Shown: piece after piece, positions 1 to 64,000 of the stretch
How the letters are laid out: the number at the start of each line of letters is the position of its first letter
How positions within the stretch are numbered: position 1 is the stretch's first letter
Assembly (NCBI RefSeq): GCF_005845365.1
Contig: NZ_CP040509.1
Coordinates: forward strand, 124,001 to 188,000
Source: Rhodoluna limnophila
GTDB taxonomy: Bacteria > Actinomycetota > Actinomycetes > Actinomycetales > Microbacteriaceae
Direction of reading: 5' to 3'
Length of the DNA stretch: 64,000 nt
Program-made: the position numbers and the translations under genes
The notes under the pieces: generated by a model
Told to the model about the DNA's origin: nothing
Seen by the model: only the letters and a program-made list of their open reading frames with translations
Database searches by the model: none

Positions 1-1620
1 CGCGAGAGCATTCAGTGCCGCAGCCTTTGCATCTTCTGCAGAGGTTGCCGCCAAAACCTTGTTGGCAATCTCTTTGCAGTCGGCTAGGTCTAGTGAAGAC
101 AACGCGTTGCGAACCACGGTCACCTGTGACTTAGAAACACTCACCGATGAAATGCCAAGACCGGCAAGCACCACCGCAAAGGCTGGGTCAGATGCGCTCT
201 CGCCACAAACACCAACTGAGATTCCGGCCTTCTTGCCGCCATCAGCAATGCGGGCCAGGGTACGAATCAATCCAGGTTGCCAGTGGTTTAGCAAAGCGCC
301 CAAAGATGGGTTCATGCGGTCAGCGGCAAATAGGTACTGAGATAGGTCGTTGGTGCCGATGCTGACAAAGTCAACTACGCCCTCAAGCTGGTCAACCATT
401 GCTGCAATAGACGGTGTCTCAACCATCACGCCAACCTTGTAACCACCGATGCCGCGTGCTAGCTCGGCAAACTGCTTGGCCTCTTGCACGGTTGCAATCA
501 TCGGGGCCATAACCCAAACCTCGCGGCCGGTGGCCAAGCGTGCAGCCTCAAGGCTGGTCAGCTGGTCTTCGATGAACTGGCGGTGGTCCTGAATCAAACG
601 GAATCCGCGAACACCAAGTGACGGGTTCTCTTCGTGAGGCATGTGCAAGAACGGCACGGGCTTGTCTGAACCAGCATCTATGGTGCGAACCACGATTGGG
701 CCAGCTGGGGCCGCAGCAAGAATCTCGCTGTAGCTAGCCACCTGCTGATCAATGGTCGGTGCAGTAGCAGCCGATAGGTAAAGCAACTCGGTGCGGAACA
801 AGCCAACACCCTCAGCCAAAGTTTCGGCCGATGCACCCTGGGCGTCTGCCAAGGTACCGATGTTTGCGCGAACCGGAATCACTGGGTCTTCGTTCAAGGC
901 CACAAACTCGATCGCCTTGGTTGCCAAAGACTCGTCTCCGCCGGTAACTACGCGGTCGCCAACTGGGTCAACCAAAACGGTGTCACCGTTAGCTAGGTCG
1001 GCGGCTGCGCCACAAGAGACCACAGCCGGAATGCTGCGTGAACGGCAGATGATTGCGGTGTGGCTGGTTGGTCCACCCTTGAGGGTGATCACGCCAACTA
1101 CAGCCTTAGTGAACTGAGCGGTGTCGGCTGGGCTAAAGTCCTCGCCAACCAAAACAATGCGTCCGGTCTCTGGCAGGGTTAGTGCCATTTCGATTCCGGC
1201 TAGGTCTGCCTGCACACGCTTTGAAAGGTCCTGTAGGTCCTTTACGCGCTCGTCAAAATCAGGGTCGCCGCCAAGTAGCTCGGCAAAGGTATCAACCGCT
1301 TGGCCATAGCCAGCGCCGGCAGTCCAGCCTTCATCGATGTTTGATTCAGCTAGCTCAAAAAGCTCTTCATCTTCAAGCAAAAACTTAAGTGCTTCGAAGA
1401 TCTCGGCAGTGGTTCCGCCGGCGCGCTCGCCGAGGGTGTCGAGGGTGTTGGCCACGTTTGCAATTGCTTGCTTTAGTGCGGCCTTCTCGTCTGCTGCAGA
1501 CTGCGATGACTTGCTCCACGCAGGTAGCGGGGCCTGAGGCTTAACAACAAGTACCTCGCCGACAGACGAGTTTAGGCCGACACCTAGGCCAGACAGAATG
1601 GTGCCCTGAGCTAGAGACAA
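1..1620 (-). CDS. ptsI: PTS enzyme I (phosphoenolpyruvate-protein phosphotransferase), 3' end cut by window edge
   Basis: Cytoplasmic enzyme that takes the phosphate from phosphoenolpyruvate and passes it to HPr, the first step of all PTS sugar uptake. The minus-strand reading frame begins at a TTG at 1618-1620, preceded by an AAGGG ribosome-binding site, and runs off the left edge after 540 codons. The phospho-accepting histidine lies in GGPTSHTAI at about residue 187 (189 in E. coli), and the PEP-domain cysteine motif SVCGE is at about residue 472. From E. coli spacing, only the last few to about 20 residues are missing. It starts 4 bases after the HPr stop, so the two are surely one operon. 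No ATG start is available. Confidence 0.96.
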   Translation of the reverse strand, partial: MSLAQGTILSGLGVGLNSSVGEVLVVKPQAPLPAWSKSSQSAADEKAALKQAIANVANTLDTLGERAGGTTAEIFEALKFLLEDEELFELAESNIDEGWTAGAGYGQAVDTFAELLGGDPDFDERVKDLQDLSKRVQADLAGIEMALTLPETGRIVLVGEDFSPADTAQFTKAVVGVITLKGGPTSHTAIICRSRSIPAVVSCGAAADLANGDTVLVDPVGDRVVTGGDESLATKAIEFVALNEDPVIPVRANIGTLADAQGASAETLAEGVGLFRTELLYLSAATAPTIDQQVASYSEILAAAPAGPIVVRTIDAGSDKPVPFLHMPHEENPSLGVRGFRLIQDHRQFIEDQLTSLEAARLATGREVWVMAPMIATVQEAKQFAELARGIGGYKVGVMVETPSIAAMVDQLEGVVDFVSIGTNDLSQYLFAADRMNPSLGALLNHWQPGLIRTLARIADGGKKAGISVGVCGESASDPAFAVVLAGLGISSVSVSKSQVTVVRNALSSLDLADCKEIANKVLAATSAEDAKAAALNALA

Positions 1621-1624
1621 GGTA

Positions 1625-1894
1625 CTAGCCCTTCAAGAACTCTTGGATCTGAACGTGCAGGTCTGATGCAACTGCAGCGTCTTCGGTCTCAAACTGAAGA
1701 GTCAGCTTCTCGCCGGTCTTAATCTTTAGAGACATCAGCATCAGTGCTGAATTTGCCTTGACGAAGTCCTCGCCTGGGCGACCGATGGTGATGGTCAAGC
1801 CTGACTCTTTAACCAGCTTTACAATCTGGCTGGCTGGGCGAGCGTGCAGACCAATCGGGTCAAGAACCTCAACCTCAAGAGAGATAACAGACAT
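1625..1894 (-). CDS. ptsH: Phosphocarrier protein HPr
   Basis: Small cytoplasmic phosphocarrier (89 aa) that receives phosphate from enzyme I and hands it to EIIA proteins. The active histidine is in GLHARPAS, about residue 17. I place the start at the ATG at 1894 because CGGAG sits just upstream and the protein then has the usual family length; a longer frame upstream to 1957 adds an unlikely leader. The regulatory serine region common in Gram-positives is not obvious (the segment reads NSALMLMSLKI). It is directly followed by ptsI on the same strand and diverges from the EIIA-EIIB-EIIC genes. Confidence 0.96.
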   Translation of the reverse strand: MSVISLEVEVLDPIGLHARPASQIVKLVKESGLTITIGRPGEDFVKANSALMLMSLKIKTGEKLTLQFETEDAAVASDLHVQIQEFLKG

Positions 1895-2143
1895 CAAATA
1901 CTCCGTTTTTATATAAGTGAGTGGGGTGAACGTACAGTTTCCCACACATATACCCAAGGTGACAACACACCGCTTTAGCTGAGTTGCCCGGTCATTTGGG
2001 GCTATTCTTCATTTGTATCTTTTCTACAAATAACAATTGTTACTTTCTCGCATCATTTATCGAAAAATGGCAAGCGCTTACGGTCTTGCTCAGTATCGTA
2101 AATCCGGGTTAGTAATAACAAAGCTTCCAAAGGAGCAAGCAAT
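1895..2143. promoter_or_regulatory. Divergent PTS control region with three palindromes
   Basis: This 249-base region separates ptsH (minus) from the EIIA gene (plus) and must hold both promoters. Three symmetric sites are visible: TTTGTA-N7-TACAAA at 2012-2030, the perfect 12-mer TAACAATTGTTA at 2031-2042, and GGCAAGCGCTTACG at 2069-2082. The last resembles the CG-centred operators of LacI/GalR/CcpA-type repressors. No regulator gene is adjacent. AAGGAG at about 2130-2135 is the ribosome-binding site of the TTG-started EIIA gene. Confidence 0.6.
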
Positions 2144-2593
2144 TTGAGTACAGCTGTAACCACTGCAGACATCGTTATCGTCGACATTGAAGCAACCACC
2201 AAAGAAGAGGCAACCCGTCTTCTTGCAGAACGTTTGCTCGCTGCAGGCCGCATCACCGAAATCGAGGGTTACCTCGAGGCAGTCGCAAAGCGCGAAGAAC
2301 ACTTCCCAACCGGCATCGAGGGTGGCATTGCTATTCCTCACGCACAGAGTGACCTAGTCACCGCCCCATCAGTTGCTGTTGCAACTTCAGTAGCGGGCAT
2401 CGACTTCGGAGCCGACGACGGCCCATCACACCTAATCTTCCTAATCGCTGCACCAGCATCTGGCGACAGCGCTCACCTATCGATCCTGGCTTCGCTAGCT
2501 CGTAAGGTTATGCACGAGGAATTCCGCGACGCACTTCGCGCCGACAAGAGCCCAGCATCCATCGCAGAGACCGTTACCCGAGAGGTTCAGTAA
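2144..2593 (+). CDS. PTS EIIA component, fructose/mannitol family
   Basis: Cytoplasmic phosphotransfer protein (149 aa) that takes phosphate from HPr and passes it to EIIB. The active-site histidine is H66 in the motif GIAIPHAQSD, diagnostic of the PTS EIIA type-2 (fructose/nitrogen) domain. Start is TTG at 2144, with AAGGAG nine bases upstream. The gene stops 2 bases before the EIIB start and is clearly cotranscribed with it. In many bacteria this domain is fused to EIIB and EIIC as FruA; here it stands alone. The sugar cannot be named from sequence; fructose or a related hexose or polyol is most likely. Confidence 0.9.
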   Translation: MSTAVTTADIVIVDIEATTKEEATRLLAERLLAAGRITEIEGYLEAVAKREEHFPTGIEGGIAIPHAQSDLVTAPSVAVATSVAGIDFGADDGPSHLIFLIAAPASGDSAHLSILASLARKVMHEEFRDALRADKSPASIAETVTREVQ

Positions 2594-2595
2594 TC

Positions 2596-3030
2596 ATGGC
2601 AAAAATCGTTTGTGTCACATCATGCATCACCGGCATCGCCCACACCTACATGGCAGCAGAGGCTCTAGAGCAGGCTGGCAAGAAGCTAGGTCACGAGGTA
2701 ATCGTTGAGACCCAGGGTTCAGCAGGTTCAAACCCACTAAAGCAAGACGTCATCGATTCAGCTGACGCTGTGATCTTTGGTGTTGACCTAGAGGTTGTTG
2801 GCCGCGACCGTTTCAACGGCAAGCCATACATCGAGGTACCGGTTGCTAAGGCAATGCGCGGTGCAACTGCACTTATCACCGAAGTTCTAGAGGCAGCTGC
2901 CAACGGAACCGCCAAGAAAGTTGGCAACGAAGCTTCTGCTGCTCAACCAGCAGAGAAAGAGAAGGCGGCAGAGAAGCCATCTTCAGAGAAGAAGGGCGGC
3001 TTCCTCGGAGGCCTCTTCGGTAAGAAGTAA
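2596..3030 (+). CDS. PTS EIIB component, fructose family
   Basis: Cytoplasmic EIIB (144 aa) that carries phosphate on a cysteine and phosphorylates the sugar during transport by EIIC. The phospho-cysteine is probably C10, in C-ITGIAHTYMAAE, matching the CPTGxAHTxMAAE motif of FruA-type EIIB domains. The first 105 or so residues are the domain. The tail is a low-complexity Ala/Glu/Lys linker ending in GGFLGGLFGKK, which looks like the remnant of an interdomain linker from a once fused protein. The start ATG is 2 bases after the EIIA stop. Confidence 0.9.
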   Translation: MAKIVCVTSCITGIAHTYMAAEALEQAGKKLGHEVIVETQGSAGSNPLKQDVIDSADAVIFGVDLEVVGRDRFNGKPYIEVPVAKAMRGATALITEVLEAAANGTAKKVGNEASAAQPAEKEKAAEKPSSEKKGGFLGGLFGKK

Positions 3031-3040
3031 GTAACACACA

Positions 3041-3069
3041 ATTTGGGACCACACCCCGTGGGCCCAAAT
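3041..3069 (+). other. Intercistronic stem-loop between EIIB and EIIC
   Basis: ATTTGGG pairs with CCCAAAT and CCAC with GTGG, with one internal mismatch and a 5-base loop. No T-run follows, so it is not a classical terminator. Its place between an abundant soluble protein gene and a membrane protein gene fits an mRNA-stabilising or processing hairpin that sets their ratio (inference). Confidence 0.55.
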
Positions 3070-3100
3070 CTCAAACTAGAGAGCTAATAGGAGACTCATA

Positions 3101-4243
3101 GTGAGTAACGCATCAATCGGAACCCGCATCCGCCAATGGCTGATGACCGGTGTTTCATACATGATTCCTTTCGTAGCAGCCGGCGGTATTTTGATCGCTC
3201 TTGGCTTCCTTCTTGGAGCAGCTGCTGCAGGTACTGATGGTATCCACGCGTACGACGCGGCAAAGATGGGTGTTCCAACCAACGAGGGTGGAGCAGTAAC
3301 CGGATTTGACCTTCTAAACGTTGGTAACTGGGCATTCATCATCTTCTGGCTAGGTAAGGCTGCATTCGCATTCTTCGTGCCAGTACTAGCTGGTTACATT
3401 GCATTCGCAATTGCTGACCGTCCTGGTATCGCACCTGGCTTCGTCGCTGGTGCACTTGCAACCGGTCTAGACGGCAACCCATTGGGTACCGGCACCGGCT
3501 TCCTTGGCGCAATCGCTGGTGGTTTCATCGCTGGTTTTGCTGCTCTATGGATCAGCCGCTGGCCAGTAGCTAACTGGATCAAGCCAGTTATGCCAGTAGT
3601 TGTAATTCCTCTACTAGCTTCGATCATTGCCGGTGTGTCAATGGTTCTAGTTCTAAAGACCCCAATTGGTGCACTTGTTACCGGTCTAACCGACTGGCTA
3701 AACGGCATCTCAACTGCAGGTCTAGTTGTACTAGGTATCGTTATCGGTCTAATGATGGCATTCGACATGGGTGGCCCAGTTAACAAGGTTGCTTACACCT
3801 TCGGTGTTACCGGTCTTGCTGCTGCTGGTGCTGTTGCTTCAGCAACCGAGTTCCAGGTTATGGCTATCGTTATGGCTGCAGGTATGACTCCTCCACTAGG
3901 TCTTGCACTAGCTACCCAGCTACGCAAGAAGCTATTCACCGAGTCAGAGCGCGAAAACGGTAAGGCTGCATGGCTACTAGGTGCATCATTCATCTCTGAA
4001 GGTGCAATCCCATTCGCTGCTGCTGACCCAATCCGCGTGATTCCTTCAATCATGCTTGGTTCTGGTGTAACCGGTGCTCTAGTTGCTATCTTCGGCAACG
4101 AGCTACGCGCACCACACGGTGGTATCTTCGTGTTCCCACTAGTGAGCAACGCTCTAACCTACGTGCTGGCAATCCTTATTGGTACCGCTGTTACTGCTCT
4201 TGCAGTAATCGTTGCCAAGGGTATTGGTAACAAGGCTGAGTAA
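3101..4243 (+). CDS. PTS EIIC component, fructose family permease
   Basis: Integral membrane sugar channel of the PTS (380 aa, multiple hydrophobic segments) that binds and translocates the sugar for phosphorylation by EIIB. Family features include the N-terminal segment MIPFVAAGGILIALGF, the FDMGGPVNK loop, and the ISEGAIPFAAADP motif near residue 300. Start is GTG at 3101, with AGGAGA about 8 bases upstream. It follows the EIIB gene after a hairpin spacer and ends just before a strong terminator. Codon choice (CTA leucine, GTT valine) resembles the ribosomal protein genes, suggesting high expression. Confidence 0.92.
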   Translation: MSNASIGTRIRQWLMTGVSYMIPFVAAGGILIALGFLLGAAAAGTDGIHAYDAAKMGVPTNEGGAVTGFDLLNVGNWAFIIFWLGKAAFAFFVPVLAGYIAFAIADRPGIAPGFVAGALATGLDGNPLGTGTGFLGAIAGGFIAGFAALWISRWPVANWIKPVMPVVVIPLLASIIAGVSMVLVLKTPIGALVTGLTDWLNGISTAGLVVLGIVIGLMMAFDMGGPVNKVAYTFGVTGLAAAGAVASATEFQVMAIVMAAGMTPPLGLALATQLRKKLFTESERENGKAAWLLGASFISEGAIPFAAADPIRVIPSIMLGSGVTGALVAIFGNELRAPHGGIFVFPLVSNALTYVLAILIGTAVTALAVIVAKGIGNKAE

Positions 4244-4275
4244 TTTCAGCTGCACCGTCTTTTAGACAAATCTAG

Positions 4276-4315
4276 AAAAGGGCCTGGGAGTAATCCCAGG
4301 CCCTTTTCCAATAAA
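4276..4315 (+). terminator. Rho-independent terminator of the EIIABC operon
   Basis: A perfect 14-base stem (AAAAGGGCCTGGGA pairing with its complement) closes a 4-base GTAA loop and ends in TTTT. It closes the PTS operon before the envelope polymer genes. Confidence 0.93.
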
Positions 4316-4333
4316 CTTAGGCAGGTGAACCAC

Positions 4334-5179
4334 ATGGAACTCGCAGAATATGCAGCGCAGCATGGCCTCAAGCGCATGGGCGCAAGGCCTCCGTTTGGCA
4401 CATACATAAAAGATGCTTGGGCTCGCCGCGACTTTGCGATTGCCCTGTCAAAATTCACCAACGATGCCCTGAATGCGCGCAACCGCCTTGGTCGCTGGTG
4501 GATGGTTCTGCTACCGACCATTCAGGCAACCACATACGGCTTGATCTTCGGCATCATTCTTGGTGACAACCGCCCAGATAACTTCTTGCCGTTCTTGTTT
4601 ACCGGCGTGTTTTTGTTCTCATTCTTCTCAGCCAGTTTTTCAACCGGCGCCAGCTCTCTGACCAGCAACAGCGGATTGGTCAAGAGCCTCAGCTTTCCGC
4701 GCATCCTGTTGCCAATCTCGGCCGTGATTCGCCAGCTCATCAACCTATTGCCACAGCTGGCTGTGCTGTTGGTCTTGGTGCTCATCATCCAGCGCCAAGT
4801 TACCTGGAGCTGGTTTGGGCTCATCCCGGTAGTGCTTTTGATGATCATCTTTAGCGCCGGCTTGGCCATGGTCTCGGCCCGCCTAACCACACAGGTTCGC
4901 GACTTCTCAAACCTGATTCCGTTCATCACGCGCATCATGTTTTACACCAGCGGCATTTTCTTCAGCATCGATAGCCTGCTTGACCAGTACCCAACCCTGA
5001 TGGCCATCATGAAGTGGAACCCGGTTTACGACTTCATCGAGCTTGGCCGAGGTGCACTTGTCAGTGGCCACAGCATGGAGCCACAACTGTGGATTGGGGC
5101 ATCGGTGTGGGCATTTGGTTTGTTCATCTTGGGCACGGTTTACTTCTGGAAAGCCGAGGAACGCTATGGCCGAGACTAA
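4334..5179 (+). CDS. ABC-2 type polysaccharide export permease (Wzm/TagG-like)
   Basis: Membrane subunit of an ABC exporter for a lipid-linked surface polymer. It has a cytoplasmic N-terminus followed by about six hydrophobic segments starting near WWMVLLPTIQATTYGLIFG, typical of the ABC-2 family. I choose the ATG at 4334 (281 aa) because AGG-CAGG lies about 8 bases upstream; a GTG at 4325 would add MNH. Its last 14 bases overlap the start of the ATPase gene, so the two are translationally coupled and form one transporter. The partner genes downstream suggest a phosphodiester-containing (teichoic-acid-like) cargo. Confidence 0.88.
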   Translation: MELAEYAAQHGLKRMGARPPFGTYIKDAWARRDFAIALSKFTNDALNARNRLGRWWMVLLPTIQATTYGLIFGIILGDNRPDNFLPFLFTGVFLFSFFSASFSTGASSLTSNSGLVKSLSFPRILLPISAVIRQLINLLPQLAVLLVLVLIIQRQVTWSWFGLIPVVLLMIIFSAGLAMVSARLTTQVRDFSNLIPFITRIMFYTSGIFFSIDSLLDQYPTLMAIMKWNPVYDFIELGRGALVSGHSMEPQLWIGASVWAFGLFILGTVYFWKAEERYGRD

Positions 5180-5933
5180 CGAACGCAAGCCGGTAGTGAT
5201 CGTCGACGACGTTCACATTGTTTATAAGGTTTATGCCTCGGGCAAGCGTGCCGTGGGCGAGAACAGCCGCAACGGCCTGCTCAAAAAGAAGACCCAGCTG
5301 CGCGAGGTTCACGCGGTCAAGGGCGTCAGCTTTACGGTTTACGAGGGTGAGTCGGTTGGTCTAATCGGCAGCAACGGCTCGGGCAAATCATCTTTGATGC
5401 GCGCGGTTTCTGGCCTAACCCCAATCGACAAAGGCAACATCTATGCCTCGGCGCGGCCAACTTTGCTTGGCGTTGGCGCGGCCCTGCTGCCTGCGCTTTC
5501 TGGCGAGAAAAACATTTTGCTGGGTGGCATGGCCATGGGTCTGGACCGCAAAGATGCTGAGTCCTCGGTTGATGCAATCACCGAATTTGCTGGCCTCGAG
5601 CAGTTCATCGAACTTCCGATGCGCACCTACTCATCAGGTATGTCTGCGCGTTTGCGCTTTGCAATTGCTGCTCACCGCGACCACGACATCTTGATTATTG
5701 ACGAGGCTTTGGCTGTTGGTGACCAGGCCTTCCGCAACCGTTCTGAGGCACGCATGCGCCAGATGAAAGACAGTGCCGGAACCGTGTTTTTGGTTAGCCA
5801 CAGCATGAAGTCCATTCTTGACACCTGTACCCGGGTTATCTGGCTTGAAAAGGGCGTGCTGCGCATGGATGGCGACCCTCAGACCGTTGTCGATGCATAC
5901 AACGCGGCCAACGGCTCAACCACGGTCGACTAA
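5166..5933 (+). CDS. ABC transporter ATP-binding protein for polysaccharide export (Wzt/TagH-like)
   Basis: ATPase (255 aa) that drives the exporter encoded just upstream. Walker A is GSNGSGKSS, the signature is YSSGMSARL, and Walker B is ILIIDEALAVGD followed by the switch histidine in VSHS. The family-typical N-terminal stretch (DVHIVYKVYASGK) is present, while the long C-terminal cargo-binding domain of some Wzt proteins is absent, as in TagH-type ATPases with short tails. The start is the ATG at 5166, overlapping the permease stop. Confidence 0.9.
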   Translation: MAETNERKPVVIVDDVHIVYKVYASGKRAVGENSRNGLLKKKTQLREVHAVKGVSFTVYEGESVGLIGSNGSGKSSLMRAVSGLTPIDKGNIYASARPTLLGVGAALLPALSGEKNILLGGMAMGLDRKDAESSVDAITEFAGLEQFIELPMRTYSSGMSARLRFAIAAHRDHDILIIDEALAVGDQAFRNRSEARMRQMKDSAGTVFLVSHSMKSILDTCTRVIWLEKGVLRMDGDPQTVVDAYNAANGSTTVD

Positions 5934-5935
5934 TC

Positions 5936-6931
5936 GTGGCCACCGCTCCAATTTCAGTAATTATGCCGGTGCTCAACGAGGCCGGTCACTTGGCCGATGC
6001 TGTTGCCAGCGTGATGGCGCAAAACTACGACGGTGATTTTGAGTTGCTGTTGGCCCTTGGTCCATCTACCGATGGCACCAACCAGATTGCTGCCGAGTTG
6101 GCGGCGGCCGACTCGCGGATCAGGCTGATTGATAACCCTCGAGGGCTAACCACGGTTGGCTTGAATGAGGCAATTCGCCAGAGCAAGCACGACATCATCA
6201 TTCGCATCGATGCCCACTCAGAGCCGGCCGAAGGTTATTTTGCCAACGGCGTGCGCATTTTGCTTATGCAAAAAGCTGACTTGCTGGGTGGCATCATGGA
6301 TGCCCGTGGGCGCAGCGCATTCCAAAAGGCAACCGCCTGGGCTTACACCAGCCGTTTCGGAATCGGTGGGGCAAACTTTCACGTGGGCGGCGAGGCCGGA
6401 GAAGCCGAGAGCGCTTACCTCGGTATCTTCAAAAAGAGTGCACTAACCCGGGTTGGTGGGTACGACGAAACCATCATCCGTGGTGAAGACTGGGAGCTAG
6501 CGCAGCGCATCAAAGCAACCGGGGGGCTGGTGTGGTTTAGCCCAGAGCTGCGAGTGGTCTATTGGCCGCGTGGCCGTTTTGACCGCTTGGTCAAACAGTT
6601 TTATTCAACCGGTGTTTGGCGCGGAGACCTGACAAAGCGCGATCTAAAGAACGCACCAAAACGCTACTTTGCACCGCCGCTATTGGTGGCTGCGGTAATT
6701 GCTGGGCTCTGGATGGTTCTGGCCGGTTGGTACATCGGTATCTTGCCACTGGCCGCCTACCTGATGGGCGCCGCCGGGTTGGCCGCAACCGCCCGCGGGC
6801 TCAGCCTCAAGGCGCGCATCGCGCTGCTAATTGTTTTGCCAACCATTCACTTCAGCTGGGGTTGGGGCTTTTGGGTCGGTTTCTTCAAGGGTGCCGGCCA
6901 AACCATCGATAAAAGCCGAGTGAACAAATGA
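5936..6931 (+). CDS. Glycosyltransferase family 2 with C-terminal membrane segments
   Basis: Predicted inverting glycosyltransferase (331 aa) acting at the cytoplasmic membrane face. The GT-A fold is shown by ISVIMPVLNEAGHL at the N-terminus, IIRIDAHSEP (the DxD-like position near residue 90) and GGYDETIIRGEDWELAQRI (the ED catalytic region). The last 80 residues contain two or three hydrophobic helices. Start is GTG at 5936, 2 bases after the ATPase stop. It overlaps the next gene by 4 bases (ATGA). It likely adds a sugar to the polymer handled by this locus; donor and acceptor are unknown. Confidence 0.85.
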   Translation: MATAPISVIMPVLNEAGHLADAVASVMAQNYDGDFELLLALGPSTDGTNQIAAELAAADSRIRLIDNPRGLTTVGLNEAIRQSKHDIIIRIDAHSEPAEGYFANGVRILLMQKADLLGGIMDARGRSAFQKATAWAYTSRFGIGGANFHVGGEAGEAESAYLGIFKKSALTRVGGYDETIIRGEDWELAQRIKATGGLVWFSPELRVVYWPRGRFDRLVKQFYSTGVWRGDLTKRDLKNAPKRYFAPPLLVAAVIAGLWMVLAGWYIGILPLAAYLMGAAGLAATARGLSLKARIALLIVLPTIHFSWGWGFWVGFFKGAGQTIDKSRVNK

Positions 6932-8103
6932 TCCTGTTGCAGGGGTATTCACCGGCACGGATTATCGGTGCTCTAAACCGCCGCCGAGCAGACCTGATTC
7001 GCAAGGCGCAATACCAGCCAGAAAAAACCACCACCCTGGCCAACGCGGTGTTGTTCGAGTCTTTTCAGGGGCAGTCAATCAGTGACAGCCCGCTTGATAT
7101 CTTTAACGAACTGCAGCGCACGCACCCAGAGCTCACTTTTTACTGGACTATTCGCCGTGGCAAAACCACGGCACCGGCAGGCAGCATCGGTGTGGTTTAT
7201 GGCTCACGCCAGTGGCTAAAGGCCCTGGCCACCGCCAAGTATCTGGTCAATAACAACAGTTTCCCTTGGTACTTTCGCAAGGTTGAGGGTCAGGTTTATC
7301 TACAAACTTGGCACGGCACGCCACTAAAGCGCCTTGGCCGAGACATCCAGGGCACCGGCCCATCAAAGGCCTACCTGGCCACCATGGATCGCGAGGCAGC
7401 CGCCTGGAACTACCTGGTTTCGCCGAGCCCGTACTGCACCCAGATCTTCCCTGGCTCATTCAACTACTCGGGCAACATTCTTGAGGCCGGCTACCCGCGC
7501 AACGACCGCTTGGCCAGCCAGCCAGAGGGTGTGCGCGAGCGCGTGCGCCGCCAACTTGGTGTGACCGACCCAACCGAGTGGCTGGTGCTTTACGCGCCAA
7601 CCTGGCGCGACTACAAACTCAGCGCCACCGGCAACTGGCAGGCCGTCAACTACCTAGGCAAAAACACACCGATGCCCGAGGGCGTGCGAATGATGTTTAG
7701 AGGTCACCACCTGACTCACGGTGCCCACAATTCATCGGTGGCGGGCAACGCGATTGACGTGACTAACTACCCAGATGTCGCCGAGCTTTACTTGGCCGCA
7801 GACGCTCTGGTGACTGATTATTCATCGGTGATGTTTGACTTTACGGTCACCGGCAAACCGGTGTTCTTTTTGGTGCCCGACCTGCAGCGCTATGAGGCCG
7901 AGCGCGGTTTCTATTTTGACTTCAGGGCCGAGGCACCGGGGCCAATTTGCAGCACGGTTGATGAGCTGTTGGCCGAGCTCAAGCAGATTGGCAAAAACGC
8001 ACACATCTATGCCCACAAATACGCCGCCTGGCAGCAAAAATTCAACTCACTCGAAGACGGCAAGGCTGCCGCGCGAGTGGTTGCAGCAGTCTTCGGCAAG
8101 TAG
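6928..8103 (+). CDS. CDP-glycerol glycerophosphotransferase family protein (TagB/TagF-like)
   Basis: Peripheral membrane transferase (391 aa) predicted to move glycerol-phosphate or ribitol-phosphate from its CDP form onto a lipid-linked acceptor. Family motifs are QTWHGTPLKRLGRD (catalytic His), a central YAPTWRDY, RGHHLTH and LVTDYSSVMFDF near residue 300, where the TDYSS box binds the phosphates. It overlaps the glycosyltransferase by 4 bases and sits beside the exporter. Together these argue for synthesis of a teichoic-acid-like polymer, although no TagD (glycerol-3-phosphate cytidylyltransferase) is seen in the window. Confidence 0.88.
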   Translation: MILLQGYSPARIIGALNRRRADLIRKAQYQPEKTTTLANAVLFESFQGQSISDSPLDIFNELQRTHPELTFYWTIRRGKTTAPAGSIGVVYGSRQWLKALATAKYLVNNNSFPWYFRKVEGQVYLQTWHGTPLKRLGRDIQGTGPSKAYLATMDREAAAWNYLVSPSPYCTQIFPGSFNYSGNILEAGYPRNDRLASQPEGVRERVRRQLGVTDPTEWLVLYAPTWRDYKLSATGNWQAVNYLGKNTPMPEGVRMMFRGHHLTHGAHNSSVAGNAIDVTNYPDVAELYLAADALVTDYSSVMFDFTVTGKPVFFLVPDLQRYEAERGFYFDFRAEAPGPICSTVDELLAELKQIGKNAHIYAHKYAAWQQKFNSLEDGKAAARVVAAVFGK

Positions 8104-8113
8104 TCTTGAGAGC

Positions 8114-8806
8114 ATGTCAAAACAGGTTGTAATTCTGGCTGCCGGCATGGGCACCCGCTTGGCCCGCCCGCTACCAAAGCCGCTCACCGAGCTTCGCGAT
8201 GGCCGCTCAATTATGAAGCAGCAGTTTGACAACATCGATGCCGCCTTTGGCGAGACCAGCCGCGTGATGATTGTGGTTGGCTTCAAGCTCGAGGCCATTA
8301 TCGAGCGCTTTCCTGAGGCCACCTTTGTCTACAACGAGTTTTATGACCAGACCAACACCTCAAAGAGTTTGCTCAAGGCGCTTCGTGCATCGGGTGACGG
8401 CGGTGTGCTGTGGCTAAACGGTGATGTGGTTTTTGACCCTCAGGTTTTGGTGCGTGTTACCCCGATGATGGATGCCAACCAAAGTTTTGTGGTCGTAAAC
8501 ACCTCCAAGGTTAGCGACGAAGAGGTCAAATACACCCTCGATTCAGCCGGCCAAATTGCCCAGCTTTCAAAGCAGGTTATCGGTGGTTTGGGTGAGGCCG
8601 TGGGCATCAACTACGTTGCTGCGCAAGACAAAGCCGCTCTAATCAAGCGCCTGGCCGAGGTTGACGACACCGATTATTTTGAGCGCGGCATCGAGCTGGC
8701 AATTGCCGAGGATGGCCTCAAGTTTCAGGCCGTAGACATCAGTGATCTCTATGCGGTTGAGGTTGATTTTGCCGAGGACTTGGCTCGCGCCAACGAGGTT
8801 ATCTAA
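8114..8806 (+). CDS. Nucleotidyltransferase, LicC/phosphocholine cytidylyltransferase-like
   Basis: Cytoplasmic NTP transferase (230 aa) that activates a small phosphorylated group for attachment to a polymer. The N-terminus VVILAAGMGTRLARPLPKPL is the nucleotide-binding loop with the PKPL lysine, and LNGDVVF is the metal-binding Asp motif. The NEFYDQTNTSKSL segment matches the NxxYxxxNxxxSL motif of LicC-type cytidylyltransferases, which is why I prefer this over a sugar-1-phosphate nucleotidyltransferase. Start is the ATG at 8114, 10 bases after the preceding gene. Substrate (choline-P, another amine-P or a sugar-P) is not determinable. Confidence 0.8.
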   Translation: MSKQVVILAAGMGTRLARPLPKPLTELRDGRSIMKQQFDNIDAAFGETSRVMIVVGFKLEAIIERFPEATFVYNEFYDQTNTSKSLLKALRASGDGGVLWLNGDVVFDPQVLVRVTPMMDANQSFVVVNTSKVSDEEVKYTLDSAGQIAQLSKQVIGGLGEAVGINYVAAQDKAALIKRLAEVDDTDYFERGIELAIAEDGLKFQAVDISDLYAVEVDFAEDLARANEVI

Positions 8807-8833
8807 CTTCTGCCCCGCGTTTTGCGCCCTGAA

Positions 8834-9787
8834 CTAAGCGTTCCAGGCACTCTCAATAATGTCGTGCAGGTCACGCTTGGCACTCCAGCCCAAAGTCTCG
8901 CGAATGCGCGAAACATCTGCGGCTAGGTATGGTGGGTCGCCGGCACGTCTTGGCTGAACATCAATCTTGAAGTCAATTCCCGATACCTTCTTGATCTCAT
9001 CCAAGACCTCAAAAACACTCGAGCCAGAACCGGTGCCAACGTTAAAGGTGGCGTGCGGGCGGTCATCGCGGTCAAGGTAGTCAAGGGCGCTCAGGTGTGC
9101 CTCGGCAAGGTCATGCACGTGAACATAATCGCGCACGCAGCTGCCATCTGGGGTTGGGTAGTCATCTCCAAAAACAATCGGGGTTTTGTCGGCACGCAGC
9201 GCGGCAAAAACAATTGGAACCAGGTTGGCAACTGCGGTGTCGGCAAGGTCAGGCCAGCCGGCGCCAGCAACGTTAAAGTAGCGCAGGTTTGCTCCGCGCA
9301 AGCCCCAGGCGCGGGCAGCGTTGGCCACCATCCACTCGCCAATCAACTTGGTCTCGCCGTACGGGTTAATCGGCTTGCAGTCCAGGTCTTCAGATACTGC
9401 TGGCACATCTGGCATGCCGTAGGTTGCGGCTGAAGATGAGAACACCAGCTTGGTCACGCCGCTCTGGCGCATTGCACCCAGCAGGTGGGCCATGCCACTG
9501 ATGTTTTGCTCGTAGTACCACTCAGGTAGTTCTACTGATTCGCCCACTTTTTTGCGGGCTGCTAGGTGAATAACCGCTTCGATTTTCTCGAGCTTGAACA
9601 TCTCGGTCAGTAAGGTCATGGCCTCAGGTGCGGCTAGGTCAAGCGGCAGCAACTTGGCCCCGCCCAAACGCTCAATCACGCCTGCGCTCATGTCGTCAAT
9701 AACCACAACTTCATCGCCGCGCTGCTGCAGCAAACGCACCACGTGTGAACCGATGTATCCGGCGCCGCCGGTAACTAAAACCTTCAT
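8834..9787 (-). CDS. galE: UDP-glucose 4-epimerase
   Basis: Extended short-chain dehydrogenase (317 aa) that interconverts UDP-glucose and UDP-galactose using bound NAD. The Rossmann motif GGAGYIGSH is at residues 7-15; the catalytic triad is in SSSAATYG and NPYGETK (Tyr and Lys). CVRDYVHVHDLA and the NVGTGSGSS loop are also GalE-like. Start is the ATG at 9787, since the family begins with MKVLVTGGAGYIG; a 46-residue upstream extension is spurious. It is convergent with the nucleotidyltransferase gene and probably supplies UDP-galactose for the adjacent polymer. Confidence 0.92.
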   Translation of the reverse strand: MKVLVTGGAGYIGSHVVRLLQQRGDEVVVIDDMSAGVIERLGGAKLLPLDLAAPEAMTLLTEMFKLEKIEAVIHLAARKKVGESVELPEWYYEQNISGMAHLLGAMRQSGVTKLVFSSSAATYGMPDVPAVSEDLDCKPINPYGETKLIGEWMVANAARAWGLRGANLRYFNVAGAGWPDLADTAVANLVPIVFAALRADKTPIVFGDDYPTPDGSCVRDYVHVHDLAEAHLSALDYLDRDDRPHATFNVGTGSGSSVFEVLDEIKKVSGIDFKIDVQPRRAGDPPYLAADVSRIRETLGWSAKRDLHDIIESAWNA

Positions 9788-9833
9788 GCCTAAAAGTCTA
9801 TTGACTGGCGGGTGACGGCATAAACTTGCCAAC

Positions 9834-10892
9834 ATGAACCTCGGCAAAATTGCACTTGTGGCAACCTCAGTACTTCTTCTAACTGCATGTGCATCGGGCC
9901 CAACCGGCCAGCCAAATGCCAGCAACAGTGCCGAGCCGAGTGCATCACCAACACCAACCCCGGTTTACGTGACCGCACCCCTAACCGGTGTGGTTTACCA
10001 AGAGGGCGTTGACGACACTTCGTTCACCGGCAAGCCATCGGTGGCCTGCAAGATTGACAACTCATATGCCGCGCGCCCGCAGTTTGGTCTCAACTCAACC
10101 GACATCGTCTTTGACGAGATGGTCGAGGGGGGCCTGACCCGCCTGGTTGCAATCTGGCACTCACAGCAGCCAACTGAGGTTGGCCCAGTGCGTTCAATCA
10201 GACCAATGGACCCAGACATCATCAGCCCATTCGGCGGCATTGTTTGCTATTCGGGCGGTCAGTATGCGTTTGTGCAGATGATGCAGAACACCCCGGTCTT
10301 CAACGCTTCAGAAACCACCGAGCAGGGCAAGGGTACTTTCTCTCGAACCAGCAGCAGACCTGCCCCTCACAACGTTATTGTAAACGCCAAAAAGTTGGCT
10401 GAGCAGCACACAGATCTTGCGGCTCCGGCAGCTCAATTCACCTACGCGGCAGACCTCAAGAGCTCAACCGCTGCGGTCTCGGGCGTCGAGGTCACCAAGA
10501 GTTTTACCGTCAACTTTCCGCAGGCTTCAGCCCAGTGGGCTCCAAGCACCTATAAGTTCAAGTGGCTGCGCACTCAAGATGGTGAAGTCCACAAAGATGC
10601 CGCCACTGGCAAGCAGGTTGCCGCCAGCAACGTTGTGGTTATCGAAGTAAAAATTGACCGCAGCTATGCCGACCGCAAATACGGCAACGTGCCAAAAACT
10701 GTGATGGTGTCTTCGGGCACCGCCTGGGTTTTCTCGGCCGGCAAGTATGTAAAGGGCACATGGTCAAAGGCCAGTGCCACCGCACCGATTATTTTGGTCG
10801 ACGCCGAAGGTGCCCCAATCAACCTTGCCCCGGGCAACACCTGGGTTGAGCTCAAGCCGGCGGGCGCCGAGGGCAAAATCAGCATTAAGTAA
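9834..10892 (+). CDS. DUF3048 domain lipoprotein (YerB family)
   Basis: Predicted cell-surface lipoprotein (352 aa). A short signal peptide ends in the lipobox LLTAC (Cys about residue 19), followed by a Ser/Pro/Thr-rich spacer and then the DUF3048 region. Recognisable segments are SVACKIDNSYAARPQFGL, DIVFDEMVEGGLTRL and GPVRSIRP, with a C-terminal half resembling the DUF3048 C-domain. The family is widespread in Gram-positives but lacks a defined reaction. It is divergent from galE with 46 bases between starts. A T8 run follows the stop, without a clear hairpin. Confidence 0.85.
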   Translation: MNLGKIALVATSVLLLTACASGPTGQPNASNSAEPSASPTPTPVYVTAPLTGVVYQEGVDDTSFTGKPSVACKIDNSYAARPQFGLNSTDIVFDEMVEGGLTRLVAIWHSQQPTEVGPVRSIRPMDPDIISPFGGIVCYSGGQYAFVQMMQNTPVFNASETTEQGKGTFSRTSSRPAPHNVIVNAKKLAEQHTDLAAPAAQFTYAADLKSSTAAVSGVEVTKSFTVNFPQASAQWAPSTYKFKWLRTQDGEVHKDAATGKQVAASNVVVIEVKIDRSYADRKYGNVPKTVMVSSGTAWVFSAGKYVKGTWSKASATAPIILVDAEGAPINLAPGNTWVELKPAGAEGKISIK

Positions 10893-11084
10893 GTTTTTTT
10901 TCACCGGCTGTCCAGACAAAATTTGGCCAGAAACCCAGCAAACAAGTGGGTAGCCGAACCTTTGCCACCGCTTTTTGAACAATTTTTTTGGCACGGCCAT
11001 ATCCGGTCTAGTGCTCAGCCAAGCGTGCCTTTACGCTTATATCTAGCAGCCCTCGCCGGCCCCGAGAGCAGAGTCAGGTTCACA

Positions 11085-14000
11085 ATGTTTCGTTCACTTC
11101 TTCGAGTAGTTTCACCAAACCGCCAGCAGTCTTTTGCTGATGTCCGGTCAAAGAAATCCTTGATTGCCGTTGGTCTATTTATTGCACTGATGGCTCAGCT
11201 TTTTGCACCGATTTCAGCAGCAAATGCATCGCTCAGCACCGTTACCGCACTCTGCCGAAGCACCAACGGAGCCGGCACCATCCTAGAAACCAACCCGCTC
11301 TATAACGGTTACTACTCGGATGCTGTCGACGGCATCAAGATTGTTCCGGTCTACTCAAAGCGCATGTATGTTGACCCGCGCAACAACTTCAACGCCACCT
11401 ACATCGGTTACAAAATCACAAACACCGCGGGTTCTGCAATCAACAACGTAGTCGTTGAACTAACCGGCTTCACCGGCGGAGCAGTAACCCCAGCAACCAG
11501 CAACGACACATTCTTCAAGATTGGTTCGCTAGCTGCCGGTGCCTCTAAGACCGCCTACTTTTATGTCAAGGCTTCGGGTGCATCGGCCGTCGACCAGCGC
11601 CACGATGTTCGCGTCAGCACAGATGACGGCGTTACCAAAACTGAAAAAGCCACCTGTTACACAAACATCCAGGCTGTTCAGCGCTCTCTTGCTGCTAGCG
11701 CTAACAAGGTCACCTCGATCACCACCAGCACTTCAACCCCGGCTATGGGTTCAACCATGACCGTCACCGTTATTGGCGCGCCTGGCAAGGTTGGTTCGGG
11801 AGAGTTGCCTGACCAGTCGATCATCGCAATGTCACCAGCCTCTTACGCAGCTTGGCCGACAAAGGCCTTGCGTCTAGAAGGTGTTCAAATCACAATCAAG
11901 GGTCTAAACACCAGCGCAGTTACAGGTTGTAAAGATGGAACCATCGACACCGCCGGTGGCGCAACCGATACCGCTAACACTGAAGGCGGCTCGGGAAACA
12001 TCAAGACCCTCACGATTAAAGAGCGCTTGGTTGTAAGAAACGCCAATAACTGTGTGCCTAACACAAAGCAGACTTACGAGACTGTCTACACATTCCGAAT
12101 CGTCGGTGCTGCCCAGAGCAATCCGGTTATTACTCCGCTCGCGTCTATCTCGAGCGGTACCCAGATCAAGTACACCGGCTCGTTGCCAGCAACTAAGACC
12201 AGCGTGAACCTGACTGCCACCACTTACCCGGTTTCAGTCAACAAAACCTTCGTTAGCGCAGTAGTCAACGGCTCTAACGTAGACCTCACCTACAAGATCA
12301 CTGCCACCGGTGCCGCCGGCAACCTTGATGAACTTCGCGATGACCCGCAGGCTGGCATGAGCCTAGTTTCAGCAACCTTTACCGATGCAACTCGAACCAC
12401 CGCCACAGCAATTACTGGCACTGACATCGGCACCGGCGGAGACCCGCTCTACAGATTCACCGGCCCATTCACCACAACAACAGCCCGGCCACTTGAGTTG
12501 ACATATGTGATGCGTGTTGCAACGCCGACCGCCACAACCACGTTCAACAACTACGGTGTCGGTGTAGTTGCAGGTGTTCAGATCGGTGCCAATGCAAGCG
12601 TGACCGGTATCGGTGCGGAAATTACCCCATCGGGAACCGTCACGACTACGGCACTTGCCACCAAGCAGCCGCAAGAAATCTCTTTCACTGCCGAGCCAAC
12701 CATGGGTGTCAACAATCAGCAGACGCTCAACGGTTTTTCTGACAGCGGTTTGCCGCTGACCTACACCTCTCTAGACACCAGCATCTGTGTGGTCAGTGAG
12801 CTTGATGGTGTCTGGACTCTAACTGCAATTGCTGAGGGCACCTGCCAGGTGAAGGCCAGCCAGGCTGGCAACACCGATTTTGACCCGGCAACCGATGTGA
12901 CAGTCAGCATTAATGTGCTCAAGGGGCAGGTAATCACACCGAGCAACACTGCGTTTAGCGGCGGCACTGCAACCGTGACTGTCTACTCAACATCCACCTA
13001 TTTGGTCAGTTTGATCAGCCTTGACACCTCAATTTGTACTGTCAACGCCAACCCAACAGTTTCAACTACAGGCAATAAAGAGGCTGTCTACACAATCACC
13101 CAGGTGGGCTCAACTAACGGAACCTGTGTGCTTGCCGCCAACCAGGCTGGCGACTCAACTTGGGGCCCGGCACCAGAAAAGATTATTCAGATCGGCATCG
13201 GTCTTTCGCAGAACCTGGCTTTTATCACCGGCACACCGGCTGCAAACAGCAACATCAACTACACCGTCAACGGGTCAATCACGATCGTGACTACCTCGTA
13301 TGCAGGTTCAACGCAGACTACAAAAACCGGCCTACCGGTTTCATTGCGTTCAGCCACACCTTCTGTTTGTGCCTTGGATACCGTAATCAATGCAGATGGA
13401 ACCATCGAGAGCGGCTACAACGCCACCTCAAAAGACACCACCCGTACTTTCACCATGAAAGACGCCGGTGTTTGTACCGTGATTGCATCGCAGGATGGTC
13501 TTGATGACCTAGGTGTTCAGTCTGCTTACGCAATGGCAACAGAAATCAGCCGCAGCTTCAACATCATTGCCTCGGGTACAACCGCGCAGACCTTGGCTTT
13601 TGACGCAATCGCAGGCAAGACTTACGGTGACTCATCATTTGCCGCGCTGGTCGCGTCAACCAACACTCAAACCACCGTCGACACCACTCTGTTGGTTGCC
13701 ATCAGCTCAAACACCCCCGAGATTTGTACTGTTGGCAGCAGCTCACGCAATGCGCCTAAGTCAACCGCAACCGTTTATCTCCTTAGCGGTGGCACGTGTG
13801 AGCTAAAGGGTTACCAAGCCGGTAACACCACCTATGCTGCGGCCACAACCACAACAACTTTTGTGATCGCTAAAAAAGATGTCTCGGTCACTGGCCTGAG
13901 CATTCCTTCTCGTGCTTACGACGGCACCAAGACCGCAACTGTTAGCGGCACCAAAGCCCTATCGGGTGTTGTGCCGGGTGACACTGCCGAAGACGTTACA

Positions 14001-16958
14001 GTTGCCGGCACCCCAACCGCGGCTGATTTCACCGATGAAAACGTGCGCTCCGAATCGCTCGCAATCAGCGGCCTAAGCCTCTCTGGTTCAAAGGCATCGA
14101 GCAGTTACAACTTGGTTGCGCTGTCGTTGACCGGTCAAATCACCACACGTGCCATCACCATTTCGTTCAATGACCTAACCATCAACTCATCGGGCACAAC
14201 TACCTGTTTGGCCAACTCGTCGGTTACTACCGGATCTTTGGTCTCTGGTGATGCCCTTGATTCGATCACCTGTAATCCGGCGGATCTAAGCGGTGCCACC
14301 CGAGGCAACGGTACCCACACCGTGACTCCAAGCGTTGCTGTTATCAAGGCTGGTTCAACCGTCAAGACCAGCAACTACAACATCAGTTACACCGCAGGTG
14401 TTTTGACTGTTAGCTCGGCAACGGTTCCAACCATCGAGGCTGATGAACTTGTTGTTTACTACGGTGAGCTAACTTCGACAGCTCTTGGTACCTCAGCCCT
14501 GACCGCGACTGGCAACGGTGTGAAGGCCAAAAACGGCAACAACTTTGTTGCCGGTAGCGTGACGCACCGCATCAACGGTCAGTCCATCGCATCTGACCTA
14601 GCTGTCGGTAGTTACACTGCCGATGTTGAGTTCACTCCGACTGATGGCAACAACTTTGCTGGCAACTCAGCACACCGAAGCATCCGTGTTTTGCCACGCA
14701 AACTAACCTTCAGTGGCCTAACCGTTGCAAGCAAGGTTTATGACGGAACCACCAGCGCAACAGCATCTGGCACACTCACCCTGGTTGCCGAACCGGGTCA
14801 AGATGGCCTTGGTGTTCTTGCTGGTGACGATGTGGCCCTGGACGGAACCACCACCGTTGAGTTCACCAGCCCAGATGTTGGTGCCTCTAAGCCGATTACC
14901 TCATCAGGTAATTCTTTGGCCGGAACCAAGCGCAATAACTACCAGCTAGCCCAGCCAACCGGAGTCACCGCAAGCATCACAGCGCGTGATGCATTCATCA
15001 CCGTGCCGGTTGCCGACAAAGAATATGACGGCACAACCTCGGCTACTTTGCGTTGCGACGACATCTCCGTGACAAACATTGTCTCGACCGACCTCGGCGA
15101 TCTTGACGCCCCAAACTGTGGCTACACCGGCGTGACTTTCCCGTCAGCAGGGGCCGGCAGCAAGACTCTCACCTCGGCAAACTACTCTGGCTCGGCGCCA
15201 TCGCTGGTAAATAAGCCGACCAAGAGCAAGGCCAGCAACTACCGCGTTGTGGTTTCAAACTACACAGCGCTCATCACCAAGGCCACCCCAACCGTGACCC
15301 TGGCCTCAATCACCGATGCCCTAGTTGGCGACACCAAGACCTCAAACGGTTCTAGCAACAAGAGCCACAAGCCGGTCTTAATTACCGTTTCAGGTAATCC
15401 GGCAGGTGCTTGTACCATCAGCGGCAACACCATTACTGCGGTGGCCGCGGGTACCTGTACCGTGACTGCCAACCAAGATGGCGACGACAACCACAACTCG
15501 GGTTCAGCCAACCGCAGCTTCAACATCAGTGCGGTCACGCCAACCCCAAGCCCGTCTCCAACCGATAACGGCAACGGAAACGGCGGAGGCAGCGGCAACA
15601 ACTCACCAAGCCCAAGCCCATCGGCATCGGCCAGCGCAACACCAACTGCCAGCCCAACGGCAAGCCCGCGCCCAAGCAACCGCCCAACCGCGCTGCCAAC
15701 CCCGGGCAACAACCGCCCGGCTCCGCTATTGCCAACCCCGGGCTCAACCCCGGCACCAACTGCACAGGCCACACCAAGCGCGTCACCTACAGCTCAGCCT
15801 CGCGCTGCAGCCCCGGCAGCAGCTGTGGTCAATGAGGTTCTAAAGAACGTTGCGCAGGTCTTTGAAAAGTTCTTCGGCACTGCCTCGGCAACTCCAGAGC
15901 CAGGCAACTCAAATAACGGCAACGCAAACACAAACTCAGCCGCGCAAACCGCAGTAGTGTCAACCAATGCAGACGGCACCAACAACACCATGAACGCGGC
16001 CGTAAAGTCGGTTCGTGAGGTTGCTGCCGAAAAGATCACCGGCTTTGCTCCGGGTGCTGGTCTCCGCATTGAGGTAATCGGTTCACGCATCGCCGGCCAG
16101 TTTGTGGTTGATGGCACATCAGCCTCAGACCCAATCGCGGTTGCTGCAGCCATTGAAGAATCAACCCAGCGCACCGCCACCACCTTTGCCCGCATTGATT
16201 CGGTCAAGCGCGTTATTCCGCCAGCCGCCGAAGAAATCTACTCGGTCAAGATCGATGAAAACCACCGTGAGGTATTCAAGGCTTCAGGCCTCGAAACTCC
16301 AGTCACCTTGGCATCGCTCGATGTTGATAGTGCCACCAAGTGGGTAAATGTTGAGGCTCAGGCCGACACCTACCTACCTGGCAGCCGCGTCTACCTAACC
16401 GTCACCACTCAGCCGATTGTCTTTGGTGAGGCCGTGGTCGATAAGTACGGTCACGCAGACCTAACCGGAGCATTGCCAATTGACCTTCTCGAGTTTGGTG
16501 GTCACTCAATCCGCATCGTGGGTGTTCGCTCACTTGAGGGTGTCTCAACCAGTGCTGACGGCAGCATTCAGCTCACCGATTCTGCCATGGCAGAAATCCA
16601 GAAGTTCGATGACGGAACCCAGGCAACTGTTCTGATTTCAGGTCAGGCAACTGATGGCGGAAGCCACACTGCAGTTCGCGAGATTCCGCTGGACCGCGAG
16701 ATTGCTTGGTGGACTGTCTGGTTGGCCCTAATTGTTGGCCTGCTTGCATTGGCTGTGCGATTTATTCGCCCACCAGTTACTGCTCGCCGCAAGCTAATCA
16801 GCTGGGTTGCAGCGTTGGCTGCGGGTGTTCCGGCAGCAATCTTCGGATGGCTGCAGGCAGCCTATGAATTGTGGATTGGTGTTGGCATTGCGGTCATCGC
16901 AGCAGCCATCAATCTGTTCTTCAAGCGCAGCAAGGGCAAAGACCAGGGCAAGCGCTAG
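11085..16958 (+). CDS. Giant multidomain surface protein with Ig-like/YDG repeats and C-terminal membrane anchor
   Basis: Predicted exported adhesin-like protein of 1,957 aa; function unknown. I place the start at the ATG at 11085; a 54-residue upstream frame is open but not protein-like. A signal peptide lies about residues 27-48 (LIAVGLFIALMAQLFAPISA). A DUF11-like beta domain follows at roughly 380-505. Ig-like units with paired cysteines, of the form SxC...GxCxVxAxQxG, recur about five times between residues 530 and 1490. YDG/MBG-type units (AYDGTKTA, VYDGTTSA, EYDGTTSA) fill roughly 925-1400. A Pro/Ser/Thr-rich spacer at about 1485-1580 precedes a C-terminal domain and two or three membrane helices with a basic tail (SKGKDQGKR). 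No LPXTG motif is present. Confidence 0.85.
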   Translation: MFRSLLRVVSPNRQQSFADVRSKKSLIAVGLFIALMAQLFAPISAANASLSTVTALCRSTNGAGTILETNPLYNGYYSDAVDGIKIVPVYSKRMYVDPRNNFNATYIGYKITNTAGSAINNVVVELTGFTGGAVTPATSNDTFFKIGSLAAGASKTAYFYVKASGASAVDQRHDVRVSTDDGVTKTEKATCYTNIQAVQRSLAASANKVTSITTSTSTPAMGSTMTVTVIGAPGKVGSGELPDQSIIAMSPASYAAWPTKALRLEGVQITIKGLNTSAVTGCKDGTIDTAGGATDTANTEGGSGNIKTLTIKERLVVRNANNCVPNTKQTYETVYTFRIVGAAQSNPVITPLASISSGTQIKYTGSLPATKTSVNLTATTYPVSVNKTFVSAVVNGSNVDLTYKITATGAAGNLDELRDDPQAGMSLVSATFTDATRTTATAITGTDIGTGGDPLYRFTGPFTTTTARPLELTYVMRVATPTATTTFNNYGVGVVAGVQIGANASVTGIGAEITPSGTVTTTALATKQPQEISFTAEPTMGVNNQQTLNGFSDSGLPLTYTSLDTSICVVSELDGVWTLTAIAEGTCQVKASQAGNTDFDPATDVTVSINVLKGQVITPSNTAFSGGTATVTVYSTSTYLVSLISLDTSICTVNANPTVSTTGNKEAVYTITQVGSTNGTCVLAANQAGDSTWGPAPEKIIQIGIGLSQNLAFITGTPAANSNINYTVNGSITIVTTSYAGSTQTTKTGLPVSLRSATPSVCALDTVINADGTIESGYNATSKDTTRTFTMKDAGVCTVIASQDGLDDLGVQSAYAMATEISRSFNIIASGTTAQTLAFDAIAGKTYGDSSFAALVASTNTQTTVDTTLLVAISSNTPEICTVGSSSRNAPKSTATVYLLSGGTCELKGYQAGNTTYAAATTTTTFVIAKKDVSVTGLSIPSRAYDGTKTATVSGTKALSGVVPGDTAEDVTVAGTPTAADFTDENVRSESLAISGLSLSGSKASSSYNLVALSLTGQITTRAITISFNDLTINSSGTTTCLANSSVTTGSLVSGDALDSITCNPADLSGATRGNGTHTVTPSVAVIKAGSTVKTSNYNISYTAGVLTVSSATVPTIEADELVVYYGELTSTALGTSALTATGNGVKAKNGNNFVAGSVTHRINGQSIASDLAVGSYTADVEFTPTDGNNFAGNSAHRSIRVLPRKLTFSGLTVASKVYDGTTSATASGTLTLVAEPGQDGLGVLAGDDVALDGTTTVEFTSPDVGASKPITSSGNSLAGTKRNNYQLAQPTGVTASITARDAFITVPVADKEYDGTTSATLRCDDISVTNIVSTDLGDLDAPNCGYTGVTFPSAGAGSKTLTSANYSGSAPSLVNKPTKSKASNYRVVVSNYTALITKATPTVTLASITDALVGDTKTSNGSSNKSHKPVLITVSGNPAGACTISGNTITAVAAGTCTVTANQDGDDNHNSGSANRSFNISAVTPTPSPSPTDNGNGNGGGSGNNSPSPSPSASASATPTASPTASPRPSNRPTALPTPGNNRPAPLLPTPGSTPAPTAQATPSASPTAQPRAAAPAAAVVNEVLKNVAQVFEKFFGTASATPEPGNSNNGNANTNSAAQTAVVSTNADGTNNTMNAAVKSVREVAAEKITGFAPGAGLRIEVIGSRIAGQFVVDGTSASDPIAVAAAIEESTQRTATTFARIDSVKRVIPPAAEEIYSVKIDENHREVFKASGLETPVTLASLDVDSATKWVNVEAQADTYLPGSRVYLTVTTQPIVFGEAVVDKYGHADLTGALPIDLLEFGGHSIRIVGVRSLEGVSTSADGSIQLTDSAMAEIQKFDDGTQATVLISGQATDGGSHTAVREIPLDREIAWWTVWLALIVGLLALAVRFIRPPVTARRKLISWVAALAAGVPAAIFGWLQAAYELWIGVGIAVIAAAINLFFKRSKGKDQGKR

Positions 16959-16973
16959 GTTGGGGTGGCGAGG

Positions 16974-16991
16974 CCGCTAATCTTTTAGCGG
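16974..16991. terminator. Hairpin between convergent genes
   Basis: CCGCTAA-TCTT-TTAGCGG forms a perfect 7-bp stem and contains the stop codon of the minus-strand gene. It lacks a clear T-run, so bidirectional termination is likely but unproven. Confidence 0.5.
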
Positions 16992-18212
16992 TTCGCGCCC
17001 TGCCTGAAGCTCCCACGGAACCTCGGTAACCGTTGCCGGGTCAATCAGCCCTGACCTGTCGGCGGCAACCGCAGTAACAATACGCTCGGCGGCCTCACCC
17101 GGGTATGGCATAGCTGCAGCCCGCAACGCCTCAATCTGCGTCGTGCGCGATGGCACTGCAACCAGATACTCGGCCAACTGATCCAGACTGTCAACCTTCA
17201 CTGCAGCCGCAGCAGCCAGCTCACCCAAATCACTAAACATCCAATGCTCAGGGTTCTCCATAAACAGCGCAGGCTTGCCCATGGCCAGAGGCCACTCGGC
17301 CAAATAAGAAATTCCGTCGGTCAACAGGGCATCTGCCTGGGCAAAAATCATCGCCGATGAACTCTCAGAATCAATCGATGTGTTTGGCAAATCCCGCCAA
17401 CGCGCCAGCCAGTCATCAAGTGCCTCACGGGTCATAACCTCGCGGTCAACCAGCGTGCCAAATAAGAACGGGTGTGGTCGCAAAATTACTCGAACAGCTG
17501 GGTTGGCAGCAGCCCAATCCAACATGCCCCAGCACACCTGAGCAAACACCCCAAAGTTCAGCCAGTGTGGTGAATAACTGTGGTGTGGCGCCCAAACCAA
17601 AGTGGTCAGTGCGCGCACAGCCAACTGCCCAGATTCGGCAATCTCTTCAACCTCTTCAATCAGGGCATCCAGCTTGGTAGAGCCAACAAAGTGCACGTGA
17701 TCATTGCCGCGCGGCAACTTGCCATAGGCACCTTTCAAAAACTTGTCTTGCACTACAACCAAAGACGCCAGCTGATGCATGCGCTGGGTGTAGAGGTGCG
17801 CGCCAATGGCCTCAAACCCAGATTCTGGGTGCACGCCATCAACCGGCTCGGCCACCAGCGGCAGCGAGTAGTAGGGCACATAAACAATGCGGCCAATGGC
17901 GGCCAGCTTGTCGGGCCGGTACTGCGGCGGGTAGTTTCTTTGCCACGGATAATTCACAAAAATGTAGTCTGGCTCGAGCGCGGCTAAGTCTGCATTCACC
18001 AGGTGTTTGATTCCGTGTGAGTCAAAGAATGCCGCCACATCGGCCACCCCGCCATAGCCCTCATCTCCGGTGAGCTTGCGGTCAATCGCAACCACGGTTA
18101 CGTCAAACCGCGGGTCTCCGCTCATGATGCGGTGGGTTTCGGCCAGGGCGTCCCAAGCCTCAAAGTAAAACGTCAAGAACGTGACCTTGATCTGTCTTAC
18201 CGTCTGGTTCAT
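16977..18212 (-). CDS. Second TagB/TagF-like glycerophosphotransferase family protein
   Basis: Predicted GT-B fold transferase (411 aa) related to CDP-glycerol glycerophosphotransferases but divergent. Recognisable features are VWAPHHSYSP in the centre, VILRPHPFLFG, and a nucleotide-binding segment ADALLTDGISYLAEWPL standing where TDYSS is found in the gene at 6928. The Ser-Ser of that box is replaced by Gly-Ile-Ser, so donor specificity may differ. It is a single gene, convergent with the giant surface protein and separated from it by only 18 bases. It may decorate the wall polymer or a surface glycan; the substrate is unknown. Confidence 0.72.
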   Translation of the reverse strand: MNQTVRQIKVTFLTFYFEAWDALAETHRIMSGDPRFDVTVVAIDRKLTGDEGYGGVADVAAFFDSHGIKHLVNADLAALEPDYIFVNYPWQRNYPPQYRPDKLAAIGRIVYVPYYSLPLVAEPVDGVHPESGFEAIGAHLYTQRMHQLASLVVVQDKFLKGAYGKLPRGNDHVHFVGSTKLDALIEEVEEIAESGQLAVRALTTLVWAPHHSYSPHWLNFGVFAQVCWGMLDWAAANPAVRVILRPHPFLFGTLVDREVMTREALDDWLARWRDLPNTSIDSESSSAMIFAQADALLTDGISYLAEWPLAMGKPALFMENPEHWMFSDLGELAAAAAVKVDSLDQLAEYLVAVPSRTTQIEALRAAAMPYPGEAAERIVTAVAADRSGLIDPATVTEVPWELQAGREPLKD

Positions 18213-18261
18213 AGCCCAAGTTTAGGCAACAGGGCCGACAACTCAAACCCCCAGTTAAAGA

Positions 18262-18302
18262 AAAAACCCCGAGGCTACGAATTCATTAGTCCCGAGGTTT
18301 TT
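18262..18302. terminator. Imperfect bidirectional terminator
   Basis: AAAAACC pairs with GGTTTTT, continuing inward through two mismatches to CTA/TAG around a 9-base loop. Both strands end in T-rich tails. It insulates the 18212 gene from transcription arriving from the right. Confidence 0.55.
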
Positions 18303-18451
18303 CTAATTTGAGAAAATCGCAATTTGCTCAAACTTTGTAGCTATTGCAGCAATCTCACGAGGCTTGGTTTCAAGTGGGGTGCTGCAACTTCTACATTACC
18401 AATACACGCCGACAGCCCTCGGTTATTACGGTGGGCTTCGAAATAATCGGT

Positions 18452-18489
18452 AAAGAAAAAATGCGCCCGATCATTCCCAAGGCGGGCGC
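18452..18489 (-). terminator. Rho-independent terminator of the 52-codon gene
   Basis: Read on the minus strand, GCGCCCG pairs with CGGGCGC around a 13-base loop and is followed by ATTTTTTCTTTA. The stop codon of the small gene lies inside this hairpin, strong support that a transcript ends here. Confidence 0.88.
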
Positions 18490-18629
18490 CTATTCATCAG
18501 CTCAACCAGACCGTCGTTGGGCTTTGCCGCTGCCGACACGGCACCCTCGAGGGCCTCAAAAACTTCTTCCGGTACAGCAAACTCCAGCACATCGTTCTCA
18601 CTTGTGAACGCAATAGATTCTTCGCTCAT
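18471..18629 (-). CDS. Small acidic protein of unknown function, divergent from the sigma factor gene
   Basis: A 52-codon frame beginning MSEESIAFTSENDVLEFA and ending MNRRPPWE. It is supported by a strong GGGAGGAAGC ribosome-binding site directly before the ATG, and by a canonical terminator overlapping its stop. It is rich in Glu and hydrophobic residues, has no cysteine, and has no signal peptide or membrane helix. I do not recognise the family. It shares a 124-base divergent control region with the membrane-bound sigma factor gene. It could be a regulator or partner of that factor or an unrelated peptide; the sequence alone does not decide. Confidence 0.72.
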   Translation of the reverse strand: MSEESIAFTSENDVLEFAVPEEVFEALEGAVSAAAKPNDGLVELMNRRPPWE

Positions 18630-18753
18630 GCTTCCTCCCAATGTGAATAGTAATCAAACCCCAACCAGACCGTAATAAAACCGGACTAATGGCGTATAAC
18701 TCGATACTGACCTAAACTGTCAGTGATCGATTACACCTTGGGGAGGGGCACCG
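18630..18753. promoter_or_regulatory. Divergent control region of small gene and sigma factor
   Basis: Contains ACCGTAATA followed by AAA and CCGGACT (about 18670-18687), nearly the same block as upstream of the surface gene at 20487 (20349-20366). TATAAC at 18695-18700 could be a -10. An inverted repeat ACTGAC-N7-GTCAGT spans 18706-18724. GGGGAGGGG before 18754 is the ribosome-binding site. Confidence 0.55.
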
Positions 18754-20253
18754 ATGTCAGACGTCACACCGCTGCGCCCAGAAGACGCCAACTCCAGCGA
18801 ACAACTCGCCAACCTCCCAGAAGACCCATTCGAGTCAATGCTCGATGAAGAGTCTGACGAGGACTTTGGCTACGTAGTCACCCGTGAGCGCGCTGCCGGC
18901 CCAGACGGCCGCCCAGTCAAGTTGGCCGAGTGGTCAGCCCAAGACTTCTCAAGCATTTACACCCGCTTTCGCCCACACCTAGAGCGCCACGCTCGCCGCT
19001 TTCTAAACAACCAAAGCCAGGTTGACGAGGTCGTTCAAGACGCATTCCTTTACCTAATGGTCAGCCTGCCAGAGCTCGACTCAGAGATTGGTGTTCTGCG
19101 CTTCCTTAAATGGAAGACCCGCCTACTGTGCCTAGACGTCATTCGCGCCAGCGGCAAAACCTACCTTGCCAGCATTGACGACGTAGCCGAGCCTGCCAGC
19201 AACGACCCAGAGATCTCTAGCTACCTAGAGCAGCAAGATGACGCTGCGGTTCTGCGCCTTGCCCTCAGCAAGCTCAACCCTCGCCACCGCGAGGTTCTAT
19301 TGGCCAGCATCTATGAAGAAAAATCCACCGATGTCATTGCCGCCCAGGTGGGTCTGTCCGAGAACGCCACTCGCCAGCTAATCTTCCGTGCCCGCGCAGC
19401 CTTCAAAAAGGCGCTGTTGGGTGACGACATTGACACCAACGGCATGTCAGCCGCAGCCATTCTCTCGGTTGCTGCCCGCAAGGCGGCTTATGACGCCAAA
19501 AAGGTTGGCGCCCAGGCCATGGTCTTTGCACTGTTCCTAATGCTGGCGGTTGGCGCATTCATTCAGGTTGGCGGCCGCGGCACCCAAGAGGCAAACCTTG
19601 CTGAGGTTGAGGCCCCATCGGCCACCAGCCCAGATTCCACCAACTCGGGTGCCACCCAATCAGCAACCCCAAACACTTCAAACTCTGCAACACCGATAGA
19701 CCCAACCGCCGAGCCAACCACTCAGCCGGTGCCGGTTATCAACACTGTGATCAGCCTGCCAAGCACCACGGCAACGCCAAGCACAGAGGCAAGCCCAAGT
19801 GCTAGCCCTAGCGAGAGCCCTTTCACTCAGGCAGCCGAGGCAGCCATCTTTGACTCAAGCAAGTCAGAGGTTGTGTTCTTGCTTGCCAACAGCCGGCCAG
19901 ACATTCAGGGCGTCAACTTCTCGGGCGACTACATTGCCTCGGCTAGCCAGGGCATCTACTCAGAGTTCACCTTTGACTACAGCGGCAACAAGCAGTTCTC
20001 AAACGTAGACGTCTACTTCTTGGTAGACGCATTGCCTTACCTTGCTAAGACCACAGAAATTGAGGTCATCTCAGGCGTAGACGCAGCTGGCCAGCAGCAC
20101 ATCGTGTTCTATGGCGCAGTCGACAAAATCACCGATCGCAATGGTGCAGTGGTCAATGACAGCACTCTGGCCAAGGGCACCATCCGCATCGAGCTAGTGG
20201 TCAACAAAGAGCGCACCGCGGTGGTCTCAACTCACCTTGACCTTCTAGGTTAA
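18754..20253 (+). CDS. ECF-type sigma factor with transmembrane helix and extracytoplasmic domain
   Basis: Predicted membrane-tethered RNA polymerase sigma factor (499 aa). After an acidic N-terminus, region 2 spans about 65-135 (YTRFRPHLERHARRFL, VDEVVQDAFLYLM) and region 4 about 165-220 (LNPRHREVLLASIYEE, AAQVGLSENATRQLIFRARAAFKK). A hydrophobic helix, AQAMVFALFLMLAVGAFI, lies at about 254-271, followed by a Ser/Thr/Pro linker (about 285-370) and an external domain of about 130 residues with no family I recognise. This merges sigma and sensor parts that are usually on separate sigma and anti-sigma proteins. It lies just upstream of two S-layer-like genes and is a natural candidate for their control. 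Confidence 0.86.
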   Translation: MSDVTPLRPEDANSSEQLANLPEDPFESMLDEESDEDFGYVVTRERAAGPDGRPVKLAEWSAQDFSSIYTRFRPHLERHARRFLNNQSQVDEVVQDAFLYLMVSLPELDSEIGVLRFLKWKTRLLCLDVIRASGKTYLASIDDVAEPASNDPEISSYLEQQDDAAVLRLALSKLNPRHREVLLASIYEEKSTDVIAAQVGLSENATRQLIFRARAAFKKALLGDDIDTNGMSAAAILSVAARKAAYDAKKVGAQAMVFALFLMLAVGAFIQVGGRGTQEANLAEVEAPSATSPDSTNSGATQSATPNTSNSATPIDPTAEPTTQPVPVINTVISLPSTTATPSTEASPSASPSESPFTQAAEAAIFDSSKSEVVFLLANSRPDIQGVNFSGDYIASASQGIYSEFTFDYSGNKQFSNVDVYFLVDALPYLAKTTEIEVISGVDAAGQQHIVFYGAVDKITDRNGAVVNDSTLAKGTIRIELVVNKERTAVVSTHLDLLG

Positions 20254-20337
20254 CGAAACCGAATCGCAAAGCCTTCGAGTCAGGCAAAATCACGGTTTCC
20301 TGCTTCAAATTCGCGCGCCCGAAAACATCCTCAAATT

Positions 20338-20366
20338 ATCCGGACAATACCGTAATAGTCCGGACT
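20338..20366. promoter_or_regulatory. Tandem TCCGGAC palindromes upstream of surface protein gene 1
   Basis: ATCCGGAC (20338-20345) and GTCCGGAC (20358-20365) have centres exactly 20 bp apart, two helical turns, as expected for a dimeric regulator binding one DNA face. The same core occurs upstream of both LuxR genes. Confidence 0.6.
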
Positions 20367-20383
20367 TGTCTGCGCTAACTAAT

Positions 20384-20486
20384 GTGAGGTCCTTTTCACC
20401 ATTTTGCTTGGTTGCTTGGTGTGGCGGGTATCTCGGCTGATCTCAATGGGGGGTCGGTTTTATAACCAAGATTAGAAAGAGACAAA
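20384..20486 (+). promoter_or_regulatory. Conserved 5' leader of surface protein gene 1
   Basis: The roughly 100-base leader shares GTGAGGTC (20384) and TGCTTGGTTG (20405), 21 bases apart, with the leader of the paralogue at 24010, where the spacing is also 21. Both leaders end in AACCAAGA...AAAGAGACA just before the ATG. Confidence 0.6.
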
Positions 20487-22955
20487 ATGTCTAAGAACTT
20501 GACTCGTAAGGGTCTAGCTTTTGGTGCACTAGTTGCTCTCGGTTCATCAGTAATTGCGGGCGCACCTGCACATGCTGTTGACAACGTAGCGCTGGCTCCA
20601 AACTCTGGAACCTCTTACCTAACAACTCTTGCCGGTGCATTCGTGCTGAAGGCCGAATTCGGCGGCGCTGTGCCAACCAGCCAGCTGGGCGACCTTCGCT
20701 TCAAGATCACCCAGACCGGTGCAAAAGTAATCTCGGCTGCAATCGGTTCTGACCTTGCAAACAGTGGAGCGTCGTACACCTACCTGACTGCTGACCTTGA
20801 TGCTACTAACGCATCTTTCGTAACTGCAAAGTTGCCTGCTCGCAGCGCAACTCCTGTTGACGGCGAGAAGATCGCGTCTTACACCGAGGCTGGCGCAGTC
20901 AAGCTAACCGCTTCAGGTACCGCAACTGCATCTGCAGATGTTACCGCTTGGTTGGACATCGACAACGACGGTGTTATCGACAGCACTGAGTACTCATCAG
21001 TCACACGCACGGTTACCTTCCACAAGGCAACCGACCTATCTGCAGTGACAACTTTGACTGCACCGGTTGCAGGCCAGGCTTCACTTGCTGCTTCGACCGT
21101 CATCACCCCAGAGCTGAACTCAGCTATGTTGGCAACTAACGCAGTAACCGTTGACTTCGCAGGCGGCAACGCTGCTGACGGCAACGCTACCTTTGCTTCA
21201 GGTAAGTGGAGCGCAACTGGTGCGACCACTGTTGCAGGTGCAACCACATACACTGCCCAGGCAAAGGTTGACGGAACCGCAATTGGTAACGTTGCATCTC
21301 AGTCTGTTGCTGCAGTAACCGTTGCAACCATCACTGCAGCTGTTACCGACAACGGAGACACCCAGGATGTAACCCCTGCTGCTGGCACCACCAACAAGGC
21401 TTCAAAGGTTCGCGCTGGCGTAAAGAACGCTGAGGTTGTGCTTACTCTCAAGAAGGTCGATGGTACTGCTGTTGGTGCTGGCATCCCAGTCGTCGTGGGC
21501 GTTGACACCACCGTTGCAACCACTCCAGTAACCGCAGCAATCACTGTTGCAGGCACTGCTGTTTCAACCACTATTGGCGGAGACATCACTGTCAACTCTG
21601 TAACTGATGCAAACGGCCAGGTAAAACTTGCAGTTGTAAACCAGTTGGGTACCGCCGCAGACAAGCTAACCTTCACAGCATCGGCTGAGGGCATTTCACT
21701 TGACACCAACACCGGCGCTGCTGCTCAGGCATTCGAACTAGCATGGGCAAACCCTGCCTACACTGCAGTTTCGACTGCTGTTGGTTCAGCTGTTCGTTCA
21801 ATTGCTGAGGGTGGATCAACCACTTTCAACTATGACGTCAAGGACAACTTCGGAACCGCAATCGGCTCAGGCGCACGCCTTGAGTTTGTTGTTGCCGGAA
21901 CCGCATCTGCTACCTCATACGTGAACCTAGTTGGAGGCAAGGCTTCAATCACCGTAACCGACACCACTGCAAACGTTGCATCAGCAATCACCGTTGACGC
22001 CACGCTTCAGACCCAGGATGTTGCTACCAGCAACTGGACCAGCACTGCAGTCGCCGCTGCACAGCAGACTGTCAACGTGACTTCAACTGTTGCTGCTTTT
22101 GACACAGTTCCAGTTGCTTCATCGGTTGCTCTATCAACCGCTGCAACTCTAACTGCGTCTGTAAACAACCCAGGTGCAGCAGTTACCGTTGCTGCTAACG
22201 GCGTAACCTTCACCGTTGACGGTGTTGAGTACGCTAACTCAGTTACTTTGTTCTCTGCTGCAACCACCGGTGACATCTCAGTTTCAGCGAAGTCAAACAT
22301 CGCTGGTGCAAAGACTGTTACCTACACTGTTGGTTCAGAGTCAAAGACTGCGGTTCTAACCGTGGGCGCTGCTGCTGAAACCGCAGGTACCAACATTGAC
22401 CTATCAGCTGTTCCAGCAACTATCGTTCCTGGTTCAACCTTGGTCTTCACTGGTTACCTAAAGGATGTCTACGGCAACGCTGTTGACACCGACCAGGGTG
22501 CGGGTACAACCCCAACCTTCTCAGTTGCTTACGCAGGCCCTGGTTTCATTGTTGGCGGTACAACCCCAACTGCAACCGATGCTGACGGTAAGTTCACCTT
22601 CACCGTAATTCTTGGTGCAAACGATGCTGGTTCAGCAACCGTTACCGTCAAGTATGACGCTGATGGCGCAACCACCACAATTGCTGAGATCTCAAAGTCT
22701 GCCACCGTTAGCGTTGCAAAGGCTGTCACCGCAGCTACCGCAGCTGCTTCTGGTTCAACCGGCAAGATCTACGCATCAGCAACTAACGCTGCTGGCAAGA
22801 AGGTTGTTGTTAAGGTTTCTGGCAAGTTCGTTACCAGCTTCACCGGTACCGCTGCTAAGAAGTCTGTTGCGATTGCTGCTCTAAAGGGCAACCGCACCGT
22901 AACCATCTACGTTGGTGGAACTCTAGTTCTAACCAAGCTGGTTACAATCAAGTAG
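20487..22955 (+). CDS. S-layer-like secreted surface protein 1
   Basis: Predicted abundant exported protein (822 aa). Signal peptide: SKNLTRKGLAFGALVALG to a cleavage site after APAHA (about residue 30). The mature part is Ala/Thr/Val-rich beta sandwich-like sequence, without cysteine in the stretches I read. A possible calcium-binding loop DIDNDGVIDSTEY lies near residues 157-169. The last 70 residues (from AAASGSTGK to KLVTIK) form a conserved C-terminal domain shared with the paralogue at 24010. No LPXTG, SLH or membrane anchor is seen. Role as a surface layer is inferred from size, composition, leader conservation and strong codon bias. Confidence 0.8.
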   Translation: MSKNLTRKGLAFGALVALGSSVIAGAPAHAVDNVALAPNSGTSYLTTLAGAFVLKAEFGGAVPTSQLGDLRFKITQTGAKVISAAIGSDLANSGASYTYLTADLDATNASFVTAKLPARSATPVDGEKIASYTEAGAVKLTASGTATASADVTAWLDIDNDGVIDSTEYSSVTRTVTFHKATDLSAVTTLTAPVAGQASLAASTVITPELNSAMLATNAVTVDFAGGNAADGNATFASGKWSATGATTVAGATTYTAQAKVDGTAIGNVASQSVAAVTVATITAAVTDNGDTQDVTPAAGTTNKASKVRAGVKNAEVVLTLKKVDGTAVGAGIPVVVGVDTTVATTPVTAAITVAGTAVSTTIGGDITVNSVTDANGQVKLAVVNQLGTAADKLTFTASAEGISLDTNTGAAAQAFELAWANPAYTAVSTAVGSAVRSIAEGGSTTFNYDVKDNFGTAIGSGARLEFVVAGTASATSYVNLVGGKASITVTDTTANVASAITVDATLQTQDVATSNWTSTAVAAAQQTVNVTSTVAAFDTVPVASSVALSTAATLTASVNNPGAAVTVAANGVTFTVDGVEYANSVTLFSAATTGDISVSAKSNIAGAKTVTYTVGSESKTAVLTVGAAAETAGTNIDLSAVPATIVPGSTLVFTGYLKDVYGNAVDTDQGAGTTPTFSVAYAGPGFIVGGTTPTATDADGKFTFTVILGANDAGSATVTVKYDADGATTTIAEISKSATVSVAKAVTAATAAASGSTGKIYASATNAAGKKVVVKVSGKFVTSFTGTAAKKSVAIAALKGNRTVTIYVGGTLVLTKLVTIK

Positions 22956-22973
22956 CACTTCCCCTGTAACAAG

Positions 22974-23013
22974 AAACTTCCCGGTCCTGAAAAGGGCCGG
23001 GAAGTTTTCTTTT
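22974..23013. terminator. Terminator after surface protein gene 1, shared with convergent LuxR gene
   Basis: AAACTTCCCGG pairs with CCGGGAAGTTT around a loop and is followed by TCTTTT on the plus strand. The minus strand also has a T-containing tail, so it probably serves both convergent genes. Confidence 0.88.
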
Positions 23014-23040
23014 AAGTTGCGAGCTGACGCAGTTCTTCAA

Positions 23041-23751
23041 CTAAGCGGGGGGGGGGGGTCTTTTTATGAGGCCAAGCGCTCGGCCCTTTTTGGCCGCCTC
23101 AGTGCGGTTTGGAACACCCAGAGCGCGATAAATACGGACTGTCTCCTGACGTACCGTCGATTCCGAAACCAACAGCTTGTTTGCAATCTCAGCGTTCACA
23201 AGACCCTCGGCCATGAAGTCCAGAATTCTAATCTGGCGGCTGGTAAGGTCTTCTCCGCTTGCCTCGCGCAGGCCACCCTTGGTGGTTGCAATTGCCATGT
23301 TGGTTAGGCAATAGGTTCCTAGTTTGCCCAAAATCGGAATCAACTTTTCGTGCATCGGTAGATCTTTTACGGTGTCAACCAAGACCAAGCACAAACTGCC
23401 TAGCGGCACGCTGTCGCGCAGCAACGGAATTGCAATCACTGGTTGGTTGGCTGGCCCATGGCCATCAAATACAAAAGTCTTGGTTCTTACTGAAATAGCG
23501 ATTGGGGTTTCATCCCAAGCAGAGATCTCTGGTGCCTCGCTCGAGTAAACCATTCCATAGCCAGCCACTGGCAGTAGCTGAGAGCTGTTGTCCAACAGAT
23601 ACATGTGACAGCCCTGAACATTTGCGTTGCTTAGCTCTGAGTGCACAAGTGCCCGACAAAATTCAGATGCGTTGTCGCTCTTAAGCAATGTGTCAAGAAC
23701 TGACTCGATCGCCGCAAAGTCAATGCCCGGCGATTGCGCGGTAGTCATCAT
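23041..23751 (-). CDS. GAF-like/LuxR family transcriptional regulator 1
   Basis: Predicted DNA-binding regulator (236 aa). Residues about 10-155 resemble a GAF-type sensory domain; 169-229 form a LuxR/GerE helix-turn-helix (TSRQIRILDFMAEGLVNAEI, LLVSESTVRQETVRIYRALG). It has no receiver phosphorylation domain. The ATG at 23751 follows GGGGGAGG. The gene is divergent from surface gene 2 and convergent with surface gene 1. The C-terminus RPPPPA is encoded by an uninterrupted run of 12 C (23047-23058). One added or two lost C would replace it with a tail ending RLVEELRQLAT, a plausible helix, so the tract may be phase variable or contain a sequencing indel. Confidence 0.87.
   Translation of the reverse strand: MMTTAQSPGIDFAAIESVLDTLLKSDNASEFCRALVHSELSNANVQGCHMYLLDNSSQLLPVAGYGMVYSSEAPEISAWDETPIAISVRTKTFVFDGHGPANQPVIAIPLLRDSVPLGSLCLVLVDTVKDLPMHEKLIPILGKLGTYCLTNMAIATTKGGLREASGEDLTSRQIRILDFMAEGLVNAEIANKLLVSESTVRQETVRIYRALGVPNRTEAAKKGRALGLIKRPPPPA
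23047..23058. repeat. Poly-G/poly-C 12-mer at the 3' end of a LuxR gene
   Basis: Twelve consecutive G on the plus strand, the longest homopolymer I saw in the window. It lies inside the last codons of the minus-strand regulator and is prone to slippage. Confidence 0.95.
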
Positions 23752-23822
23752 TCATACCTCCCCCAAGGTCAAAACCCGAATGTAGTACTAACCGTACATG
23801 CCCCTCCTGACAGACAAGTCCT

Positions 23823-23834
23823 ATGTCCGGACAT
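23823..23834. promoter_or_regulatory. Perfect palindrome between LuxR 1 and surface gene 2
   Basis: ATGTCCGGACAT is a perfect 12-bp palindrome placed 72 bases upstream of the LuxR start and about 175 bases upstream of the surface protein gene. It contains the GTCCGGAC core shared with other promoters in this region. Confidence 0.62.
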
Positions 23835-23905
23835 CAAATAGTCAAGTCTGTTTAGACCTGATGTCTTCACCGTGACGCACGCGAATCCCTCTAGTTACCT
23901 AGAAC

Positions 23906-24009
23906 GTGAGGTCTTTTATCTCCGCCTGCTTGGTTGGCCGAGGTGAGATTTCACAATCCGGGGGTCATAAGGATTTTCGGGGAATAAACCAAGAAAGAAA
24001 GAGACATAC
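23906..24009 (+). promoter_or_regulatory. Conserved 5' leader of surface protein gene 2
   Basis: GTGAGGTC (23906) and TGCTTGGTTG (23927) keep the same 21-base spacing and nearly the same distance to the start codon as in the leader at 20384. This points to a conserved transcription start or regulatory leader. Confidence 0.6.
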
Positions 24010-27000
24010 ATGTCTAAGAACCTAACCCGCAAGGGATTGGCTTTTGGTGCACTTGTTGCTCTCGGCTCGACTTTGATTGCAGGCGCTCCGGCATCTGCAT
24101 TGGGTCAGGCAGACAACACATTTGTATCGCTAATCCCATCTGCTGGCTCTGAGTACACCGTGCTATCTGGCAACGGTAAAACTTTTGATCTAACAGCCAA
24201 CGAATCTTCTACCGTTGCCGGTGGAAACGTTTCATTCCTAGTTGAGGACACAGACAGCAAGCTTGAACCTGTAGCTGCAAACACCACCAACTATGGCTTT
24301 ACAGTTGACTCTTTTGCGGCTGGTACCGATGAAGTCGTTACCATCAACGAAGCAGGCCACACATTGAAGAATGGTGACGTAGTAATCATCACCGGACTGA
24401 CCACTGTTTTGGACTCGACCAACGCCGAAGCTGCTGCTGCATCGATTAACAACGCCGCTCCGTACGTCATCTCTGACGTAGTTGCGAACGTGTCATTCAA
24501 GGTGACTGCTAAGTCTGCAGTTGCCGCTGCTATCGTCGCCGCTGACCCAGCGGGCGATGATGCAGTCCTTTTCGCAAAGCCAGACACAGGAACCATTGAG
24601 CTAGTGCGTTCAGCTCGTGCAACCAACGGATCATTCGTTGTGAACACAGGCGTTAACTCAGCATCAACCAACGAGACTCTTCGTCTTGTTCAGGGTGATG
24701 AAACCACCACGCGCACCGCAACTGTTACCGCTTGGGTGGACTCAAACGGTGACCGTGAAATCAACGGCACTGAGTATGCTTCACCATCACGTGTTGTTAC
24801 CTTCAAAAAGAGCACCGAAGTTACTGCAACTGCAGCAATCGATGCTCCAACCGTTGGTGAAACTTCAATCGTGTCTCACATCACAACCACTCCAGCATTG
24901 AATGGTTCACAGATGAGCAACGGTGACGTTGACGGTTACGTAACCTTCCAGGGCAGCGCGACTGACTTCGATCCAGCAAACTCTGCTTCTGTTTTCAACT
25001 CGACTACTCGAGTTTGGGACGTAACTTACAGCCGCTCAATTGGTATTGACGCAATTGACTGGACCGATTCTTCTGACTCAAGCGTTGCTTCAACTGATTC
25101 AGCTGCTGCCCACGGCTTCGCCGTTGGGGAGACTGTAATTATTGCAAGCGGCGACAATGAATTGAACGATGGAACATTTGTTATCACCAGCAAGACCGAT
25201 GACACATTCACCTACACTGATGCGACTGGTGCAGACACTACAAGTGACACCGGTACAGCAACAATTTCGATTGTCGCTGGCTCATACAGCGTTACCCCTA
25301 AGATCGGTTCAGACAAGATTGGTTCAGCTGCCTCAGTTGTAGTTGGTGCGGTCAAGGCTGCTACTGGTGCAACCACCGTCGTTGAAGGTGCAAACGTAAA
25401 CAGCGCCGACAACGATGGTTCGGCTGATGTAACTGTCCGCGCAAAGACTCTTGCTGTTTCAGGTAAGTGGGCTTTCAAGGATGCTGACAAGGCTCTTGTC
25501 TCAGCAGGCCGCCCAGTCAAGATCACTGTTACTACCCTTACCGGCGTAACTGGTGTGAAGGTAAACGGCACCTCTGTAGTATCAGGTGACGTTGTTTCAG
25601 CAACTACTGATGCAAATGGTGAAGTTGTTGCAAACGTAACTGCTACTGCTGCGGTTGATGGCAACAAGCTTAAGCTCACCGCTGTGGCTGAGGGCGTCTC
25701 AGGAACTTCTGAGTACATTGAGTGGACCTGGTCAAACGGTACAAACTACCTATACGACTTGAACCACGCAGATTCTCTTTACCGCGCGATTTCAAAGGGT
25801 GGTTCATACACCTTTGATTTCGCTCTAGTTGACACCTGGGCACAGAACCTAACCACCGGTGACTACCGACTCAAGGTAGCCGTTGGCGGAAACACTGTTT
25901 CTGAGACTTACCCAGCACTGTCAAACGGCCGCGCATCTGTAACCGTAACTGATGCACAAATCGGAACCAGCAACGTAACCGTTGATGTCACTGTTCAGAA
26001 GAAGAACTCTTCTGGTACATGGGCCGCCGGCACCGTTGACAGCATCGTTCTACCTTCAGTAGTGAACTACGTTCTTGTTCCTACTTCAGGAACCGGTGCA
26101 GTAACCGCAACCTCAACTGACGTTACTGGTGACTTCACCACTGACGCTTTTGTAACTGGTGACACCCGAATCACCCAGGCTGCAGTTTCAGGCGACGGCT
26201 CAACCGGTACTACTGGTATCGAGATCACCGGTTCAGTAACCGACTCTCTAACTGGCGTTACTCGTCCGGGTGCAATTGTCACCATTTCAGGTGACAGCAG
26301 CTTGCTGTTCGTCTCAGGCGCTAAGGCATCAACTGGTTCTATCTCAATTGCTGCTTCATCTACTGGCACCTACAGCGTGCACGTGCGTTCAAACAAGGCA
26401 CAGAAAGACACAGTTGTGACTGTTGCTTCTCTGGGTGGCACCAAGACCATCAAGATCACTTTTGATGTTGCTCTTGAAGACACCGCGTCGAACTTGACCA
26501 TCACAGCACCTGCGCAGGTTGTTCCAGGCCGTACAGTCACCGTGAAGGTTGCACTAACCGACAAGTTCGGTAACGCAGTCATCACCGGCACCGGCAAGCG
26601 CACAGGTTCAACTACTCCATCAGTGAAGGTAACTTATGACGGTCCAGGTTACGTAACCTCGACCATCGCTACCACCACTGACGAAAATGGCTTGATTTCA
26701 TTCGTTGTCCTTATGGGTGCGGCTGATTCAGGCGTCGGCACGGTTACCGCAAAGTACGACTCAAACGGTTCTGTTGCGGATGTAACAGGCACCACTGTTG
26801 TACTGAGCAAGACTGCAACCATCACTGTTGGTGCAGCAGCTCCTGCAGCAGTCGCAGCAGCAGCTTCTGGTTCAACTGGCAAGTTCTTTGCTTCAGTTTC
26901 CAACGCTGCTGGTAAGAAGGTTGTTGTTAAGGTTTCTGGCAAGTTCGTTACCAGCTTCACCGGTACCGCTGCTAAGAAGTCTGTTGCGATTGCTGCTCTA

Positions 27001-27072
27001 AAGGGCAACCGCACCGTAACCATCTACGTTGGTGGAACTCTAGTTCTAACCAAGTTGGTTACAATCAAGTAA
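24010..27072 (+). CDS. S-layer-like secreted surface protein 2
   Basis: Paralogue (1,020 aa) of the protein at 20487. It shares the signal peptide (MSKNLTRKGLAFGALVALGS, cleavage after APASA) and the C-terminal 70 residues, while the middle diverges. A possible calcium-binding loop DSNGDREINGTEY is near residue 242. It is about 200 residues longer, partly because of two inserted modules of the form xHxLKNGDVVII and AHGFAVGETVII...FTYTDATG (near residues 110-200 and 355-415), like modules in other large surface and phage proteins. The 3' end is nearly identical in DNA to the paralogue, suggesting recent conversion or strong selection. Confidence 0.8.
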   Translation: MSKNLTRKGLAFGALVALGSTLIAGAPASALGQADNTFVSLIPSAGSEYTVLSGNGKTFDLTANESSTVAGGNVSFLVEDTDSKLEPVAANTTNYGFTVDSFAAGTDEVVTINEAGHTLKNGDVVIITGLTTVLDSTNAEAAAASINNAAPYVISDVVANVSFKVTAKSAVAAAIVAADPAGDDAVLFAKPDTGTIELVRSARATNGSFVVNTGVNSASTNETLRLVQGDETTTRTATVTAWVDSNGDREINGTEYASPSRVVTFKKSTEVTATAAIDAPTVGETSIVSHITTTPALNGSQMSNGDVDGYVTFQGSATDFDPANSASVFNSTTRVWDVTYSRSIGIDAIDWTDSSDSSVASTDSAAAHGFAVGETVIIASGDNELNDGTFVITSKTDDTFTYTDATGADTTSDTGTATISIVAGSYSVTPKIGSDKIGSAASVVVGAVKAATGATTVVEGANVNSADNDGSADVTVRAKTLAVSGKWAFKDADKALVSAGRPVKITVTTLTGVTGVKVNGTSVVSGDVVSATTDANGEVVANVTATAAVDGNKLKLTAVAEGVSGTSEYIEWTWSNGTNYLYDLNHADSLYRAISKGGSYTFDFALVDTWAQNLTTGDYRLKVAVGGNTVSETYPALSNGRASVTVTDAQIGTSNVTVDVTVQKKNSSGTWAAGTVDSIVLPSVVNYVLVPTSGTGAVTATSTDVTGDFTTDAFVTGDTRITQAAVSGDGSTGTTGIEITGSVTDSLTGVTRPGAIVTISGDSSLLFVSGAKASTGSISIAASSTGTYSVHVRSNKAQKDTVVTVASLGGTKTIKITFDVALEDTASNLTITAPAQVVPGRTVTVKVALTDKFGNAVITGTGKRTGSTTPSVKVTYDGPGYVTSTIATTTDENGLISFVVLMGAADSGVGTVTAKYDSNGSVADVTGTTVVLSKTATITVGAAAPAAVAAAASGSTGKFFASVSNAAGKKVVVKVSGKFVTSFTGTAAKKSVAIAALKGNRTVTIYVGGTLVLTKLVTIK

Positions 27073-27089
27073 TTACCTAGTTACACAGG

Positions 27090-27123
27090 AATTCCCGGCT
27101 CTTCGGAGCCGGGAATTTCTTTT
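27090..27123 (+). terminator. Terminator after surface protein gene 2
   Basis: A perfect 12-bp stem AATTCCCGGCTC with a TTCG tetraloop is followed by TTTCTTTT. Confidence 0.94.
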
Positions 27124-27144
27124 AACCAGGGTTATCGTTTGACT

Positions 27145-27564
27145 ATGGCAAAGTACTCATACACCCAGCACCCACACGCATCAGAGCGGCAGCATTTGCC
27201 AACCCACAGCCACATCCGTGGACTAAACAACCGGATAGGTTTGTGGATCACCGAGCGGGTGGGCACAATGTGGGCGGCGTATGCCTTTGCGCTGCTGGCA
27301 CTGATTAGCCTGCCGGCAGCCTTGGCAACCGGTGATGTGCGGGTGATTGTTGACTGGGTGGCGCAAACGTTTTTGCAGCTGGTGCTGGTATCGGTGATTA
27401 TTGTTGGCCAGAACCAAATGAACCGTCAGGCAGAGATACGCGCTGAGGCCACCTATAAAGACGCCACAGCCCTGCTGCACGAGGTTCAGCAGTTGCAACA
27501 GCACCTAGCCCACCAAGACGCCCAAATAGAGCGCCTGCTGAAGGCTGTGGGGGCTAAGGGTTAG
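27145..27564 (+). CDS. Small DUF1003-like membrane protein
   Basis: Predicted inner membrane protein (139 aa). A His-rich N-terminus precedes two hydrophobic helices (WAAYAFALLALISLPAAL and FLQLVLVSVIIVG). After GQNQMNRQAEIRAEATYKDA comes a heptad-like, coiled-coil C-terminus. The helix arrangement and the QN...R.E..Y.....E segment recall DUF1003 proteins; no function is defined. I prefer the ATG at 27145 over a TTG two codons earlier. Little ribosome-binding sequence is present, so it may be leaderless. It ends 4 bases into the convergent LuxR 2 gene. Confidence 0.7.
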   Translation: MAKYSYTQHPHASERQHLPTHSHIRGLNNRIGLWITERVGTMWAAYAFALLALISLPAALATGDVRVIVDWVAQTFLQLVLVSVIIVGQNQMNRQAEIRAEATYKDATALLHEVQQLQQHLAHQDAQIERLLKAVGAKG

Positions 27565-28256
27565 CTAGCCTGCTGAATCTTTGAGATAAGCCCTAGCGCG
27601 CGGCCCTGGGCCACGGCCTCTTGGCGGTTATCGGTGTTTAGGCAGCGGTAGATCTTTACCGACTCTTGGCGCACGGTTGACTCGCTCAGCAATAGGCGGC
27701 GAGCAATCTCGGCATTGGTTAGGCCCTCGGCCATAAACTCCAAAACCTTTACCTGGCGGGTGCTCATTTCTTCAACGCTTGGCTTGCCGCTAAAGGTTTG
27801 AACTCGAGCCTCTTTGCTGGCACGCTTTTCGTCTAGGTGATAGCCGGCAACCTTGCTAATTAGCGGCACAATCTCAGGGCTAATGTATTGCTCGGTGGTG
27901 CCTGGCTCCATTACCAAAACTGCCACTGCCTCAGGGATTCCGTTGTTGATCATCGGAATCGAGATTGATGCAGCGGTGGTCTCGGTCTCGGCAGCAAACT
28001 CTAAGTTGCGGGTCACCACGGCGTTCATGGCGTGCTCAAGGTAGTTGCTTGGTAGCTCGGCACCAAAGTAGGCCTCAGGCACCAGCTGGCCGGTTACATC
28101 AAGGCTGAGAATGTGGCAACCGCGGAACACATTGTTGGTGCCCGGTGCCAGAACCGCACGGCGGCAGACATCGGTTAGTGAGTCACTCTGCAACACAACG
28201 TCAAGCGCCACGCTCAGGTGGTCGAGGTCGTTGTTGAGGTTCTGGTTGTCGTTCAT
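27561..28256 (-). CDS. GAF-like/LuxR family transcriptional regulator 2
   Basis: Paralogue (231 aa) of the regulator at 23041. The N-terminal about 150 residues are a GAF-like sensory domain sharing the GCH core. Residues 164-224 are the LuxR helix-turn-helix (STRQVKVLEFMAEGLTNAEI, LLLSESTVRQESVKIYRCL). It ends ISKIQQAS rather than in a poly-Pro tract. It lacks a receiver domain, so its signal is probably a ligand or protein contact. Its promoter region carries a GTCCGGAC palindrome, suggesting auto- or cross-regulation with regulator 1. Confidence 0.87.
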   Translation of the reverse strand: MNDNQNLNNDLDHLSVALDVVLQSDSLTDVCRRAVLAPGTNNVFRGCHILSLDVTGQLVPEAYFGAELPSNYLEHAMNAVVTRNLEFAAETETTAASISIPMINNGIPEAVAVLVMEPGTTEQYISPEIVPLISKVAGYHLDEKRASKEARVQTFSGKPSVEEMSTRQVKVLEFMAEGLTNAEIARRLLLSESTVRQESVKIYRCLNTDNRQEAVAQGRALGLISKIQQAS

Positions 28257-28364
28257 GCGGGGGACATTCTCTCTAATGTTGATGCAGTCGTGTGTCCCCC
28301 AACAACAACATTAGCCCAGACATGCCATTTACTGTTACGCCCAAAGCGCACAATACTCTGCGTA

Positions 28365-28372
28365 GTCCGGAC
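28365..28372. promoter_or_regulatory. GTCCGGAC site between LuxR 2 and nucS
   Basis: The 8-bp palindrome lies 109 bases upstream of the LuxR 2 start and 70 bases upstream of nucS. It matches the core seen at 20358 and 23825. Confidence 0.5.
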
Positions 28373-28442
28373 ATATCTCGGGTATTGGCCGTTTCTCAGG
28401 TTGGGGCGCTAGGTTGTCGGCGGGTTCTGCGAGAATAGTCCC

Positions 28443-29138
28443 ATGCGCCTAATCATTGCCGAATGCTCTGTTGACTACGCAGGCCGGCTCAGCGCTCACC
28501 TGCCGCGGGCCAAGCGCCTGTTGGTCATGAAGGCCGATGGCTCTGTCTTGGTCCACTCTGACTCGGGTTCTTATAAGCCGCTTAACTGGATGAACCCGCC
28601 TTGCGTTGTCAGTTTTGTTGACCCAACCGATGACCAGGTTTCCATCGGTGTACAAGCCGTGTGGCGGGTGCAGCAGGTGAAGACTGATGACGTTTTGATG
28701 ATCAGCATTTTTGAGGTGCTGAGTGAGTTTGAGCACGAGCTGGGCGAGGACCCTGGGTTGATTAAAGACGGCGTTGAAAAGCACCTGCAAGAGTTGCTGG
28801 CCGATCAGCTGCATCTGGTTGAAGAGGGTGCCAGCCTGATTCGTCGCGAATACTTTACGGCCATTGGCCCGGTAGACATTTTGCTGCGCGATGCAGCCGG
28901 TGGGGTAGTGGCCATTGAGCTCAAGCGCCGCGGTGACATCGATGGCGTTGAGCAGCTGACCCGTTACCTTGAGCTGTTGAATCGCGACCCTTTATTGGCC
29001 CCGGTTCGTGGCATTTTTGCTGCCCAAGAAATCAAACCTCAGGCCCGCAAGTTGGCCGAAGACCGCGGTATCGAGTGCTTGGTGCTCGACTACGACTCGA
29101 TGCGCGGCATCGAAGACTCTGTGCCGAGGTTGTTTTAG
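28443..29138 (+). CDS. nucS: Mismatch-specific endonuclease NucS (EndoMS)
   Basis: Cytoplasmic nuclease (231 aa) that cleaves both strands at mismatches, the non-canonical mismatch repair system of actinobacteria and archaea that lack MutS/MutL. The N-terminal DNA-binding domain ([21 protein letters not shown]) is followed by the RecB-like nuclease core: GPVDILLRD and [20 protein letters not shown] give the Asp, Glu and Lys catalytic residues. The length is normal for the family. It shares one base with the start of the metal transporter gene (TAGTG), an unusual functional pairing probably due to compaction. Confidence 0.93.
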
Positions 29139-30406
29139 TGCGGCGGCACGCAAAGAAGCACCACCCGGTTCGCTCAGAGATTGCCTCGAGCGGATACTTC
29201 AACCGGCTTGGCCCGGGGTTGGTTACCGGTGCGGCTGATGACGACCCATCGGGCATTGGCACATACTCGCAGGCTGGGGCTTCGGCTGGTTTTGGTTTTT
29301 TGTGGAGCACCTTTTGGTTGCTGCCGTTAGCATTTGCCGTTCAAGAGGCCTGTGCGCGGTTGGCGCTGGTTACCGGCCAGGGCTTGGCGGCCATTATCAA
29401 GTCGCGTTTGCCGCGCTGGGTGCTGGTTCTGGCTGTGGTTTTGGTGGCGGTGGCCAATACCGTGAACATCGCTGCCGATCTTTCAATCATGTCGGCGGCT
29501 CTTGGGCTTTTGGTGCCCATCAACCAGCTGTTTGGCGTGGTCATGTTTGCGGTTCTGCTGGCGCTATCTGAGTTGTTCATTCCCTATCACCGATACGCCA
29601 AGGTGCTGCGCTGGCTAACCCTCAGCCTGCTGGCTTATGTGGCGGTGCTGTTTGTTGCCGACATCGATTGGTCTGCGGTGGCGGTGGCCACACTGCTGCC
29701 GGGCTTTGGTTTCGAGAAGGCATCGATTGCCATGTTGTTGGCTTTGGCCGGCACAACCATCAGCCCTTACCTGTTCTTTTGGCAGGCGGCCGAAGAGATT
29801 GAAGAGCGCAACGAGAGCGGTTTGCGGGTGTCTGGCGTACACATGCGGGCCATGCGCGGTGATGTGTTTGCGGGCATGTTCACCGGGGTGTTCATCATGT
29901 TTGCCATCATGGTCACCGCCGGTGCCACACTGCACGCGCAGGGCATTACCCAGATAGAGTCTGCGGCTGATGCAGCTGCCGCCCTGGCGCCGATTGCCGG
30001 GCCATACGCTGGGTTGCTCTTTTTGCTGGGCATTTTGGGTGTGGGTTTGCTGTCGATTCCGGTGCTGGCCGGCTCTACCGCCTATGCAGTTGCCGAGACC
30101 TTTGGTTGGCGCGAGTCTCTCGAGTTGCAGCCTCGCCAAGCCAAGGCTTTTTACGGCGTAATTGTGCTTTCAATGTTGGTGGCGCTTGGACTTAATTTGG
30201 TTTCGATCCCGCCGGTCAACTTTTTGATTTTGGCTGCGGTGTTCAATGGTCTGGCTGCTCCGGTCTTGATGGTAATCGTCTGGGTGTTGGCTCGAGACAA
30301 ACAGTTGCTTGGCCGATGGGCCTCACCGCGATGGTCGCAGGTGCTGCTCGGCTTTGCCGTTTTGGCTATGTTTGCCCTGCCGGTGCTGTGGTTGCTTGCG
30401 CCCTAG
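29138..30406 (+). CDS. NRAMP-related divalent metal transporter
   Basis: Membrane transporter (422 aa, about 11 hydrophobic helices). It is NRAMP-like (GYFNRLGPGLVTGAADDDPS at the N-terminus), but the helix-1 motif is DPSG in place of DPGN and the helix-6 region reads TTISPYLFFWQ in place of the M-P-H metal-binding motif. This resembles the NRAMP-related subgroup thought to carry other divalent ions such as Mg2+; substrate is an inference. Start is the GTG at 29138, overlapping the nucS stop by one base. No Mn or Fe regulator lies nearby. Confidence 0.85.
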   Translation: MRRHAKKHHPVRSEIASSGYFNRLGPGLVTGAADDDPSGIGTYSQAGASAGFGFLWSTFWLLPLAFAVQEACARLALVTGQGLAAIIKSRLPRWVLVLAVVLVAVANTVNIAADLSIMSAALGLLVPINQLFGVVMFAVLLALSELFIPYHRYAKVLRWLTLSLLAYVAVLFVADIDWSAVAVATLLPGFGFEKASIAMLLALAGTTISPYLFFWQAAEEIEERNESGLRVSGVHMRAMRGDVFAGMFTGVFIMFAIMVTAGATLHAQGITQIESAADAAAALAPIAGPYAGLLFLLGILGVGLLSIPVLAGSTAYAVAETFGWRESLELQPRQAKAFYGVIVLSMLVALGLNLVSIPPVNFLILAAVFNGLAAPVLMVIVWVLARDKQLLGRWASPRWSQVLLGFAVLAMFALPVLWLLAP

Positions 30407-30494
30407 GTGCCGCCTCGTGTTTTGGTCGTTGCAATTTGTCGGCCCACCTCGCTAGTCTTTCGGTAATCGCTCCATCAAACCACTGGGGGTTCAA

Positions 30495-30920
30495 ATGAAT
30501 AACGATGAGTTTGTTTACGCGGTCATTGCCGACCACGTTCCTAGCGCAGAGCAGTTTGGGGCCATCATCACCCCCGATGCTCACGGCATCACCATGCTCG
30601 ATCGGTGCATTCAGGCCATCGCTGATTACCCAAATAATGAAGACGATGAAGAGCTTGAAAACGGCAAGATTGACGTCACGATTGTTTTGTCCTCTAACGA
30701 GGCCGTGCTTGAGGCAGCTGCAGCAGCGGGTGCTGTGACCCATGTTTCGGGCAGCTTTTTGTCTCCTACTGAGATGATTCGCCACTACTTTCTCGAGGGT
30801 GATGTCATGATCGATGCTGAGTCGCCGACCTACATCGTTTTGGTCGATCCTCTGACCGCCGAGTATGGCAATCCAATGCTTTTGAGTGGTTTTCTTCGCG
30901 CAACAAACCTTGAACTCTAG
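30495..30920 (+). CDS. Hypothetical acidic protein
   Basis: A 141-residue soluble, strongly acidic protein with an ATG at 30495 preceded by GGGGG. It has no signal peptide or membrane helix and no motif that I can assign. Two-domain alternation of beta and helix segments (FVYAVIADHVPS, VTIVLSSNEAVLEAAAAAG) is suggested. It stands alone between the transporter and a nitroreductase. An SseB-like fold is a loose possibility, not supported by motif evidence. Confidence 0.65.
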   Translation: MNNDEFVYAVIADHVPSAEQFGAIITPDAHGITMLDRCIQAIADYPNNEDDEELENGKIDVTIVLSSNEAVLEAAAAAGAVTHVSGSFLSPTEMIRHYFLEGDVMIDAESPTYIVLVDPLTAEYGNPMLLSGFLRATNLEL

Positions 30921-30970
30921 TCCTTGAATTTCTGGGAATAAATTCTGACAAGCCCGGCTTTACTTGAATT

Positions 30971-31546
30971 ATGAGTAAAACAGCTATCACTGCAGCCCCT
31001 ATCCTTCCTGTTCTAGCCGAGCGCTGGAGCCCACGTGCGTATGACGCAACCCACGAGATTTCTCAGCACGAGCTTTTGTCTGTGCTTGAGGCAGCTCGCT
31101 GGGCGCCAAGCGGCAACAACACGCAGCCTTGGCGTTTCTCGGTTGCTACCCGCGGCACCGATTTGTTCGAGAAGATCCGCTCTGGCCTCGGTGGTTTCAA
31201 CGCGGCTTGGTCACCAAACGCATCGGCTTACATCGCGGTTTCAGTAACCACTCACCACGCTGATGGTTCACCGGTCAAGAGCGCAAAGTTTGATGCCGGC
31301 TTGGCAACATCGCAGTTGGTTATTCAGGCGCACGAGCTTGGGCTACACGCACACATCATGGGTGGTATTGAGCACCAGGTTTTGACCGAGGCACTTGAGC
31401 TGCCTGCTGGTGTTGAGATTCTTGTGGTTATTACTCTGGGCAAGATTGCTCCGGCAACCAGCCTTGAGGGCCCGGCTTACGAGCGCGAGATTGCTCCGCG
31501 CACCCGCCTCGAGCTCGACGAAATCGTGCTCACCGGCAAGCCGTAA
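30971..31546 (+). CDS. Nitroreductase family protein
   Basis: Predicted FMN-dependent NAD(P)H oxidoreductase (191 aa), cytoplasmic. The N-terminal flavin-binding segment RWSPRAYD and EAARWAPSGNNTQPWRF is diagnostic. Residues GLHAHIMGG and VVITLGKIAP match the second FMN-binding portion. Substrate unknown (nitroaromatics or quinones for relatives). Single gene; a terminator follows. Confidence 0.88.
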   Translation: MSKTAITAAPILPVLAERWSPRAYDATHEISQHELLSVLEAARWAPSGNNTQPWRFSVATRGTDLFEKIRSGLGGFNAAWSPNASAYIAVSVTTHHADGSPVKSAKFDAGLATSQLVIQAHELGLHAHIMGGIEHQVLTEALELPAGVEILVVITLGKIAPATSLEGPAYEREIAPRTRLELDEIVLTGKP

Positions 31547-31560
31547 GTTTTAGTTTTCGC

Positions 31561-31597
31561 GAGGGGCCTGCCGGTTGGTGGGCCCCTCAAACTTTTG
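31561..31597 (+). terminator. Terminator after nitroreductase gene
   Basis: GAGGGGCC pairs with GGCCCCTC around a 12-base loop, followed by AAACTTTT. Confidence 0.75.
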
Positions 31598-31625
31598 CTC
31601 AACTAATCCGAATTAGGCTTGTTAT

Positions 31626-32270
31626 ATGAACCCGGTAATTCACCTCGCGATTTCTGATGAGATCGCGACTTGGTATGACCAAATCGGTCCGTGGCTTTTT
31701 TACGGAGTGGTTTGGGGTTTGGTGTTTGCCGGCACCGGTTTGTTTGTCGGGGCTTTCGTTCCTTTCGTAACCGGTGATTCGCTGGTTTTTGCTGCTGGGT
31801 TGGTGGCGGCTGGTTCTGCCGGAACCGCGGCTGAGGTCAACATCTGGGTGATGGCAATTGGTGTTGGTGTTGCCGCTTGGCTTGGCGATCAAGTTGGTTA
31901 TGCGCTTGGTCGGCATTTTGGGCGGCCTTACCTCGATAAGCGTGAGGGCAAGTGGTTGCGTTCGGCAATTGCCAAGTCTGAGGCGTTCTACAACGCTTGG
32001 GGTTGGTGGGCTGTGGTTATCTCGCGCTTCATGCCTTGGGCTCGAGTAATTGTGCCGGCAATTGCGGGTATCTCTCGCATGAACTACTACAAGTTTTTCA
32101 GTGCCAACTTGGTTGGTGCGCTCACCTGGGGCACCGGCCTTACCGTGACCGGTTACTTTGCGGCTTCAATTCCGGCGGTCAAGAACGCCTCTTACGCCAT
32201 CGCCTTTTTCTTTATCTTGGCGTCTTTGGTTGCCGGTTTCCGGGCTTGGATGAAAAACCGCGCTGCTTAG
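31626..32270 (+). CDS. DedA family membrane protein
   Basis: Integral membrane protein (214 aa) of the DedA/VTT family, implicated in lipid carrier (undecaprenyl phosphate) or phospholipid scrambling in related bacteria. Family features: GAFVPFVTGDSLVFAAG in the first re-entrant helix, GDQVGYALGRHFGRPYL, and FMPWARVIVPAIAGISRMNYYKF with the conserved Arg. Four or five hydrophobic segments are visible. ATG at 31626. It converges on the P-loop kinase gene with only 7 bases between stops. Confidence 0.9.
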   Translation: MNPVIHLAISDEIATWYDQIGPWLFYGVVWGLVFAGTGLFVGAFVPFVTGDSLVFAAGLVAAGSAGTAAEVNIWVMAIGVGVAAWLGDQVGYALGRHFGRPYLDKREGKWLRSAIAKSEAFYNAWGWWAVVISRFMPWARVIVPAIAGISRMNYYKFFSANLVGALTWGTGLTVTGYFAASIPAVKNASYAIAFFFILASLVAGFRAWMKNRAA

Positions 32271-32277
32271 TTCTTAA

Positions 32278-32919
32278 CTAGTTGCCGATTATGTCGGCGT
32301 GGTTTGGCGATTTTTCGCGGGCATAAAACTCAAGTTCTTGGGCAGCCCAGCGGCCCCAAAATTCATCAGAGCCTTCGCGTTTGAGCCAACGCTCGTGGCG
32401 GGTTTCTTCGCCAACTTCCAGCCAAACTTTGATGTCCGCCAGTTCGGCAGCGGCTTCGCTGAGGGCTCCGCAGCCTTCAATAATCAGCGGTGTTCCGCCT
32501 CTAAATTCTCGCCAAGCACCTAGTCGTTCGATGGTTTCTCCGGTTTGCTCTGCTGCCCAGTCAAACTCGCGCCACTCAGCAACGGTTCTTTTTGCGGTTG
32601 GTCGCAGCACAAATCGCAGCATGTAGTCAGAGCCCTGTTCCAGTCCGTCCCAGCCCAGGTATAGGTCGTCCATGTGAACCACGCGTGGCAGTGAATCGCC
32701 CTCTTTAAACAGCCGGCGCTGCAAAAGGTCAGCCAGGGTTGATTTTCCAGAGCCTGCTCGGCCATCGATCAACACAATCGGGGTTGGGTTGCCGTCTTCA
32801 ATCAGCTCAAGAATTTGGGCGGTTAGTGCATCAACCAATTCGGCTTGCTTGAGAGGTTCGCGGTTCTGCGCGTTCTCGCCCGCACCTGCTCCACTGCCCA
32901 CGTTTGACTCGGGCAACAC
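32278..32919 (-). CDS. P-loop kinase, uridine-kinase-like
   Basis: Cytoplasmic protein of 213 aa with Walker A GRAGSGKST near residue 50 and a hydrophobic-Asp segment VVHMDDLYLGWDG that resembles the substrate or Mg site of uridine kinase-like ATPases. VWLEVGEETRHERWLKRE fits the LID region. Substrate unknown: nucleoside or small metabolite phosphorylation is inferred from fold. Start is the GTG at 32919, overlapping the stop of the upstream regulator by one base (TAGTG), so they are cotranscribed. Confidence 0.75.
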   Translation of the reverse strand: MLPESNVGSGAGAGENAQNREPLKQAELVDALTAQILELIEDGNPTPIVLIDGRAGSGKSTLADLLQRRLFKEGDSLPRVVHMDDLYLGWDGLEQGSDYMLRFVLRPTAKRTVAEWREFDWAAEQTGETIERLGAWREFRGGTPLIIEGCGALSEAAAELADIKVWLEVGEETRHERWLKREGSDEFWGRWAAQELEFYAREKSPNHADIIGN

Positions 32920-33509
32920 TAGATTTCGTAGATCACGTCAGGGTGGTTGTCAAAGCGGTAACCTCCACCACGAACGGTTCTGATGATGTCTTCGTAGCCG
33001 GCAATCTTTGCGCGCAGGCGTCGAATATGCACATCGATAGTTCTCTGGTTCGGTGCATTTTCCTCATCGCCCGACCACAAAATGTCGATGATTTCTTGGC
33101 GCGGAATCGTCGCGCCCTCGTGTGAAATCAGGTAGTTGATTAGGGCAAATTCTTTATAGGTGAGGTCGGCGTTTTCGCCGTCAACAAAGACCTTGTGGCG
33201 CTGGGCATCAACCACTAGGCCTTGGGTGTTGTCTTCTTCTTCAACGGTTTGCGCGTCAACAATTTTGTCAATCGCGCGTGGGTCGCGCAGCGCGGTTCTA
33301 ACCACATCGATAGGCCTGCCGCCGGCACCTTTCGGCGCTAGGGCAACCGCTGCGTAAGTTTCGTTGGCTGCGGCCGGAACCACCTCGGCAACGGTCGCAC
33401 GAAGTTTGGCCACCAATTCAGCCAGGCTGCTGCCGGCTGCTTTGGCGGTCTCTTCGTCTACGCCAACGTACAGCGCAAATCCGCGTGCTTCAGTGTTTGT
33501 CTCGCTCAT
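32919..33509 (-). CDS. Winged-helix (OmpR/PhoB-type) DNA-binding regulator without receiver domain
   Basis: Predicted transcription factor of 196 aa. The C-terminal 100 residues are an OmpR-type winged helix: LTYKEFALINYLISHEGATIPRQ, then NQRTIDVHIRRLRAKI and IIRTVRGGGYRF. The N-terminal 90 residues are not a receiver domain; no phospho-Asp pocket is visible. This layout resembles actinobacterial stand-alone winged-helix regulators. The targets are unknown. It is cotranscribed with the kinase gene. Confidence 0.82.
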   Translation of the reverse strand: MSETNTEARGFALYVGVDEETAKAAGSSLAELVAKLRATVAEVVPAAANETYAAVALAPKGAGGRPIDVVRTALRDPRAIDKIVDAQTVEEEDNTQGLVVDAQRHKVFVDGENADLTYKEFALINYLISHEGATIPRQEIIDILWSGDEENAPNQRTIDVHIRRLRAKIAGYEDIIRTVRGGGYRFDNHPDVIYEI

Positions 33510-33541
33510 CAGATTTCTAGGCTATCAGCGACAGGGCTCAG

Positions 33542-33691
33542 GTGGCCGTCAGCTGGCTCGGCCACACAGGGGTTACCTCTCGCGCGTTCAGTAAACCCCC
33601 ACAAATTTGACCAACCTGGATAGTTTCGCCCCCGCCAACCTGCTCATAATTGCCCAATTTTGCCTATGCAAAAAGCCAACTTTGTTGGCCG
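33542..33691 (+). repeat. Left arm of a 150-bp imperfect inverted repeat
   Basis: Matches the reverse complement of 34315-34464. The outer 26 bases are identical and contain a hairpin (GTGGCCG...CGGCCAC). A diverged stretch of about 19 bases follows, then nearly continuous identity from TTCAGTAAACCCCC to the inner hairpin GCCAAC-TTT-GTTGGC. It contains one copy of TTTTGC-N4-GCAAAA. Confidence 0.93.
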
Positions 33692-33698
33692 TATCCAT

Positions 33699-34217
33699 TC
33701 ATCTCGATCGCGAATCAATCACCGCGTTTGTCCCCAGTGCTCGCTTTGCCTGTGAATCGATCAGCGCAAGATAATCGGTGTTCAAAAACTGATTTTGCCC
33801 ACCAAAAAACTCTTTTGTCATCAAATGGTTCTTCACCAAGATGTTCAGCCAGCGCCTGGCCGTCACCTCGGCCACTTGGGCGTTTTCGGCCAGCTGACGA
33901 ATCGACACAATCGGATACCGCGCCAAGCACCTAAGCAGGGCGGCCGAGCGGGTCAGCGGCACCAGTCGCGTCTCAATCAGAAACCGGTTCAGTTCTTCAA
34001 AGTGCTTCAAGACCGCTGCCTGCAGCTCAATCTGAAAGTTCGGGGTGGCGGCAAAATCCTTGTGGTTATCGATGTGCTTGCCTTCAAAGGCTCGTCGATG
34101 CACCGATAGTTTGCCCTGGGTGGTTTTAAAAATCACACCGATTACCACGTGGCAACAGGTGTCGATGATGTGGGTGAAGTCGATGTGCATGCGGGGAGGG
34201 TAGGCGTAATTGGACAT
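33699..34217 (-). CDS. Winged-helix protein inside the inverted-repeat element
   Basis: A 172-residue protein ending 7 bases from the left repeat arm. The C-terminal part (LLRCLARYPIVSIRQLAENA, VAEVTARRWLNILVKNHLM) is a winged helix resembling the C-terminal domain of Fic-family proteins. The Fic catalytic motif HPFxxGNGR is absent and the N-terminal 100 residues are unfamiliar, so I do not call it a Fic enzyme. A second ATG at 34190 could also be used. A palindrome TTTTGC-N4-GCAAAA lies about 12 bases upstream of the start, a natural operator position, so autorepression is plausible. Confidence 0.7.
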   Translation of the reverse strand: MSNYAYPPRMHIDFTHIIDTCCHVVIGVIFKTTQGKLSVHRRAFEGKHIDNHKDFAATPNFQIELQAAVLKHFEELNRFLIETRLVPLTRSAALLRCLARYPIVSIRQLAENAQVAEVTARRWLNILVKNHLMTKEFFGGQNQFLNTDYLALIDSQAKRALGTNAVIDSRSR

Positions 34218-34228
34218 GAGGTCAAATT

Positions 34229-34245
34229 ATTTTGCCTACGCAAAA
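34229..34245. promoter_or_regulatory. Operator-like palindrome upstream of element gene
   Basis: TTTTGC-CTAC-GCAAAA sits directly before the winged-helix gene. Copies with the same half-sites and different 4-base centres (CTAT, ATGG) lie in the two inverted-repeat arms, giving three sites in one element. Confidence 0.62.
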
Positions 34246-34314
34246 AGCTGATTGGTTTTTTGAAAGATGTGGAGAACCCAAGGACCGGAAAGCTCAGAAA
34301 TCGGTCTAATTTGG

Positions 34315-34464
34315 CGGCCAACAAAAGTTGGCTTTTTGCCCATGCAAAATCTGGCAATTATGAATAGGTTGGCGGGGCGAACCTATCCAGATTGGTCAAA
34401 TTTGTGGGGGTTTACTGAACCTCCGGAAGGTACTTACAGTGTGGCCGAGCCAGCTGACGGCCAC
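34315..34464 (-). repeat. Right arm of the 150-bp imperfect inverted repeat
   Basis: Mirror of 33542-33691. It ends 20 bases before the upp stop codon and may also act as transcription terminator for upp through its outer hairpin. Confidence 0.93.
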
Positions 34465-34483
34465 AGCCAAAGTGTCCTCGGGG

Positions 34484-35119
34484 TTATTCAGCCAAACCGT
34501 ACAAACGGTCGCCCGCATCACCAAGGCCAGGCACGATGTATCCGTGTTCGTTCAAGCGCTCATCGAGAGCGCCGAGCACGAGCTTGACATCTTTACCGTG
34601 AACGTGCGCTTCAAGAGCAGCAACACCCTCAGGTGCACCCAATAGGCACACGGCAGTCACATCTGTGGCACCGCGTTCAAACACATAATCAATCGAATCG
34701 ATCAGGGTTCCGCCAGTAGCCAACATCGGGTCAATCAAGAACACCTGGCGGCCGCTCAGGTCATCTGGCAAACGGTTTGCGTAGGTCACCGGCTGCAAAG
34801 TTTCTTCATTGCGCTTGATGCCCAAGAAACCAACGGTTGCGGTAGGCAGCAACTTGGTCATGCCCTCTAGCATTCCAAGACCAGCACGCAGAATCGGCAC
34901 GATAATCGGGCGAGGCTTTGCCAACTTCACACCGTCAAAAGTCGTGACTGGGGTTTCAATCTGAACCTTCTCAACGCGGACATCGCGGGTGGCCTCATAG
35001 GCCAAAAGTGTCACCAGTTCTTCAACCAACTGACGGAACACCGGAGACGGGGTGTTCTTGTCACGCAAGATGGTGAGCTTGTGGGTGATTAGAGGGTGAT
35101 CGGCAATGTGAACTCGCAT
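34484..35119 (-). CDS. upp: Uracil phosphoribosyltransferase
   Basis: Salvage enzyme (211 aa) making UMP from uracil and PRPP. Family motifs: [20 protein letters not shown], the central [16 protein letters not shown], and the PRPP loop [15 protein letters not shown], ending [11 protein letters not shown]. The start is the ATG at 35119 ([15 protein letters not shown]); a longer frame upstream is not protein-like. It diverges from tadA with only 12 bases between start codons. Confidence 0.96.
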
Positions 35120-35131
35120 ACTCTTAAGACT

Positions 35132-35575
35132 ATGGATTACCCAGCACTCATGGAAATCGCGCTCGCCGAAGCGGCCAAATCTGGCAACGATGTTCCGGTA
35201 GGCGCAATCATCATTGATGCCGACGGCAATAAAATTGCCAATGCTCACAACAATCGTGAAGTAACCAATGATCCGACTGGGCATGCCGAGCTAATTGCTA
35301 TTCGTGAAGCAGCTGCCCTTCTCAAGGACTGGCGCCTGACCGGCTGCACACTGATAGTGACCCTAGAGCCGTGTGTGATGTGTGCCGGTGCCATTGTTGC
35401 CGCCCGAATTCCGAAGGTTGTATTCGGTGCATGGGATGACCGCGTTGGTGCATCCGGATCTCTATACGACCTCCTAAGAGATTCAAGACTCGGGAACCCG
35501 GTTGAAGTTATCGGGGGAGTACTAGAAGACCAAGCCGCCGCCCAACTAAAGCAATTTTTTGCAGATAGGCGCTAA
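35132..35575 (+). CDS. tadA: tRNA-specific adenosine deaminase
   Basis: Zinc enzyme (147 aa) converting A34 to inosine in tRNA-Arg(ACG). Zinc and catalytic motifs are HAELIAI (His and catalytic Glu) and PCVMCAGAI (two Cys). [13 protein letters not shown] is the family C-terminal region. ATG at 35132, 12 bases from the upp start on the other strand, so its promoter lies inside upp or both mRNAs are leaderless. Other CDA-fold deaminases are possible but less likely. Confidence 0.92.
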
Positions 35576-35579
35576 TCAA

Positions 35580-36233
35580 TTGACCTACACAACTGTCCTG
35601 TGGGACCTAGACGGAACCATTGTTGACTCAGCCCCCGGCATTTTCGAGTCTTTCATTCACACCTTTACTACCCTCGGTTTGCCGGTGCCTCCGGTTGATG
35701 AGATGCGCTCGTTCATGGGCCCACCGCTGCCAGTAACTTTTGGTGAGATCCTTGGCTTTGAACCGGCGCTTGCCGCCGAGTGCCTGAACGTCTACCGAGA
35801 GAAATACCTTCGCGGTGGCGGTGCCCAAAACTGCCAACTTTTTCCGGGTGTTGTTGACCTCGTCGAGCGCAATCGTGATGCCGGCCGGGCAAACTCACTC
35901 GCCACATCCAAGGGGCTTTCGGGTGTTGAAGTTATCGGTGAGATGTTTGGAATCTTGGACCTCTTTGACGTTCTGGGAACCGCCTCAAACGACCAGACCC
36001 GCAGTGCCAAAAAAGACGTTGTCACTTACGCCCTCGATGAACTACAAAAACAGGGCGCTGACCTAACCCGCACGGTTTTGATTGGTGACCGCATTCACGA
36101 TGTTGAAGGCGCGCGCGAGCACGGCATCGATGTGATTTTGGTCAAGTGGGGTTATGGCAATCAGTCCGAGTGGGCCGAGGCAGATGCGCTCGCCGAAACC
36201 CCCGAGCACCTAGCCGAATTGCTCGGGCTTTAG
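35580..36233 (+). CDS. HAD family phosphatase (Gph-like)
   Basis: Cytoplasmic phosphohydrolase (217 aa) of the haloacid dehalogenase family. Catalytic motif I is LWDLDGTIVDS, motif II is SLATSKG, and the Lys plus acidic motif III/IV is SAKKDVV...LIGDRIHDVEGA. A cap domain of about 60 residues follows motif I, as in phosphoglycolate phosphatases. I choose the TTG at 35580, just after the tadA stop; a TTG at 35559 would overlap tadA by 17 bases. Probably cotranscribed with tadA. The substrate is uncertain. Confidence 0.87.
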   Translation: MTYTTVLWDLDGTIVDSAPGIFESFIHTFTTLGLPVPPVDEMRSFMGPPLPVTFGEILGFEPALAAECLNVYREKYLRGGGAQNCQLFPGVVDLVERNRDAGRANSLATSKGLSGVEVIGEMFGILDLFDVLGTASNDQTRSAKKDVVTYALDELQKQGADLTRTVLIGDRIHDVEGAREHGIDVILVKWGYGNQSEWAEADALAETPEHLAELLGL

Positions 36234-36258
36234 TAGTAACCAAGTCAGTTGAAAGTCC

Positions 36259-37176
36259 TTAGGCGGATACTCTCAATAAATCTGGCTCAAGGTAAATAAC
36301 GCGTGTTGCCGGAACAGCCGCACGAACATTTGCTTCAGCCGCATCGATGGTTTTGACGATAAATTCAGCATCGTCGCCGGCAGCGATTGCAATCTTGGCA
36401 CCAAGCATCAATTCATCTGGGCCCAAATAAAGAGTCTTCATGTGAATCACCGATTGCACACCTGGAGTGGCCATCAAGGCCCCGCGAATCGCGGCAGCGT
36501 CTTCAGCAGTGGCGCCCTCGCCGACCAAAAGGCTAGAGGTTTCGAAGCCCAAAACAATTGCAACCAGAACCAGCAGCACACCAATAGCCAGTGTTCCGAT
36601 CGCGTCCCAGATTGGATTATGGGTGATAACCGTGAGCCCAACACCGGCAAATGCCAGAACCAGACCAATCAGTGCGGCAAGGTCTTCGAGCAAGATCACC
36701 GGCAGCTCTGGGCTCTTGGCTCGACGGATAAATTCAACCCACCCTTTGCCGTGACGAACATGGTTGGCCTCTTTTACAGCAGTGCGCAAACTAAAACTCT
36801 CGAGCACAATCGCGGTAGCCAACACAACTAGCGGCAACCAAACCACCTCTAGTTCGTGTGGATGTTGCAGTTTAGAAATGCCCTCGGTAATCGAGAACAA
36901 TCCACCGACAGAGAACAGCACAATCGACACCATGAATGCGTAGATGTATCGGCTGCGGCCATAACCAAAAGGATGCTCTGGGGTTGCTGCTCGACGTGAA
37001 CGCTTGCCGCCAACAATGAGCAGAATTTGGTTGCCAGAGTCAGCTAGTGAGTGGATTCCCTCGGCCAACATCGAGGCTGATCCCGAGAAAAACGCTGCGA
37101 TGAACTTGGTGATTGCAATGCCGATGTTTGCCAGCAGCGCTGCAATGATGGCGCGCATAGAACCCTCTGTACTCAT
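36259..37176 (-). CDS. Cation diffusion facilitator family transporter
   Basis: Membrane antiporter (305 aa) exporting Zn2+, Mn2+ or related ions. Helix-2 motif is EGIHSLADSGNQ with the metal-binding His and Asp; GYGRSRYIYAFMVSIVLFSVGG and the helix-5 region IWDAIGTLAIGVLL follow. The last 90 residues form the cytoplasmic ferredoxin-like domain (IRGALMATPGVQSVIHMKTLYLGPDEL). The ATG is at 37176, 19 bases from the divergent tRNA gene, so both promoters overlap the neighbouring gene. Confidence 0.93.
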   Translation of the reverse strand: MSTEGSMRAIIAALLANIGIAITKFIAAFFSGSASMLAEGIHSLADSGNQILLIVGGKRSRRAATPEHPFGYGRSRYIYAFMVSIVLFSVGGLFSITEGISKLQHPHELEVVWLPLVVLATAIVLESFSLRTAVKEANHVRHGKGWVEFIRRAKSPELPVILLEDLAALIGLVLAFAGVGLTVITHNPIWDAIGTLAIGVLLVLVAIVLGFETSSLLVGEGATAEDAAAIRGALMATPGVQSVIHMKTLYLGPDELMLGAKIAIAAGDDAEFIVKTIDAAEANVRAAVPATRVIYLEPDLLRVSA

Positions 37177-37195
37177 GTGTAGTAGCCTATTTGAC

Positions 37196-37285
37196 GGTTA
37201 CGTGTCCGAGCGGCCGAAGGTGCAACTCTCGAAAAGTTGTGTGGGTGAAAGCCCACCGTGGGTTCAAATCCCACCGTAACCGCCA
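37196..37285 (+). tRNA. tRNA-Ser (anticodon CGA)
   Basis: Cloverleaf with acceptor GGTTACG pairing with CGTAACC, discriminator G and encoded CCA (37283-37285). The anticodon stem CAACT/AGTTG closes the loop CTCGAAA, anticodon CGA at 37230-37232, reading UCG. The long variable arm (GTGGGTGAAAGCCCAC) confirms the serine class; the T-arm contains GGTTCAAATCC. Confidence 0.97.
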
Positions 37286-37306
37286 CTTTTATAAAGGGGG
37301 CTCAAA

Positions 37307-37651
37307 ATGAAACGACTCCTAACTGGGCTTGCCCTGATCGCCGGCACGACTTTGCCGCTGACCGGCTGCGTAATTTTTGTGCCGTATCCGGTGCCCACTT
37401 CGGTGCCTGGCCCAACTCACTCCGACCCTCCATTCAACTTCGATGAAGTTGCAGCCGAAACCTTGGAGTTTGCCAAGACGCTAATCGGACTTGAAGAGCA
37501 GGATGCGATTCGAGCAATCGAGGCCCGCGGTTACGAGTACCGCGTAGTTGAACGCGACGGCGAATCGTTCCCAGTCACTCTCGACTATCGCCCGACCAGA
37601 ATCAATCTTTCAATCGAGGGGCTCATCGTTGTTGACGTCAACGTGGGCTAA
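37307..37651 (+). CDS. Small lipoprotein with C-terminal I78-inhibitor-like domain
   Basis: Predicted surface lipoprotein (114 aa). MKRLLTGLALIAGTTLPLTGC is a signal peptide with a lipobox LTGC (Cys about 21). After a Pro-rich spacer, about 70 residues remain (FAKTLIGLEEQDAIRAIEAR, then VTLDYRPTRINLSIE, VVDVNVG). This matches the C-terminal domain of the next gene and resembles the peptidase inhibitor I78 fold (DYRPxRxNL). Preceded by AAAGGGGG. Role as protease inhibitor is inferred. Confidence 0.78.
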   Translation: MKRLLTGLALIAGTTLPLTGCVIFVPYPVPTSVPGPTHSDPPFNFDEVAAETLEFAKTLIGLEEQDAIRAIEARGYEYRVVERDGESFPVTLDYRPTRINLSIEGLIVVDVNVG

Positions 37652-38468
37652 GCCAAAAAGATTCATGGCCGCATTGGTGGCCGGCTTGCTTGCGACTATT
37701 TCGCTAACCGGATGTGCTTCAAGAACCGAGCCTCTTGTCGAGCAGTTGGCCACCAACTCGGGCCTCGAGCATTTCACACTGCTTGAAGAAAGCACCGAGG
37801 GCGATTGCGGAGGTCTGGTCGTTTGTGCCGACCGGTATTACGAACTTGCCTTCACGGCGCCAATTTCGGTAGAGCCAAATCAGATTTGCACCGATGTTTT
37901 GGCGTTCGCAGCTCGTTTCCAGGCAGACGGTTATTCGCGAGACTCGCAGTACCCAACGGCAAGCAACCTTGCCTCAAACGAGGTAGCAGCCCAGCAATTT
38001 TGCCTCACAACAATGAGCACAGAGCTGATCAACTGGGATCAAACAACTTTTTACAGCGGTGTCATGTTTTATCTGCCTGGCCAGGATGACGGTCTGGCAA
38101 AAATTGTGACTTTGCGCAGAAGCATTGATGACTTGTACGTGCTGACCATTGGCTTTAGTCGTGACCCCAACCGAGGTGAAAACCCAGCAAACTGGACCTA
38201 CACCGATGCCCCAGCGGTCGCACTAACCCAGGTAGAACTTGACGATGACAACGACTTTGCCAAGATTGCCCACGAAACCATGCAGTTTGCGATCACGGTA
38301 ATCGGCATGACTGAGGCAGCGGCCATCCAGGCAATTAAAGAAGCAGGCTACAGCCACCGAATTGCAGAGCGCGATGGCAAGCAATTTGCCCTCACCGAGG
38401 ACTATTCGCCGCAGCGAATCAACCTGCTGGTGCGTGACAACAAAGTCTTTGATGTTTGGGTTGGTTAG
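37632..38468 (+). CDS. Lipoprotein with C-terminal I78-inhibitor-like domain
   Basis: Predicted lipoprotein of about 278 aa whose last 75 residues (FAITVIGMTEAAAIQAIKEA, LTEDYSPQRINLLV, FDVWVG) are homologous to the preceding lipoprotein. The lipobox is SLTGC. An ATG at 37665 gives a signal peptide lacking positive charge. A TTG at 37632 (or 37629), with GAGGGG upstream, adds the basic segment KPKR that a signal peptide needs, so I prefer it; this overlaps the previous gene by about 20 bases and implies coupling. The middle domain (about residues 40-200), with several cysteines, is unrecognised. Confidence 0.75.
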   Translation: MTSTWAKPKRFMAALVAGLLATISLTGCASRTEPLVEQLATNSGLEHFTLLEESTEGDCGGLVVCADRYYELAFTAPISVEPNQICTDVLAFAARFQADGYSRDSQYPTASNLASNEVAAQQFCLTTMSTELINWDQTTFYSGVMFYLPGQDDGLAKIVTLRRSIDDLYVLTIGFSRDPNRGENPANWTYTDAPAVALTQVELDDDNDFAKIAHETMQFAITVIGMTEAAAIQAIKEAGYSHRIAERDGKQFALTEDYSPQRINLLVRDNKVFDVWVG

Positions 38469-38494
38469 GCACGGCCGTCTGTAAGACTTAGACC

Positions 38495-38869
38495 ATGGCG
38501 CAAATCGTTTTGACCCCAACTCACCTTGAGCTCAAGCTCACCACTGCCGAGCGCATTTTTGCCGTGCACGGCGACCTATCGATTCCCGCCGCTCTGGTTC
38601 GCGGTGCAAATGTAGCGTCGCCAGATGTGTGGAAGACCCTTGGCCTGCGCATTCCGGGCACCGGCGTGCCAATGTTCCTCTATTACGGCAGCTTCTGGCG
38701 TGCGGGCAAAGCCGGCGGCTGGACTTTCTCGCTCTGGCGCGCTAACCGACCATCAGTCGAGATCAACTTGGCCACCGGCAAAGGCAACCGCTTCAAGCGC
38801 CTGGTAATTGCAGTTGACGATGCTCAGGTTTGGGCCGACACCATTAATGACGCTCTAGTCAGTTGCTAA
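38495..38869 (+). CDS. Hypothetical protein with PH-like fold features
   Basis: A 124-residue soluble protein: ELKLTTAERIFAVHGDLSIP, LRIPGTGVPMFLYYGSFWRAG, ANRPSVEINL, then RLVIAVDDAQVWADTIN. The alternation of short beta strands with a final helix, and the IPGTGVPMFLYYGSF and VDDAQVWADTIN segments, resemble a family of actinobacterial proteins of unknown role with a pleckstrin-homology-like fold; assignment is tentative. Its stop overlaps the next start (TAATG). Confidence 0.7.
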   Translation: MAQIVLTPTHLELKLTTAERIFAVHGDLSIPAALVRGANVASPDVWKTLGLRIPGTGVPMFLYYGSFWRAGKAGGWTFSLWRANRPSVEINLATGKGNRFKRLVIAVDDAQVWADTINDALVSC

Positions 38870-39183
38870 TGCAATCTACGCCGGTTGCAATAGTTGGAGT
38901 CCACCTGGCCCAAAAGGGGCTATTTGGAGCCAAAACCTGCGATTTAAAGCGCATATCACGGCAAAAGGGAGCATTCAAGGCCCTTGACGCCAAGTTCAGG
39001 GCTGATTATGGGGTTGGCCTAGAAACCACCGCATCAAGCACCGGTCGTGAGCCATGCGTTTTGGCCAAATTTGAAGACGGTTCAACATCGATGCTGCTTG
39101 ATGCCCGAGACCTGGCCACCATCGATGGATCCATGGAAAGCTTCGAAAAAACTCTGCGCGCCAAGCTGTTTTTGTTCTTTTAG
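38869..39183 (+). CDS. Hypothetical protein
   Basis: A 104-residue basic protein coupled to the preceding gene through TAATG (the ATG at 38869; a TTG at 38863 would add two residues). Segments such as KRISRQKGAFKALDAKFRAD and FEDGSTSMLLDARDLATIDG are soluble; no signal or membrane helix. I do not recognise it. Confidence 0.65.
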   Translation: MQSTPVAIVGVHLAQKGLFGAKTCDLKRISRQKGAFKALDAKFRADYGVGLETTASSTGREPCVLAKFEDGSTSMLLDARDLATIDGSMESFEKTLRAKLFLFF

Positions 39184-39399
39184 CACCGATTCGAAAAACT
39201 CAGCGTATTTACAGAAAATTTGTTTACAACCGTTCTATAACGGCGATAGACTAAACCTTTGCTCCCAAACACCCCGCATGCATATTTTGGCTGCGCGCGT
39301 GACCGCATATTGAGGCGTCACCGGTTTTAGGTTGCGATTTTTCACCCCATCTATTTATCAAGTCGCGATTGATGAATAGCAGTATTCCTTGGAGGAACA
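39184..39399 (+). promoter_or_regulatory. rpoB promoter and leader
   Basis: TTTACA (39223-39228) and TAGACT (39247-39252) are separated by 18 bases and fit the actinobacterial main sigma factor. Between them lies the palindrome CCGTT-CTAT-AACGG (39230-39243), a candidate operator. The leader of about 140 bases ends in GGAGGA before the TTG start. Confidence 0.7.
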
Positions 39400-42300
39400 T
39401 TGGCTGCGAAGAACGCAAAAACCATGAAGAACGATCGTCTGGCAAAACGCCTTAGCTTTGCTAAGTCACCAGAACCTATCGAACTTCCAGATCTATTGAG
39501 CCTGCAGACCGAGAGCTTTGACTGGCTCGTCGGTAACCCTGCATGGCGTGAAAAAGAAGGTCCAGCCGCTAAGACTGGTCTAGAGGAAATCTTCGAGGAG
39601 ATCTCTCCAATCGAAGACTCATCAAACTCGTCACAAGACGCAAAGATGGGCCTTACCTTCGGAAACCCAGAGCTCTACGACCCGTCATACACCCCTGACG
39701 AGTGCAAGACCAAGGGCAAGTCATACACCCAGCCGCTTTACATCAAGGCTGAGTTCACCAACTACCTAACCGGTGAGATCAAGTCTCAGACCGTGTTCAT
39801 GGGTGACTTCCCAGTCATGACCGAAAAGGGCACCTTTGTTATCAACGGCACCGAGCGTGTTGTTGTTTCACAGCTTGTCCGCTCACCTGGTGTTTACTTC
39901 TCTGTTTCAACCAACACCACCGGTAACCTCGATGTTCGTAACAACAAGGCTCAGATCATCCCTAGCCGCGGTTCTTACCTAGAGTTCCTAACCGAGTGGG
40001 TACGCGATGACCGCAAGCCAATCGCTCGCTTCGGCCAGCCAATTATCCAGGTTCAGGTTGACCGCAAGACCAAGGTCTCAGCAACCATCTTCCTAAAGGC
40101 TCTTGGCCTAACCGAAGACCAGATCCGCGACGAGTTCAAGGACATCGAGTCAGCTGTAAAGGCTGGCGCGCCAAACTGGACTTTCGACCTTGACCTAATT
40201 GAGAACACCTTGGCTTATGACAAGTCAAAGGTCTTCGCAAACCCAATCATCACCAAAGAAGACGCGCTTCGTGAGTTGTACCGCAAGGTACGCGGCGAGA
40301 CCGCAGGTGCTGAGGTTTCAGAAGCATGGTTGAAGTCAACCTACTTCGAGTCAAAGCGCTACAACTTGGCAAAGGTTGGTCGTCACAAGCTCAACCGCAA
40401 GCTAGGTCTAAACGTTGACGCAGCTCAGAACACCCTGACCGTTGAAGACGTTGTAGCTACCCTCAAGTACCTACTTCTATTCGACCAGCAGATCGCTAAC
40501 TCAGCTGCCATCTCAACCGGTGCTCGCCTAGAGTTCCCAGTCAAGATGGGTGGCAAGACTGCCAAGATTGCTGTTTCTTCTGACGACATCGATGACTTCT
40601 CTAACCGCCGCATCCGCAGCGTTGGCGAGCTTATCCAGAACCAGGTCCGCATCGGTCTAAGCCGTATGGAGCGCGTGGTTCGCGAGCGTATGTCAACTCA
40701 GGACATCGAGGCAATCACCCCACAGACCCTGATCAACTTGCGCCCAGTCGTAAGCGCGATCAAGGAGTTCTTCGGTGCTTCACAGCTTTCACAGTTCATG
40801 GACCAGAACAACCCACTGGCAGGCCTCGCACACAAGCGTCGTCTATCAGCGCTTGGTCCTGGTGGTATCGCTCGTGAGCGTGCCCAGATGGAGGTCCGTG
40901 ACGTTCACCCTTCTCACTACGGACGTATGTGTCCTGTTGAGACTCCTGAAGGTCCAAACATTGGTCTTATCGGTTCGCTAACCGCTTATGCACGTATCAA
41001 CGCATTCGGCTTCATCGAAACCCCTTACAACAAGGTTGTAAACGGCAAGGTTTCAGGCAAGATCGAGTACCTAGATGCAGCTGCTGAGCAGGGCAAGGCA
41101 ATCGGTGCGGCTGAGACCCCACTAAACGCAGACAAGACCTTCGCAAACAAGAAGGTATTTGCTCGCTACCAGGGTGACGTTGTTGAGGTTGACGCAGAAG
41201 ACGTTGACTACCTAGACATCTCACCTCGCCAGCTAGCATCTGTTTCAACCTCTTTGATTCCGTTCCTTGAGCACGACGACTCGTCTCGTGCGCTTATGGG
41301 TGCCAACATGCAGCGTCAGGCAGTTCCACTGCTTCGCTCAGACTCACCATTCGTAGGTACCGGTATGGAGCGCGTAGCCGCAATCGACTCTGGCGCAGTT
41401 GTCGTCAACGAGCTTGCCGGTGTTGTTGCTGAGGTTTCTGCAGACGTAATCACCATTCAGACTGACAAGGGCGGCGTAAAGGAATACGTTCTTCGTAAGT
41501 TCGACCGTTCAAACCAGGGCACTGCCATCAACCAGCGAGTAATCGTTGAGGCTGGTCAGCGCGTTGAGGCCGGCGAGGTTCTTGCCGATGGTCCTTCAAC
41601 TGACTTGGGTGAGCTTGCTCTTGGTAAGAACCTTCTAGTGGCATTCATGCCATGGGAGGGTCACAACTTCGAGGACGCGATCATCCTGAGCCAGAACTTG
41701 GTCAAGGAAGACACCCTTTCTTCAATTCACATTGAAGAGTATGAGGTTGACGCTCGCGACACCAAGCTTGGTAAAGAAGAGATCACCGCTGACCTACCAA
41801 ACGTTTCGCAAGAGGCTCTTGCTCAGCTAGACGAGCGCGGCATCATCCGCATCGGTGCTGAGGTTCGCCCTGGCGACATCCTGGTCGGTAAGGTAACCCC
41901 TAAGGGTGAGACCGAGCTTTCAGCTGAAGAGCGTTTGCTCCGTGCCATCTTCAACGAGAAGTCTCGCGAAGTTCGCGACACCTCACTGAAGGTTCCTCAC
42001 GGCGAGCAGGGCACCGTTATCGGTGTCAAGGTGTTCGACATCGAGGCTGGCGACGACGAGCTAGGTGCCGGTGTAAACCAGCGCGTAGTAGTTCACATCG
42101 CACAGAAGCGCAAGATTACCGAGGGTGACAAGCTTGCTGGTCGTCACGGTAACAAGGGTGTTATTTCTAAGATCCTTCCGGTCGAAGACATGCCATTCAT
42201 GGAAGACGGAACCCCGGTTGACGTTGTTCTAAACCCACTGGGTATTCCTGGTCGTATGAACTTCGGTCAGATCCTTGAGACCCACCTTGGCTGGATCTCA

Positions 42301-43014
42301 AAGCAGGGTTGGAACGTTGAGGGTGTAGCAAAGTGGGCCGACAGCATGGTTGACGCAATGCGTTCAGCTGAGCCTGGCACCAAGGTTGCAACCCCGATCT
42401 TCGACGGCGCTTCAAAGGACGAAATTGTTGGTCTTCTAAAGTCAACCCTGCCTAACCGTGATGGTCAGCGCTTGGTTAAGGAGACCGGTAAGGCTCGTCT
42501 ATTCGATGGCCGTTCAGGTGAGCCGTTCCCAGAGGACATCTCAGTTGGTTACATGTACATCTTGAAGCTCCACCACTTGGTAGACGACAAGATCCACGCC
42601 CGTTCAACCGGTCCTTACTCAATGATTACTCAGCAGCCACTTGGTGGTAAGGCTCAGTTCGGTGGTCAGCGATTCGGTGAGATGGAAGTTTGGGCCCTAC
42701 AGGCATACGGTGCTGCGCACACCCTGCAGGAGCTTCTAACCATCAAGTCTGACGACATTACCGGTCGTGTGAAGACCTATGAGGCAATCGTTAAGGGTGA
42801 GAACATCCAGGCTCCTGGTATCCCAGAGTCATTCCGTGTTCTTGCCAAAGAGATGCAGTCGCTAGCTCTAAACGTTGAGGTTCTCAACGCTGCTGGCCAG
42901 GTTGTTTCTCTAAAGGAAGATGACTTCGAGTCAGACCGCGCTGCGGAAGAGCTCGGCATCAACCTTTCACGCAACGAATCATCATCGGTCGACACCGAAT
43001 TCACCGGTTTCTAA
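39400..43014 (+). CDS. rpoB: DNA-directed RNA polymerase beta subunit
   Basis: Catalytic core subunit of RNA polymerase (1,204 aa). It starts at TTG 39400, 3 bases after GGAGGAAC. The rifampicin-binding cluster, about residues 457-490, reads [20 protein letters not shown] then [11 protein letters not shown], with the usual susceptible residues. [14 protein letters not shown] and the C-terminal [14 protein letters not shown] and [15 protein letters not shown] are family hallmarks. It is followed by rpoC 24 bases downstream in the same operon. Confidence 0.98.
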
Positions 43015-43038
43015 GAGATTTAGGAAAGAGAAGAAATC

Positions 43039-46000
43039 ATGGAAGTTGAAAACTTCGACGCTCTCCGAGTTGGTCTAGCCACCTCAGAAGACATCCGCTC
43101 TTGGTCAAACGGTGAAGTAAAGAAGCCAGAGACCATCAACTACCGCACCCTAAAGCCTGAAAAGGACGGTCTTTTCTGTGAAAAGATCTTCGGTCCTACC
43201 AAGGACTGGGAGTGCAGCTGTGGCAAGTACAAGCGTGTCCGCTTCAAGGGCATCGTTTGTGAGCGCTGTGGTGTTGAGGTAACCAAGTCATCTGTGCGCC
43301 GTGAGCGCATGGGTCACATCGAGCTTGCTGCTCCGGTTACCCACATCTGGTACTTCAAGGGTGTTCCTTCACGTCTTGGCTACTTGCTAGCCATGGCTCC
43401 AAAGGACCTTGAGAAGATCATTTACTTTGCGGCCTACCGCGTGATGTCAATTCACCACGAAGACATCACCCTTGACCGTGCACTTATCAAAGAAGACTAC
43501 GTTCACCGTTTGAACACTCTTCTTGAGTCTCGCCAGGATGAAATGCTGGCTGTTGCTCAGGCCGAGTACGACGCACTGAACGCTCTTGGTCTTGCTCTAG
43601 AGCCATCAATCAAGGTTTGGGAAGCTCCGGTCTGGGTTGACGCTCAGTTCGCGAAGACCATCGAGCAGTTGGTTGAAGCTGAAGAGAAGAACCCAGAGGG
43701 CTTCTGGGGCAAGAAGGCTGTTGCCGCTGCTGAAGAGGCTGCCGACAACGAGCAGTTGCCAGTAGTTCGCACTCCTGCAGAAGAGAAGCAGATCAAGCAG
43801 CTTCTTTCTGAGTTCAAGAAGAAGACCGACAAGATCGTTAAGGAATACGCTCGCGTTGAGCGCCCAGCTAACCTCCAGAAGGAGCAGCTAGCTTGGCGTC
43901 TATTCTTGACCGTTAAGTCAGGCGACCTAATCCAGAACGACGTCATCTTTGACCACTTCGACTACAGCTTCGGCGAGTACTTCGACACCTCAATCGGTGC
44001 CGAGGCAGTACAGCGCGTTCTTGCTGAGTTTGACCTTGATGCAGCTGCTGCCGAGCTTCGTGAGCAGATTGCAACCACCAAGGGTTCAAAGCAGACTCAG
44101 GCAATCAAGCGCCTCAAGGTTGTTCAGTCATTCATCGGTTCAAGCACCCCACCAACCTCAATGGTCCTAGACGTTCTGCCGGTTCTTCCGCCAGAAATCC
44201 GTCCTATGGTTCAGCTTGATGGTGGCCGCTTTGCTACCTCTGACCTAAACGACCTATACCGTCGTGTGATCAACCGCAACAACCGTCTAAAGCGCTTCAT
44301 CGATCTCGGTGCAGTTCCAAAGACCATCCTTAACAACGAGAAGCGCATGCTTCAAGAGGCAGTCGATGCTCTATTCGACAACGGTCGTCGTGGCCGTGCA
44401 GTTACCGGTACCGGTAACCGTGCCCTGAAGTCGCTATCTGACTTACTAAAGGGTAAGCAGGGTCGTTTCCGCCAGAACCTTCTAGGTAAGCGCGTTGACT
44501 ACTCAGGTCGTTCGGTTATCGTTGTTGGTCCTCAGCTGAAGCTGCACCAGTGTGGTCTTCCAAAGCTGATGGCACTCGAGCTCTTCAAGCCATTCGTAAT
44601 GAAGCGCCTTGTTGACCTGGGCCTAGCTCAGAACATCAAGTCTGCAAAGCGCATGGTTGAGCGTTCACGTCCGCAGGTTTGGGGTGTTCTAGAAGAAGTT
44701 ATTCGCGAGCGTCCAGTTCTGCTAAACCGTGCACCTACCCTTCACCGTCTAGGTATCCAGGCCTTCGAGCCTCAGCTAGTCGAAGGTAAGGCAATCCAGC
44801 TTCACCCGCTCGTTTGTGCTGCGTTCAACGCTGACTTCGATGGTGACCAGATGGCAGTTCACCTTCCACTATCTGTAGAGGCTCAGGCTGAGGCTCGTAT
44901 CTTGATGCTTGCTTCAAACAACATCTTGAAGCCTTCAGATGGTCGTCCAGTTGCTGTACCTACTCAGGACATGATCATTGGTCTATTCCACATGACCACC
45001 CTGAAGGAGGGCGCAGTCGGCGAGGGCAACCTATACGGTTCAATCGCAGAAGCCACCATGGCTTACGACGCAAAGGCACTTGACCTACAGGCCAAGGCTC
45101 GCATCCGTTTCGAAAAGAACGGTGAGCTAAAGCTTCACGAGACCACACTTGGCCGTGCGCTATTCAACCAGGCCCTGCCTGACGCGTACGACTACCAGGA
45201 GCTACAGGTTGGCAAGAAAGAGATCGGAAAGATCGTTGCTGAGCTTGTAGAGAAGTTCTCACGTGTTGAGGTTGCACAGTCTCTAGACCGCATCAAGGAT
45301 GCCGGTTTCCACTGGGCAACTCGCTCGGGTGTATCGATGTCTATTGCTGACGCAAACTTCGACGCATCTGGTGCATTCGACAAGGCTCGTTCAAAGATGA
45401 TCATCGATGGCGAGAAAGAGCACACCAAGATTCAGGAAGCGTTCGACAACGGTCTGAAGTCTGACCTAGAGCGTCGTGACGAGCTAGGTGCTCTTTGGTT
45501 CAAGCGCACCAACGAGATCCAGAACTTGCTTCAGGAGTCAATCCCTGCTGACAACGCAATCTTCAAGATGGTGACATCTGGTGCACGTGGTAACTGGCTA
45601 CAGATCCGATCAATCATCGGTATGCGTGGCCCAGTAGCTACCTCATCTGGTGACTTTGCTCCGATGCCTGTGAAGGGTAACTACCTTGTAGGTCTAACCG
45701 CCAACGAGTACTTCATCAACGCAACCGGTGCCCGTAAGGGTAACGCTGACACCGCGATGAAGACTGCTGCTGCCGGTTACCTAACCCGTCGTCTAGTTGA
45801 CGTTGCCCAGGATGTTATCGTTCGCGAGCACGACTGTGGCACCAACAAGGGTCTAGAGAAGTCTCTAAAGGACATCGATGGCAACTGGGATGAGCAGACT
45901 ATTGAACTGTCTGTTCTACACCGTGCGCTGCAGAACGATGTTCTAGTTGGCAAGAACGTAATCGCTAAGGCTGGTCAGACTGTTGACCAGAAGCTAGTGG

Positions 46001-47253
46001 ATGCATTCAAGGCTGCTGACGTTGAGTCTGTATCTGTTCGTTCAGTGCTTACTTGTGAGTCACTGCAGGGTGTTTGTGCACTTTGCTACGGCATCTCACT
46101 TGCAACCGGTGACGCAGTTGAGCTTGGTGAGGCCATCGGTATCATCGCTGCTCAGTCAATTGGTGAGCCTGGAACCCAGCTAACCATGCGTACCTTCCAC
46201 ACCGGTGGTGCTGCATCGTCAGCTAAGAAGCAGACCATTCTGAAGTCAATCGGTGGTCAGAAGGTTCGTGTTGAGCGTCTGATCTCGTATGACATCACCC
46301 AGGGTCTGAACGGTGTTACCGACCTTCTAGAAGCACGTGTTGGTTGGCGCCAGCAGGGCAAGGTTGCCGTTATGGCATTCTGGCCTGGCACCGTCGACAT
46401 CGTTGAGGTTCCAACCTCAGGTGGCGCAAAGAAGTTCGACATCTACGTTCGTCCGAACGGTGAGGCCGCTGAGAAGGCAGCTGAAGACCTGGCTAACCAG
46501 TACTCATTCAGCCGCACTACCTCAAAGACCTTCAAGAAGCTGTCTCCATACAGCCCAATCACCTCAGTTTCAAACCCAGATGACCTCTTGGTCGAAAAGG
46601 GTGAGGTTGTAAAGGCCGGAGACTACCTAGTTGACGGAACCCCGATCCCACACGAAGTTCTAATGGTTAAGGGTGCTCGTGAAGCAGCCGCCGAGATCAT
46701 CCGTGGTGTTCAGGCAATCTATGGCTCACAGGGTGTGCCTCTGCACGACAAGCACCTTGAGGTTATTGTTCGTCAGATGCTAGGTAAGGTCACTGTTATT
46801 GACAGTGGTGACACCGACATGCTTCCTGGTGAGATCATCGACCGCAACCGCTTCACCGCGATCAACCGCGCTGCAGTTGGCGAAGGCAAGAAGCCTGCGT
46901 CAGCTCGTCAAGAAGTAATGGGTATGACCCGTGCTTCATTGGCTGCGCAGTCATGGCTATCTGCTGCTTCGTTCCAGGAGACCACCCGAGTTCTAACTCA
47001 GGCAGCTCTTGACCGTCGCGAAGACCCACTAGTTGGTCTAAAGGAGAACGTCATCATCGGTAAGCTCATCCCAGCTGGTACCGGTCTTAAGGTTTACCGC
47101 AACATCACTGTTGAGGCCACCGAAGAGGCTAAGGCTGAGAAGTACCCGAACCGCATTTGGGCTGATTCAGTGGAGTCTTCAGACTTCTCAGATGACTTCA
47201 GCGCAACCGATTTGAGCTTCACTTCGATCGAGTCTTACTCAGAAGAGAAGTAG
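43039..47253 (+). CDS. rpoC: DNA-directed RNA polymerase beta' subunit
   Basis: Catalytic core subunit (1,404 aa). The N-terminal zinc ribbon is [20 protein letters not shown]. The Mg-binding motif NADFDGDQM is at about residue 596. The trigger loop ends in [11 protein letters not shown] near residue 1055. The second zinc site includes [15 protein letters not shown]. It is longer than the roughly 1,300 residues usual for actinobacteria. Extra sequence lies in the N-terminal third (Ala/Glu/Lys-rich around 230-250) and as roughly 24 residues directly after the trigger loop, before [17 protein letters not shown]. No recognisable inteins. Confidence 0.98.
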
Positions 47254-47456
47254 TAGTCCAAAAAACCATTTGACCCACCGGAGCCTTTTCAGGTAGTCTT
47301 GGAAGGACGTGTGCTAAAGCATACGTATCGCCCTTGCTAGCAAACAATTGCTCCGGTGGGCCAAGAAACTTTCGCAGTACCAATCTGGACCGCAAAAGTA
47401 TGTTTTCAAAACAGCAGCATCTGGTACAAACGTGCCGGATTTAACAAGGAGAAGTT
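47254..47456 (+). promoter_or_regulatory. str operon promoter and leader
   Basis: TTGACC (47270-47275) and TAGTCT (47294-47299) are spaced by 18 bases. An 11-base inverted repeat, CCCACCGGAGC at 47274-47284 and its complement at 47350-47360, brackets the start region. Transcripts reading through from rpoC could fold it; those from this promoter would lack the left arm. AAGGAG precedes the GTG of rpsL. Confidence 0.7.
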
Positions 47457-47828
47457 GTGCCAACAATTCAGCAGTTGGTCCGCAAGGGTCGCACGCCGAA
47501 GGTCTCAAAGTCAAAGACCCCGGCTCTAAAGCAGAGCCCGCAGCGTCGTGGCGTGTGTACTCGTGTGTACACCACCACCCCAAAGAAGCCAAACTCAGCG
47601 CTACGTAAGGTAGCTCGTGTCAAGCTATCGAACGGTATCGAAGTTACCGCTTACATCCCAGGCGAGGGTCACAACCTGCAGGAGCACTCAATGGTGCTTG
47701 TTCGCGGTGGTCGTGTTAAGGACCTTCCAGGTGTTCGCTACAAGATCGTTCGTGGTGCACTAGACACCCAGGCAGTTAAGAACCGTAAGCAGGCTCGTAG
47801 CCAATACGGTGCAAAGAAGGGTAAGTAA
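47457..47828 (+). CDS. rpsL: 30S ribosomal protein S12
   Basis: Decoding-centre protein (123 aa). Starts at GTG 47457 after [25 protein letters not shown] and [18 protein letters not shown] carry the two lysines whose mutation gives streptomycin resistance; both are wild type. First gene of the str operon, 5 bases before rpsG. Confidence 0.98.
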
Positions 47829-47833
47829 TCTAA

Positions 47834-48304
47834 ATGCCACGTAAAGGCCCAGTTACTAAGCGTCCAGTTGTAGCCGACCCGGTATACAGCTCACCAGTAG
47901 TCTCACAGCTAGTGAACAAGATTCTGCTTGACGGCAAGAAGTCAATCGCAGAGTCAATCGTTTACGGCGCTCTTGAGGGTGCAAACAACAAGTCAGGTAC
48001 TGACGCTGTTGTTCTTCTAAAGAAGGCTCTAGACAACGTGCGTCCAACCGTTGAGGTTCGTTCACGCCGCGTTGGTGGTTCAACCTACCAGGTTCCAGTT
48101 GAGGTAAAGGCACACCGTGCCAACACCCTAGCTATGCGTTGGTTGGTTAGCTACGCAAAGGCTCGTCGCGAGAAGACCATGACCGAGCGTCTAATGAACG
48201 AGATCCTTGACGCATCTAACGGTCTTGGCGCAGCTGTAAAGCGTCGCGAAGACACCCACAAGATGGCCGAGTCAAACAAGGCTTTCGCACACTACCGCTG
48301 GTAA
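47834..48304 (+). CDS. rpsG: 30S ribosomal protein S7
   Basis: Primary 16S rRNA-binding protein of the 30S head (156 aa, full length). [12 protein letters not shown] and [20 protein letters not shown] are family hallmarks. Lies between rpsL and a strong terminator-like hairpin that separates it from fusA. Confidence 0.98.
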
Positions 48305-48311
48305 AAACTTC

Positions 48312-48361
48312 GTACCTCCGCTCGTTAACCCTGGGTTAATTGGGCGGAGGTACTTTTTTCT
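48312..48361 (+). terminator. Terminator or attenuator between rpsG and fusA
   Basis: GTACCTCCGC pairs with GCGGAGGTAC (10 bp), with an inner TTAACCCTGGGTTAA palindrome, and is followed by TTTTTTC. It ends 33 bases before the fusA start, so fusA transcription depends on read-through or another promoter. Confidence 0.9.
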
Positions 48362-48394
48362 TTATTCAACAAAAACAAACTCCCGGAGGACACC

Positions 48395-50497
48395 GTGGCA
48401 CAAGACGTGCTTACCGACCTAAACAAGGTTCGCAACATCGGCATCATGGCTCACATTGACGCTGGTAAGACAACTACCACTGAGCGAATCCTGTTTTACA
48501 CAGGTATCACCCACAAGATTGGTGAAGTTCACGATGGTGCTGCGACCATGGACTGGATGGAGCAGGAGCAGGAACGCGGTATTACCATTACCTCGGCTGC
48601 GACCACCTGTTTCTGGGACAAGAACCAGATCAACATCATCGACACCCCAGGTCACGTTGACTTCACCGTTGAGGTAGAGCGCTCACTTCGCGTTCTCGAC
48701 GGCGCTGTTGCAGTGTTCGACGGTAAAGAGGGTGTTGAGCCTCAGTCTGAGACCGTATGGCGCCAGGCTGACAAGTACGACGTTCCTCGTATCTGTTTCG
48801 TAAACAAGATGGACAAGCTAGGTGCTGACTTCTACTTCACCGTAGACACCATCATCAACCGTCTTGGTGCAAAGCCACTAGTAATTCAGATCCCAATCGG
48901 TGCTGAGTCAACCTTCGAAGGTGTTGTAGACATCGTTCAGATGAAGGCTCTTACCTGGCGCGGAGACGTCGAAATGGGCGCGAAGTACACCGTTGAAGAG
49001 ATTCCAGCTGACCTAAAAGAGAAGGCTGACCACTACCGCACCGTTCTTCTAGAGACCGTTGCTGAGACAGATGAAGCCCTTATGGAGAAGTACTTCGGTG
49101 GCGAAGAGCTTACCGAGAAGGAAATCAAGGGCGCTATCCGCAAGCTAACCGTGAACTCAGAGATCTACCCAGTTCTTTGTGGTTCTGCGTTCAAGAACAA
49201 GGGTGTTCAGCCAATGCTTGACGCCGTTGTTGACTACCTACCGTCACCACTTGACGTTGCAGCTGTTGAGGGTGGAGACCCAGACAACGAAGAAATCCGT
49301 CTAACCCGCGAGCCAAAGTCTGACGCTCCATTTGCAGCTCTTGCGTTCAAGGTTATGACCCACCCATTCTTCGGTCGTCTTACCTACATCCGCGTTTACT
49401 CAGGTCACGCAGACTCAGGTGCTCAGGTTGTTAACTCAACCAAGGGCAAGAAGGAGCGCATCGGAAAGCTATTCCAGATGCACGCCAACAAAGAAAACCC
49501 AGTTGACTCTGTAACCGCTGGCCACATCTACGCGGCTATCGGTCTAAAGGACGTAACCACCGGTGACACCCTTTGTGACCCAGACAACCAGATTGTTCTA
49601 GAGTCAATGACTTTCCCAGAGCCAGTTATCTCGGTTGCTATTGAGCCAAAGACCAAGGGCGACCAGGAGAAGCTAGGTCTTGCAATTCAGAAGCTTTCTG
49701 AAGAAGACCCAACCTTCCGCGTTGAGCACGACCACGAGACCGGCCAGACCGTTATCTCAGGTATGGGTGAGCTTCACCTAGACATCCTGGTTGACCGTAT
49801 GCGTCGCGAGTTCAAGGTTGAGGCAAACGTTGGTAAGCCTCAGGTTGCTTACCGCGAGACCCTAAAGCGCGTTGTTGAGAAGTATGACTACACCCACAAG
49901 AAGCAGACCGGTGGTTCAGGTCAGTTCGCGAAGATCCAGATCAAGCTTGAGCCTATGGAAGTTGAAGGCGAAAAGACTTACGAATTCGTGAACGCTGTTA
50001 CCGGTGGTCGCGTTCCTCGCGAGTACATCCCGTCGGTTGACGCAGGTATCCAGGACGCAATGCTTGTCGGTACCCTTGCTGGTTACCCAGTAGTAGGCGT
50101 AAAGGCAACCCTTCTTGATGGCGCCTACCACGATGTTGACTCATCTGAAATGGCGTTTAAGATTGCTGGTTCGATTGCCTACAAGGAGGCAGCTCGTCTA
50201 GCACAACCTACTCTGCTCGAGCCGTTGATGGCTGTCGAAGTACGTACCCCTGAGGAATACATGGGTGACGTTATCGGTGACCTCAACTCGCGTCGTGGTC
50301 AGATCCAGTCGATGGACGACGCTTCAGGCGTCAAGGTCGTTCGCGCCCTCGTGCCATTGTCTGAAATGTTCGGTTACGTTGGTGACCTGCGCTCGAAGAC
50401 TTCGGGTCGTGCGGTTTACTCAATGACCTTCGAAACCTACCAAGAGGTTCCAAAGGCTGTTGCTGACGAGATCGTTCAGAAGAACAAGGGCGAGTAG
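48395..50497 (+). CDS. fusA: Translation elongation factor G
   Basis: Ribosomal translocase GTPase (700 aa, full length). G1 is [16 protein letters not shown]3 is DTPGHVDF, G4 is NKMD. The five-domain layout is complete, ending [16 protein letters not shown]. Starts at GTG 48395 after CCGGAGG. Preceded by a terminator-like hairpin, followed by tuf. Confidence 0.98.
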
Positions 50498-50611
50498 TAG
50501 TTCAGCAGAACTGCTTCAAGACCAACTAAGATAGAAATCCTGTAAACCCCTAAATCTTTCTGGGCAAAACCTTGTCCGGTGATTTACAACGAGTCCTGAG
50601 GAGGACCCATA

Positions 50612-51802
50612 ATGGCTAAGGCGAAATTCGAGCGCACCAAGCCGCACGTCAACATTGGTACCATCGGTCACGTTGACCACGGTAAGACCACTTTGACCGC
50701 TGCGATCACCCGCGTTCTACACGATGCATACCCTGCGATCAACGCTTCATACGCGTTCGACCAGATCGACAACTCTCCTGAGGAGAAGCAGCGCGGTATT
50801 ACCATCAACATCTCACACGTTGAGTACCAGACCGAGAAGCGCCACTACGCACACGTAGACGCTCCAGGCCACGCTGACTACATCAAGAACATGATCACCG
50901 GTGCCGCACAGATGGACGGCGCGATCCTTGTAGTAGCTGCAACTGACGGTCCTATGCCTCAGACCAAGGAGCACGTGCTTCTTGCTCGCCAGGTTGGCGT
51001 TCCTTACATCGTTGTGGCTCTAAACAAGTCAGACATGGTCGAGGATGCAGAAATCCTAGAGCTAGTAGAGATGGAAGTTCGTGAACTTCTTTCACTTTAC
51101 GAATTCGACGGCGACAACGCTCCAGTTATCCAGGTTTCAGCTCTTAAGGCTCTTGAGGGTGACGCAGCTTGGGGTGCCAAGGTTCTAGACCTAATGAACG
51201 CGTGTGACGAGTTCATTCCAGAGCCACAGCGCGACACCGACAAGCCATTCCTTATGCCTGTTGAAGACGTTTTCACCATCACTGGTCGTGGAACCGTTCT
51301 AACCGGTAAGGTTGAGCGCGGTCAGATCAACGTGAACGACGAAGTTGAGATCGTTGGTATCCGCGACAAGCAGAAGACCACCGTTACTGGTATCGAAATG
51401 TTCCGCAAGCTACTCGACTTTGCAGAGGCTGGCGAGAACGTTGGTATCTTGATCCGTGGTATCAAGCGTGAAGAAGTTGAGCGCGGCCAGGTTGTATGTA
51501 AGCCAGGCTCAATCACTCCTCACACCGGCTTTGACGCAAACGTCTACATCCTTTCAAAGGATGAGGGTGGCCGTCACAACCCGTTCTACGCAAACTACCG
51601 CCCACAGTTCTACTTCCGTACCACTGACGTGACTGGTGTTATCACCCTTCCTGCAGGTACTGAAATGGTTATGCCTGGCGACACCACCGAAATGTCAGTT
51701 GAGCTAATCCAGCCAATTGCTATGGAAGAGGGTCTTCGCTTCGCTATCCGTGAGGGTGGACGTACCGTTGGTGCGGGTACCGTAACCAAGATCACCAAGT
51801 AA
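50612..51802 (+). CDS. tuf: Translation elongation factor Tu
   Basis: Delivers aminoacyl-tRNA to the ribosome (396 aa). GTP-binding motifs: [19 protein letters not shown], and NKSD. Strong ribosome-binding sequence GAGGAGG before the ATG. A 114-base spacer from fusA may contain an extra promoter (TAAGAT near 50527), consistent with the high demand for EF-Tu. A strong terminator follows. Confidence 0.98.
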
Positions 51803-51818
51803 TTTCAGTTACTTAGAG

Positions 51819-51850
51819 AAAGACCCGAGAGAAATCTCGGGTCTTTTTCT
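51819..51850 (+). terminator. str operon terminator after tuf
   Basis: A 12-bp stem AAAGACCCGAGA with a GAAA loop, followed by TTTTTCTTT. Confidence 0.95.
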
Positions 51851-51995
51851 TTAACCATGGAAGGCGGCAATGGCCGCCCGGCATCGGATTCCAAGTCGTG
51901 GTTGGCGCGGGAGAGTTCACCTAGTGAATAGAGATTTAACTTTCTAACTGCCTGTTTGCCTGTTGTTCACAACCCGGCTTTGACAGACTTAAACC

Positions 51996-52340
51996 ATGAC
52001 CAATGAATCTTCAGCTGCACAGCCAGCTACTCCAAAAACTACATCGACCGCAAAGCCAGCAGCCCGCGCACCTCGCGCGACCCCTGCTCGCACAACAGCA
52101 TCGCGCGCAGCCGCTAAGCCAGCAACTCCAGCCAAGGTGACCGAGCCAGTGAAGCCGGAAGCCGCAAAGAAGCCGGTAGATCCAGCCAAGGTTGCAGCAA
52201 AAGCTGCCGCTAAGGCAACTGAAAAGCTGGCCAAAAAGACCGCGAGCAAAGAGACTAAGAAGATTGCTAAAAAGGTGGCTGAGAAGGTTGCCAAGCAGGT
52301 TCTAAAGAAGTTGACCAAAAAGGGCAAAAAGAAGAAGTAA
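51996..52340 (+). CDS. Histone-H1-like basic protein
   Basis: A 114-residue low-complexity protein: Ala/Pro/Thr-rich N-terminal half, then Lys/Ala repeats (VAAKAAAKATEKLAKKTASK) and a run of lysines at the end. It has no folded domain by eye. Composition resembles the H1-like tails of actinobacterial nucleoid proteins and may bind DNA or RNA (inference). It lies between the str and S10 operons with its own terminator. The antisense frame here is a shadow of the repeats. Confidence 0.72.
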   Translation: MTNESSAAQPATPKTTSTAKPAARAPRATPARTTASRAAAKPATPAKVTEPVKPEAAKKPVDPAKVAAKAAAKATEKLAKKTASKETKKIAKKVAEKVAKQVLKKLTKKGKKKK

Positions 52341-52348
52341 GCATCATC

Positions 52349-52385
52349 AATCTCCCTCGGTTTCGGCCGGGGGAGATTTGATTTA
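52349..52385 (+). terminator. Terminator of the H1-like gene
   Basis: AATCTCCC pairs with GGGAGATT, with inner CGG/CCG pairing, followed by TTGATTTA. Confidence 0.8.
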
Positions 52386-52724
52386 ACTCGAGGCAGAAAG
52401 ATACTCCTGCCCAAAACATTAACTTGCATAGACACGCCAATGTGTGGCAAGATAGACAAGTTCGTGAGTTGTTGCGCTATCTGGCGTAAACCACTGCAGG
52501 CATGTGATTCATCGAGAGATAGATCCCCCGGCAGCTAGAACAAAAATGTATCCGATAAAACAATCTCGGGTTCGCTTGTGAAAAATAAGCGACACGCCCG
52601 ACAGCGTGGGTCGGACAAGCAGTACCCCAGGCAACTGGGTTTGACAGTAAAACAGTGGTGCAACATCAGTAGTGCTACTAAGCGTTTCGCGGGAGACCGC
52701 GAATGTGAACGAGAGCGAGTCAAG
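52386..52724 (+). promoter_or_regulatory. S10 operon promoter and structured leader
   Basis: TTGCAT (52424-52429) and CAAGAT (52448-52453), 18 bases apart, are a plausible promoter, giving a leader of about 265 bases. The leader can fold into successive hairpins: TCGCTT/AAGCGA (52572-52592), CCGAC/GTCGG (52598-52614), CCCAG-GCAA-CTGGG (52626-52639) and TTCGCGG-GAGA-CCGCGAA (52686-52703). Two have GNRA loops. The last ends 21 bases before the rpsJ ATG. This is the only long gene-free stretch in the right half. Autoregulation by a ribosomal protein is likely by analogy. Confidence 0.65.
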
Positions 52725-53033
52725 ATGGCCGGACAGAAAATCCGCATTCGACTTAAGTCATATGACCACGAGGTCATTGACACTTCGGCACGCAAGATCG
52801 TCGACACGGTTACCCGTGCAGGCGCGACTGTGGTTGGCCCAGTGCCACTGCCGACAGAAAAGAACGTGGTCTGTGTGATCCGTTCCCCACACAAGTACAA
52901 GGACAGCCGCGAGCACTTCGAGATGCGCACCCACAAGCGCGTTATCGACATCATTGACCCAACTCCTAAGGCAGTTGACTCATTGATGCGTCTCGACCTT
53001 CCGGCAGACGTCAACATCGAGATCAAGCTCTAA
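52725..53033 (+). CDS. rpsJ: 30S ribosomal protein S10
   Basis: 102 aa, normal length; starts [19 protein letters not shown] at the ATG at 52725. A longer frame to 52578 is open but belongs to the leader. First gene of the S10 operon; also a transcription antitermination factor (NusE). GAGAGCGAG serves as ribosome-binding sequence. Confidence 0.98.
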
Positions 53034-53040
53034 GGAAATC

Positions 53041-53691
53041 ATGTCTACCAATAGAACCGTTAAGGGACTTCTGGGCAAGAAGCTCGGCATGACTCAGGTA
53101 TGGGACGAGAACAACAAGCTTGTTCCTGTCACCGTAGTTGAGGCTGGCTCGAACGTTGTCACCCAGATCAAGAACGCAGAGACCGATGGCTACGTTGCTA
53201 TCCAGGTCGCATACGGCGCCATCGACCCACGCAAGGTAAACCAGCCAATCGGCGGTCACTTCGCAAAGGCTGGCGTTACTCCTCGTCGTCACATCGCCGA
53301 GATCCGCACCTCAGACGCAGCTGACTACACCGTTGGTCAGGAGCTAGGTGTTGAGGTACTAGAGGTTGGCTCAAAGGTCGACGTCGTAGGTACCTCAAAG
53401 GGTAAGGGCTTCGCCGGTCACATGAAGCGCCACGGCTTCTCGGGTGTAGGTGCATCTCACGGTGCTCACCGCAACCACCGTAAGCCTGGTTCGATCGGTG
53501 CATCATCGACTCCATCACGTGTTTTCAAGGGAACCCGTATGGCTGGTCGCATGGGTACTGACCGCGTAACCACTTTGAACCTAACCCTTCACGCAGTTGA
53601 TGCTGAAAAGGGTCTATTGATCATCAAGGGCGCAATCCCTGGTCCTAAGGGCCAGCTTGTATTCGTCCGCAACGCTGTGAAGGGAGCGTAA
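53041..53691 (+). CDS. rplC: 50S ribosomal protein L3
   Basis: 216 aa 23S rRNA-binding protein. [20 protein letters not shown] at the N-terminus and [14 protein letters not shown] with [20 protein letters not shown] in the peptidyl-transferase extension identify it. Seven bases after rpsJ; coupled into the S10 operon. Confidence 0.98.
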
Positions 53692-53696
53692 CCAGA

Positions 53697-54386
53697 ATGG
53701 CTGAAACCACAAAGGTAGACGTTCTTGACGTTGCAGGTAAGAAGGCTGGCTCAGTTGAGCTTCCTGGCGACCTATTCGACGCTCAGACAAACGTTCCGCT
53801 ACTACACCAGGTTGTAGTTGCACAGCTTGCTGCTGCTCGTCAGGGCACCCAGTCAACCAAGCGTCACGGCGAGGTTTCTGGAACCGGTAAGAAGCCTTTC
53901 AAGCAGAAGGGAACCGGTCGTGCTCGTCAGGGTTCGATGCGTGCTCCTCAGATGCGTGGCGGTTACATCTCACACGGTCCAAAGCCTCGTGACTACGACC
54001 AGCGCACTCCTAAGAAGATGAAGGCAGCAGCAGTTCGCGGTGCAGTTTCAGACCGCGCTCGTAACGGCCGCCTACACATCATCAACGAGTTCGCAATTGG
54101 TTCGACCCCGTCAACCAAGGCTGCAGCGTCAATCCTGTTGTCACTAACCCAGCGCCGCAACGTGCTAGTGGTTCTTGACCGCACCGACGACAACAGCTAC
54201 AAGAGCTTGCGCAACCTACAGAACGTTCACGTTCTTCCAGTTGACCAGCTAAACGCTTACGACATCCTGTTGAGCGACGACTTGGTATTCACCAAGGCCG
54301 CACTTGACGCTTACATCGCAGGTCCAGCGAAGGGTACCTCAGCTAAGGCTGTTGCTACCTCAGCAGAGGCCGCCAAGGAGGCATAG
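53697..54386 (+). CDS. rplD: 50S ribosomal protein L4
   Basis: 229 aa. [20 protein letters not shown] is the exit tunnel loop; [20 protein letters not shown] is in the C-terminal half. A short Ala/Lys tail is present. L4 of E. coli represses its own operon, so the structured leader upstream of rpsJ could be its target. Confidence 0.98.
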
Positions 54387-54388
54387 TC

Positions 54389-54688
54389 ATGACTGCGATC
54401 AACAAGGACCCACGCGAGGTCATCATCAAGCCGGTAGTTTCTGAGAAGAGCTACAACTTGATCGACAACGGAAAGTACACCTTCGAGGTAGACCCACGTT
54501 CGAACAAGACTGAGATCAAGCAGGCCATCGAGGTTATCTTCGGTGTAAAGGTTGCTTCGGTCAACACTCTTAACCGCGTTGGCAAGACCCGCCGTACCAA
54601 GTTCGGTGTGGGCAAGCGCAAGGACACCAAGCGCGCCATCGTTACCCTAAAGTCCGGCTCTATCGACATCTTCAACAACGTCGGTTAG
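54389..54688 (+). CDS. rplW: 50S ribosomal protein L23
   Basis: 99 aa tunnel-exit protein that docks trigger factor and [23 protein letters not shown] and [20 protein letters not shown] are typical. Two bases after rplD. Confidence 0.98.
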
Positions 54689-54705
54689 GCGAGAGGAACC
54701 TACAA

Positions 54706-55542
54706 ATGGCTATTCGTAAATACAAGCCAACGACCCCAGGTCGTCGTGGCTCTTCGGTCTCAGACTTTGCTGAGATCACTCGCTCGACTCCAGAGAAGTC
54801 GTTGCTACGCCCACTAAGCAAGACTGGTGGCCGTAACTCAGCTGGTCGCATCACTACCCGTCACATCGGTGGTGGCCACAAGCGTCAGTACCGTGTCATC
54901 GACTTCCGTCGTCACGACAAGGATGGCGTTCCAGCTACCGTTGCTCACATCGAGTACGACCCGAACCGTACCGCTAACATCGCCCTTCTGCACTACGCAG
55001 ATGGTGAGAAGCGTTACATCATTGCGCCGAACAAGCTAAAGCAGGGCGACCGCATTGAGCAGGGTCCAGCAGCGGACATCAAGCCAGGAAACGCTCTTCC
55101 ATTGAAGAACATTCCAGTTGGTACCGTTGTGCACGCTATCGAGCTAAAGCCAGGCGGCGGTGCCAAGATGGCACGTTCAGCCGGTGCTTCTGTTCGTCTA
55201 GTTGCAAAAGATGGACCATACGCACAGCTTCGTCTACCTTCAGGTGAAATCCGTAACGTAGACGCTCGCTGCCGTGCAACCGTTGGTGAGGTCGGCAACG
55301 CCGAGCAGTCAAACATCAACTGGGGTAAAGCTGGCCGTATGCGTTGGAAGGGCAAGCGCCCAACCGTTCGTGGTGTAGCTATGAACCCAGTTGACCACCC
55401 ACACGGTGGTGGTGAAGGTAAGACCTCTGGTGGTCGTCACCCAGTAACCCCTTGGGGTCAGGCTGAGGGTCGTACCCGTAAGCCAAACCTTCCATCCGAC
55501 AAGCTAATCGTCCGTCGTCGTAACGTCGGCAAGAAGCGTTAA
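54706..55542 (+). CDS. rplB: 50S ribosomal protein L2
   Basis: 278 aa protein near the peptidyl transferase centre. [19 protein letters not shown] and the C-terminal [20 protein letters not shown], including the conserved histidine, identify it. Normal length. Confidence 0.98.
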
Positions 55543-55559
55543 TAGGAGTCTGAAAACAA

Positions 55560-55841
55560 ATGCCACGTAGTTTGAAAAAGGGTCCATTCGTTGACGACCA
55601 CCTATTCCAGAAGGTCGCCAAGCAGAATGAGGCTGGCACCAAGAACGTGATCAAGACCTGGTCTCGCCGCTCAATGATTGTTCCAGCCATGCTGGGCCAC
55701 ACCATTGCAGTGCACGACGGTCGCAAGCACGTACCAGTTTTCGTCACCGAGACCATGGTTGGTCACAAGCTTGGCGAATTCTCACCTACCCGCACCTTCC
55801 GTGGTCACGTGAAGGATGACAAGAAGGGACGTCGCAAGTAA
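55560..55841 (+). CDS. rpsS: 30S ribosomal protein S19
   Basis: 93 aa. [18 protein letters not shown] and [19 protein letters not shown] match the family. Its stop overlaps the rplV start (TAATG). Confidence 0.98.
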
Positions 55842-56230
55842 TGGAAGCTGTAGCAAAGGTCAAGCACATCCGTGTGACCCCAATGAAGGCTCGTCGCGTC
55901 GTTAACCTGATCCGCGGCAAGCAGGCCTCAGAAGCCATGGCAATCCTGAAGTTCGCACCTCAGGCAGCCAGCGAGCCAGTATTCAAGTTGGTTCAGGCAG
56001 CTGTTGCAAACGCAAAGGTTAAGGCCGATGCAAGCAACACCTTCCTAAACGAAGACGACTTGTTCGTTTCACAGGCGTTCGTAGACGAGGGCACCACCCT
56101 GAAGCGGTTCCAGCCGCGTGCACAGGGTCGCGCATTCCAGATCTTGAAGCGCACCAGCCACATCACCATTGTGGTTGCAACCCCAGATGAGCTTGCTAGC
56201 AAGTCAACCGCTAAGAAAGGTGGCAACTAA
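55841..56230 (+). CDS. rplV: 50S ribosomal protein L22
   Basis: 129 aa exit-tunnel protein. [20 protein letters not shown] is the N-terminal signature and [20 protein letters not shown] the beta hairpin. Overlaps both neighbours by one base. Confidence 0.98.
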
Positions 56231-56982
56231 TGGGTCAAAAAGTAAACCCATACGGTTTCCGTCTAGGAATCACCACCGATCACGTATCGCGTTGGTTCGC
56301 TGACTCAACCAAAAAGGGACAGCGTTACCAGGACTACGTAACCGAGGACATCAAGGTTCGTGCACTTTTGACCTCACGTCTAGACCGCGCAGGCGTGTCT
56401 CGCGTTGAGATCGAGCGCACCCGTGACCGCGTCCGCGTTGACATCCACACTGCACGCCCAGGCCTAGTAATCGGTCGCCGCGGTGCAGAGGCAGAGGCTA
56501 TCCGCGCTGACCTAGAGAAGCTAACCGGTAAGCAGATCCAGCTAAACATCCTTGAGGTCAAGAACCCAGACATGGATGCACAGCTAGTTGCACAGGGTAT
56601 TGCTGAGCAGCTAAACGCACGTGTGGCTTTCCGCCGCGCAATGCGTAAGGGTATGCAGGGTGCACTTCGCCAGGGCGCAAAGGGTATCCGTGTTCAGTGT
56701 TCAGGTCGTCTTGGTGGAGCAGAAATGTCTCGTACCGAGTTCTACCGTGAAGGCCGTGTGCCACTACACACCCTTCGTGCCAACATCGACTACGGCTTCT
56801 ACGAAGCTAAGACTGTTTTCGGTCGCATCGGTGTAAAGGTATGGATCTACAAGGGTGACATCACCAACAAGGAGCTAGCTGTTCAGCAGGCAAACGCACC
56901 GAAGCGCCAGGAGCGCCCACGTCGTAGCCCAGCTGCAGAGGCACCTGTCGCTGCTCCAGTAGCAGAGAAGGTTGAGGCTTAA
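56230..56982 (+). CDS. rpsC: 30S ribosomal protein S3
   Basis: 250 aa with KH domain ([20 protein letters not shown], GGxxG-like loop) and the S3 C-terminal domain ([20 protein letters not shown]). A Pro/Ala/Glu tail of about 30 residues follows. Forms the mRNA entry site with S4 and S5. Confidence 0.98.
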
Positions 56983-56984
56983 TC

Positions 56985-57404
56985 ATGTTGATTCCTCGTC
57001 GCGTAAAGCACCGCAAGCAGCACCACCCGAAGCGTTCGGGTCACGCTACCGGCGGTACTACCGTTGCATTCGGTGAGTACGGTATCCAGGCTCTAACCCC
57101 TGCATACGTAACCAACCGTCAGATCGAGTCTGCTCGTATCGCAATGACCCGTCACATCAAGCGTGGTGGAAAGGTGTGGATCAACATCTTCCCTGACCGT
57201 CCGCTAACCAAGAAGCCTGCTGAAACCCGCATGGGTTCAGGTAAGGGTTCACCGGAGTGGTGGGTAGCTAACGTCAAGCCAGGCCGCGTACTTTTCGAAG
57301 TTTCAGGCGTAAGCGAAGAACTTGCTCGTGAAGCAATGACCCGCGCAATCCACAAGCTGCCTCTAAAGGCACGCATCATCAAGCGTGAAGAAGGTGACGC
57401 ATAA
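56985..57404 (+). CDS. rplP: 50S ribosomal protein L16
   Basis: 139 aa. [20 protein letters not shown] and [20 protein letters not shown] identify it; binds 23S rRNA near the A site. Overlaps rpmC by one base. Confidence 0.98.
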
Positions 57405-57697
57405 TGGCGATCGGTTCAAAGAACCTAAACCCAGCTGAACTCGACAAGATCGAAGATTCAGTATTGGTAGAAGAGCTAAAGAAGGCTCGTGAAGAGCTTT
57501 TCAACCTACGTTTTCAGTCGGCCACTGGCCAGCTAGAAAGCCACGGTCGTCTACGTGCAGTCAAGCGTGACATCGCTCGCATCTACACCATCATCCGTGA
57601 GCGTGAGCTAGGTATTCGTGCAGTTCCAGCTGCAGCTGCCAAGCCAGCTACCAAGGCTAAGAAGGCTGCAGACGCAGCTGCCACCGAGGAGGCATAA
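57404..57697 (+). CDS. rpmC: 50S ribosomal protein L29 with Ala/Lys tail
   Basis: 97 aa. [20 protein letters not shown] is the L29 signature. A C-terminal tail of about 25 Ala/Lys/Thr residues extends it beyond the usual 65-75 residues, a composition also seen in rplO and the H1-like gene. Translationally coupled to rplP. Confidence 0.97.
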
Positions 57698-57699
57698 CA

Positions 57700-57993
57700 A
57701 TGGCTGACAAGAAGACTGTAGAAGCTGCTCCAGCTACCGAGGGTCGCGGTTACCGCAAGACCCGTCGTGGCTACGTAGTTAGCGACAAGATGGACAAGAC
57801 CATCGTTGTAGAGGTAGAAGACCGCGTAAAGCACCCGCTTTACGGCAAGGTTATCCGCCGCTCAACCAAGGTCAAGGCTCACGATGAGACCAACTCAGCT
57901 GGTATCGGCGACCTCGTAGTAATCAGCGAGACCCGTCCACTATCAGCAACCAAGAACTGGCGCCTAGTCGAAATCGTCGAAAAGGCCAAGTAA
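57700..57993 (+). CDS. rpsQ: 30S ribosomal protein S17
   Basis: 97 aa OB-fold protein. [20 protein letters not shown] and the KAHDE turn are typical. Last gene of the S10 group; 53 bases with a short inverted repeat precede rplN. Confidence 0.97.
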
Positions 57994-58046
57994 TCACCCC
58001 TCGACATCCCGTCGGTAATGGGAAGTCGTATAACAAGGAGTAAAAA

Positions 58047-58415
58047 ATGCTTCAACAGGAATCCAGATGTAAGGTTGCCGACAACACCGGCGCCAAAGAA
58101 ATCTTGGTTATCCGTGTGCTTGGCGGCTCAAAGCGCCGCTACGCGGGACTAGGCGACCTAGTAGTCGCCACCGTAAAGGACGCAATTCCTGGCGGTAACG
58201 TCAAGAAGGGTGACGTCGTTAAGGCTGTCATCGTGCGCACCAAGAAGGAGACCCGTCGTCCAGATGGTTCTTACATCAAGTTCGACGAGAACGCTGCAGT
58301 GATCATCAAGAAGGACGGCGAGCCTCAGGGTACCCGCATCTTTGGTCCAGTTGGCCGCGAGCTTCGTGACAAGAAGTTCATGAAGATCATCTCGCTAGCA
58401 CCGGAGGTAATTTAA
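58047..58415 (+). CDS. rplN: 50S ribosomal protein L14
   Basis: 122 aa. [18 protein letters not shown] and [20 protein letters not shown] are family signatures. Preceded by AAGGAG; first gene of the spc group. Confidence 0.98.
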
Positions 58416-58417
58416 TT

Positions 58418-58777
58418 ATGGCGACCATCAAGAAGGGCGACCTGGTACAGGTCATCACCGGACGCAAGCAGGACAAGGGTGGCGACCGCGGTAAGCAGGG
58501 CGTTGTTCTATCTGTAAACAAGGAGACCAACCGCGTGCTCGTAGAGGGCATCAACATGGTTACCAAGCACGTCAAGGTTGGCCAGACCGACCGTGGCACC
58601 AAGACTGGTGGCATTGAGGTTGCTGAGGCTCCGATTCACATTTCAAACGTGGCTCTAGTTGACCCATCAACCAAGAAGCCAACCCGCATTGGTTCACGTC
58701 TTGACACCAAGACCATCAGCGGCGTTAAGAAGACTGTTCGTGTTCGCGTTGCGAAGAAGTCAGGTAAGGACATCTAA
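58418..58777 (+). CDS. rplX: 50S ribosomal protein L24
   Basis: 119 aa. The KOW motif lies in [20 protein letters not shown]; an assembly-initiation protein of the 50S subunit. Spaced 2 bases from both neighbours. Confidence 0.97.
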
Positions 58778-58779
58778 TA

Positions 58780-59355
58780 ATGGCTACTACTAAGACTCCA
58801 GCTAAGGCGCTTCCACGTCTAAAGGCAAAGTACCGCGCAGACATCGCTGCTGCTCTGGCAAAGGAATTTGGTCTAACCAACCCTCACCAGATCCCAAACC
58901 TAACCAAGATTGTTGTAAACATGGGTGTTGGTGACGCTGCCAAGGATGGCAAGCTAATCGACGGCGCAATCCGCGACCTAACAGCAATCACCGGTCAGAA
59001 GCCACAGGTTAACTTGGCTCGCAAGTCAATTGCGCAGTTCAAGCTTCGTGAGGGCCAGGCAATTGGTGCACACGTTACCCTTCGTGGCGACCGCATGTGG
59101 GAATTCCTAGACCGTCTATTGAACCTTGCTCTTCCTCGTGTTCGCGACTTCCGCGGCTTGAGCGACCAGCAGTTCGACGGTAACGGAAACTACACCTTCG
59201 GTCTTCAGGAGCAGACTCTGTTCCACGAAATCGACCAGGACAAGGTTGACCGCCCACGCGGTATGGACATCACTGTCGTTACCACCGCAAAGAACAACGA
59301 TGAAGGCCGCGCGCTTCTAAAGGCACTTGGCTTCCCGTTCAAGACCAACGAATAA
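58780..59355 (+). CDS. rplE: 50S ribosomal protein L5
   Basis: 191 aa; binds 5S r[23 protein letters not shown] and [20 protein letters not shown] are signatures. The next gene is rpsH, 62 bases away; rpsN, often here, is absent. Confidence 0.98.
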
Positions 59356-59362
59356 ATCGGGA

Positions 59363-59395
59363 AGGTCCAGCCGCTTGTAAACGGCCTGGAAACCT
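59363..59395 (+). other. Stem-loop in the rplE-rpsH gap
   Basis: AGGT/ACCT, CCAG/CTGG and CCG/CGG pair around an 8-base loop, with one bulged C. It occupies the site where rpsN would lie and could mark a deletion scar or set rpsH translation. Confidence 0.5.
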
Positions 59396-59417
59396 CCGAG
59401 GAAATGGAAACAAATAA

Positions 59418-59816
59418 ATGACAATGACAGATCCGGTTGCAGACTTTCTGACCCGGCTGCGCAACGGTAACTCTGCGTACCACGAGTCAGTTAGCTTGCC
59501 TTACAGCAAGCTAAAGGCCAACATCGCAGACATCCTCAAGTCAGAGGGTTACGTTGCAAGCGTTAAGGTAGAAGACGCCGAAGTCGGTAAGACTTTGACC
59601 GTCGAGCTAAAGTACGGCCCTAACCGCGAGCGTTCAATCGCTGGCATCAAGCGTGTTTCAAAGCCAGGTCTTCGCGTTTACGCAAAGAGCACCGAGCTTC
59701 CTCGCGTTCTTGGTGGTTTGGGTATCGCTATCCTTTCAACTTCATCAGGTCTACTAACTGACCGTCAGGCTGCCAAGAAAGGAGTAGGTGGGGAAGTTCT
59801 CGCCTACGTTTGGTAA
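59418..59816 (+). CDS. rpsH: 30S ribosomal protein S8
   Basis: 132 aa; binds the 16S central domain. [20 protein letters not shown] and [19 protein letters not shown] identify it. In E. coli S8 represses the spc operon. Confidence 0.98.
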
Positions 59817-59822
59817 TCACAC

Positions 59823-60359
59823 ATGTCACGTATTGGTAGATTGCCGATTCCAGTTCCAGCTGGAGTCGAAGTAAAGATTGACGGCAACACCGTTGAGGTA
59901 AAGGGCCCTAAGGGCACCTTGTCTCACGTAGTTGCAGCTCCGATCACTGTTGCACTAGAAGATGGCAACGTTGTTGTCACCCGTCCAGACGACGAGCGTA
60001 CCTCTCGTTCACTTCACGGTCTGAGCCGCACATTGATTGCTAACAACATCGAGGGTGTAACCAACGGTTTCACCAAGGCACTTGAGATCGTCGGTACCGG
60101 TTACCGTGTGACTGCAAAGGGTTCAGACGTTGAGTTTGCTCTTGGCTACTCACACCCAATCCTGGTCCAGCCACCTCAGGGCATCACTTTCACCGTAGAG
60201 GGCAACACCAAGATCTCTGTGTCAGGAATTGACAAGCAGGTCGTTGGTGAGGTTGCCGCTAACCTACGCAAGCTACGTAAGCCAGAGCCATACAAGGGCA
60301 AGGGTGTTCGTTACGCAGGCGAGGTTGTTCGTCGCAAGGCCGGAAAGGCTGGTAAGTAA
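59823..60359 (+). CDS. rplF: 50S ribosomal protein L6
   Basis: 178 aa. [20 protein letters not shown] and the C-terminal [13 protein letters not shown] with RRKAGKAGK are signatures. Full length. Confidence 0.98.
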
Positions 60360-60361
60360 AC

Positions 60362-60739
60362 ATGGGTCTCATTCCTAAGACTCGCGGCAAGAGCAAGAGC
60401 GCTGCACGTACTCGTCGCCACCTTCGTCTTCGTAAGAAGATCAAGGGTGACGCACTTCGTCCACGCCTAGTTGTTAACCGCTCAGCACGTCACGTATTCG
60501 TCCAGGTTGTAGATGACACCAAGGGCATCACCTTGGTTTCAGCTTCGACCATGGAAGCTAACTTCCGTCAGTCAGCTGACGACAAGAGCGCAAAGTCAAA
60601 GGCAGTTGGTCTGCTAATCGCTGAGCGCGCAAAGAAGGCCGGCATCTCTGAGGTTGTATTCGACCGCGGTGGTAACAAGTACGCAGGTCGTATCGCAGCT
60701 ATCGCTGATGGCGCACGTGAAGGTGGGTTGGTCCTCTAA
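60362..60739 (+). CDS. rplR: 50S ribosomal protein L18
   Basis: 125 aa 5S rRNA-binding protein. [20 protein letters not shown] and [20 protein letters not shown] match. Its stop overlaps the rpsE start. Confidence 0.97.
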
Positions 60740-61407
60740 TGGCTGATAACAAGGAGCAAAAGTTGTCTACTGAGACTACTGACGCAGCAGCAACAGCTGT
60801 TGCCACAGAGACCGTAGAGCCAAACGAGCGCGAAGCTCGCCGTGGTTCACGCGACCGTGCACCTCGTGGTGACCGTCGTGAGCGCGAGACCGAGAAGAGC
60901 CCATTCCTAGAGCGCGTTGTAACCATCAACCGTGTTTCAAAGGTGGTCAAGGGTGGTCGTCGCTTCAGCTTCACCGCACTAGTAGTTGTCGGTGACGGCA
61001 ATGGTCTAGTTGGCGTTGGTTACGGAAAATCTAAGGAAGTTCCGTCAGCAATCGCTAAGGGTGTAGAAGAGGCAAAGAAGAACTTCTTCCGCGTCCCACG
61101 CATCGCAAGCACCATTCCTCACCCAGTCCAGGGCGAGGCAGCTGCAGGTGTAGTTCTACTTCGCCCAGCTGCTGCGGGTACCGGTGTTATCGCCGGTGGT
61201 CCAGTACGTGCAGTGCTTGAGTGTGCAGGTATCCACGATGTACTTTCAAAGTCATTGGGATCTTCAAACACCATCAACATCGTTCACGCCACCATCGAGG
61301 CACTGCGCCAGCTCGAAGAGCCAGCAGCAGTTGCAGCTCGTCGTGGTCTATCGCTTGAAGAAGTTGCTCCGGCAGGTCTTCTTCGCCAGCAGAAGGCAGG
61401 TGCCTAA
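60739..61407 (+). CDS. rpsE: 30S ribosomal protein S5
   Basis: 222 aa with an acidic-basic N-terminal extension before the S5 domain ([40 protein letters not shown]). Forms the mRNA entry helicase with S3 and S4. Overlaps rpmD by one base. Confidence 0.98.
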
Positions 61408-61592
61408 TGGCTACTAGTCTCAAGGTAACCCAGATCAAGAGTGCAATCGGCAACAAGCCAAACCAGCGCGAGACCCTTCGTAGTCTCGGACTAAAGCGCA
61501 TCGGCGACATCATTGTCAAAGATGACAGCCTTGTAGTACGCGGTATGGTTCGCACCGTTGCCCACCTAGTTAAGGTCGAGGAGATCAACTAA
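61407..61592 (+). CDS. rpmD: 50S ribosomal protein L30
   Basis: 61 aa. [20 protein letters not shown] and LGLKRIG identify it. Coupled to both neighbours by TAATG overlaps. Confidence 0.97.
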
Positions 61593-62239
61593 TGGCTGAC
61601 GAAAAGAAGGCTCCAGCAGCTAAGGCTGCTCCAAAGGCTGCTGCTAAGCCAGCTGCCGAAAAGGCTCCAGCAAAGGCTGCTGCTCCAAAGGCTGCACCTG
61701 CAAAGGCTGCTGCTGAAGAGAAGGAAGCTAAGGCTGCCGCTCCGAAGGCTGCTCCGAAGGCTGCTGCCAAGAAGGCTGAGAAGCCAGCTGCTGAGAAGTC
61801 AAATGTTCTAAAGCTGCACCACCTTCGTCCAGCACCGGGCTCTAAGAAAGAGCGCACCCGTGTTGGTCGTGGTGAGGCATCTAAGGGTAAGACCGCAGGT
61901 CGTGGTACCAAGGGTACTAAGGCTCGTTACCAGGTTCGCCCTGGCTTCGAGGGTGGTGGCGTGCGTCTAGTAATGCGTACTCCTAAGCTTCGTGGTTTCA
62001 AGAACCCATTCCGTGTTGAATACCAGGTAGTAAACGTTGAGACTCTTGCTGAGCTATTCCCAGCAGGCGGCACCGTTACTGTTGCTGATCTAGTAGCCAA
62101 GGGCGCCGTTCGCAAGAACGAGCCGGTCAAGGTCCTAGGAAACGGCGACATCTCGGTTAAACTCAATGTCACAGTCGACAAGGTATCTGAGTCTGCAAAG
62201 GCAAAGATCGTCGCTGCTGGTGGCTCAGTCAACGACTAG
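61592..62239 (+). CDS. rplO: 50S ribosomal protein L15 with long Ala/Lys/Pro N-terminal extension
   Basis: 215 aa, while L15 is normally about 145-150. The conserved domain begins at [20 protein letters not shown], about residue 71; the first 70 residues are repeats of APKAA and AKAA. The ATG at 61592 overlaps the rpmD stop, and no good start exists near residue 70, so the extension is translated. The domain is complete through [19 protein letters not shown]. Confidence 0.95.
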
Positions 62240-62276
62240 TCGCTGACTAGTAAAGATTTAGCCAGGAGGCTTTAAG

Positions 62277-63590
62277 TTGCTTAGCGCTATTGTTCGTGCA
62301 TTCCGTACACCGGATCTCCGTAACAAGCTTGCATTCACTCTTGCAATCGTTGCCATTTTCCGTTTGGGCTCGTTTATTCCAGCTCCATTCGTTGACTATG
62401 GCAACGTGCAAAAGTGTCTTGCACAGACCCAGAACACCAGCGGGCTCTACGAGCTCGTCAACCTGTTCTCGGGTGGCGCTTTGCTTCAGCTTTCTATCTT
62501 TGCGCTGGGAATCATGCCGTACATCACGGCTTCGATCATCACCCAGTTGCTTCGAGTTGTAATTCCTCGCTTTGAGGCGCTTTCAAAAGAAGGCGCTTCA
62601 GGCCAGGCAACTCTTACTCAGTACACTCGCTACCTAACCATCGCTCTCGGTGTATTGCAGTCAACCACTTTGATTGCAGTTGCTCGCCAGGGTGCATTGT
62701 TCGGCGCAGACTGTGTGCTTCCGATCCTCACGGACTCATCACCTATCGCAGTTGGTCTTATGGTTCTAACCATGACCGCCGGTACCGGTCTGATCATGTG
62801 GATGGGTGAGCTAATCACTGAGCGCGGCGTCGGCAACGGTATGTCGCTTCTAATCTTCACCTCAATTGCTTCTACCTTCCCAGCTTCACTTGCTGGTATT
62901 GCGCAGACCAAGAGCATTGAGACCTTGCTTGTAGTTCTTGCCATTGGTGTGGTTGTGGTTGGCCTGGTTATCCTGGTCGAGCAGTCACAGCGCCGCATTC
63001 CGGTGCAGTACGCAAAGCGTATGGTTGGCCGTCGCACCTATGGTGGCCAGAGCACCTACATTCCAATCAAGGTGAACATGGCTGGTGTTGTTCCAGTTAT
63101 CTTCGCGTCATCACTTCTTTACCTGCCTGCTCTGATTGCTCAGTTCAACCAGCCAGATGCAAACGGCAAGGTAGCTGACTGGGTTACTTGGGTATCTAAC
63201 TACCTAACCCAGGGCGACCACCCGCTATACATGGCGCTTTACTTCTTCCTAATCATCGGTTTCACTTACTTCTACGTAGCCATCACCTTCGATCCAATCG
63301 AGGTTGCTGACAACATGAAGAAGTACGGTGGCTTTATCCCTGGTATCCGTGCCGGCCGTCCAACTACCGAATTCCTTGAGTTCGTGTTGAGCCGCATCAC
63401 CTTCCCAGGCGCCATCTACCTTGGTCTAATCGCCTTGATTCCATTGATTGCGTTCTCACTCATCGGTGCCAACCAGAACTTCCCGTTCGGTGGAACCTCG
63501 ATCCTCATCATCGTTGGTGTTGGTCTTGAAACCGTGAAGCAGATCAACGCACAGATGCAGCAGCGCAACTACGAAGGTCTTCTGAAGTGA
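62277..63590 (+). CDS. secY: Protein translocase subunit SecY
   Basis: Channel of the Sec translocon (437 aa, 10 membrane helices). FRTPDLRNKLAFTLAIVAIF at the N-terminus, GIMPYITASIITQLL in helix 2, and the cytoplasmic loop GRRTYGGQSTYIPIKVN are hallmarks. Starts at TTG 62277 after AGGAGG. Overlaps adk by 4 bases. Confidence 0.98.
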   Translation: MLSAIVRAFRTPDLRNKLAFTLAIVAIFRLGSFIPAPFVDYGNVQKCLAQTQNTSGLYELVNLFSGGALLQLSIFALGIMPYITASIITQLLRVVIPRFEALSKEGASGQATLTQYTRYLTIALGVLQSTTLIAVARQGALFGADCVLPILTDSSPIAVGLMVLTMTAGTGLIMWMGELITERGVGNGMSLLIFTSIASTFPASLAGIAQTKSIETLLVVLAIGVVVVGLVILVEQSQRRIPVQYAKRMVGRRTYGGQSTYIPIKVNMAGVVPVIFASSLLYLPALIAQFNQPDANGKVADWVTWVSNYLTQGDHPLYMALYFFLIIGFTYFYVAITFDPIEVADNMKKYGGFIPGIRAGRPTTEFLEFVLSRITFPGAIYLGLIALIPLIAFSLIGANQNFPFGGTSILIIVGVGLETVKQINAQMQQRNYEGLLK

Positions 63591-64000
63591 TCCGCCTACT
63601 CTTGATTGGTGCCCCAGGCGCTGGCAAGGGAACCCAGGCTGAAAAGCTTTCATCTGCGTTCAACATCCCTGCCATTTCTACCGGCGACATCTTCCGTCAC
63701 AACGTGAAGAATGAGACTGAGCTTGGCAAGCAAGCTAAGGCCTTCATGGACCGCGGCGAGTATGTTCCAGACAGCCTCACCAACGCTTTGGTTCGCGACC
63801 GTTTGTCTCAGGCAGACGCCATTGAGGGTTTCCTGCTAGACGGTTACCCACGCACTGCTGACCAGGTTGAAGAACTTGACGACATACTTGCATCTCAGGG
63901 CAAGCAACTTGACGTGGTTGTTCAGCTAACCGCTGACACCGATGAAGTTGTGCGCCGTCTGCTAAACCGTGCCATTGAGCAGGGTCGCGCCGATGACACC
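63587..64000 (+). CDS. adk: Adenylate kinase, 3' end cut by window edge
   Basis: Converts AMP and ATP to ADP. GTG at 63587 overlaps the secY stop (GTGA). The P-loop is LLIGAPGAGKGTQAEKL, the AMP site is STGDIFRHNVKN, and FLLDGYPRTADQ is the conserved Arg segment. 138 codons are in the window; about 50 residues are missing. The secY-adk order is typical of the spc operon. Confidence 0.97.
   Translation, partial: MIRLLLIGAPGAGKGTQAEKLSSAFNIPAISTGDIFRHNVKNETELGKQAKAFMDRGEYVPDSLTNALVRDRLSQADAIEGFLLDGYPRTADQVEELDDILASQGKQLDVVVQLTADTDEVVRRLLNRAIEQGRADDT

Follow-up and report, generated by a model that had tools for sequence, protein, structure and literature searches.

In Streptomyces, the ECF sigma factor sigma-BldN acts on CGTAAC-N16-CGTTGA promoters (PMC2375139), and in the BldN/BldM circuit the sigma factor drives surface-protein genes (chaplins, rodlins) while BldM, a LuxR-type protein, binds a palindrome (PMC4125116). 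Actinobacteria also have sigma factors with a fused membrane anti-sigma part, described as groups ECF48, ECF52 and ECF53 (SCO4117), and their release is thought to be proteolytic (PMC8999054, PMC5826349). The LuxR protein EsaR acts as a repressor at one set of promoters and as an activator at another, and a repressing box lies at the -10 of its own promoter (PMC4169570). Statements on these papers refer to the portions of their text used here. A literature search returned no usable work on the Rhodoluna S-layer, nothing relevant on an S-layer with sigma and LuxR, no work on ECF factors in Microbacteriaceae and none on an S-layer with a leader and a pseudoknot.

Here, we analyzed a window of 64,000 nucleotides of Rhodoluna limnophila (contig NZ_CP040509.1, positions 124,001 to 188,000; coordinates below are those of the window). 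A first-pass annotation had proposed that a palindrome, GTCCGGAC, links a membrane sigma factor, two surface-protein genes (SLP1 and SLP2) and two regulators (LuxR1 and LuxR2), a regulon-like set that is borne out by the analysis below.

A putative membrane sigma factor and a linked promoter class

18670..18694, + strand: sigma-type promoter of the sigma gene (genome pattern search; kept in relatives)
18679-18686, + strand: degenerate palindrome AACCGGAC in the spacer of this promoter (6/8)
18754..20253, + strand: ECF-type sigma factor, predicted C-terminal membrane helix and external beta domain (Pfam, NCBIfam, AF2 model, fold search)

The protein belongs to the ECF sigma factors, with sigma-2 and sigma-4 domains (Pfam sigma70 r2, 1.9e-9; r4_2, 3.3e-10), a TIGR02937 match above the NCBIfam cut-off and fold-search matches to the structures of SigL, SigE, SigW and BldN (AF2 model, pLDDT 62.8 overall). 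The C-terminal membrane helix is predicted, as judged from sequence and model. With 32.6 bits on TIGR02952, where the cut-off is 206.45, the sigma factor does not qualify as a BldN orthologue. No zinc finger or carbohydrate-binding domain was found by Pfam or among the NCBIfam matches listed (25 of 55, sigma models only), and despite its predicted membrane helix the protein falls outside the ECF52 group.

The promoter pattern CCGTAATA-N15-CG occurs three times in this genome (G000), each time at this locus, upstream of SLP1, the sigma gene and a candidate sRNA. More specifically, exact CCGTAATA-N15-CGnTA is present in 15/18 genomes of the genus that carry the sigma factor and in 1/49 that do not, and CGTAAT-N16-CGnTA stands at SLP1 in 15 of the 18 carriers. 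At SLP2 of G155 and G152 the promoter reads CGTGAT-N16-CGTTGA. The SLP1-type promoter is close to the BldN consensus (PMC2375139) as a sequence, with a common layout and letters that are not identical. This promoter, absent from the earlier account, accounts for much of the conservation, and the palindrome is a site additional to the sigma-linked promoter, lying at SLP1 within the promoter spacer.

A rare palindrome at two surface-protein genes

20338..20345, + strand: distal palindrome ATCCGGAC, centre -46.5 (comparison with relatives)
20350..20380, + strand: SLP1 promoter CCGTAATA-N17-CTAACT (pattern search, relatives)
20358..20365, + strand: proximal palindrome GTCCGGAC, centre -26.5, in the promoter spacer (exact match, relatives)
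20487..22955, + strand: SLP1, secreted surface protein (ORF; signal-like N-terminus)
23041..23751, - strand: LuxR1, GAF-LuxR regulator, divergent from SLP2 (Pfam GerE; GAF fold)
23823..23834, no strand: perfect 12-mer ATGTCCGGACAT separating LuxR1 from SLP2, centred at -79.5 of the SLP2 promoter (exact match)
23846..23857, no strand: further inverted site, degenerate (GTCTGTTTAGAC), lying 21 bp past the 12-mer towards SLP2 (read from sequence)
23870..23900, + strand: SLP2 promoter CCGTGACG-N17-TTACCT, spacer without palindrome (pattern search, relatives)
24010..27072, + strand: SLP2, secreted surface protein (ORF; C-terminus common to SLP1)
27561..28256, - strand: LuxR2, LuxR1 paralogue (35% identical, near-identical recognition helix)
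28365..28372, - strand: palindrome upstream of LuxR2 (exact GTCCGGAC; kept in G092)

In SLP1 and SLP2 no Pfam or NCBIfam domain above cut-off and no S-layer domain was found, which leaves the first-pass label "S-layer-like" without domain support. For LuxR1, Pfam gives a GerE domain and no GAF match; the structure model (pLDDT 86) has GAF matches that include 3ci6, 3trc and 1f5m, and the earlier description of LuxR1 as a GAF/LuxR protein holds at the level of this model, a GAF fold joined to a LuxR HTH as in GAF-LuxR one-component regulators.

Three of the five palindrome copies first cited are exact, and these (20358, 23825 within the 12-mer, and 28365) are the only exact GTCCGGAC matches in the window. 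The other two are inexact: the copy at 20338, originally paired with 20358 as a core, matches at 7/8, and the degenerate one at 18679 was seen in no genome other than G000 and its nearest relative, G092, which has ATCCGGAC there. Location between genes of one group is true of the exact window matches, all intergenic, and fails for three of the six exact copies in the whole 1.40 Mb genome, of which one lies between ORFs and two within ORFs. As a count in the window, the palindrome is weak evidence when taken alone, with a mean of 0.83 matches in shuffled windows and three reached in 7/100 shuffles. A genome-wide scan, proposed with the original claim, found the motif rare (6 exact copies against 30 for the reversed letters as control). 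The strong evidence is the clustering, 3/6 copies within 8 kb here, together with conservation across species. A giant surface protein had also been suggested as a target, from weak upstream sites GTCCAGAC (10910) and ATCCGGTC (11001). These are background: window matches with at most one mismatch number 12 against 22.8 expected, and ATCCGGTC, with two mismatches, is outside even that list. The gene was rejected as a target for want of support.

Comparison of the regions upstream of orthologues, also suggested at the outset, showed the palindrome conserved at fixed positions. At SLP1, between the -35 and -10 of the ECF-type promoter CCGTAATA-N15-CGnTA, its centre is at -26.5 in 9/9 genus promoters that carry it, often with a twin near -47; at SLP2 it is at -79.5 in five genomes and at -80.5 in G013. 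GTCC sites akin to GTCTGTTTAGAC occur at -58.5 in four relatives, and SLP2 promoters across relatives mostly have the variant CCGTGAyG. It is barely credible that these copies of a short palindrome have clustered by chance, or that they mark a restriction site depleted elsewhere. The shuffles that reach three matches would suit the former and the 6 versus 30 depletion the latter, but chance was rejected on the rarity in the genome, on the tandem pattern TCCGGACN{12,14}GTCC, found in G000 at SLP1 only, and on the fixed positions relative to promoters in two genera, which depletion as a sole account also leaves unexplained. We conclude that the palindrome is a genuine element, rare in the genome and conserved among relatives.

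The sigma factor is present in 27 genomes, 18 in the genus and 9 outside, of which 21 entered a count on LuxR1; left out were three genomes in which no surface-protein gene follows the sigma factor (G121, G095 and G408), one that lacks a clear SLP (G220) and two with contig ends (G149 and G081). LuxR1-negative means no LuxR1 adjoining SLP1, with G381 and G313 examined within the locus stretch. The SLP1 spacer contains a palindrome of at least 7/8 in 10/10 LuxR1-positive and 3/11 LuxR1-negative loci (Fisher p 0.001, ignoring ancestry); the tree gives only two to three changes per trait, so the co-occurrence test is powerless after correction for ancestry. In G269, G350 and G381 the promoter window was placed from the palindrome itself, which makes them less independent than other rows; a -35 of CGTAAT and a -10 of CGTTA then stand at the usual N16 spacing. 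For G107, G100 and G101, the protein counted as SLP1 is a smaller secreted one of 310-324 aa that has no BLAST match to SLP1 and was chosen on its position, promoter and leader. In seven LuxR1-positive genus members, conservation is 86-100% at spacer positions 1-8 and only 57% at positions 9-11, 13 and 15; in nine LuxR1-negative members it is 44-78% at positions 1-8. A second surface-protein gene lies beyond LuxR1 in 9/9 LuxR1-positive loci of sufficient length and in 0/11 LuxR1-negative loci within the stretch examined.

We consider that the palindrome is probably the operator of LuxR1 and LuxR2 on the sigma promoters, a reading built on these sequence comparisons. That it is instead a promoter part read by the sigma factor itself, and no operator, is very unlikely. 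The palindrome does abut the -35 box at SLP1 (CCGTAATA-GTCCGGAC), and G100, G101 and G381 keep it without an adjoining LuxR1, for which a recent loss of LuxR1 would be an excuse, not a proof. Eight LuxR1-negative promoters, however, have the same -35 and -10 elements and spacing without the palindrome; at SLP2 it ends 37 bp upstream of the -35 box; and it precedes LuxR2, where a genome-wide search places no CCGTAATA-N15-CG promoter. The 28365 copy precedes nucS as well, which is encoded on the opposite strand.

It is likewise unlikely, though less so, that the palindrome is bound by another regulator, such as the response-regulator LuxR of G100 and G101, with LuxR1 as a passenger. In those two genomes, which keep the palindrome, the place of LuxR1 is taken by a REC-LuxR gene (so named on its sequence), and a further intergenic GTCCGGAC copy is kept in G000, G092 and G010; against this, all ten LuxR1-positive loci carry the palindrome, and it precedes both LuxR1 and LuxR2, as autoregulation would predict. 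Further observations count against the operator reading. G103 has LuxR1, no site of at least 6/8 at SLP2 and GACCGGAC at SLP1; in G220 an exact palindrome lies 112 bp ahead of a secreted protein, at a place where no LuxR1 and no CCGTAATA promoter was seen. More distant LuxR1-like genes lie elsewhere in the LuxR1-negative G145 (E 3.6e-35) and G118 (E 1.5e-16), and upstream of 11 LuxR1-like genes that are more distant no site exceeds 6/8.

Leader RNAs and a candidate sRNA

20387..20486, + strand: structured SLP1 mRNA leader (folding, alignment of relatives)
23907..24009, + strand: structured SLP2 mRNA leader, with CUUGGUU at 23929-23935 and AACCAAG at 23987-23993 (comparison with relatives)
18263..18395, - strand: candidate sRNA with an intrinsic terminator at its end (element present in 7 genomes)
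18407..18431, - strand: sigma-type promoter CCGTAATA-N15-CG upstream of the candidate sRNA (one of 3 in the genome)

In the SLP1 leader, hairpin P1 with loop CUUGGUU (20407-20413) is followed by hairpin P2, and AACCAAG (20464-20470) precedes the ribosome-binding region. The mRNAs of SLP1 and SLP2 appear to have a common, covarying, pseudoknot-like leader. RNAalifold on a plain MAFFT alignment of the leaders gave an invariant stem only and no compensatory change; the test of the P2 arms used fixed windows, since arms picked by folding favour the true partner. Shuffles used on the leaders preserve single-base, not dinucleotide, content. The leader anchor pattern is unspecific on its own: it matches 41/67 genus genomes, many away from any SLP, and its reversed control also matches.

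The candidate sRNA contains an invariant AAACCAAGCC (AACCAAGC at 18369-18362), with terminator arms at 18262-18277/18287-18302. A 411-aa gene was rejected as a clear sigma target because the terminator separates it from the promoter; read-through into it is possible. The invariant sRNA loop and the leader loop are exactly complementary, and on this invariance and complementarity we propose the pairing as a candidate. Duplex energies of the sRNA with the leader loop were no better than those of shuffled sRNAs (26-227/300 equally good, over 11 pairs, with shuffles that preserve single-base, not dinucleotide, content). The leader, together with the sRNA proposed to pair with it, could represent a new class of regulatory RNA.

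A putative circuit and its relation to known systems

In the proposed circuit, a cell-surface signal would free the sigma factor from its C-terminal membrane anchor, and the freed sigma factor would transcribe SLP1, SLP2 and the gene that encodes it. LuxR1 would respond to some cue through its GAF domain and would bind, as dimers, to paired sites spaced by 20-21 bp. The SLP1 pair lies on either side of the -35 box, where binding would block the promoter and LuxR1 would repress SLP1; at SLP2 the pair is upstream of the promoter, which would mean activation. LuxR-type proteins usually activate from upstream sites. In effect, the cell would make either SLP1 or SLP2, and LuxR1 and LuxR2 would also be autoregulated. 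We put forward this reciprocal switch tentatively, as the sign of control is read from position alone. It is quite possible that LuxR1 is a plain activator, or a plain repressor, of both SLP genes: they have promoter type and leader in common, and the distal SLP1 site near -47 could serve activation, but the strictly conserved SLP1 site (-26.5) lies between -35 and -10, and LuxR1 co-occurs with a second SLP while SLP1 persists.

A fuller version of the switch, which we regard as doubtful, would have three layers: operator choice by LuxR1, with the operator in the spacer at SLP1 and upstream at SLP2; the pseudoknot-type leader that both SLP mRNAs would bear next to the ribosome-binding region; and the sigma-driven sRNA, whose loop AAACCAAGC would kiss the leader loop GCUUGGUU and compete with the leader's own AACCAAG beside that region. 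Such a circuit would make anonymous surface-protein genes of small-genome Microbacteriaceae concrete, its parts being a class of promoters that serve a membrane-fused sigma factor, a GAF-LuxR operator and a leader without Rfam match. Phages, grazers and neighbours first encounter a cell through its surface proteins, and a way of exchanging these would bear on coat variation in minimal cells.

Compared with known systems, the leader has a riboswitch-like plan, a structured element that adjoins the ribosome-binding region and whose loop may pair with sequence downstream; unlike the leader RNAs of Rfam, it has no family match, nor does the candidate sRNA (18000-28500, E up to 1). The sigma factor is like ECF48, ECF52 and ECF53 in joining ECF domains to a C-terminal membrane helix (predicted here) and an external part, and differs from them in the two domains not found in it; the motif reported for SCO4117 in the text used, CSGYN-17bps-SRHA, is unlike the promoter here. 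The proposed dual action of LuxR1, repressing one promoter and activating another, resembles that of EsaR, which, in the text used, answers acyl-homoserine lactone, whereas LuxR1 carries a GAF domain. From BldN/BldM the locus differs in a sigma factor that carries its own predicted C-terminal membrane anchor and scores far under the BldN cut-off, in a partner with a GAF instead of a receiver domain, and in a palindrome that is GTCCGGAC, not TCACcCgnncGgGTGA. It is like that circuit in its ECF sigma factor, similar promoters, surface-protein genes and LuxR-type partner.

Occurrence and conservation of the palindrome

The locus encodes an ECF-type sigma factor with a putative membrane tether (sigma), two related secreted surface proteins (SLP1 and SLP2) and two paralogous regulators (LuxR1 and LuxR2), and the 8-mer palindrome GTCCGGAC recurs in it.

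Features of the locus (window positions; strand where assigned)
16977-18212, minus: 411-aa protein
18263-18395, minus: candidate small RNA (sRNA), a short transcript-like stretch behind the promoter at 18431
18302-18262, minus: terminator ending the candidate sRNA
18431, minus: promoter element CCGTAATA-N15-CG
18670: CCGTAATA-N15-CG of sigma
18679: inexact palindrome AACCGGAC
18754-20253: sigma factor, regions 2 and 4
20338: inexact palindrome ATCCGGAC
20350: CCGTAATA-N15-CG of SLP1
20358, 23825, 28365: exact GTCCGGAC
20387-20486: SLP1 mRNA leader
20487-22955: SLP1, signal-like N-terminus, starts MSKNLTRKGLAFGA
23041-23751: LuxR1, LuxR HTH
23823-23834: perfect 12-mer palindrome, read from the sequence
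23907-24009: SLP2 mRNA leader
24010-27072: SLP2, signal-like N-terminus, starts MSKNLTRKGLAFGA
27561-28256: LuxR2, LuxR HTH
28443-29138: nucS

Among the copies cited by the first-pass annotation, those at 20358 and 28365 are exact and the 12-mer at 23823 is present, while the ones at 20338 and 18679 proved to be ATCCGGAC and AACCGGAC. Three exact copies in the window are mildly unusual, being reached in 7 of 100 shuffles. The motif is rare genome-wide, with 6 sites in the whole genome (G000; 1,398,704 bp) vs 30 for the reversed control; outside the locus they lie between ORFs (C1:291396), inside a large ORF (C1:613013) and inside an ORF (C1:1083820). Four single-contig genomes (G000 and its relatives G092, G010 and G103) hold 6, 5, 6 and 2 sites, and 13 of these 19 are intergenic as called by ORFs rather than annotation, with two short antisense ORFs set aside. 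Allowing one mismatch yields 12 matches in the window where 22.8 would be expected by chance; therefore the weak variant at 10910 and similar sites carry no weight.

The order sigma > SLP1 < LuxR1 > SLP2 is kept in relatives, including G013, G269 and G350 of a second genus (g13), and LuxR1 has clear orthologues in G092 (67%), G010 (62%), G155, G152 and G103. The motif is also kept upstream of orthologues: it precedes SLP1 and occupies the LuxR1-SLP2 gap in G092, G010, G155 and G152, and it precedes LuxR2 in G000 and G092, LuxR2 having been seen at no other locus; G103 has only a variant palindrome, at SLP1. Sigma itself is present in 16 of 398 family genomes from three genera (search, E up to 1e-40), and close public relatives are Microbacteriaceae metagenome-assembled genomes.

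Further copies were observed elsewhere. The gap before one and the same gene, with FEDLEAQF near its N-terminus, carries GTCCGGAC in G000 (L004:1501), G092 (L106:3155) and G010 (L110:3179), and this gene is a possible further target. In G103 the sites GTTCGGAT and GTCCGGAC form a pair spaced by 20 bp (L112:3072-3099); the gene of a secreted protein of 864 aa begins about 75 bp further on, and a LuxR-HTH gene is close by. In G220 the gene behind sigma encodes a secreted protein of 619 aa and has an exact copy 112 bp upstream (L334:6708); neither LuxR1 nor a CCGTAATA promoter was seen at that locus.

Proteins, promoter and putative operators

Residues 233-270 of sigma form a long predicted helix including a hydrophobic stretch (judged by eye), followed in the structure model by a linker of low confidence and, after it, a predicted beta domain (pLDDT 62.8 overall, about 85 over most of the last 100 residues); a fold search with this model returned ECF sigma factors. 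LuxR1 has a GAF fold in its predicted structure (pLDDT 86). SLP1 and SLP2 have a common C-terminus, and a family search with both gave no family above cut-off. A twelve-G run near the luxR1 3' end (23047-23058), coding PPPP in the tail, is a possible slippage tract. The 411-aa gene, which at least 7 of the 19 loci have near sigma, gives no more than a weak match to TIGR04396, a model for surface carbohydrate biosynthesis (15.8 bits, cut-off 125), and its product possibly has a role in surface glycosylation.

A longer element common to the upstream regions consists of CCGTAATA, 17 bases and then usually nTAnnn. Its exact form, CCGTAATA-N15-CG, occurs three times in all of G000, always at this locus. 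G092 has the same three copies, with the minus-strand copy 5.8 kb ahead of the sigma promoter. All 3 copies in G010 and 3 of the 4 in G103 are at the locus; G152, G155 and G107 have one each, at SLP1, and G013 has no exact copy. The SLP2 promoter reads CCGTGAyG with the same spacing (CCGTAAGT in G010, AGTAACAG in G013). The pattern CCGTAATA-N15-CGnTA occurs in 16 of 67 genus genomes, in which the reversed pattern has 5 hits; 15 of these 16 are among the 18 that have sigma, and every one of the 15 carries it at SLP1. The sigma-bearing exceptions are G121 (no SLP behind sigma), G145 (variant CCGTAAC) and G149 (variant TCGTAAC), and G154 has the promoter without sigma. From this co-occurrence we infer that sigma would read CCGTAATA-type promoters. 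In G122 and G154 a CCGTAATA-N15-CGnTA promoter precedes a similar stretch and a small protein, and SAM-IV riboswitch aptamers (Rfam; L337, L338) lie about 0.6 kb from it.

With the T of TAnnnT set as -12, every one of the 9 genus promoters with an SLP1 palindrome has its centre at -26.5; in G013 the centre is at -27.5. A twin lies at -46.5 or -47.5 in G000, G092, G010, G155 and G152 (7/8 positions matching) and in G107 and G101 (6/8). At SLP2 the palindrome is at -79.5 in G000, G092, G010, G155 and G152, and its position in G013 is -80.5; four of these genomes also have a 6/8 site at -58.5. Nothing reaches 6/8 at SLP2 of G103, and G269 and G350 have GTCCAGAC in the LuxR1-SLP2 gap. The paired sites are 20-21 bp apart, and the SLP1 and SLP2 pairs are offset by about 32 bp, or three helical turns. 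This positioning suggests that LuxR1 may block the SLP1 promoter and assist the SLP2 promoter.

The SLP1 spacer carries a palindrome matching 7/8 or 8/8 positions in 10/10 loci with LuxR1 vs 3/11 without (G100, G101 and G381; Fisher p 0.001, kinship ignored). An ancestry-corrected test is impossible because LuxR1 changes only 3 times and the palindrome only twice over the sigma tree (17 rows). G100 and G101 group as sisters with the LuxR1-bearing G107, and G381 is like G350 except that the LuxR1-SLP2 block and two further genes are missing there. The second SLP is present in 9/9 readable LuxR1 loci (excluding G107, whose contig ends in LuxR1) vs 0/11 loci without. In G350 (L332), LuxR1, SLP2 and two genes that presumably encode sugar-nucleotide enzymes form a block missing from the same place in G381 (L331).

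Leader RNA and candidate small RNA

The SLP1 and SLP2 leaders have 28 related leaders in relatives, and in 24 SLP genes the -35 box starts 131-142 bases before the ATG. CUUGGU and AACCAAG are invariant in 24/24, the U following the former being G once (G103 SLP2). CUUGGUU forms the loop of the first hairpin, P1, and AACCAAG lies after the second, P2, before a purine-rich, ribosome-binding-like region, so placed that loop and strand could form a 7-bp pseudoknot. Both hairpins covary, their pairing being kept as their sequences change: with 24 of the 30 leaders taken as representatives, the real P1 arms had a better mean pairing energy than all 20,000 re-pairings, and likewise for P2 arms with three fixed splits. 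Fold z-scores were -1.7 to -7.4 for 20 leaders, and the remaining 4 each beat 200/200 shuffles. Rfam gave no match for the leader. In G000 its anchor pattern occurs at both SLP genes and once away from the locus, with many further matches away from SLP genes across the genus.

A simple pattern scan of loci found the candidate sRNA in 7 of 28 genomes: G000, G092, G010, G103, G121, G118 and G152 (copies in relatives at L093:914-1047, L094:16562-16756, L095:16774-16857, L243:4067-4199, L244:6904-6976 and L097:17390-17476). A sigma-type -35 box precedes it in all of these except G152 (6/7). The terminator aside, AAACCAAGCC is the sole stretch of some length that never varies in the sRNA. In 5/7 predicted folds (G118 most clearly) it is for the most part unpaired within a hairpin loop; in the folds of G010 and G152 part of it is paired. 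The sRNA segment AACCAAGC exactly complements GCUUGGUU of the leader loop. Instead of GCUUGGUU, G107, G100 and G101 carry ACUUGGUU, and the same scan of their loci found no such sRNA. Duplex energies between sRNA and leader were not better than those of shuffles. That the sRNA might act through this complementarity is our guess.

A probable regulon for alternative surface proteins

The palindrome had been proposed to link sigma, two S-layer-like genes and two LuxR genes in a regulon. The core of this proposal, sigma with GAF-LuxR and surface proteins, stands and is richer than described; the binding protein, the sign of control and the RNA layer are putative. Judged from sequence, the locus is most likely a regulon in which sigma and GAF-LuxR together control alternative surface proteins on a BldN-like plan, a reading that we hold with fair confidence. 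EsaR is a known LuxR protein with both signs, as proposed here for SLP1 (block) and SLP2 (help): it acts as a repressor at some promoters and as an activator at others, and the repressing box in its own promoter lies at -10 (PMC4169570). The sigma-BldN promoter, reported as CGTAACN16CGTTGA (PMC2375139), is similar to the element found here, and sigma-BldN targets include chaplins, rodlins and bldM (PMC4125116). The locus would be a variant of the BldN-like plan with a GAF-LuxR partner.
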